28,008 nt of DNA from a virus: IMG/VR virus record IMGVR_UViG_3300017729_000022, positions 1-28,008 of that record; one strand, 5' to 3'. The notes beneath the pieces were generated by a model. The model saw only the letters and a list, made by a program, of their open reading frames with translations. It was not told the DNA's origin and did not search any database. Each line of letters begins with the position of its first letter. The stretch's first letter is position 1. Below, one piece after another: positions 1-28,008 of this stretch. A program made the translations under genes and the position numbers.

Positions 1-393
1 GAAATACATATAAGGAGTTATTCGATGGAGAGAGGTAAGGCCAATGAGCATGTATTCAGCTTTTTTGAGACATTCGGCATAGAGAAGAATCAGCTTAATA
101 AAGCGATGTTGATTCTTTCTGTCCTCTGCAGTTAATTCGCCAGTAAACTCATCAAGTACCACAATATTCTGATGATTAAGTCGTATGTTGTTTAAGATGC
201 CATACACAACCTTGAGTGGTGGTAAGTACCTCGTTCTACATTCGGCAATGATCTGTCCCCAACCTTCCTTCACTACTGCCTCATCATAGTTAGCTAAGGC
301 ATCTCTCCATTCCTTGCCGAGTAGCTGATTCTTCTCTATGCTGAATGTCTCAAATAAGCTGATAACATGCTCATTGGCCTTACTTCTCTCCAT
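1..393 (-). CDS. Partial protein of unknown function, last gene of the replication-side operon, open at the left edge
   Basis: The start is ATG at 393-391, preceded by AAGGAG at 7-8 bases. It overlaps the end of the replication-initiator-like gene by 14 bases. The frame stays open through position 1, giving at least 131 codons without a stop. The N-terminus reads MERSKANEHVISLF, and a later piece reads YLPPLKVVYGILNNI followed by IVVLDEF. I recognise no family. Its place directly after an initiator-like gene is where lambdoid phages keep a helicase loader, but no Walker motif is visible, so that role is only a positional guess. The last third (95 to 1) is the antisense of the gene's own beginning because of the inverted repeat. 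That part may be an artefact, and the true C-terminus may be lost. Confidence 0.5.
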   Translation of the reverse strand, partial: MERSKANEHVISLFETFSIEKNQLLGKEWRDALANYDEAVVKEGWGQIIAECRTRYLPPLKVVYGILNNIRLNHQNIVVLDEFTGELTAEDRKNQHRFIKLILLYAECLKKAEYMLIGLTSLHRITPYMYF

Positions 394-416
394 CGAATAA
401 CTCCTTATATGTATTT
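2..416. repeat. Inverted repeat, 94-base arms (2-95 and 323-416) with a 227-base spacer
   Basis: Position i pairs with 418-i. By hand I count 89 of 94 matching bases, with mismatches at 34, 54, 55, 63 and 76. The right arm contains the Shine-Dalgarno site, the start codon and about 23 codons of the minus-strand gene starting at 393. The left arm therefore shows the same ribosome-binding site and start on the plus strand, opening a 36-codon plus-strand frame (25-135). Homology stops abruptly at 95/323. A foldback (multiple-displacement or assembly) chimera near a contig end would give exactly this layout. The five mismatches would then need strain variation. A genuine hairpin or duplicated site cannot be excluded. 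Confidence 0.9.
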
Positions 417-937
417 ACTTTAGTGGGGGTTATTGTACCATTCTGTGCTTGGTACTCTATTGCATTTCTACACCAATTACGGAAAGCTGCTTTCTTATTC
501 TTATAACGCTTTCCATGAGCAAGTTGATAATCTTTCCACTTCTCAAGCTCAGTCTCTAAGTCTAAAGTAGGATATTTCTCACTTAGACCTTCAAGTATTA
601 CTTTAGGTTCAAGTGATACTTTAAGTGTTTCTTTAGTTAAAGGTTTTCCTTCTCTTACAATCTCATCCTTTCTAAAGCTAATCAAAGAAGAGTTATTCTC
701 TAAGTAATAATTAGATATATAATCTCTTATAGTATCTTTATATATAGTATCTAAGTAATTAGATATATAAGATATTATATATTTATTATATATACTTAAT
801 ATATTATAAAAAAACGAACTTCTATGCTTTAAGTCAAGGAATAAATCATCTATTTCCGATAATTCTTTAGGAACCATAGGCTTTAGATCCGTTTCTTCCA
901 TATTGCTTATTATTAGACTCTTTTTTGGTATCTTCAT
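380..937 (-). CDS. Putative phage replication initiator / replisome organiser
   Basis: This 185-residue protein has a C-terminal block at about residues 125-163 (LEKWKDYQLAHGKRYKNK, then AAFRNWCRNA). That is the W-x-x-Y / F-x-N-W-x-R-N-A pattern found at the C-termini of many phage replication proteins (O-like, DnaD-like, primosomal). The middle (about 42-80) is rich in Ile, Tyr and Asn because the DNA there is almost pure A/T. I chose ATG at 937, which has GGAAGG at 7 bases, over an in-frame GTG at 943 that sits directly on the Shine-Dalgarno site. The likely job is origin recognition or recruiting the helicase loader. No N-terminal winged-helix motif is obvious, so the initiator call rests on the C-terminal motif and on the origin-like DNA inside the gene. 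Confidence 0.55.
   Translation of the reverse strand: MKIPKKSLIISNMEETDLKPMVPKELSEIDDLFLDLKHRSSFFYNILSIYNKYIISYISNYLDTIYKDTIRDYISNYYLENNSSLISFRKDEIVREGKPLTKETLKVSLEPKVILEGLSEKYPTLDLETELEKWKDYQLAHGKRYKNKKAAFRNWCRNAIEYQAQNGTITPTKVNTYKELFDGEK
699..812. other. AT-rich repeated tract inside the initiator-like gene, candidate replication origin
   Basis: Almost every base in this stretch is A or T. It contains two near-direct copies of ctaagtaat-(aat)-tagatatataa, at 700-722 and 751-770, the first with a 3-base insertion. Dense TATATA-type steps and short palindromes follow up to about 810. In lambda-like phages the origin, with initiator-binding iterons next to an A/T unwinding element, lies in the middle of the O gene. 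The same arrangement is seen here, but only two iteron-like units are convincing. The tract could instead be relaxed, A/T-drifted linker coding sequence. Confidence 0.4.
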
Positions 938-952
938 ACTCACACCTTCCTT

Positions 953-1246
953 TTATGTTTTATTAGATTCTACACTATGTTTTGAGCCTTCTAAGGCTAT
1001 TTCTGTATTGCAGTTCATACATACTTTGCGTTCCAATCCATAAATTGGGAAGTCATCGTACTTTAAAACTATCTTTTTACTCTGAGTACAAGTTGTCCTA
1101 CCATACTCATACGCTCTGTTACATGATTTGCAGTAGAAAAGATTAAATTCCTTTTTCCAATTACTTTTATTTCTTTGATTTAATCTTTGCTGACTATGAG
1201 CATCTGTATTTTCTAAGATATAATCAATGATATGTGGTTTATCCAT
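953..1246 (-). CDS. Small zinc-ribbon protein, function unknown
   Basis: The protein has 97 residues. Two CxxC knuckles, YCKSCNRAYEYG near residue 38 and VCMNCN near residue 75, are spaced as in a zinc ribbon. An additional Cys lies between them. The N-terminal third (DYILENTDAHSQQRLNQR) looks helical. The start ATG at 1246 has GAGG five bases upstream. Phage zinc ribbons of this size often bind nucleic acid or modify host transcription, but nothing here identifies a specific role. It sits between the AbrB-like gene and the initiator-like gene with only a few bases of spacing on each side. Confidence 0.7.
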   Translation of the reverse strand: MDKPHIIDYILENTDAHSQQRLNQRNKSNWKKEFNLFYCKSCNRAYEYGRTTCTQSKKIVLKYDDFPIYGLERKVCMNCNTEIALEGSKHSVESNKT

Positions 1247-1249
1247 TTC

Positions 1250-1456
1250 TTACCTCTTTTCAATTAAGATGGAAAAATCATCATTTTCATTTTGTATGAT
1301 ACTTACATCAATGTCTTGATTTATCTTCCATTCTAAATGTTTAAAAAAGAAATGTGGTAAGTTGATTCTATTACCACCACTACCTCTTAGTATATACTCT
1401 TTATCTACTTTACTTGAAGTGATTGCCACTCCATCTAATGAACCTTCTCTATTCAT
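1250..1456 (-). CDS. AbrB/SpoVT-like swapped-hairpin DNA-binding protein (probable)
   Basis: The 68-residue product contains GGNRINLPHFFFKHLEWK, then DIDVSIIQNENDDFSILIEK. This follows the AbrB-type pattern G-(x)-R-I-x-L-P...L-x-W-x-x-(G)-D-x-x-x-I, with a closing I-x-I-x-K strand. Proteins of this fold dimerise and bind DNA as transition-state regulators or antitoxins. No toxin partner is visible next door. The start ATG at 1456 overlaps the upstream gene's stop by 8 bases and has GGAG at 7 bases. It is probably a small transcriptional regulator, inferred from fold pattern only. Confidence 0.5.
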   Translation of the reverse strand: MNREGSLDGVAITSSKVDKEYILRGSGGNRINLPHFFFKHLEWKINQDIDVSIIQNENDDFSILIEKR

Positions 1457-1793
1457 CCTCTAACTCCTTATCTAGTTTGTTAATATGTTCTTTTTCGTAA
1501 ATGATGCCATATAGCAGCACCAAGTAATTAACTGCATCTAAGATCCTTCCTTCGATCTTCTCATCTGATGCTTCAACACCATGCAAAACATAGTATCTGA
1601 TTGAATCCATATGTTTTAATAGATAGACCAGGAGTACCCTTTCAGCACTAAGGCCCAATCGTTCACCTACTGATTCAAAGTTCTTAAATTTTTGTCCTGT
1701 TCCTACTGTATATTCTTCGCCTTTTGCCTTACTAACCTCTAGGCAGTTCTGAAAGAACTTCTCTGCTATCATAAAAAATGTATCATTCTGCAT
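1449..1793 (-). CDS. Conserved all-alpha phage protein resembling the DUF1599 / nucleotide-modification-associated group
   Basis: The 114-residue protein has the run FKNFESVGERLGLSAERV (about 36-53), then YLLKHMDSI, then GRILDAVNYLVLLYGIIYE near the C-terminus. This F-K-N-F ... K-H-x-x-S-I ... G-R-I-x-D-x-x-N-Y-L-x-L-L signature is common in phage early regions. It resembles proteins annotated as DUF1599 or nucleotide modification associated, distantly like MazG-type all-alpha NTP pyrophosphatases. A role in nucleotide pool or base-modification metabolism is inference. The classic metal-binding EExxE motif of MazG is not obvious. Confidence 0.55.
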   Translation of the reverse strand: MQNDTFFMIAEKFFQNCLEVSKAKGEEYTVGTGQKFKNFESVGERLGLSAERVLLVYLLKHMDSIRYYVLHGVEASDEKIEGRILDAVNYLVLLYGIIYEKEHINKLDKELEDE

Positions 1794-1795
1794 AA

Positions 1796-2014
1796 TTATT
1801 TACCCCACTTGTTAATGTTAATTTCTTCGATTGATAAGTTGTCTAAACGCTCTTTGTGTTGAATGTAGTTCTTACCTACCTCTGCATCATCTATATCTAC
1901 ATAGCTTTTAAGAGGGTATTGTGTTTTACTATCTTTTATTTCAACCCATGCTCCTGTAAAGGTTCGATATTGCTTTACATTGTCTGTTGTTTTAACGATT
2001 ACATACTTAGACAT
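1796..2014 (-). CDS. Small hypothetical protein
   Basis: This 72-residue protein is not recognised. The N-terminus (MSKYVIVKTTDNVKQY) predicts a beta strand and turn, and the remainder is charged (DIDDAEVGKNYIQHKERLDN). There is no Cys, membrane span or catalytic motif. ATG at 2014 overlaps the stop of the upstream gene by 8 bases, with GGAG about 10 bases upstream. The stop lies two bases before the next start. The tight coupling on both sides is the main evidence that it is real. Confidence 0.6.
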   Translation of the reverse strand: MSKYVIVKTTDNVKQYRTFTGAWVEIKDSKTQYPLKSYVDIDDAEVGKNYIQHKERLDNLSIEEININKWGK

Positions 2015-2240
2015 TTTTAATAAACTCCACTTCTACTGCGTAGACCATACCACCTTTAGTCCACTTGATTCTAAAATCATGCCAATTCTGAGCATGGTGG
2101 TTTATAGCAGTTGTAAACTCGTTACTTCTGCGATAAAGCTCATGCTTTGCTACTTCCTCTGGTGGAACTTCATCATGGGGGTAGCGTATGGCAATAGTAC
2201 ACACTAGTCTATCGTACTTAACTGCTTCGACCACGACCAT
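2007..2240 (-). CDS. Small hypothetical protein
   Basis: The 77-residue product alternates beta-like segments (DRLVCTIAIRYP near the N-terminus, GGMVYAVEVEFIKNV at the end) around a helical middle rich in His and Asn (AINHHAQNWHDF). No family is recognised. The start at 2240 has no clear Shine-Dalgarno site but overlaps the 3' end of the 54-codon gene at 2218-2382 by 23 bases, so initiation may depend on coupled translation. Its 3' end overlaps the next gene by 8 bases. The exact start is uncertain. Confidence 0.6.
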   Translation of the reverse strand: MVVVEAVKYDRLVCTIAIRYPHDEVPPEEVAKHELYRRSNEFTTAINHHAQNWHDFRIKWTKGGMVYAVEVEFIKNV

Positions 2241-2382
2241 AGTTTCGTTGTAGCTTTTCTAGTTGTAGCATCCTACTATATCCTGAACTACCTTTTTCAA
2301 TGATTCCATTACGAAACAAACCTTGATAAAACTCAACAATACTCTTTAAGCTGCCGAGAGCTTTCTTTTTACTCTTTTCCAT
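2218..2382 (-). CDS. 54-residue basic hypothetical protein
   Basis: The frame runs from ATG at 2382, with GAGG at about 6 bases, to TAA at 2218-2220. It fills the gap between the resolvase-like gene and the 77-residue gene and overlaps both. The protein begins MEKSKKKALGSLKSIVEF, has a helical N-terminal half, and ends YGRGRSS. Lys and Arg are abundant, which suggests nucleic-acid or protein binding, but no family is recognised. The good ribosome-binding site and the fit into the chain of overlapping genes support it. Confidence 0.6.
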   Translation of the reverse strand: MEKSKKKALGSLKSIVEFYQGLFRNGIIEKGSSGYSRMLQLEKLQRNYGRGRSS

Positions 2383-2656
2383 TTTTTAACCTCGTTATTT
2401 TATAGATTTCACCTCTATCTTCTTTAAATAGTACCCAGTCGCAAGTTCCTAGAGCTAACCACTTAGGGACACTACTTCTTACTTTACATTGTATCTTAGT
2501 TCCATCTGCAAGTATATCAACATCTTCCTTGCATCCTGGTAGACTAAGACCATTACTTCCATAGGCTCTTTCCACATCTTCATAACCCATGTCTTTCAAT
2601 ACTTTTACGCATTCATATTCAAAACGATTGCCCTTTTGTTTACTTTTATTTGCCAT
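2369..2656 (-). CDS. Holliday-junction-resolvase-like PD-(D/E)XK nuclease
   Basis: This is a 95-residue protein from the chosen start. Order of motifs: KQKGNRFEYECVKVLKDMG (first helix with conserved Glu), AYGSNGLSLPG, EDVDILADGTKIQCKV (Asp ... Q-C-K catalytic-type strand), then an aromatic C-terminal part. This matches short archaeal/phage resolvase-like PD-(D/E)XK proteins: E in helix 1, D-V-D, and x-K in the next strand. Substrate is probably branched DNA from recombination or replication, inferred from family. An ATG at 2662 also exists, but GGAG is 7 bases from the ATG at 2656. The gene overlaps its upstream neighbour by 11 bases. Confidence 0.65.
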   Translation of the reverse strand: MANKSKQKGNRFEYECVKVLKDMGYEDVERAYGSNGLSLPGCKEDVDILADGTKIQCKVRSSVPKWLALGTCDWVLFKEDRGEIYKITRLKNGKE

Positions 2657-2903
2657 TATCATACTCCCATATATAGATTGGTGTGTGGTCGCCTACATAA
2701 GATCCTGCAATATTGTAGTAAAAATGCTCTAAAGCATCTTCATCGGTCATATTATCATCTTGTAGGATTTTTAAAATCTTTTCTATGCTATATACCATCC
2801 TCTGCTTACTATCAATTCCGATAATAGCATCATCAAAGCCATCAGCTTTTAAGGTTTCATCAGGTTCAGCATATAAATCAACAAAGTCTTGTAAATTATT
2901 CAA
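2646..2903 (-). CDS. Conserved acidic phage protein of unknown function
   Basis: The 85-residue acidic protein carries DDAIIGIDSKQRMVYSIEK, then MTDEDALEHFYYN, then GSYVGDHTPIYIWE. This is a pattern I recognise from many phage hypotheticals (D-D-A-I-x-G-I ... E-E-A-x-E-x-x-x-x-N-x-x-G-x-Y-x-G-x-x-T-P), none with a known job. The start is TTG at 2903, with GGAG 7 bases upstream, overlapping the previous stop by 8 bases. It sits between two nuclease-like genes. Confidence 0.65.
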   Translation of the reverse strand: MNNLQDFVDLYAEPDETLKADGFDDAIIGIDSKQRMVYSIEKILKILQDDNMTDEDALEHFYYNIAGSYVGDHTPIYIWEYDNGK

Positions 2904-3294
2904 CAGGAAACTCCATATATTGATAGAAGAATCTTCGGTTCTTCTTTTGGTTATTCTTACTCGGTTTTAAGGCTAGGTTTATACTTGCCTCATTATCGTA
3001 TGGTACATAGCAGACTATATCTTTTTCTGTGTAGTAAACTGCTACTATGTCTATAAGATCTTTTTTACGATACTTATGCAACCTTACTTCGATTGCAGTA
3101 TCTGTTTTCATATCTGTAATTGTCTTTACTTGTACCCTTAAAAACTCTTTCTTCCTTCTTTCGACAATCAGGTCTACCCCTTGTTCATCAATAATAGGTT
3201 TATATACAGGGTATCTATAATTAGCAGTTAAATCTTTAATCACTGCGATTTCGCCAACATACCCCTTGTGAACGGTGTGTGTTACTTTTCCCAT
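2896..3294 (-). CDS. PD-(D/E)XK endonuclease-like protein (PF11645-type)
   Basis: The 132-residue protein shows HKGYVGEIAVIKDLTAN (helix with the first Glu, about 9-25), then DEQGVDLIVE (about 36-45), then FLRVQVKTI (Q-V-K strand, about 51-59). This is the order G-x-x-G-E ... D-x-x-G-x-D-L-x-V ... x-Q-V-K-T of the small PD-(D/E)XK endonuclease family that includes group I intron endonuclease relatives. No intron is visible in the window. Predicted role is a small DNA endonuclease in recombination or host-DNA breakdown. It overlaps the upstream gene by 13 bases and the downstream gene by 8. Confidence 0.65.
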   Translation of the reverse strand: MGKVTHTVHKGYVGEIAVIKDLTANYRYPVYKPIIDEQGVDLIVERRKKEFLRVQVKTITDMKTDTAIEVRLHKYRKKDLIDIVAVYYTEKDIVCYVPYDNEASINLALKPSKNNQKKNRRFFYQYMEFPVE

Positions 3295-3749
3295 TCAACA
3301 CCAATATGTCTTAGGTCATCGCTTTTAATTAAAGTAATAGCATCATTCCGACCTCTTCTCCTATAGAGTTTATATTGGGCAAGTAGTGGCTTTTCAACAA
3401 ATTCATGTCCTACAAAGCGTTGGACATAATCAATAAGGTTAGTGGGCCTAACAACGATCCAACTCTTTTTGGTCTCAAAAGCAATCATATCAGCATGAGA
3501 GTTATAAAGCCACCCTTCATCTGCTACACCTTTAACCTCTATCCAATGCCATTCATCTTGCACTTCTTCTCCTCTACGAAGTGCTTTCATACCCTTAATT
3601 TCTATATTAGCAGAAATGTTGATGTCATAATGATGGTTCATATCATAGGCTGCACCAACTTTGATTCCTTTAAAGCCTAGATTTTCAATAAATGATTTAA
3701 ATCGTATTTCGGTTTCAAGTCCATTTAAGACTTGTGTTTTGTTTAGCAT
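3282..3749 (-). CDS. PD-(D/E)XK nuclease-like phage protein
   Basis: In this 155-residue protein an N-terminal helix with conserved Glu (LETEIRFKSFIENLGF) is followed by HHYDINI and EIKGMKALRRGEEVQ (about 38-62). Then come WHWIEVKGV and GWLYNSHADMIAFE, with an arginine-rich tail. The two E-x-K strands and the A-D-x-I-A-F-E helix are typical of a phage nuclease-like family in the PD-(D/E)XK superfamily. ATG at 3749 has GAGGA five bases upstream, and the gene is the first after the terminator at 3769-3797. Catalytic activity is predicted, not certain. Confidence 0.6.
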   Translation of the reverse strand: MLNKTQVLNGLETEIRFKSFIENLGFKGIKVGAAYDMNHHYDINISANIEIKGMKALRRGEEVQDEWHWIEVKGVADEGWLYNSHADMIAFETKKSWIVVRPTNLIDYVQRFVGHEFVEKPLLAQYKLYRRRGRNDAITLIKSDDLRHIGVEWEK

Positions 3750-3768
3750 AGATTCCTCGGTATGTGTT

Positions 3769-3797
3769 AAAAAGAAAGGGGGAGCCGAAACTCCCCC
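3769..3797 (-). terminator. Strong intrinsic terminator between the ssDNA-binding-like gene and the first small nuclease gene
   Basis: Read on the minus strand, GGGGGAG pairs with CTCCCCC around a 6-base loop (TTTCGG), immediately followed by TTTCTTTTT. A 7-bp stem with five G-C pairs and a U-rich tail is a textbook Rho-independent terminator. It lies in the 61-base gap between 3811 and 3749 and would reduce transcription of the genes to the left relative to those upstream. Confidence 0.85.
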
Positions 3798-3810
3798 TGG
3801 TAGAGACTAA

Positions 3811-4071
3811 TTAGAAAGGAAGTTCATCATCCTTTACTGAACTAGATTGAGCCTGTCCATCCTTTTGGAAAGGTTCATTAATGTTGCAACTAAGATAGGT
3901 CTCTCCTGCCTTAGTCTTGCTCACCCATCCTGCTCCTGATATCTCTCCTACACCATCAATTTCACCTGAGATATTATATACTGGTGATGTTTCTTTCTTT
4001 TCTTTACCAGTCCAATCAATCTTAAATAGATTAACTTTACCGATCTTTTTTGGTCTTACACCTGCAGCCAT
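3811..4071 (-). CDS. DUF736-like / possible ssDNA-binding protein with SSB-type acidic tail
   Basis: The 86-residue protein has a core segment GAGWVSKTKAGETYLSCNI (about 45-64) resembling the G-A-A-W ... G-x-x-Y-L-S-x-x-L pattern of DUF736, a small beta-barrel family. The C-terminus is a Ser/Gln-rich linker ending VKDDELPF, like the D-D-D-I-P-F docking tip of bacterial SSB. That tip recruits partner enzymes in known SSBs, so an ssDNA-binding and partner-recruiting role next to the Cas4/RecB-like nuclease is a reasonable inference. Its start overlaps the upstream stop by one base (TAATG). It precedes the terminator at 3769-3797. Confidence 0.6.
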   Translation of the reverse strand: MAAGVRPKKIGKVNLFKIDWTGKEKKETSPVYNISGEIDGVGEISGAGWVSKTKAGETYLSCNINEPFQKDGQAQSSSVKDDELPF

Positions 4072-5075
4072 TATGCGGCCTCCTTTTCTGTTTTGTTATC
4101 TTGTTCTGTGATAATCGTATTACTTTTCAGTCTTTTATTGGTGACCATCACATTTTTGTTTTCTTTAAAACAAGAGTTGATACCTCTAGGTCTAGGTTTA
4201 GCATAGACAGGCTTTATAGGGCCATTCTGTGCATACCATAACTTTACCATAGAGTCCCACTCTTGAGTTAAATCTTCTTCTACTAACTTAAGTTTGTACT
4301 TAGGCTTACCTCTCCAACTATTCATAACATAGAGTACACCCATAAAATCAATAGGATGGTCTGGAAACAAGCCTTCCCATAGATTCTTATAAGCAGTAAC
4401 CTGATATTTATGATTAGCGAACTTGTTGGATAATGTAGAACTATTTCTAAGGGTCTTAATATCAAGCAGTATTCTACCTGACATCCCTTCCTTTAAGTCT
4501 GTACATTTAGCCTCAGCAGGAGTTAGGTTATCTTCAACCTTTATCCTAGCTACCATATCAAGTGTCCCTGTGTAATCCCTCCTCGGATCAAATAAAGGTA
4601 CTTCATTACCCTCTATTTGTATTGTATGGTCTAAGAAGAACTGATTACCAGACTCCATAAACTTTATCATAGGATTTGTCCACTCTCTTACTTCCTGCTT
4701 ATCAGGGTCGAAGTATGGTTGGCTAAAATCAATATCAACACCCATTGTTAATTGCTCTAAGCATAGATGTATCTGTGTACCTTCAGTTGCAGCTTTATTA
4801 GCATAAGCCATTGCATCCTCATAACTAGGGTAAGATGCTAACCACTTATCAAAACCAATACCTTTAGCCATGATCTGCTGAATAGTGGTAACACTAGGTA
4901 AGTGCTGACGACTTTCTTTCGTCCACTCCTGAGTCTTAAAATTCTCTTCTAAGTAACTAAGGAGAGGTGTGTATGCTCTTCCAAATGGAAAATCAACTCT
5001 CTCGATAGGTGTAAGAGACTGAATGTTGGGGGGTTGATATGCTTGTTTTTTCTTTGTTGAACTTGCTCTTGGCAT
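4071..5075 (-). CDS. Cas4/RecB-like PD-(D/E)XK exonuclease
   Basis: The 334-residue protein shows the family motifs in order. EGTQIHLCLEQL (G-T-x-x-H, about 98-109) is followed by YTGTLDMVARI (catalytic Asp, about 168-178), LLDIKTLRN (D-x-K, about 203-211) and HKYQVTAYKNLW (Q-x-x-x-Y, about 222-233). These match Cas4/RecB/lambda-exonuclease-type nucleases. There is no helicase domain, and the Cys ligands of an Fe-S cluster are not evident. It probably resects DNA for phage recombination or replication. ATG at 5075 has AGAGGA about 6 bases upstream and overlaps the 3' end of the 71-residue gene by 83 bases. The next gene starts within its stop codon (TAATG). Confidence 0.8.
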   Translation of the reverse strand: MPRASSTKKKQAYQPPNIQSLTPIERVDFPFGRAYTPLLSYLEENFKTQEWTKESRQHLPSVTTIQQIMAKGIGFDKWLASYPSYEDAMAYANKAATEGTQIHLCLEQLTMGVDIDFSQPYFDPDKQEVREWTNPMIKFMESGNQFFLDHTIQIEGNEVPLFDPRRDYTGTLDMVARIKVEDNLTPAEAKCTDLKEGMSGRILLDIKTLRNSSTLSNKFANHKYQVTAYKNLWEGLFPDHPIDFMGVLYVMNSWRGKPKYKLKLVEEDLTQEWDSMVKLWYAQNGPIKPVYAKPRPRGINSCFKENKNVMVTNKRLKSNTIITEQDNKTEKEAA

Positions 5076-5208
5076 AATTGTCCTCTTTTCTTATTGTTTT
5101 GTAATGCACAATCCTTCCATTGTGCTTTTCAATTAGAACCTTTAGTTCTTCTTGAAAATCTTTTCTATTATCGTTATCAAATAGAATAGTAAAACTTGGT
5201 CTACTCAT
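4993..5208 (-). CDS. Small hypothetical protein overlapping the nuclease gene
   Basis: The 71-residue product starts MSRPSFTILFDNDNRKDF, with a helical charged middle. The start overlaps the upstream stop by 8 bases in the way typical of this genome. The final 27 codons run inside the start of the 334-residue nuclease in another frame, an overlap (83 bases) far longer than any other pair here except the two edge cases. Either the gene has a naturally overlapping tail or its C-terminus is frameshifted. No family is recognised. Confidence 0.5.
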   Translation of the reverse strand: MSRPSFTILFDNDNRKDFQEELKVLIEKHNGRIVHYKTIRKEDNYAKSKFNKEKTSISTPQHSVSYTYRES

Positions 5209-5470
5209 TATCTAATAACCTTACTTGTGTATCAGGTGCGATACGCTGATTGAACGCTCTTCTTATTTCCTTATTGCCTTCCCAATCTGTTTCCTCATAA
5301 GAGTCCCATCTTACAAGAATACTACCACTGCCAATATCTAAGATATGGCCCGTTCTCTTACCACATCTAAAATGATCGTTCTCTACTAATTCATTGATTG
5401 AAGTCGTACTGCCCACTTGAGGTCTTATATGCGAGGAGGCATTGGAGTTCATAGGGTAAGGCATAATCAC
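5201..5470 (-). CDS. Small beta-rich protein, possible SH3/Tudor-like fold
   Basis: The 89-residue protein has a flexible Ser/Pro/Asn-rich N-terminus. It is followed by a compact segment, DHFRCGKRTGHILDIG then SILVRWDSYEE (about 33-59), reminiscent of small SH3-like barrels (G-x-V ... x-V-x-W-D). The function is unknown. The start is GTG at 5470, five bases after AAGG and overlapping the upstream stop as GTGA. An in-frame ATG six bases later is an alternative. Confidence 0.55.
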   Translation of the reverse strand: MIMPYPMNSNASSHIRPQVGSTTSINELVENDHFRCGKRTGHILDIGSGSILVRWDSYEETDWEGNKEIRRAFNQRIAPDTQVRLLDNE

Positions 5471-5664
5471 GGAGTCCTTACTCTACTGTGGGCAGTAGTT
5501 CTTTCAGTAACAAATCTTTGAAACTCAGACTTGCTAATTAATTTTTTCTTATGTGATAAGTTTAATACACTGATCTCACCAGACTTTATCCAATTAGATA
5601 TAGTTCTGTTAGAACTTCTTAGTAGTTCAGCTACCTCATTTATTGTGTAAAACTCGTTATCCAT
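5467..5664 (-). CDS. Excisionase/MerR-type helix-turn-helix DNA-binding protein
   Basis: In this 65-residue protein, YTINEVAELLRSSNRTISNW (about 6-25) is a classic HTH_17/excisionase-family motif, followed by IKSGEIS (wing) and KKLISKSEFQRFV. Such proteins bind DNA and, in phages, act as excisionase or as small transcription regulators. No integrase or attachment site is seen, so a regulatory role for the left operon is more likely here. It is the first gene after the 52-base gap that separates the two operons. That gap holds promoter-like sequence, consistent with autoregulation (inference). Confidence 0.75.
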   Translation of the reverse strand: MDNEFYTINEVAELLRSSNRTISNWIKSGEISVLNLSHKKKLISKSEFQRFVTERTTAHSRVRTP

Positions 5665-5716
5665 ACCCGTATATTAGTGGTAAATAATGGTAAGAACAAG
5701 AAAATAATGTAAAATA
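5665..5716 (-). promoter_or_regulatory. Candidate promoter region for the left operon
   Basis: The gap is very A/T-rich. On the minus strand TTTACA (5 of 6 to the -35 consensus) is followed 18 bases later by CATTAT (4 of 6 to -10). A second -10-like TAATAT lies nearer the ATG. The plus strand shows repeated taa(a)taatg(g)taa units. It is the only gap between the endolysin-like end of the late block and the HTH gene. Assignment is by weak consensus only. Confidence 0.35.
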
Positions 5717-6208
5717 TTATAAAATTAAGTCTTTATACTGCTCAATATACTCTTCTTCAGATGCTTTACCTTGTGCAGAGTTATAATACTTCTTATAATA
5801 ATGTGCTTGTCCTTCTAGGTCTTGAGGTACTTTTTTTGGTACTCGCCAATATTTAAGTCTACAATGCATGATACCATAGGCAATGTTAGATTCTAACATA
5901 TCACCTATTTCATCATCACTTGTTCCTATCATAGTAAACTTAAGCGGAACCATAGCAGCCGAAGCACACATTCTCGCCTTCGACTGCCTGTACTTGAGGT
6001 ACGATTTAATATTGTCCTGAGCAGTCGCCACTTCAACCTGCCAGAAAGATTTGGCTATACCACTTTCAATCTGTCTGATATATCGATACTGAGATTCATA
6101 TAAGCCAGTACCGAGTACGAGATCTTCAGCCTCTTCAGAGTACATACCCATGCGAGTAATTACTCTTTTAATTAACGACCTGTACTGTTGAGTCTGCTCA
6201 GGAATCAT
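5717..6208 (-). CDS. Candidate endolysin: lysozyme/transglycosylase-like peptidoglycan hydrolase
   Basis: The 163-residue protein carries EDLVLGTGLYESQYRYIRQ (about 28-46), with a Glu-Ser pair in the position of the catalytic Glu of lysozyme-like transglycosylases. IAKSFWQVEVAT (about 50-61) corresponds to the A-x-G-x-x-Q motif. The C-terminal part (YYKKYYNSAQGKASEEEYIE) matches a conserved phage family I associate with this N-terminus. There is no signal peptide, so it would need a holin or other membrane lesion. It is the last gene of the block containing many small membrane proteins, which fits a lysis module. Starts by TAATG coupling. The hydrolase call is from motif memory only. Confidence 0.5.
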   Translation of the reverse strand: MIPEQTQQYRSLIKRVITRMGMYSEEAEDLVLGTGLYESQYRYIRQIESGIAKSFWQVEVATAQDNIKSYLKYRQSKARMCASAAMVPLKFTMIGTSDDEIGDMLESNIAYGIMHCRLKYWRVPKKVPQDLEGQAHYYKKYYNSAQGKASEEEYIEQYKDLIL

Positions 6209-6324
6209 TACATAACCTTTTCGGTTGGTTCTTTTTTGACTTTAGGAGTCTTTTTGACATCCATTCCGTCACATACATAGTTCTTCTTCTTAGAAGATTT
6301 CTTTGATTTTTTACCGTAGTGCAT
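6208..6324 (-). CDS. 38-residue lysine-rich mini-protein
   Basis: The frame runs from ATG at 6324 to TAA at 6208-6210 and overlaps the next start by one base (TAATG). The protein reads MHYGKKSKKSSKKKNYVC at its beginning, then a short linker with repeated KTPKVKK-type basic motifs. It has a single Cys, in NYVCDGM. No family is recognised. Its neighbour at 6326-6442 is the same length and equally basic, and the two are one base apart. The gap they fill and the coupled stops support both being translated. Confidence 0.55.
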   Translation of the reverse strand: MHYGKKSKKSSKKKNYVCDGMDVKKTPKVKKEPTEKVM

Positions 6325-6325
6325 A

Positions 6326-6442
6326 CTAATATCCTTTCTTCTTTTTCTTTTTACTTCTACTTAAAGCATAGTAAAGGCCTTTGCCTTTCTTTTTACCATA
6401 CTTCTTGATGATTTTATTGTACATCTTTTTGTACTTAGGCAT
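6326..6442 (-). CDS. 38-residue lysine-rich mini-protein
   Basis: The frame starts at ATG 6442, inside the stop of the upstream gene (TAATG), and ends TAG at 6326-6328. It reads MPKYKKMYNKIIKKYGKKKG, then KGLYYALSRS and a tract of six lysines. Nearly half the residues are Lys. The motif K-Y-G-K-x-K-G-K-x-x-x-Y-A recurs in small phage proteins that I cannot name. A DNA- or RNA-binding or packaging-related role is possible from charge alone. Confidence 0.6.
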   Translation of the reverse strand: MPKYKKMYNKIIKKYGKKKGKGLYYALSRSKKKKKKGY

Positions 6443-6792
6443 TACTTGCTACTCCTACTTCGAATACCAAAAGCACCTCGACTCATTTCAAGTGTTCTTT
6501 CATCATATTCTTTAGTACCTTTAATAAATTGCCTATCAAAACTATTTAAGTTTTCTTTAATCATTTTTAAAACAATGGGGTCTGTGATTTTTTTATCTTG
6601 TTTATGTAAAGCATCAGCTTTTCTAATTTTTTTTATCCTATTAAAAGTAGCTTCACGAACTTTACCATACATTTTCATATCATTTTTTGTTAGATTATCT
6701 ACAACTTTATTAAAAGGAGTATCTAACATATCAGATGGTGTTATTTTAGTTTTAGTTCTGGCTAATGATTGCCTTAACTGACCATTTGCCAT
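6442..6792 (-). CDS. Basic hypothetical protein, probably helical
   Basis: From ATG at 6792 the protein has 116 residues (MANGQLRQSLARTKTK...), basic and helical, ending GAFGIRSRSSK. The frame is open upstream to 6840, but that extension would overlap the neighbouring gene by 48 bases and adds a Cys-rich sequence unlike the rest. ATG 6792 instead forms the TAATG coupling used all over this genome. There is no membrane span. It is probably a small virion or DNA-associated protein, judged only by neighbours and charge. Confidence 0.65.
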   Translation of the reverse strand: MANGQLRQSLARTKTKITPSDMLDTPFNKVVDNLTKNDMKMYGKVREATFNRIKKIRKADALHKQDKKITDPIVLKMIKENLNSFDRQFIKGTKEYDERTLEMSRGAFGIRSRSSK

Positions 6793-7025
6793 TAGAACTT
6801 CCAGACTAGTTTGCCAATAGCAACAATAACATCCATACATTCTTTGGCTATAGCTTGTTGCTCAGACTTTGATATTTTACCATCTTTTTTAGCATCATGG
6901 TACTTTTGAGCGACTTGCTTTACTTCAGTTACAAGAGGCTTATACTTAACTGCTACTAATGTCCCTGCTGCTCCTAATATGATAACAAGCATATACGCTG
7001 CATTACTTAAAGATAACCATTCCAT
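6792..7025 (-). CDS. Small membrane protein (holin-like) with an EF-hand-like loop
   Basis: The 77-residue protein has an N-terminal membrane span, about residues 8-26 (NAAYMLVIILGAAGTLVAV). A basic helix follows, then DAKKDGKISKSE (about 46-57), which matches an EF-hand loop at positions 1, 5, 6, 8 and 12 but has Lys at 3. A final amphipathic helix follows (AIGKLVWKF). The size and single span fit small phage holins or holin-associated proteins. Calcium binding is doubtful because of the Lys. It is coupled to both neighbours by TAATG. Confidence 0.6.
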   Translation of the reverse strand: MEWLSLSNAAYMLVIILGAAGTLVAVKYKPLVTEVKQVAQKYHDAKKDGKISKSEQQAIAKECMDVIVAIGKLVWKF

Positions 7026-7240
7026 TACTTTTTCTCCTTTATCATTTCTTTTACATTCATTAATTCTGTATGAATCACATCTAATTTGTATTCAATTATT
7101 TCTTTATCTGCTTTTAATTCAACCATCTTCTCTATGTGAGATATATCTGCCTTCATAAAACCAAAAGCCATTGCCATACTTCCTGCTAAAACAATAATAG
7201 TGATAATGTGTTCTAACGATATGGTCTTATTTAGCTTCAT
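7025..7240 (-). CDS. Single-span membrane protein with coiled-coil tail
   Basis: In this 71-residue protein the membrane segment covers about residues 9-29 (LEHIITIIVLAGSMAMAFGF). A heptad-rich charged helix to the C-terminus follows (ISHIEKMVELKADKEIIEY, then MNVKEMIKEKK). This span-plus-coil layout is shared with the genes at 7928, 8196 and 8569. Inner-membrane spanins and some holins look like this, but no family is confirmed. Its ATG overlaps nothing upstream, and the downstream stop/start is TAATG at 7025. Confidence 0.6.
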   Translation of the reverse strand: MKLNKTISLEHIITIIVLAGSMAMAFGFMKADISHIEKMVELKADKEIIEYKLDVIHTELMNVKEMIKEKK

Positions 7241-7620
7241 GCCATCCTTACCTTTTTCGCAATAGACTTACTATACTTAGCGTATTGACTGCCCTTCTTA
7301 CTTGCTTCCTTCTTCTTTCTATTGGTTGCTCTTTTCTGTGCATCAGTTAAACTGGTTCTAACAGACTTAGGTAAGTATCTACCTCTTTTAGACTTAGGTT
7401 TTTTCTTATCACCTTTACTAACATAGTCCCACTTCTGCTTTGTCCATTTAGATAGCTTATTAGAAGAACTTTTACTGCCTCCGTATCTACCACCCATATC
7501 CTTATAATATTTAACTGCAAGTTGCATGGCCCTAGCAGAGTGCTTACCACCCATCTTAGCCTTAGCTCTAGCCTTTGCCCTTGCCCACTTTTTAGGATCT
7601 AATTTAGTTGCTGTAGCCAT
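7237..7620 (-). CDS. Highly basic DUF5872-like protein
   Basis: From ATG at 7620 (TAATG coupling) the protein has 127 residues. The first part (KWARAKARAKAKMGGKHSAR, then AVKYYKDMGGRYGG) is Arg/Lys/Gly-rich. From about residue 56, KLSKWTKQKWDYVSKGD, RGRYLPKSVRTSLTDAQKR and KKGSQYAKYSK follow the S-K-W-T-x-x-x-W-D ... R-Y-L-P ... K-G-x-Q-Y pattern of DUF5872, a domain known from phages and large DNA viruses. The function of that domain is not established. An upstream in-frame ATG at 7626 is less likely. The extreme charge suggests nucleic-acid binding. Confidence 0.6.
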   Translation of the reverse strand: MATATKLDPKKWARAKARAKAKMGGKHSARAMQLAVKYYKDMGGRYGGSKSSSNKLSKWTKQKWDYVSKGDKKKPKSKRGRYLPKSVRTSLTDAQKRATNRKKKEASKKGSQYAKYSKSIAKKVRMA

Positions 7621-7928
7621 TACCACTTTACCTTATCTGCCCAGTAAGCAGCACTCATCTTACCTTTAGCTATATTTCTTCTATGTCTTGCTTTAAAACT
7701 TTTACGCTTCATCTTCATTCTAGTAGACTCACCTGCTTTAGGTTTACCTGCAGTAGATGCTCCCTGCTCTCCAAAACGAATTAGTTTTACCAGTGGGCCT
7801 TCTTTGGCCATTACAATATGAGACTTCTTTGGATGTCCTGGAGTCCTCTTTGGCTTATTGAAACCAGATATATTTAATCTCTTCATTGTAGCTCTTGCTC
7901 TTTTAACTCTTGATTCTGAAGCTGTCAT
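7620..7928 (-). CDS. Basic conserved phage protein of unknown function
   Basis: The 102-residue protein contains RTPGHPKKSHIVMAKEGP, VKLIRFGEQGASTAG, then RKSFKARHRRNIAKGKMSAA and a final YWADKVKW. The K-S-F-x-A-R-H ... Y-W-A-x-K-V-K-W signature is one I associate with small conserved proteins of aquatic phages. I know no function for it. It is coupled by TAATG both to the membrane protein upstream and to the DUF5872-like gene, with which it forms a basic-protein pair. Confidence 0.65.
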   Translation of the reverse strand: MTASESRVKRARATMKRLNISGFNKPKRTPGHPKKSHIVMAKEGPLVKLIRFGEQGASTAGKPKAGESTRMKMKRKSFKARHRRNIAKGKMSAAYWADKVKW

Positions 7929-8209
7929 TAGTTATCTCTTAACCTATCTAATTCTTTTTCTATGTAATCAATGCGCTGATTCTGCCTTATATCAGCAGGT
8001 ATCTCTGCATCTTGATTCTCATACGCTTCATTCTCTATTCTTGTAATATGTTCTTCATTGATAGCTACCTGGTACTCTAAAAATGATATACGAGTATTTA
8101 ATTGACCATAGCCATATACTAATGCACCAATAAATCCTACTGCTTGTATTATCATTGGTAGTGAAATACTTAAAGAGCTATTGTCTGATATTGGTTTAGT
8201 GTTTTCCAT
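7928..8209 (-). CDS. Single-span membrane protein with coiled coil (paralogue of the gene at 8569)
   Basis: In this 93-residue protein a polar N-terminus is followed by a membrane span at about 17-35 (LPMIIQAVGFIGALVYGYG). Then come QLNTRISFLEYQV and a charged helix ending IDYIEKELDRLRDN. The stretch V-Y-G-Y-x-x-L-x-T-R-I-S-x-L-E aligns with I-Y-G-Y-x-x-I-x-T-R-I-T-x-L-E in the gene at 8569-8901, so the two are duplicates. It may be an i-spanin- or holin-like component. The 5' end overlaps the upstream gene by 14 bases. Confidence 0.6.
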   Translation of the reverse strand: MENTKPISDNSSLSISLPMIIQAVGFIGALVYGYGQLNTRISFLEYQVAINEEHITRIENEAYENQDAEIPADIRQNQRIDYIEKELDRLRDN

Positions 8210-8516
8210 TTAATCTGCTTATTACACCTTTGATCTCTGATACTTGATTATCAAGGTCATTTATTTCTTTGGTAATATTATCAAATTTTCTATCGAGCTT
8301 ATCATCTGATTGGTTCCATCTTCCTATTAGTTTAATGATCATGCCTTCCATATTCTCTAAGGTTTCAGATTGTCCTCTGTTCTCTGTCTTTAATGCCTGT
8401 AAAGCACCTGCTTGTTCATCTGCTCTTTGAGATTGCTTAAAGTATCCGTAAAAGAACGCTGCACATACAAGGCCCATTGCTCCATACTCAGCGTAATATC
8501 CCATAAATTCTTCCAT
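8196..8516 (-). CDS. Single-span membrane protein with long coiled coil
   Basis: In this 106-residue protein the span lies at about 10-26 (YGAMGLVCAAFFYGYF). It is followed by an uninterrupted charged helix with heptads (ENRGQSETLENMEGMIIKLI, then FDNITKEINDLDNQVSEIKG). The layout resembles the neighbouring paralogues, but sequence identity is limited to the Y-G-Y motif after the span. It starts inside the stop of the 17-codon minigene (TAATG). It is probably part of the membrane/lysis set; the partner is unknown. Confidence 0.6.
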   Translation of the reverse strand: MEEFMGYYAEYGAMGLVCAAFFYGYFKQSQRADEQAGALQALKTENRGQSETLENMEGMIIKLIGRWNQSDDKLDRKFDNITKEINDLDNQVSEIKGVISRLNGKH

Positions 8517-8569
8517 TATATCTTCTTTATCATCTTTAATAGTTTTATATAATTCTTTAAATCTTTCAT
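8516..8569 (-). CDS. 17-residue cationic amphipathic minigene (candidate)
   Basis: ATG at 8569 lies inside the stop of the upstream gene (TAATG), and the TAA at 8516-8518 overlaps the next ATG (TAATG). The tiny frame is therefore coupled at both ends. The peptide MKDLKNYIKLLKMIKKI puts Leu/Ile/Met on one helical face and six lysines on the other, as in membrane-active peptides. It lies among single-span membrane proteins. It might merely relay ribosomes between two genes. No homologue is known to me. Confidence 0.35.
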   Translation of the reverse strand: MKDLKNYIKLLKMIKKI

Positions 8570-8901
8570 TATTTTCGTTTCTTCTTTTTCTTGCCCCAAC
8601 TTAGTGGATTTAGATTTAGTTCGGTCTCGTACCACTCTAATTGTTCCTGCATCTTTGCAATTTTAACTTCCTCTTCTGCTATATGTTTGGAAATAAGAGT
8701 TGCAATCTCTTCGTTAGCAAGTCCAATTCCTCGTTCAAGGTTTGTAATTCTTGTTTCAATACGATAGTATCCATAAATAAGACTAGCGATAAGAACAAAC
8801 ATTTGACCAAGCCACTTAATGTTAATAGATATAACAGCGTTGTCATCGACCACAGCTCCACGATAGCTCCTTGCTGTCTTAGGTTTCTGCCCTTCACTCA
8901 C
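8569..8901 (-). CDS. Single-span membrane protein with coiled coil and poly-basic tail
   Basis: In this 110-residue protein an N-terminal cytoplasmic-looking segment is followed by a span at about 28-46 (IKWLGQMFVLIASLIYGYY). Then come RIETRITNLERGIG, a long charged helix, and a C-terminus of nine Lys/Arg in the last ten residues. It is similar to the gene at 7928-8209 through the span and first heptads. The start is GTG, overlapping the lipoprotein gene by 8 bases. Next to a lipoprotein, a span-plus-coil protein suggests an i-spanin/o-spanin pair, though the gene order is reversed from lambda Rz/Rz1. Confidence 0.55.
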   Translation of the reverse strand: MSEGQKPKTARSYRGAVVDDNAVISINIKWLGQMFVLIASLIYGYYRIETRITNLERGIGLANEEIATLISKHIAEEEVKIAKMQEQLEWYETELNLNPLSWGKKKKKRK

Positions 8902-9157
8902 TTTTCTTTCTTACATCTTCCCAGTTATGATGTCTATAGCAATAGTTCTCACCAACAAGTATTCCTCCTTGTGTAGTAGTTCTTTGATACCAATGCTGTA
9001 AACTATCCTGGTCTGTTATCACCATAAAATCTATATACAAAGTATCTTCAGGTGATATAGACCTACTATTACCACTACAAGCACTAAGAATAAATATTGT
9101 AAAGATTATTACTACAACTGATATTACAGTAATGAGATCTTTTCTATCTTCACTCAA
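8894..9157 (-). CDS. Small lipoprotein (possible o-spanin-like)
   Basis: In this 87-residue protein, residues 1-7 are charged, 8-25 are hydrophobic (DLITVISVVVIIFTIFIL), and the lipobox L-S-A-C follows with Cys at 27. This is a signal-peptidase-II lipoprotein signal. The mature part is about 60 residues with a later single Cys (NYCYRHH) and no recognisable domain. The start is TTG at 9157, overlapping the upstream stop by 8 bases; no ATG would keep the signal peptide. It could be an o-spanin or a superinfection/host-surface lipoprotein. Confidence 0.6.
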   Translation of the reverse strand: MSEDRKDLITVISVVVIIFTIFILSACSGNSRSISPEDTLYIDFMVITDQDSLQHWYQRTTTQGGILVGENYCYRHHNWEDVRKKSE

Positions 9158-9479
9158 TTTCTGATGTCCACTCAGTGCCAGATAAAGTAGTCATTATCTG
9201 TGCGTGAGAAAGTTTAGTGTATGATGAAAATACACTTGGGTCGTTATCAGGGTCATTATCACAAGCAAACTTTAGTAGTGCTTTACTACTGTCGCCTGTT
9301 TCTCCGTTGTTTAACCTAAGTGTTGCAATACCGCTTTGTATAGCATTGTCTATTAATGGATTTGTACCATCATCTTCAGTGGCAGCATCAATATCAGCTT
9401 TTGGGACGACCATGTATGCACGGTTTACCCATCTTCCTGAATAATCATCACTCCATCTGTTTGTTACTTCTTCACTCAT
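9150..9479 (-). CDS. Small hypothetical protein downstream of the LamG fibre
   Basis: The 109-residue acidic protein begins MSEEVTNRWSDDYSGRWVNR and ends HAQIMTTLSGTEWTSEIE, with no membrane span or Cys cluster. It starts 11 bases after the fibre gene, with GGAAAA upstream. I know no family for it. Its place after the fibre suggests a fibre-associated or minor virion protein, but it could equally begin the small-gene block. Confidence 0.55.
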   Translation of the reverse strand: MSEEVTNRWSDDYSGRWVNRAYMVVPKADIDAATEDDGTNPLIDNAIQSGIATLRLNNGETGDSSKALLKFACDNDPDNDPSVFSSYTKLSHAQIMTTLSGTEWTSEIE

Positions 9480-9490
9480 ATTATTTTCCT

Positions 9491-12400
9491 TTAAGGTGTT
9501 GTTGTTGAACGATTAGTATCACTTTTTGCATAGCCATTAGGTTCTGCGTTTGGTGGTGATTTTAAAGTTGCACCAGATACTGTTCCATGATTTGAGTTAC
9601 CACTTCTGTCATATATTGTAGAACTTGTATCTTTAAATCCACTTGTAGCGTCTAATAATCCACAAGCAAAATATGCTTTTAAATTGTCTGAATAGTTATC
9701 TAATAAATTAAAATGCCTACCTGCTGTATATATTGCAGAGATTTCTAAAGCACTAAGAGACTTACCCCAAAGAGCAATTCCTGCAATACCCCCTGCAAAT
9801 GACCTATCTCCACCTGTGTTATTACCTATAAATAAATTTTGACTTGAATCATCAACTGCATCTCCAGTTGTACTACCAGTTAGTGATGCAGTTACGCTTA
9901 TTCCATTGATATAAAAACTTGGATTATTAGAAGAAGAACTATTATCATAAGTAACAGCTACGTGATTCCATTCATTTAAAATAACATTCAAAGGACTACT
10001 CCAATATGGTTGATTAGTACGTCCATGACCAAATACTAATTCAACTTTACCGCTACTTTCATCTGTAACTAACCAATGCCAACCATCTGAACCATTTGTA
10101 CTTGTTGATTTATCAAATATTCTGCCTAAATCATTTTCACCATCACTTGATGGTTTTATCCAAGCAGTAAGAGTAGCACCACCAACAAATACATTATCTA
10201 TTGAGGCATCAGAACCAATATTTATTAAATCATCAGTTCCATCAAAGTCTATAAAGTTATACGCAGAGTTTACCCCTGTTAGAAAGGATTGGTCTGGCAG
10301 AACTGAGGAATAGACTAAATCAGCAGAGTCTTGATTGGTCATTGTGCCGACATTGCCTTGTAATTGCTGAAGAGAAAAGTTATCTAAAAACAATATTTCT
10401 CCAGAATTAATATCTAATCTTATATAATCATGTTGTGGACTACCTGCTTTAAATATTACTGTCTTTGATGTAAAAGATGTTTCAGTTATTGTAGCAGATG
10501 GTGTACTGCCACCATTCTCAATTACAACTAAATCAACAGAACCTGTGTTTACTTTAGCATCAAATGTTAATTTATACAGCTTACCAACTACTAAATCACT
10601 ATTTAAATCAGTAGAATCTCTAAACCATAAGTATGCTCCGTTAGTATTATCAACATAAGTAATTTTTAATGCTCCAGAATCGTTTGCTATAGTATTATTC
10701 CCATAAACAACCCAAGAATGTGTACCACTATCAAATGTACTTGCATCTGTATCCCATAACTCTGCTCCAAGAACAGGCTCATTTACATCTATGATGGCAG
10801 GGTAAGAGTCACTTAGGTCTGCTGATTGGAGGACTTCTTGTACATCAAAACTATTTAATACAAGTTTATCTCCTGTAGATACATCTGCCTCAAAGAGTCT
10901 AAAATATGAACTTGCACCATCACATAATCCATATACTGTATTTATACCTGTTGTTAATGGATTTTTTTCAAACACATTAGCAGTACAACTACCACCTGCA
11001 TTATTTATTCTATAACTTCCTGTTGTTGTACTATCTATATCTAATGTTACTTTTAATAATTTTTGAGGTATTCCAGAACCACTTGCAAAATTACCTGATG
11101 ATAATTGAGCAACAACAGCAGGACTATCGCCATCCATTGTAAAAACCATTTGGTCATTAGAAAAAGATTTAGTAGCTCCACTACTTGTCCAATCGTTAGA
11201 TGTGACTCCAGAAAATGTAGTATTACTTGCACTTGTTATTTCTGAACCACCCAACTCTTCTGAACTACTCTCAAATGCCCCCATGTCATAACCTGCAACC
11301 ATTTGCTGTACTATGTCACCTAATGCACCATTTGTGATTGTACCATCGTTTGAGTTAGAACTTGAATCTGCTATGGTAGGATATGCCTTACTTGCGTCTG
11401 AACCCATTCTCCATAGTCCTACTAACCCTGTATCAGCACTTGGATTATGAGTAATACCTTTAGAGTATTGAGCATAGATTTCTTCTGCGGATTTGGCTAC
11501 ATTGTAAAGAGAAACTGAACTTATAGAACCTTCCCAATAATTACCTGTTCTATCCCATCCTATACCTATATCATGTGAGTTAGATGCCCCACTTGTTGTA
11601 GTTCCCGATGCCCATGCTACTGCACTACCATTAATATATAATTGATAAGCACTTCCACTATAAACTAAAGCATAGTGAAACCAACTTCCTGCACTAATAA
11701 CACCTGTTGCAGTTTGACCAACAGCACTTCCATTGTAGGTGTAAACAACACCATTTGCACCTACACTCAAATTATAATCAGTAACAGTACCACTTGCTTG
11801 TCTTTTTGAGATTATAGTTTTATAATTTGCTAACACATCTAATTTTGCCCACGCAGAAATAGTGTGTACATTTGTACCAAAACTTAATGCTGAGTTATTT
11901 GATATCTCTATTCTATCATTACTACTACTAAAATCCACTACAGAAAATCTGTTGTCTCTCATGGGAGTAAATCTGCTCTTTGCCATCTGTGAAATGGTTT
12001 GAGCATCGAGTGCTGTTTTGTAAAGACTCACATTGGATATTCCCCCACCAAATGCTCTATCTGCACTATCTCTTGCACCTATTGTAAATGATACATCATC
12101 GTTATCAAGAGTACCTGTTACAGATTCAGAAACATCTAATTTTCCATTTATATAGACTTTAACATTTGCACCATCATAACTCGAACAAATATGAGTCCAA
12201 ACACCAACAGGACAAGCAGAGCCTACAGTTGAGGTATCAGATGTTCCGAGGTTTACACTACTAACATATCCGTTACTATTTGTAATTTCAATCCAATAAT
12301 TTCTATTTGTACCATCATCTCTACCAAATAAAAATTGTGTTGCACTTGTAATAGCTGTTAGGTTTACCCAACCCATCAAAGTATAAGATGTTGTCATATC

Positions 12401-13165
12401 AAAAGATGTGTCATCTCCACAATTAACAAGAGTATTGCTACTGTCAAAATCAGTATAGAAGTCCTGTCTTGCGATTGAGGTATCGCTTTCTGGTAGTACC
12501 TTATCCCCTGCTCTGAGCCATAGTTTAAGGTTGGAAGTTCTATCTGTAGCGTAAGTTGATGCTTTGGAGAAATCAACTGGCTTAGAGGCAATCTTTGCGA
12601 CATCTGAGGCACTTAAAGCAGTATCCCAGACTGCAACTTCGTCAATGAGTCCATCCCAATAAGCACCACCATTTAATGCACTTCCTACTAATATATCTGT
12701 TGTTGCATTATGAATTGCATCAACACTTGCATCAGATGGACTTGTTATAGAAGTATCAGTACCATTTACATATAACTTAAATGCACCTGCATTAAATGTA
12801 AGAACAAAATGATTCCAACTATCAATATTAGAAATAGCACTTGATGAAATTACTTCACTAATACCACTCCCTGTTTTACTAATACTAAATGTTATTTTTT
12901 CATCTGAGTTAAAAAATATTCTGAACGCTCTTTGGTTACTATTATAATCATATTGACTTGTTATATATTGATTAGATGATAATCCAGAACTATCATTTTT
13001 TGCCCAAAAAGACAAAGAAATTTGAGCTGAAAGTTCAAGTGAAGTATTCCCACAATTTAAATAATCATTAGAACCATCGAAATTGAAGGAAAAGTCGTTA
13101 GGGAAACCAGTTAGTGGCTGACCTGATAACAGGTTGCCAAGACCGAGTCCCATGCCTAAACGCAT
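9491..13165 (-). CDS. Large LamG-domain tail fibre / receptor-binding protein
   Basis: The 1224-residue protein has four concanavalin/LamG-type beta-sandwich domains at about 24-195, 236-395, 408-568 and 970-1150. Each opens like FDGSNDYLNCG and closes like IDEVAVWDTALSASDV. Between the third and fourth are two carbohydrate-binding-module-like segments (about 640-780 and 798-936), ending in L-x-S-F-D-x-Q-x and L-D-N-F-S-L-Q-x. The phrase D-S-S-S-N-S-N-D-G-T, about 600-609, recurs as D-R-S-G-N-S-N-H-G-T at 1186-1195. The start MRLGMGLGLGNLLSG is typical of this protein class. It probably binds host surface glycans. The start lies one base past the upstream stop. Confidence 0.8.
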   Translation of the reverse strand: MRLGMGLGLGNLLSGQPLTGFPNDFSFNFDGSNDYLNCGNTSLELSAQISLSFWAKNDSSGLSSNQYITSQYDYNSNQRAFRIFFNSDEKITFSISKTGSGISEVISSSAISNIDSWNHFVLTFNAGAFKLYVNGTDTSITSPSDASVDAIHNATTDILVGSALNGGAYWDGLIDEVAVWDTALSASDVAKIASKPVDFSKASTYATDRTSNLKLWLRAGDKVLPESDTSIARQDFYTDFDSSNTLVNCGDDTSFDMTTSYTLMGWVNLTAITSATQFLFGRDDGTNRNYWIEITNSNGYVSSVNLGTSDTSTVGSACPVGVWTHICSSYDGANVKVYINGKLDVSESVTGTLDNDDVSFTIGARDSADRAFGGGISNVSLYKTALDAQTISQMAKSRFTPMRDNRFSVVDFSSSNDRIEISNNSALSFGTNVHTISAWAKLDVLANYKTIISKRQASGTVTDYNLSVGANGVVYTYNGSAVGQTATGVISAGSWFHYALVYSGSAYQLYINGSAVAWASGTTTSGASNSHDIGIGWDRTGNYWEGSISSVSLYNVAKSAEEIYAQYSKGITHNPSADTGLVGLWRMGSDASKAYPTIADSSSNSNDGTITNGALGDIVQQMVAGYDMGAFESSSEELGGSEITSASNTTFSGVTSNDWTSSGATKSFSNDQMVFTMDGDSPAVVAQLSSGNFASGSGIPQKLLKVTLDIDSTTTGSYRINNAGGSCTANVFEKNPLTTGINTVYGLCDGASSYFRLFEADVSTGDKLVLNSFDVQEVLQSADLSDSYPAIIDVNEPVLGAELWDTDASTFDSGTHSWVVYGNNTIANDSGALKITYVDNTNGAYLWFRDSTDLNSDLVVGKLYKLTFDAKVNTGSVDLVVIENGGSTPSATITETSFTSKTVIFKAGSPQHDYIRLDINSGEILFLDNFSLQQLQGNVGTMTNQDSADLVYSSVLPDQSFLTGVNSAYNFIDFDGTDDLINIGSDASIDNVFVGGATLTAWIKPSSDGENDLGRIFDKSTSTNGSDGWHWLVTDESSGKVELVFGHGRTNQPYWSSPLNVILNEWNHVAVTYDNSSSSNNPSFYINGISVTASLTGSTTGDAVDDSSQNLFIGNNTGGDRSFAGGIAGIALWGKSLSALEISAIYTAGRHFNLLDNYSDNLKAYFACGLLDATSGFKDTSSTIYDRSGNSNHGTVSGATLKSPPNAEPNGYAKSDTNRSTTTP

Positions 13166-13166
13166 A

Positions 13167-13442
13167 TTAGTACAATAAAGTTATTTGTCCTGCAGATAAT
13201 GCAGCACTAGAGGAATTGGTAATATTTATGATCGCAAAAGGGTAAGTAAGTCCTTCCTTCAAATCCATTGTAACTGAGGCAGAATCACCTTGAAATGTAA
13301 CTTCGTATGTTGCATCTTCATTACAATGTATTGCTCTTGTAACATCAAAAGCATTTGTATCAGCAGCTCTCTCTGTTGCTGTTACTGCAGGGGAAGCACT
13401 TCTCTGAACTGAAAAGTCTCTGTAAGTATTTGTGTTTGCCAT
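13167..13442 (-). CDS. Small beta-rich virion protein
   Basis: The 91-residue protein includes TRAIHCNEDATYEVTFQG and VTMDLKEGLTYPFAIINI, alternating strands with a hydrophobic ending. Proteins of this size and style commonly sit next to fibre genes in phages as minor structural proteins. No specific family is assigned. ATG at 13442 has AGGAG 6 bases upstream (AAAGGAGAAATC), one of the better ribosome-binding sites in the window. It follows the longest gene-free gap. Confidence 0.6.
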   Translation of the reverse strand: MANTNTYRDFSVQRSASPAVTATERAADTNAFDVTRAIHCNEDATYEVTFQGDSASVTMDLKEGLTYPFAIINITNSSSAALSAGQITLLY

Positions 13443-13560
13443 GATTTCTCCTTTGGTTTGTGGAAGGTTCTAAGGTACTGGCAATACCGTGAACGAACCA
13501 TAATTGTAAGGAATTTAGTAATGATTATTGTTATGGTACAAGGGAGAGGGTGTGGTATTG
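13443..13560 (-). promoter_or_regulatory. 118-base leader with a two-tier hairpin and weak promoter elements
   Basis: This is the largest gap in the late region. On the minus strand GGTTC pairs with GAACC and, inside it, GGTA pairs with TACC (13466-13499), separated by small internal loops. No U-tract follows, so it is not an intrinsic terminator. TACAAT (5 of 6 to a -10) occurs upstream of the hairpin, without a good -35. Possibilities are a late promoter for the fibre unit or an RNA-processing hairpin; the sequence alone does not decide. Confidence 0.3.
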
Positions 13561-16500
13561 CTACTTTTGTTCTTGTAAGTATTGCTTAACCAAGTAATTA
13601 AATCTTTTCTTAAAGTCTTTTGATGCAAATCTAGGAACAGATTTCATCTCTTTCATTAGAAGAGTTCTTTCTTCAGGCTCGGATTCCTTATATTTATCAA
13701 AAAATAAACCTGCTCTTAATTCAGGAGGTAATTCTAACCCATCATAAAACAAACCAGGATTTCTTACATCTTTAATTTTAAATGAAAATATAATTCTATC
13801 TTTTATTTTTTTCTTATCTTCAAACTCAGAATCTTTTATTGACTTTAATACTTCAGTTCTTGTCATTTCACCTGATTTATATTTTTTAAAAATCTCATTA
13901 CCAAACTCTCTTCTTTTTTTATCATCAGTATTCTTTTTTATTAGAGTTCTTTCAAGTTCTTTATCTTGCTTATAAGGATTAGTAAATGAAACAAATCTTC
14001 TGATACCAGGAATATTCCTCATCATTTCTAATGTTAATTCTTCTGTAGCTTTTTCATCTTGCTCTCCTGTAAGAGCTTTATAACCACCACCTACAATATC
14101 TGTCCAAATATTTCTATGAGTAGTGAACTGCTTAGTCATGTATTCAAGTTTAGCAGGACTTTTAAACATATCTGGAATGACATCACCTTCATCGATTTCA
14201 CCTAATTTTTCTCCAAAATCAACAAAGAATTTGCCTGTTCTTCCTGGAATAAACTCTGCTTCTGGTTCTACTGGTCTACCTCTGTCATCAAAAATTGGTT
14301 CACCTTTAAAAAAGTTATGATTAATTCCACCCATAATTAAAGCATCTAATAATGGAGGTAATGGGTCTTGAGCAGGTACTACAGATGCTAAATCTTTTAC
14401 AGCTTCTATTGCTTGATCTGAAGCATCTTTTCCTAAGTAAGATTTTTCAAGCATAGCATCAGTAGCAGAAGCAACTAACTTTTGGCCTGTATCTTTAGGA
14501 AGTTTAAAGTACATATATCTTTTATTACCTCTATCATCTGTATAAGAAAAAGGAGTAGTAACTATCCAATTATCATTTTTTATTCTTTCATTAATATCAT
14601 TATATGCTTTTGGATTTACAACATTATTAGCAAACCATAAACTTGATGCTGTTCCTGCGATCCATGCACTTTTTGTAGCAAACCCTTTAGGGTCTTTTTT
14701 GGGAGAACGCATCAATCCTCTTGTTGCTTGAACTGTAGCATTTAAATAAGGCAATCCACTATCTAATGCTTTTACTACAGAACCACCTTGTGCAAAGTCT
14801 AAGTAATTTCGTGCTTCATAGGTAGCTTGTAATGGTGATTTACCATTCTTTAATGCTCTTTCTCTCAATGCTAATCTTGTCCATATTTCACTTGTTTCGC
14901 CTAAATATCTTGCTGCTGATTGTAATGCTTCAAATGTATTAGAGATTCTACCTGTAGGTCTATAAGATTTTCCAAAACCTCCTTGATGAGTTAAAAACTC
15001 CATTCCACCACCTTCCATAATGTAGTCTCTATATCTACCTTTTTTTCTAATTGCATCTGTAGCAACTGAAGCTAAATCAAGAGCCATTTGCGCTCCAAAT
15101 TTTGGAAGATGTGGTGAATATTCACTAGTGGTAAGATATACATATCCAATATCTCTAGGCATATTAACTAAAGCAAATTCAGGGTTAGCACCTGTTGCCA
15201 TTGTTTTTAAGGCTCTATTTCCACTAATAAGGCTAATAATATTAGCAGTATTAGCTGCAAATAAAGGATCAGATGTTACCCATTCATTAGCAAATTCTGA
15301 TTTAACATAAAATTCTTTTTTCTGTCCTTTTTCAAAATAAGAAACTGGAGAATATCCTTTTGGAGGTTTCTCTCCTGGTTTTAACTCTAGTCCCATAATA
15401 TTATTTGGACTCTCTCTAATCATATCTCGAAAAGCAACATTTGCTTTATTCTTTGCAATACGAGATTGAATCATAGAAATATTTCTAAAGAGCTTAACAG
15501 ACTGGTCAAGATTCACTGTCTTTTGAGAGCCTTCTTCTAACCTTTTTAAACCACTGCTAGGAACATTTATTTTGCGACCATTACGGATATAAGATATTTC
15601 TGGGTCTACCTTATCAATAAATTCTTTTCTAGTGTAATCTTTATCTTTTAATAGTTCATAAGTCTTTTCTGGAATAAGTCCATTATCATATAATTCTTTT
15701 AAATTAGTCTTCTCTTCTAAGAAGAACTGGTCTGCTTTTTTATTTAACTTATCATATAATCTTGGATCTGATTTTTTAATTTCTTTTAAATATGCTAAGT
15801 GACCCTCATAACCTCCAGGTACTTTATAATTAGGCTTATATTCTTGAATAGTAATATTTCTCCTACTTTCAATTATAGTATCAAGTAGTTTTCTTTCATG
15901 CTTTCCTAATCCATCAAAAATGCGTTTAGCTGCCTCTTCATATATAAGAGCTGATTTATTGTTAGCTCCTAATGCTAAATCATGCAACATTGCTGCTTTC
16001 TCACCAAATGGCCCTGATTGTCTTAGTTCTTTTTTAATGTTACCAGATACATCAACAAAGCCTCTGACAAGTTTATTTTTAGTATCTTGCCAAGACTTTG
16101 TATTAAATCCAGACATATCTTTAAAAGATTTTTCATAAAAGTCTTGTACAGAACTATGTGCGCCTTTTGATTCAGGTAATAAAATTACATTACTAGTAAC
16201 TTCGCTATAAAGCCTATCAAGCTCTGCAGGATTATATCCCTTACCTTCCATTCTTTTATTAAAATATTCATTAACATCAACAGTTCTCTTAGTTCCTTTA
16301 TCTGTAACAATGTTCTTATCTGGGAGTATATCTGTGTTTACTGTATAACCTAATTGCTGACCTTGAACTCTATTTTCTTCTATTAGTTCATTAACTCGAC
16401 CTAAAGACCTTTCTGCTTGAGTTCTCTGTATTTCAGTAAGATTTGGATTTTGCAATGCTTGCTCTTGCATTTTTTTTGTTTCTTTTAAGTTAGCAAGCTC

Positions 16501-17427
16501 TGCATCGATTTTTAATATTTTCTCAGAAGGTTTACGCTCTGGTAATAACTTTACTTTTTTACTTCTTACAATCTCTTTATTAAAGTCTAAGGTCTTAACT
16601 TGACTACGAGACATATCTTGTAATTCTTTAAAGAAGTCTTTGTTTTCTAGTAATATCTGTTCTGCATTTTTTTTAAAATTATTTATATCTACTTCTACTT
16701 CTTTAGCTAATTGTTGTCTCTTTTGAGGAGATATACGACCTGCTTTCTGAGCTTTTCTAATTCCACTAAATAATGGTAATGTGTGAAATAATGGAGACCT
16801 TTTAATTTCACCCCATCCCTCTTCTCTTTTATCAGGGTCTACTAATTTTATCCAATTAGAAGCTATATCTGATAAGAACTCTGCATATTGACTAATACCC
16901 CCGATAGGATCTTCGGCCATAGTCATACCCATAATAGGTGCGCCTGCAGTTAAAAGTATTAGTTCCTTACCAACTCTACTTGTAATCGGTTCATCTTCTT
17001 TAGGGTCTAAATAATTTAATAATGGTTCAAATTGATAAGCAGTGGCTTGACCCTTAATAGACTCTGCTTGCTCTGGATTTTCTTTAAAAAACTTGACTCT
17101 TTCTTGAGTTTGGCTAAAAGCATCTTGCAATCCTTGAAAAAATCCTTCATTCATATCTTTTACTTCAGGATCTTTAATAGCAGTAAAAGTATATTGAGGT
17201 TGAGATTGCTTCATGGGGATACTCATTCCTAAAGCATTTAACTTGTCCTCATCATCACTACCTATAGTAATAGTTACTTTTGGTTCTACAGGTTTAGTTA
17301 ATTCATTTTGAAATATATCAGGCCTTATCTTACTAAATATACTAGTAAGTGCTTTGTCGCTTTGATTCGCTAAGTCTGGTCTGGTTTCACGAATCCTTTT
17401 TAAAAAGATTGTTTGATTATCAGCCAT
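13561..17427 (-). CDS. Large internal virion / ejection protein with LPD38-like domain
   Basis: The 1288-residue protein has an N-terminal helical region with coiled coil (about 240-360). The middle and C-terminal portion includes GANPEFALVNMPRDIGYVYL (about 746-765), ERALKNGKSPLQATYEARNY (about 856-875), then FAQGG and SGLPYLNATVQATRGLMRSP (about 890-909). This follows the large polyvalent-protein-associated domain LPD38 pattern seen in phage- and plasmid-delivered proteins. Such proteins are thought to travel with DNA into the host. A hydrophobic patch near 730-740 and another near 920-935 could insert in membranes. No lysozyme or peptidase motif is evident. Its length suggests a DNA-ejection channel component rather than a tape measure. 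Confidence 0.6.
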   Translation of the reverse strand: MADNQTIFLKRIRETRPDLANQSDKALTSIFSKIRPDIFQNELTKPVEPKVTITIGSDDEDKLNALGMSIPMKQSQPQYTFTAIKDPEVKDMNEGFFQGLQDAFSQTQERVKFFKENPEQAESIKGQATAYQFEPLLNYLDPKEDEPITSRVGKELILLTAGAPIMGMTMAEDPIGGISQYAEFLSDIASNWIKLVDPDKREEGWGEIKRSPLFHTLPLFSGIRKAQKAGRISPQKRQQLAKEVEVDINNFKKNAEQILLENKDFFKELQDMSRSQVKTLDFNKEIVRSKKVKLLPERKPSEKILKIDAELANLKETKKMQEQALQNPNLTEIQRTQAERSLGRVNELIEENRVQGQQLGYTVNTDILPDKNIVTDKGTKRTVDVNEYFNKRMEGKGYNPAELDRLYSEVTSNVILLPESKGAHSSVQDFYEKSFKDMSGFNTKSWQDTKNKLVRGFVDVSGNIKKELRQSGPFGEKAAMLHDLALGANNKSALIYEEAAKRIFDGLGKHERKLLDTIIESRRNITIQEYKPNYKVPGGYEGHLAYLKEIKKSDPRLYDKLNKKADQFFLEEKTNLKELYDNGLIPEKTYELLKDKDYTRKEFIDKVDPEISYIRNGRKINVPSSGLKRLEEGSQKTVNLDQSVKLFRNISMIQSRIAKNKANVAFRDMIRESPNNIMGLELKPGEKPPKGYSPVSYFEKGQKKEFYVKSEFANEWVTSDPLFAANTANIISLISGNRALKTMATGANPEFALVNMPRDIGYVYLTTSEYSPHLPKFGAQMALDLASVATDAIRKKGRYRDYIMEGGGMEFLTHQGGFGKSYRPTGRISNTFEALQSAARYLGETSEIWTRLALRERALKNGKSPLQATYEARNYLDFAQGGSVVKALDSGLPYLNATVQATRGLMRSPKKDPKGFATKSAWIAGTASSLWFANNVVNPKAYNDINERIKNDNWIVTTPFSYTDDRGNKRYMYFKLPKDTGQKLVASATDAMLEKSYLGKDASDQAIEAVKDLASVVPAQDPLPPLLDALIMGGINHNFFKGEPIFDDRGRPVEPEAEFIPGRTGKFFVDFGEKLGEIDEGDVIPDMFKSPAKLEYMTKQFTTHRNIWTDIVGGGYKALTGEQDEKATEELTLEMMRNIPGIRRFVSFTNPYKQDKELERTLIKKNTDDKKRREFGNEIFKKYKSGEMTRTEVLKSIKDSEFEDKKKIKDRIIFSFKIKDVRNPGLFYDGLELPPELRAGLFFDKYKESEPEERTLLMKEMKSVPRFASKDFKKRFNYLVKQYLQEQK

Positions 17428-18347
17428 TATTTTTCAGGAAAACCTATAAAGTCATAGTTTTCTAAATTACTAGGGTCTCCACCTTTAAATTTTAACTGAC
17501 CCATTAAAGTATCAGAGATAACATCTCCAGGATTAATAGATATACTGCCACTTTGAACATTAGACCAAGACTTAGGAGTAATAGGAGTTATTGTAGCTTG
17601 ATTATCGCCTTTTGAATTACCAGAAATATCTTCAGGTAAACTAAATATGTCATCTTCTTTAAATTTACCAACTTGTCTTTTTACTTCTTTCTTACTACCA
17701 TCTTCATAGTATTCATAAAATACTTGATCAAGTCCCTCTTGAACTTCTTCTTTTCTTACAACCTTTGCTTCTTTTTCTTTAACTGGTTTTGATTTTGAAG
17801 TAAGTAGTTTTCTCGAACCATCGGCAAAGACATTATAAGTATTTAAAAAATTACCTTCTTGCTCTTCTTCTTTATAAATAGGCTTTAAACCTAATTTAAT
17901 TTCACTTTCTTTAGTTCTTTGTTTTTCTTCTAATTCAGTAGGAGCCACTCCAAGCATACCTGCAGATTGCATTGCTTTCTTCTCTGCAGATTCAACTTGC
18001 TTAGTAACTATAGCTTCCTCTTCTTTACTAGGCATAAACTGAAAATCAGGAGATACTGCTGAATAAACTGTACTAGCTCCTGTTTTACCATCAGAAGCAA
18101 TAATCATTCGCTTACCACGCATAATTGTTTCTCTATTGGATTGAGTTAATTCAACATCACTAACCATACCATTAAAAAGATCTAGCTCTCTTTTAAGACG
18201 GTTCTTCTCTTCTTCCTGCTTTTTAAGTCTATCCTGTAAACTAAGTTCTGCACCTCTTTGTAATCCTGCACTTACACCTTGAGCAAAGCCACCTGCAATA
18301 GCTTGACCTAATGATGGTCTTTTCTTTGTTTTAAATTTAAAAGCCAT
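17427..18347 (-). CDS. Probable internal virion protein, charged and disordered
   Basis: The 306-residue protein starts MAFKFKTKKRPSLGQAIAGG, then AGLQRGAELSLQDRLKKQEE. This is a Gly/Ala segment followed by a charged coiled coil. The remainder is low-complexity, rich in Lys/Glu, with repeated K-E-E-E runs and a small C-terminal beta-like part (SGSISINPGDVI). There are no known motifs. It is coupled by TAATG on both sides between the S74-tailed protein and the LPD38-like protein, so I place it with the ejected internal proteins. Confidence 0.55.
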   Translation of the reverse strand: MAFKFKTKKRPSLGQAIAGGFAQGVSAGLQRGAELSLQDRLKKQEEEKNRLKRELDLFNGMVSDVELTQSNRETIMRGKRMIIASDGKTGASTVYSAVSPDFQFMPSKEEEAIVTKQVESAEKKAMQSAGMLGVAPTELEEKQRTKESEIKLGLKPIYKEEEQEGNFLNTYNVFADGSRKLLTSKSKPVKEKEAKVVRKEEVQEGLDQVFYEYYEDGSKKEVKRQVGKFKEDDIFSLPEDISGNSKGDNQATITPITPKSWSNVQSGSISINPGDVISDTLMGQLKFKGGDPSNLENYDFIGFPEK

Positions 18348-19348
18348 TATTTCACTGCCTTTCCGTAGTAAACATGTTTAATACCATCTATCTCAACTAC
18401 TGCTTCATTATTGACCTTTTCAACATCTTGAGCCATTAAACCGATCTGAGGTGTCTTGTTACCTTTGTAGTTAAATAGATATACAGGTAAGCCATTATCT
18501 AATGAACCTACCTGACTAATGTTTTCTTTGATTCTTATGTCACTACCTAAAACATAAGTTGTTAAAGCACTACCTGCTCCTTGTGCCGCAGAACCTAATA
18601 CACCTTCCCACCATTCTGGGGCATTATCTAATTGTGCTTGTATTTGCGCCCTATTTGTTTGCTCTTGCATTATAGCTCTTGACATTTGATCTTGTATTTG
18701 CTGTTGAGTTTGTTGTAAGCCTGCCATTGTATTTTCTTGTCCTATTGCTAATCTTGGAACTTGTTGTAATTGTTGTGCAGTTTGAGCTTCAATACCAGTA
18801 AGTCTATCTAATAAACTTCTTTCTGCTCTTTCTTGCATACCTGGAGTTAATGCTTCTAATGTTTGAGCTTCACCACCTGAACCTAATATTGAGCGTTGTA
18901 ATTGACTTAATAATTGACCTTGTTGTCTAGCACCCACTCTTTCAGCTATATCTTTTTGAGCTACACTAGACCTTTGAATAAGACTTTCAAGTTCTCCAAT
19001 TTGTTCTTCGGTTTTAGCTTCTGTTTCATCAAGCTGTGCCATTCTACGAGATTCTTCAGAGGCAGTTCTAGCTTCTTCTATACTTTCATAGGATTTACCA
19101 TCTGGAGTCACATAAAGACCAGTTTCAGGATTATAAGTAGCATCATCACCTGCAAGAGATATTTTATTTTGCAATGATTGTATGTAGTTACTTGCGTTAG
19201 CATTTGCATTTTTTATTCTTCTATTTTTAGTTACACCTTCACCTTCAAATGCCTTATAACTCCAACTTTTTAATACCTTACCTGTTTCATTGTCAATGAC
19301 TTGTATTCTTTTTGAAGGTTCATGATTATTTATTCTATATCTATCCAT
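18347..19348 (-). CDS. Coiled-coil virion protein ending in an S74-type intramolecular chaperone segment
   Basis: The 333-residue protein is mostly helical and Gln/Glu-rich (about 85-245, e.g. QQTQQQIQDQMSR), followed by a Gly/Ala hinge. The final 66 residues are GSDIRIKENIS (about 268-278), VYLFNYKG and QIGLMAQDVEKVNNEAV. This is the S-D-x-R-x-K-x-N-I ... F-x-Y-K-G ... G-x-M-A-Q-D-V pattern of peptidase S74 chaperones, with Ser269 and Lys274 in the dyad-like positions. The usual long helical C-terminal part is missing. S74 segments normally fold and self-cleave from trimeric fibres, so one on a coiled-coil internal protein is notable. Confidence 0.65.
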   Translation of the reverse strand: MDRYRINNHEPSKRIQVIDNETGKVLKSWSYKAFEGEGVTKNRRIKNANANASNYIQSLQNKISLAGDDATYNPETGLYVTPDGKSYESIEEARTASEESRRMAQLDETEAKTEEQIGELESLIQRSSVAQKDIAERVGARQQGQLLSQLQRSILGSGGEAQTLEALTPGMQERAERSLLDRLTGIEAQTAQQLQQVPRLAIGQENTMAGLQQTQQQIQDQMSRAIMQEQTNRAQIQAQLDNAPEWWEGVLGSAAQGAGSALTTYVLGSDIRIKENISQVGSLDNGLPVYLFNYKGNKTPQIGLMAQDVEKVNNEAVVEIDGIKHVYYGKAVK

Positions 19349-19542
19349 TATAAATCCTTTGCTTTTTTAATTTCTGAGAAATGCCACTCTGCGTTTAGCT
19401 TTACTGCTAAGTAAAACTTCCCTTCTTTAGTGCATATTCCAATATCTGTGTCTTTACCTTCTTGAGGACTAAAAAATCCTTGCTTAAGGTTGAAAATCTT
19501 ATCTTGCTTACCATCAGTAAGTGTTTCAATGGTTTCTTCCAT
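19348..19542 (-). CDS. Small hypothetical protein in the tail/internal gene block
   Basis: The 64-residue protein begins MEETIETLTDGKQDKIFNLK and contains GICTKEGKFYLAVKLNAEW, a beta-like core, before a basic end. It has no recognised family or membrane span. TAATG junctions at both ends place it as a translated link between the large stopper-like protein and the S74-tailed protein, probably a minor structural or assembly factor. Confidence 0.6.
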   Translation of the reverse strand: MEETIETLTDGKQDKIFNLKQGFFSPQEGKDTDIGICTKEGKFYLAVKLNAEWHFSEIKKAKDL

Positions 19543-22454
19543 TATGGATTACCCCCCTCTATATCATAGTCAATATCAATACCATCGATACGAACATTGC
19601 TTTCTACTCCATATATCTCAATCTCAATGCTTTTACCTAGTTCATTAATAATAGTAGAATGTGTTTGCAGGGTAGTATGTTCAACCATTTCTTGAGTTAT
19701 AGATGCTGTATCACTGCCATCTATATACACCTTATAAGACATGGCAGTTCCAGTGCCACTACCTTTATAAGTGATATGTAGTTTTGTAAATCGTTTAAAT
19801 TGATCTGGTACTCCAAAATCAAATCTCTTTGTTTTGAGTAACATTGTAGAGGTTGTATCATTTGTAGTACTACTAAATACATTTGTCACCTTAGTAGTGC
19901 CAGTATTAAATGTTTGCAGCTCTTGATTATCTGACAATACAAATTGACTTTGAAAAGTACCTGTAAAATCATCAAACTTTGACCAAGACTGAGTATCAAA
20001 GTTATAAGCATACATTATCGTAGAATCAAAATCATAATTAACAACTAATGTGTTAATATTACCATGATACCCTAATGATAAAGCACCTTCGTTTACATTT
20101 AAAGTTAATCCTTGATATGTATCTCTTATTAGTAAGGATACTTCTGATATTTCTGTACCACGCATTAGACTTACTTGCCTATTATCAGCAAAGCAAATAC
20201 CATAAGGTGTATCTACCACTGCGTGTTTATGTAAACATCCAATACCTGCTATATGCCTTTCTAAAATAAAGTTTACTGATTGTGCGCTTTGTATTCTGTA
20301 AACATATATGTTTCTTGTTTTAAATACATATAGTCGATTCTGTGCAGAATGTAAAGCAGTTATTTCATCCCCATCATTCTTACCAACATCAAGAAACTTT
20401 GTTCCCACCACGGCCTCATCGAGCTTAAAGTTATCAGTAAAGACAATGCGATTCTTTTCACGAATTGTTTGATCATTCTCGTCCTTAAAATCTATATTTG
20501 CGTAAAACGCTTTGTTACCAACTACTACCGCTGTATTCCACTTAATTGGTTTTAATCTAGTTTCTGCAGCTCTACCTGTAAGTGAGTTGTAGGTGGCAAG
20601 TTTTAAACCATCGTTTGGTAGATACCAAGTAGCTACTTTATCTGTAGAAACAGTACATACAAAAGCATCCTTTCCACTCCAATCATAATCACTTACTAAC
20701 TGCGCAAAACCTTCTCCCTGCCAGTTTCCCCAAATTACTGCTATGCCTGAAGTAGGGCCTGTAGTTAAGGTAGTTGTAGAAATTGATTTAATGTTTGCAA
20801 TCCAAGTAGTTGGCTTTTCTAATTCTGCAGAAAATAGTGCTACAGTATTAGATGATAAAGCATCTGCGACTATCACTGCTTTATCTGCAGCAAAACTAGA
20901 AGCATTAGACCAATTAGTAGCTCCTTTAAATGTTGTTGAGCTATAATCACTAGCTGTAGTGCTTAAATCATGTACATCATCGCTTGCCGCACCATAAGGC
21001 TCTATACAAGGAATCCAATTACCATTGTTTGATGTAGCAGTAATACTACCACGAATAATTGAATCTGTTGCTGAATTTTTAGCTCTTGGGTCATCTGAAA
21101 AACCATCTTGAACATCATAAGTAGTTACTAAATACCAATCAACATCATCTACGGGTTGCCAATATAAGTTAATACCTGTAATTCTTTTATTCCAACGAGC
21201 AAGGTCTGTACCTGTATCAACAACTAATTGAATACCAGGACAACGATTAGCTTGAACAGCATTTTGTGAAAAAACTCCTATATCACCATGAGTATCTCTG
21301 CCTAATTCACTTTCCTGTACATAATCATAAATAAATGTAACTGTGTATTTATCCTTACTATTAAATGTATTTGCAGCAGCATCATCAATTAATTTTAAAC
21401 CATCAGTAGTTGGAAAATAAACAAAGATACCTACTTCATTCGCTGTACCAATTGCACTTTCTTGATCAAAAGCGTGCTGTAATGGAACTACAGTTGGAGG
21501 TGTTAATTCTGTATCTTCTAATGTCCAAGCATTGACTGCTGCGGCCATCGGTGGTGTTCTAAATCTGTAATGAGTTAAAGGAGTAATATCTTGTCCAAAA
21601 ACACTTCTTTTAATATGTCCATACCATTTAGGATCATTGGAAAAAGAACCGTCACTAATTCTTAATATTTGATTGTGTACTAAAAGGTCGTGACTAGGAA
21701 ATTCTTTTATAGATATATCATCAATTCTGTAACTTGAATATGTCGATGAAGTAACTGAATAAAATGCAATCCCACCATTACTTTCTTTTGGTGAAAAATA
21801 TAAATTATGTGTAGTTGCTGTAAGTCTAGTTGTATCAATATATGTTTCACTTAAATCTGCGCTCTGTATCTTTATATCTGCTTTTCCTCCACCTTCGATA
21901 TTAGATAATGTAAATTGTAATCGATAAATTTTATTCTTCTCTAGCTTACCTGCCATACTAGCATTAGTTTGAGATAATGCACCTTCACCAGAGCTTAATG
22001 TATAAGAAACATGAGCAGGAACTGATGGAGGTTCACCTGCATTAAAGGCCCAACCTGTGCCAAATGTCCAAGAGCTACTAGAAGATAACGCACCATTTGT
22101 TATCATCTCACTACCATAAGTAGAATAAGTATTTACTGTGGCCCATGAACCTGAAGTACCATCAGCAACATCAACTCTATAAACCTTATCTGCATTAGCA
22201 ATTACCCACCACTCAGTACTTCTATTGTTACTGCTTCCATCTTTTTCAGTACGATAGCGTATGAACTCAGAATTAATTTGTTCAGTACCTGACAAGGCAC
22301 TGGATTGATTAGTATTTGAACCTTTCTTTGTAATACTACCTCTTTTGGTATTAATAGCATTATCAAACTCTTGAAACTGATTATCTGATATATCTAATTC
22401 AGATTGATATGTAACTAATCCACCTGAAAAATCTCTTATACTTTTTCTAGCCAT
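19542..22454 (-). CDS. Large tail-stopper / tubular structural protein with a carbohydrate-binding-like insertion
   Basis: The 970-residue beta-rich protein has the N-terminus IRDFSGGLVTYQSELDISDN, which is typical of phage structural proteins that join the adaptor to the tail. It often precedes repeated beta-propeller-like blades; later repeats include FADNRQVSLMRGTEISEVSL and NFDTQSWSKFDDF. An insertion at about 115-252 (EMITNGALSSSSSWTFGTG ... YRIDDISIKEF) interrupts the first blade region and looks like the CBM-like modules of the LamG fibre. It is coupled by TAATG both to the adaptor upstream and to the 64-residue gene downstream. Confidence 0.7.
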   Translation of the reverse strand: MARKSIRDFSGGLVTYQSELDISDNQFQEFDNAINTKRGSITKKGSNTNQSSALSGTEQINSEFIRYRTEKDGSSNNRSTEWWVIANADKVYRVDVADGTSGSWATVNTYSTYGSEMITNGALSSSSSWTFGTGWAFNAGEPPSVPAHVSYTLSSGEGALSQTNASMAGKLEKNKIYRLQFTLSNIEGGGKADIKIQSADLSETYIDTTRLTATTHNLYFSPKESNGGIAFYSVTSSTYSSYRIDDISIKEFPSHDLLVHNQILRISDGSFSNDPKWYGHIKRSVFGQDITPLTHYRFRTPPMAAAVNAWTLEDTELTPPTVVPLQHAFDQESAIGTANEVGIFVYFPTTDGLKLIDDAAANTFNSKDKYTVTFIYDYVQESELGRDTHGDIGVFSQNAVQANRCPGIQLVVDTGTDLARWNKRITGINLYWQPVDDVDWYLVTTYDVQDGFSDDPRAKNSATDSIIRGSITATSNNGNWIPCIEPYGAASDDVHDLSTTASDYSSTTFKGATNWSNASSFAADKAVIVADALSSNTVALFSAELEKPTTWIANIKSISTTTLTTGPTSGIAVIWGNWQGEGFAQLVSDYDWSGKDAFVCTVSTDKVATWYLPNDGLKLATYNSLTGRAAETRLKPIKWNTAVVVGNKAFYANIDFKDENDQTIREKNRIVFTDNFKLDEAVVGTKFLDVGKNDGDEITALHSAQNRLYVFKTRNIYVYRIQSAQSVNFILERHIAGIGCLHKHAVVDTPYGICFADNRQVSLMRGTEISEVSLLIRDTYQGLTLNVNEGALSLGYHGNINTLVVNYDFDSTIMYAYNFDTQSWSKFDDFTGTFQSQFVLSDNQELQTFNTGTTKVTNVFSSTTNDTTSTMLLKTKRFDFGVPDQFKRFTKLHITYKGSGTGTAMSYKVYIDGSDTASITQEMVEHTTLQTHSTIINELGKSIEIEIYGVESNVRIDGIDIDYDIEGGNP

Positions 22455-23332
22455 TAAAAGTCATTATAAGGAACAGTTAGGATTGTACTACCATCTCTTG
22501 ATTGTCTTTCAAGAATAACTCGTTGCTTTTGTTCTAACCATTCGTTTTTAAAATATGAAATTAAATTTAGGTCTCTAAGCCTCTCTGATACTCGCCAACA
22601 TGGATAGTATATTAACATTCTCTGATAACGATCATCTATCTCTGGTTTACCAAATGTAACCGACTGATTAGATGCTGTGCCTGTAGCATTTGCTGTAATC
22701 ACAACAGTAGTAGTATTAGTAATACTTCTAACAATAGTATTATCTGGAATATTCGCACCGACTATAGACATACCTGGTCTCACATCAGTTGTTGAATCCA
22801 TTGTAACATTTGCAGAGCTACTTGATACATCAACAGTAGCATCAACAAACATTTTATGTGGCACATAATAATAATAAACTTTGATTTGTTTTACTTCAGT
22901 AGGAGTAGGAAAAATTCCAAGTTTATCTTCATGTATGTAAAAAGCCTTGTCTGTAGTAATATTACTCATAGAAGAATCATCAGGTATATCACTTATCTCA
23001 TTGATACCAATTCTTTGACAAATACTACCATCGTATTCTACTCTATAGATACGAGTCATTGACTCTAGTGATAAACTTGTATTCTCTGCACCATCCAAGT
23101 TATTTTGATTTAATGTCCAATCTGTAACAAGAGTATTTGAATCCTTCATTTGATATTCACTTGTATCTACTACTGAATTACGAGTTGCATATCCTTGCAA
23201 TAGATTCGCTTCATCACAAAGTTGAAAATGACCTTCATTGATAAGGTCGTGTATAATCGAATCAGCTAAGACAGATGTAGAGTCTACACCTGTAATATTT
23301 CTGACTTCTGTTGTTATTTCTGATAAGGTCAT
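22454..23332 (-). CDS. Head-tail adaptor (connector) with an inserted beta domain
   Basis: In this 292-residue protein the N-terminal helices (LSEITTEVRNITGVD, LINEGHFQLCDEANLL) and the later helices (YYPCWRVSERLRDL, YFKNEWLEQKQRVILER) follow the layout of podovirus gp4/gp6-type adaptors below the portal. At about 163-228 a Ser/Thr/Val-rich stretch with GMSIVGANIPDNTIVRSIT interrupts the core. It resembles a short beta module found in phage fibre and tail proteins. The gene lies between the capsid terminator and the large stopper-like protein, as expected. The adaptor call is by position and helical layout. Confidence 0.6.
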   Translation of the reverse strand: MTLSEITTEVRNITGVDSTSVLADSIIHDLINEGHFQLCDEANLLQGYATRNSVVDTSEYQMKDSNTLVTDWTLNQNNLDGAENTSLSLESMTRIYRVEYDGSICQRIGINEISDIPDDSSMSNITTDKAFYIHEDKLGIFPTPTEVKQIKVYYYYVPHKMFVDATVDVSSSSANVTMDSTTDVRPGMSIVGANIPDNTIVRSITNTTTVVITANATGTASNQSVTFGKPEIDDRYQRMLIYYPCWRVSERLRDLNLISYFKNEWLEQKQRVILERQSRDGSTILTVPYNDF

Positions 23333-23340
23333 AATATTTC

Positions 23341-23370
23341 CAATAAAGAGGGGGAGGTTAGTCCCCCTCT
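23341..23370 (-). terminator. G/C-rich hairpin terminator just after the major capsid gene
   Basis: On the minus strand AGAGGGGGA pairs with TCCCCCTCT around a 6-base loop, followed by TTTATTGG. The 9-bp stem is strong but the U-tail is short and interrupted, so partial termination or 3' end protection of the capsid message is likelier than full stop. Placing it right after the capsid gene fits boosting capsid over tail expression. Confidence 0.75.
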
Positions 23371-23380
23371 AGGTTATTGA

Positions 23381-24379
23381 TTAGCTTAGATCAGTTCTCG
23401 CTGAAACGTACTGAATGACACCGTAGTCTTTGCTGTTGTAGTCACTAATGTCTACACCATAGATCTTTGCTGCTGAAATACCGAGTTGGTTTCCATAGTC
23501 AAAGGTCTTTTCTACCCACATCATATCAGATGATTCTGCAAAACAAGCTGCTTGTGCGCCCATGAAAAGATTTCTTGAACCTTTTACAGCGGCTCCACCA
23601 CCGTTATCGAAAGTGTTTACACCTTCGTGAGAGTGGATAACAACCCCATTGTAGATACCTAAAGCACCTTTAAACAATGGATTACTATCACCACGAACCT
23701 GAGCTTCACGCTGAATCTGCTGAAACTCATCGAGTTCAAACAGATCGTAAGCAACTTCAGGATGCAATACCAATACATAGTAGTCGTTACCGTCTACACG
23801 GATTGGTCTCATTCTGTAGTTAGCAGATCCACCTATCTGAGCTAGTGTTTTCAATGCACTAATATCAGCTAAAGTGATCGCATCTGCTGCAGCTAATGCT
23901 GCTTTCGGATCAGAAGTTGCATACACAGAACCTGCGGCATCTGCTCTATAATAAGCGTGAGTACCACTTGTTGTTGATAAAGCAGAGAAAATATCTGCAT
24001 CAATCAACTCTGAGTATTGCGTTTTGAGAAGATCTAGGGAAGTGCTTCTGAAATCATAAAGCACTTTAGAGTTTGCGAATTTACCTGTATCTCTTACAGC
24101 TAACCTTTTTTGATTAGTGCTAACTGTGTTTGAAAAGGTAGATAGCGATTGCTCGTTACCCTCTAATGATGAATCACCAGTAATTGCACTTCCTGAAAGC
24201 TGAGAAACAAGACCAAAAGTAACATCTTTACCTTTGCCTTCTTCCATTTGCTTTACATGAATTGCATTTCCTGGGCCTTCACCCATGAATTTACTAAAGT
24301 AAACTCCTTTGCTAACTTCACTTTGGAGTTCTTTTGCCCATCGTGAAACTTGTAGGCCTGATGCCCAATTTGCTGCCAT
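23381..24379 (-). CDS. Major capsid protein, N4-gp56 / Capsid_N4 type
   Basis: The 332-residue protein shows the family pattern in order: VFSKFMGEG-like text (GVYFSKFMGEGPGNAIHVKQ, about 26-45), then KGKDVTFGLVSQLSGSAITG (about 49-68), DSSLEGNEQSL, and RLAVRDTGKFANSKVLYDFR. Then come the Asp-rich turn SELIDADIF and the C-terminal GVVIHSHEGV. These match the HK97-fold N4-gp56 capsid family. ATG at 24379 follows AGGAG by 7 bases, the strongest site nearby, consistent with high expression. Downstream is the hairpin at 23341-23370; upstream are the decoration and scaffold genes. Confidence 0.85.
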   Translation of the reverse strand: MAANWASGLQVSRWAKELQSEVSKGVYFSKFMGEGPGNAIHVKQMEEGKGKDVTFGLVSQLSGSAITGDSSLEGNEQSLSTFSNTVSTNQKRLAVRDTGKFANSKVLYDFRSTSLDLLKTQYSELIDADIFSALSTTSGTHAYYRADAAGSVYATSDPKAALAAADAITLADISALKTLAQIGGSANYRMRPIRVDGNDYYVLVLHPEVAYDLFELDEFQQIQREAQVRGDSNPLFKGALGIYNGVVIHSHEGVNTFDNGGGAAVKGSRNLFMGAQAACFAESSDMMWVEKTFDYGNQLGISAAKIYGVDISDYNSKDYGVIQYVSARTDLS

Positions 24380-24391
24380 TATTGACTCCTA

Positions 24392-24835
24392 TTAGTTAAG
24401 ATTAGTTTTAAAGAATTTACACCAGACAACAATCTTTGCTGCATCAGCTGCGTTGATTGCTTTTACATCAATGGTATCTTCTGCTGAGTAATATCTTCCA
24501 CCACTGTAAGCAGTAGTTCCGTTGATACTACTATAAGATGCTCCTGCACTATTACCGTTAGAACCATCTAAGTATCCATCAACATCGTCACCGTCACCAA
24601 CATCAATAGTTAGTGTACCACCTTCTGCTGTAAGAATTACTGCTCCAACTGCGACAACAATAGAACCTGCAGGTACTGTGATAGCTTGCCAAATATCGTC
24701 TGCTGCTAAATTTTGTACAGCAGTGTCGATCATTGCAGCCATCATACCACCAGGCATTGCATCAGTATGTGGAGATGTATTTCCGTAACCAGAAGCTGAA
24801 TCAAAAGGGCCTTCTTTATGTGAAACTGTAGCCAT
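24392..24835 (-). CDS. Small head protein, decoration-like
   Basis: In this 147-residue protein the first 45 residues are flexible, then ITVPAGSIVVAVGAVILTAE and GGTLTIDVGDGDDVDGYLDG start a beta-rich fold ending VKAINAADAAKIVVWCKFFK. The architecture is that of trimeric decoration or spike-base proteins encoded between scaffold and capsid genes. No family named. GGAG lies 6 bases before the ATG. Expression would be shared with the capsid. Confidence 0.65.
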   Translation of the reverse strand: MATVSHKEGPFDSASGYGNTSPHTDAMPGGMMAAMIDTAVQNLAADDIWQAITVPAGSIVVAVGAVILTAEGGTLTIDVGDGDDVDGYLDGSNGNSAGASYSSINGTTAYSGGRYYSAEDTIDVKAINAADAAKIVVWCKFFKTNLN

Positions 24836-24848
24836 TTTATTCTCCTAA

Positions 24849-25664
24849 TTAAAATCCAGAAGTAACCTCCATTAAGGCTTTCTTACGAACTTCAGGCGAT
24901 AAATTGCTCCACTGCTCAGGACTTAGATTATCATAATCTGTGTCCGACTCGTTTCCTGTACTAACATTAGACAGTGTGGTCGGTATCTTGGTTGCTTCCG
25001 TTGCTTTTTTCGCTTTATCTATCTCTGGGTTCGTAACATCCTTAACGGGTTTACTTTGGATGTTGTAAACATTATAGGCATCCTCTATAAAGGTGATGCC
25101 CCTTTCATCGCCAAAAGCAGCAATCTTGGCTAACTCTTCTTGACCTAACTCAGGATGTTTCTCAATGAAATCATTCATCATTGCATCCATAGCACTATTA
25201 TACTCTGTCTCAGCTTTCTTCGCTTCTTCAGCTTGGAACCTCTGGTCTATCATATCTTGTGCTTTTTTAGCAGCCATAAACTCAATGTACTCTTTCTGCT
25301 TTGCAGGATCGTATTCGTCAAACTCAGGGACTGCTTCTGGTTCCTCTTTAGGTTCCATAGAATCCTTTAGTTCTTCGACCATCTTGCGAAGATCTCCAAG
25401 TTCATTAGTTTGTCTGCCATTTAGGCTTTGTAGGTTAGAATAAGACTTATCCCTTTCTTCAGCAAACTTCAAAAGCTCGTCCACAGAGTCAAAGCTCTGA
25501 TCTCCTATTTGTAGCTTAAGTTCTTCTGTTTCTGGGGTCTCGGTTGATTCTGCTTCAACCTCTGTCTCGTCATTGGTCGGGGATTCTTCTACTTCAGAGT
25601 CGCTATACTCTTCACCAGACATTTCCTTTTCCTCATCAATATATTGAAACTTCGATTCACTCAT
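24849..25664 (-). CDS. Capsid scaffolding protein
   Basis: The 271-residue protein has an acidic N-terminus (ESPTNDETEVEAESTETPET) and a coiled-coil middle (about 85-165, with KKAQDMIDQRFQAEEAKKAE). A mixed C-terminal half ends DNLSPEQWSNLSPEVRKKA. Size, acidity, coiled coil and place between portal and capsid genes are typical of scaffolds that are lost on maturation. Coupled to the portal by TAATG. Evidence is by position and composition, with no sequence family assigned. Confidence 0.75.
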   Translation of the reverse strand: MSESKFQYIDEEKEMSGEEYSDSEVEESPTNDETEVEAESTETPETEELKLQIGDQSFDSVDELLKFAEERDKSYSNLQSLNGRQTNELGDLRKMVEELKDSMEPKEEPEAVPEFDEYDPAKQKEYIEFMAAKKAQDMIDQRFQAEEAKKAETEYNSAMDAMMNDFIEKHPELGQEELAKIAAFGDERGITFIEDAYNVYNIQSKPVKDVTNPEIDKAKKATEATKIPTTLSNVSTGNESDTDYDNLSPEQWSNLSPEVRKKALMEVTSGF

Positions 25665-27529
25665 TATTGCATTACTCCTTCTCCACTAGATTGTGGGGGT
25701 TTTTTTTGTTGTTGTTGTTGTGACTGGACTTGAGCTTGGCGTTCTTGCTCAAATTTCTCCAGTATCTCATCGGATGCTTCCATGTCGGATAGTTCAACGA
25801 AAAGTGGGAATAAACTAGCGTACCCATTTCGTACTAATTCCCCAACTTGGTTAGCCATTAACGCTCTCATCGTTGGAGTATTTTGACCCTGGTCTAAGAC
25901 CACATCAAACTCCATTGTTGAGAAGTTGTCCAAAAATTTGCTGATGATCTGATTGACTTCTGCCTGTTCTTCAGGTTCCACCTTATCAAATTCAGCTCCA
26001 ATAATTCTTTGTATCTTATCAACAGAATAATACTGCTGCATATTAGACACTGCCATTTCTAGTGTATTCTTCTTACAAGTGTCTAAGTTCTCCATCTGCT
26101 CCATTAAGGTATTCATACCTTGACGAATCCTAGTCTGTACAGCAAGTCCTGACTCTGTAGAAGAGGTGGCCCTACCCATCATTGGGTCTGTAGCACCACT
26201 GATCTCTTTTGCATCAAAGTCACTTCTCTGTTCAAACGAAGCAATCGTTGGTACAAGTGCTGTATGCTGATTAGACCATTGACTCATAAAATCAGATATT
26301 CTGCCCTTAAATCCAGGTATGCCTATCCATTCTCCATTCGCTGAAGCTCTATTCATCTGGTCTGCAGTAACCTTGTTTCCTGTGAAGATACCACCACCCT
26401 TTGGAGAGCGATTAATAATATCTAAGGCTTGTGACCTACGCTTATTCTTCTCTCTTTGAGGGTCTTTTAAATTCTCTACCAATCCAAAAGTTTCTACATT
26501 GTCACCATAATCTTCAAAGGTATAGAAGAATGGTATTAATGGAAACTGATTATGTCTATATGGATTTGGTGTTTTTTCCTGTAAGACCCTTGCACCTGCA
26601 AATACAGTTACATAGGTCTTAGGAACGCTTTTAGAAACCACATTTAACTCTACAGGAGCAACTTCCATCTCAGGTCTTTCCATAATACTTCTAATCGCTT
26701 CATTGGCTTTACGCTTGGTCTTAAAACCTTCCTGAGAAAACCGTCCTGTTTGTGGATTAACTAAATAAAATTCTTTTTCGTACTCTCTTTCCCATAACTC
26801 AATAATTCTTATCTTCTTACGATGTGAATCCATATTATAGGCTTCCATGCTTTTAAAACCGTAGTTAGGGTCTACATTCTTATATTTGTCGCCTAACTGT
26901 ATGCCAGTTAAAGATTCTTCACCAATTAAAGACTCTTGTATATCTTCAGCGTTTTTAACATCCCTCAGTGCATCTGGAAACATATCTTTTGCTTTAGAGA
27001 TAGATAATAGTTTAGTACGAGCTAATCTACCCCACTGTGAACAATCAGGAGTAGTAGCCTCTGGATCCATTAATACATTGGCCCACGACTCTCTTCTGAT
27101 ATTTATCTTACTATCAAAGTATTCGCCTGCTTCTACTGATAGGTCTACCCATCCTCTACCTGTAATTACACCGTCCTTAAAAACACGACTAAATACATTA
27201 TGTAAAGACTGGCTTTTATCTAAATGATATAAAAGCGAAGTAATTAACTTAGCTTCATTATCATCGTTCATTTCCACGGGTCTGGCACGGTATGATGTTC
27301 TGCCTTGCCTTTCAATACCAGTTACTAGGTTCACTTTCGGAAGGATGATGTTGAGCTGAAGGGGAGGACGTCCCTCTGCTCTTAGCTTTGATATATCAGC
27401 ATTATCCCATTGTCCAGTTCCGTACCCACCCGTATAAAAATACATAGATTCTCTTGCAGATTGCATAAATGTCCTATTACTGCTCTGCATTGCTTGAAAT
27501 ACTTCGTGTAAATATGATAAATCGCTCAT
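25664..27529 (-). CDS. Portal protein, P22 type
   Basis: The protein has 621 residues from ATG at 27529. That start overlaps the terminase stop as ATGA, and I prefer it to an in-frame TTG at 27541. Core features, numbered from that start: YFYTGGYGTGQWDN near residue 25, RPPLQLNIILPKVNLVTGIE near 50, GRGWVDLSVEAGEYFDSKIN near 120, ELWEREYEKEFYLVNPQTGR near 240, and NPYRHNQFPLIPFFY near 320. These follow the P22-like portal family. The C-terminus is Gln-rich (QSQQQQQKK). It forms the dodecameric DNA gate at the vertex and receives the adaptor at 22454-23332. Confidence 0.85.
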   Translation of the reverse strand: MSDLSYLHEVFQAMQSSNRTFMQSARESMYFYTGGYGTGQWDNADISKLRAEGRPPLQLNIILPKVNLVTGIERQGRTSYRARPVEMNDDNEAKLITSLLYHLDKSQSLHNVFSRVFKDGVITGRGWVDLSVEAGEYFDSKINIRRESWANVLMDPEATTPDCSQWGRLARTKLLSISKAKDMFPDALRDVKNAEDIQESLIGEESLTGIQLGDKYKNVDPNYGFKSMEAYNMDSHRKKIRIIELWEREYEKEFYLVNPQTGRFSQEGFKTKRKANEAIRSIMERPEMEVAPVELNVVSKSVPKTYVTVFAGARVLQEKTPNPYRHNQFPLIPFFYTFEDYGDNVETFGLVENLKDPQREKNKRRSQALDIINRSPKGGGIFTGNKVTADQMNRASANGEWIGIPGFKGRISDFMSQWSNQHTALVPTIASFEQRSDFDAKEISGATDPMMGRATSSTESGLAVQTRIRQGMNTLMEQMENLDTCKKNTLEMAVSNMQQYYSVDKIQRIIGAEFDKVEPEEQAEVNQIISKFLDNFSTMEFDVVLDQGQNTPTMRALMANQVGELVRNGYASLFPLFVELSDMEASDEILEKFEQERQAQVQSQQQQQKKPPQSSGEGVMQ

Positions 27530-28008
27530 GTACCCATCCAACTTGTTGTGCGTTTAAAGAAACTCGGTGTTTTGTACGAGCTTCTGCGTTTCGGTTTATT
27601 TGAACCTTCTACCGCATGAACTAAATATCTAACGCAGTCCATAGCGTGGTCATTCTTTTTCACAGGCTCTTCTGGTGCGCTTTTCTCGCTATGCCCATGT
27701 TTTAATTCTTTCCATTTGTAATCCATGATCTCGTCTAAGAGAAATCCCATATTCCTAACATCAAAGAACTTTAATTGACAGTGACCGTTCTTATCAGTCG
27801 TTAAATAGCGTGCTACCCTGTCAAATCCTGCTCTTTTATCGTTATTGGCTCTCTCCCATTCAATGCCATACTCTTCCCACTCATCGGCAATAGAGTAACC
27901 GTCCCTCTCTGTTCTATTAATAGACGGGTCGGCAATAAACTCATAGTCCATACCAGTCTCTAACCTATCTTCTACCATCGGTACTATCTCATCTATCCTC
28001 ATCTCATC
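27526..28008 (-). CDS. terL: Large terminase subunit, C-terminal nuclease part, cut by the right window edge
   Basis: About 160 residues are visible and the frame remains open at 28008, so the ATPase half lies outside the window. YEFIADPSINRTERDG carries the catalytic-type Asp of the terminase nuclease. WERANNDKRAGFDRVARYL and the final KKNDHAMDCVRYLVHAVEG (D-H-A-x-D-x-x-R-Y) are the standard Terminase_6C signature. It packages DNA through the portal, whose gene follows in an ATGA overlap. Confidence 0.85.
   Translation of the reverse strand, partial: DEMRIDEIVPMVEDRLETGMDYEFIADPSINRTERDGYSIADEWEEYGIEWERANNDKRAGFDRVARYLTTDKNGHCQLKFFDVRNMGFLLDEIMDYKWKELKHGHSEKSAPEEPVKKNDHAMDCVRYLVHAVEGSNKPKRRSSYKTPSFFKRTTSWMGT

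Follow-up and report, generated by a model that had tools for sequence, protein, structure and literature searches.

Single-span membrane proteins beside diverse endolysin genes form a candidate lysis cassette of marine tailed phages

A run of small, closely packed genes in a 28,008-base virus record is probably a holin-type lysis cassette of a marine tailed phage, built from single-span proteins. The window, as the whole of this stretch is called below, is a fragment of a tailed-phage genome with a portal gene matching phrog_156, and its main genes all lie on the minus strand. Sequence comparison establishes the composition of the gene set, the duplication of one member (A and A'), the pairing of A with another single-span protein (B), and the tie of this pair to three unrelated endolysin families. 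The features discussed below are as follows.

25664-27541, minus strand: portal (phrog_156).
9491-13165, minus strand: large LamG-like protein read as the tail fiber (role assigned partly by inspection).
9150-9479, minus strand: T, small gene between the tail-fiber gene and the cassette, of a family whose members precede LP/A in relatives.
8894-9157, minus strand: LP, lipoprotein with the lipobox LSAC (alignment, beta model).
8569-8901, minus strand: A, single-span protein of 110 aa upstream of B, with a basic C-terminal tail (LNPLSWGKKKKKRK).
8196-8516, minus strand: B, single-span protein of 106 aa whose span carries a glycine zipper, with a conserved coiled coil; leading candidate for the holin.
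7928-8209, minus strand: A', paralogue of A, 93 aa, whose N-terminus is shorter and which lacks the basic tail.
7620-7928, minus strand: K1, basic protein inserted in the cassette (profile match to phrog_7595).
7237-7626, minus strand: K2, basic protein (profile match to phrog_14910).
7025-7240, minus strand: C, single-span protein of 71 aa, possibly a remote relative of A/A'.
6792-7025, minus strand: D, single-span protein with an N-out charge pattern and an amphipathic helix.
5717-6208, minus strand: F, putative endolysin (phrog_3108), lytic-transglycosylase-like, without a signal sequence.

Capsid and tail region genes occupy the minus strand between the portal and the LamG-like gene; the tail-fiber gene is followed by the cassette and then by F and replication-type genes, these roles being assigned partly by inspection. 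From T through D, neighboring genes overlap or are spaced by no more than ~50 bases and thus look like a single transcription unit, and F lies ~2 kb downstream of B. Profile searches with T returned no convincing family match. K1 weakly resembles part of a head/DNA-pilot family and is present in many phages without A/B. The window yielded no multi-span membrane protein, none of its other genes showing more than one clear span; the number of small membrane-associated products, five one-span proteins and a lipoprotein, is unusual.

A preliminary description of this DNA reported four open reading frames (at 7025, 7928, 8196, and 8569), each with a single span, and a lipobox protein just upstream. 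All of these exist on the minus strand, each of the four with one predicted span, and the lipobox protein is LP. The description further regarded the four as a tandem family in which the span is followed by a heptad-rich helix, with the genes at 7928 and 8569 as plain duplicates. The duplication is well founded: by sequence, A and A' are duplicates, sharing the motif YGYxx(I/L)xTRIxxLE and matches to phrog_20984, with A' being the only second hit of A in the record (tblastn, E 6.7e-8) and the profiles of the 2 families aligning at 97.7% probability (hhalign, E 1.5e-12). The wider family is not: B exhibited no relatedness to A/A' in profile tests, and the relationship of C to A/A' is borderline, given an hhalign probability of 17% and a score of 18.1 bits for the A profile on the window's C, compared with no more than 16.6 for any of 3,900 layout-preserving shuffles (most other C members scored lower). 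K1 and K2 intervene in the run, and D, a fifth span gene, had been missed; it showed no relatedness to the other span genes. The heptad periodicity was confirmed for B (0 of 5,000 shuffles; 3 of 10,000 for the family) but did not exceed that of shuffled sequences for A, A', or C, and it is also significant for D (73 of 5,000 shuffles; 7 of 10,000 for the family). Basic residues precede the span of A, in addition to its basic tail, and the charge flanks of A and C members are balanced.

Scans with K1, A, and B yielded 235 loci, with longer pieces fetched for 15 contigs; merging of loci sharing exact 200-base stretches left 81 independent marine contigs with both A and B. A precedes B in 79 of these, directly in 71 and with a further one-span protein, X30, in between in 8. 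By this comparison, A directly before B is the conserved core of the cassette. The other members, namely A' (directly after B in 19 cases), C, D, LP, X30, K1, K2, and a pilin-like protein (c63), are optional; in some relatives, D is replaced by a span-less protein (c22). The large gene upstream belongs to either of 2 families (c18 or c23), while A-B stays. Searches of A, B, D, and X30 against 50,697 phage records (tblastn) produced no match, and a divergent B identified no homologue in named phages. A-B occurs in no fewer than 81 independent marine contigs whose structural genes differ; together with this lack of matches, this would mean that a common group of ocean phages has lysis machinery that has gone unannotated. 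Among cellular genomes, matches were restricted to two short contigs, one in a Maricaulis MAG and one in a Pacearchaeota MAG, which we did not take as evidence for the host, as they are probably viral contigs binned by chance. Genes following B in 4 relatives (G009, L150, L159, and L354) have an XhlA-like appearance, which was not corroborated by any Pfam match.

The link of the cassette to lysis was assessed in 69 deduplicated A-B contigs with at least 2.5 kb of downstream sequence. Thirty-eight of them encode one endolysin on the same strand within 2 kb downstream (gaps of 140-1988 bases), in support of the lysis or envelope function of the preliminary description, including its option of a holin/antiholin series. 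The endolysins are M15 peptidases in 20 contigs (PF13539 above the cut-off; PHROG endolysin, 7e-45), GH108 muramidases in 10 (PF05838, E 8e-26; PHROG endolysin, 1e-46), and F in 8, never two in the same contig; the 31 contigs without a recognized endolysin may carry one of an unrecognized type. The association is recovered when A and B are not used as the starting point: among 54 nonredundant M15 loci having 1.5 kb of upstream sequence, 22 carry both A and B upstream and none carries one alone, and B is found upstream of F in 14 of 44 nonredundant F loci. M15 was found in 0 of 80 F loci. Counted against the pattern is a 73-kb record (G001) that contains both F and M15, each adjoining its own A-B cassette. 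Homologues located away from lysis genes, which would have counted against a role in lysis, are thus mostly not what is observed, the exceptions being G009, G011, and G016, where the only recognized endolysin (M15) is ~14-28 kb from A-B. A regular signal sequence is absent from the M15, GH108, and F types, and the endolysins therefore need a membrane partner. Retention of one pair beside three unrelated endolysins provides a clean natural experiment for a general hole-forming component.

F belongs to a group annotated as "unknown function" (phrog_3108), for which we propose an endolysin function. In an alignment of 45 F relatives, E38, S39, A52, Q57, E59, R74, R117, and other positions are invariant, and the motif resembles, by inspection, the ES...Q motif of lytic transglycosylases. 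The AlphaFold2 model of F (pLDDT 90, pTM 0.87) was compared with the PDB using Foldseek, and the best matches were enzymes of the lysozyme fold, the top nine (TM 0.46-0.47, E 0.38-1.5) being either MltE or the lytic transglycosylase of phiKZ; these E-values alone are not significant, and we consider the fold matches suggestive. The genomic context points in the same direction: two Vibrio phages, PhiPS02 and K303, have a relative of F after an annotated holin, the relative in a third, Vibrio phage 10N.237.312.C11_PE002A, is touched by a gene for a protein with one span and a heptad helix, and a Melvirus relative is annotated as an endolysin. In relatives of the cassette, D is often located directly before M15 or F. 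F is a putative lytic-transglycosylase-like endolysin, predicted to cleave murein.

B combines a short, acidic N-terminus, a single span, and a conserved coiled coil. Within the span, Gly11 is invariant (100%) and a small residue occupies position 14 in 100% and position 17 in 94% of the members; the span of the window's B is weakly hydrophobic (1.12). In 99-100% of the B, D, and X30 members, the N-flank of the span is not more positive than the C-flank, the reverse being the case for just 1% of B members and for no member of D or X30. Under the positive-inside rule, such flanks correspond to an external N-terminus and a cytoplasmic coiled coil, unlike the arrangement in spanins. The method, coarse and indirect, does not clearly separate known N-in proteins (lambda Rz, T7 18.5, and T4 T have tied flanks), and we regard the N-out/C-in topology of B as a prediction. 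A PHROG "involved in bacteriocin production or immunity" is matched by one of the B members (4e-5). In Pfam, B reached coiled-coil families only below the cut-off, and these hits were treated as composition. Searched by sequence against solved structures, B and F each gave just weak matches to unrelated or coiled-coil proteins, and these were set aside.

From these features, we infer hole formation, the topology and division of labor of the proteins, and the activity of F as parts of one scheme, in which several small single-span proteins would replace one multi-span holin. B would be the hole-forming holin, with its short N-terminus crossing the membrane, its glycine-zipper span packing into oligomers, and its coiled coil remaining cytoplasmic. 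A, together with its duplicate A' and perhaps also C, would tune or complete the assembly of B, D would act as an additional single-span lysis protein, and LP would be an accessory envelope lipoprotein. Once this assembly is triggered, the signal-less F would gain access to the wall of a host that is probably Gram-negative. The proposal of B as the hole former and A as its partner follows from the glycine zipper, the charge pattern, and the precedent of LysF1b discussed below. We also considered an obligate two-protein holin in which A, possibly N-in, and B, N-out, would hetero-oligomerize and A' would be the antiholin, representing a portable, endolysin-independent lysis engine of many uncultured marine phages, unlike the known single-polypeptide holins; this version we regard as doubtful.

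A two-component or expanded spanin, one of the functions initially suggested for the run, appears unlikely. Here, A (with A' and perhaps B) would be i-spanins with periplasmic coiled coils, LP would be the o-spanin, and the holin would be another span or be encoded elsewhere. The lipobox of LP and the 8-base overlap between the LP and A genes would suit such an arrangement, as would the basic residues ahead of the span and in the tail of A and the similarity of B to phrog_739, an Rz-like spanin family matched by 32 of 41 B members (best 7e-7; E 5.6e-6 for the window's B). The mature domain of LP comprises ~60 residues with an invariant D..DS..H..C..H..E.V pattern in the alignment, and its conserved Cys and beta-rich model (low confidence, pLDDT 70) are likewise compatible with an o-spanin; comparison of the model with the PDB gave no match. 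LP is not proline-rich and does not match any o-spanin family, which argues against the assignment, and beta-type o-spanins without proline-rich regions do exist in the T4 family (PMC6139136), which we counted in its favor. The distribution of LP also speaks against it: among 43 A-B contigs with 2 kb on both sides, it is present in 12, and of the 31 lacking it only 2 contain another lipobox gene, a pattern that does not support the lipoprotein as an obligate partner of the span genes. Furthermore, B, D, and X30 have flank charges that run counter to the N-in orientation of i-spanins, and neither A nor B has profile similarity to lambda Rz or T7 18.5. The multi-component spanin is thereby weakened for B, D, and X30 and could still apply to A.

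The genes could also form an envelope module unrelated to lysis timing, for example in superinfection exclusion or envelope remodeling, that shares a late operon with the endolysin. The fraction of A-B contigs without a recognized endolysin nearby (31 of 69), the 3 genomes in which it is ~14-28 kb away, and the variable optional genes (LP, X30, C, D, K1, K2, and the pilin-like c63), which are typical of accessory regions, speak in favor of such a module. A-B, however, keeps its place beside three unrelated endolysins, each lacking a signal sequence and hence in need of a membrane partner, and we judge this explanation quite improbable. That the run encodes virion or DNA-ejection proteins, as small membrane or coiled-coil structural proteins between the tail-fiber and packaging genes, is very unlikely, because A-B is tied to endolysins and not to one structural gene, the upstream family (c18 or c23) varying, even though the run follows the tail-fiber gene among virion-like genes and K1 matches part of a head/DNA-pilot family.

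In weighing the lysis cassette, we counted in its favor the position after the tail-fiber gene and the lack of a multi-span protein in the window, and against it the 31 of 69 contigs without a nearby endolysin, the distances in G009, G011, and G016, the phrog_739 matches, and the weak hydrophobicity of B.

Several known systems share parts of this layout. With the Rz/Rz1 spanins, the cassette has in common one span plus a coiled coil and a small lipoprotein neighbor; it differs from them in the N-out charge pattern of B and D, the usual absence of the lipoprotein, and profiles that match neither lambda Rz nor T7 18.5. BhlA/UviB holin-like proteins consist of a short N-terminus, one span, and a charged helix. 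B has the same layout, and one of its members matches the bacteriocin PHROG mentioned above, but B has no Pfam match to the BhlA holin family. Similar to the class III holin T of T4, B consists of one span with a large soluble domain and is encoded after tail-fiber genes, a location shared by the T7 and T4 holins; T, however, is N-in/C-out with a large domain in the periplasm and is 218 residues long, whereas B, D, and X30 have ~77-106 residues and are N-out by charge prediction.

Among cultured marine phages, a weak lead comes from the profile of A, which at E 4e-4 reaches a one-span protein of an uncultured relative (L045, 8673-9029). Relatives of the latter are encoded by Pelagibacter phages HTVC027P (gp15, two genes ahead of peptidase M15), HTVC121P (gp53, located upstream of the gene for DNA maturase B, which is itself followed by one for a lysozyme), and HTVC031P (gp49). 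The resemblance of these one-span proteins to A is weak and, by inspection, mainly confined to the N-terminal half, and a B partner was not detected.

The closest parallels in layout are found in phages of Gram-positive hosts. LysF1b of mycobacteriophages, a tested precedent, has a single predicted N-out/C-in span, and efficient lysis requires it along with LysF1a (PMC13056207); Gordonia phages encode one-span holin-like proteins that lack predicted coiled coils, and their cassettes contain no duplicated genes (PMC9671378). Like these, the proteins described here are small, have one N-terminal span with a predicted N-out/C-in topology, and are encoded by clustered membrane genes next to that of an endolysin; unlike the Gordonia proteins, they include a strong coiled coil (in B) and a duplicated pair (A/A'). 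With its predicted topology and its glycine zipper, B resembles LysF1b in layout more than it does the spanins.

Within the window, the putative lysis cassette built around the one-span membrane proteins A and B is interrupted by two inserts, both encoding small, very basic proteins:

7620-7928, minus strand: K1, phrog_7595
7237-7626, minus strand: K2, phrog_14910

K1 is widespread in marine phages, where A and B are mostly absent alongside it, and its sequence weakly resembles part of a head/DNA-pilot family.

The putative endolysin F (5717-6208, minus strand) belongs to phrog_3108, currently of unknown function. Relatives of phrog_3108 occur in 116 phage records, mostly of Vibrio, and those inspected either adjoin holin genes or carry an endolysin annotation; we consider phrog_3108 (see loci L367-L370) a candidate for re-annotation. 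Residue 48 is nearly invariant: it is Gly in the relatives (QIGSG) but Glu in F of the window (QIESG).

In several relatives (contigs G001, G007, and G013), a gene of protein family c63 is positioned upstream of the A-B pair:

L241:10302-10847 (G001): c63 family protein, N-terminus GNSLAEFAVTMAIMATLATTAAPAF

This N-terminus seems similar to that of type IV pilins, with an N_methyl match (E 0.02) below the cut-off. The A-B cassette and the portal each occur twice in G001 (IMGVR_UViG_3300030098_002069, 73 kb), which also has F as well as an M15 peptidase endolysin; two phages may therefore have been joined in this assembly.

In some relatives, small proteins in which a heptad helix precedes a C-terminal span are encoded immediately downstream of B or in the interval separating B from the enzyme:

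G009 (L275): immediately following B
L150, L159, L354: likewise in one of these positions

This layout is XhlA-like.
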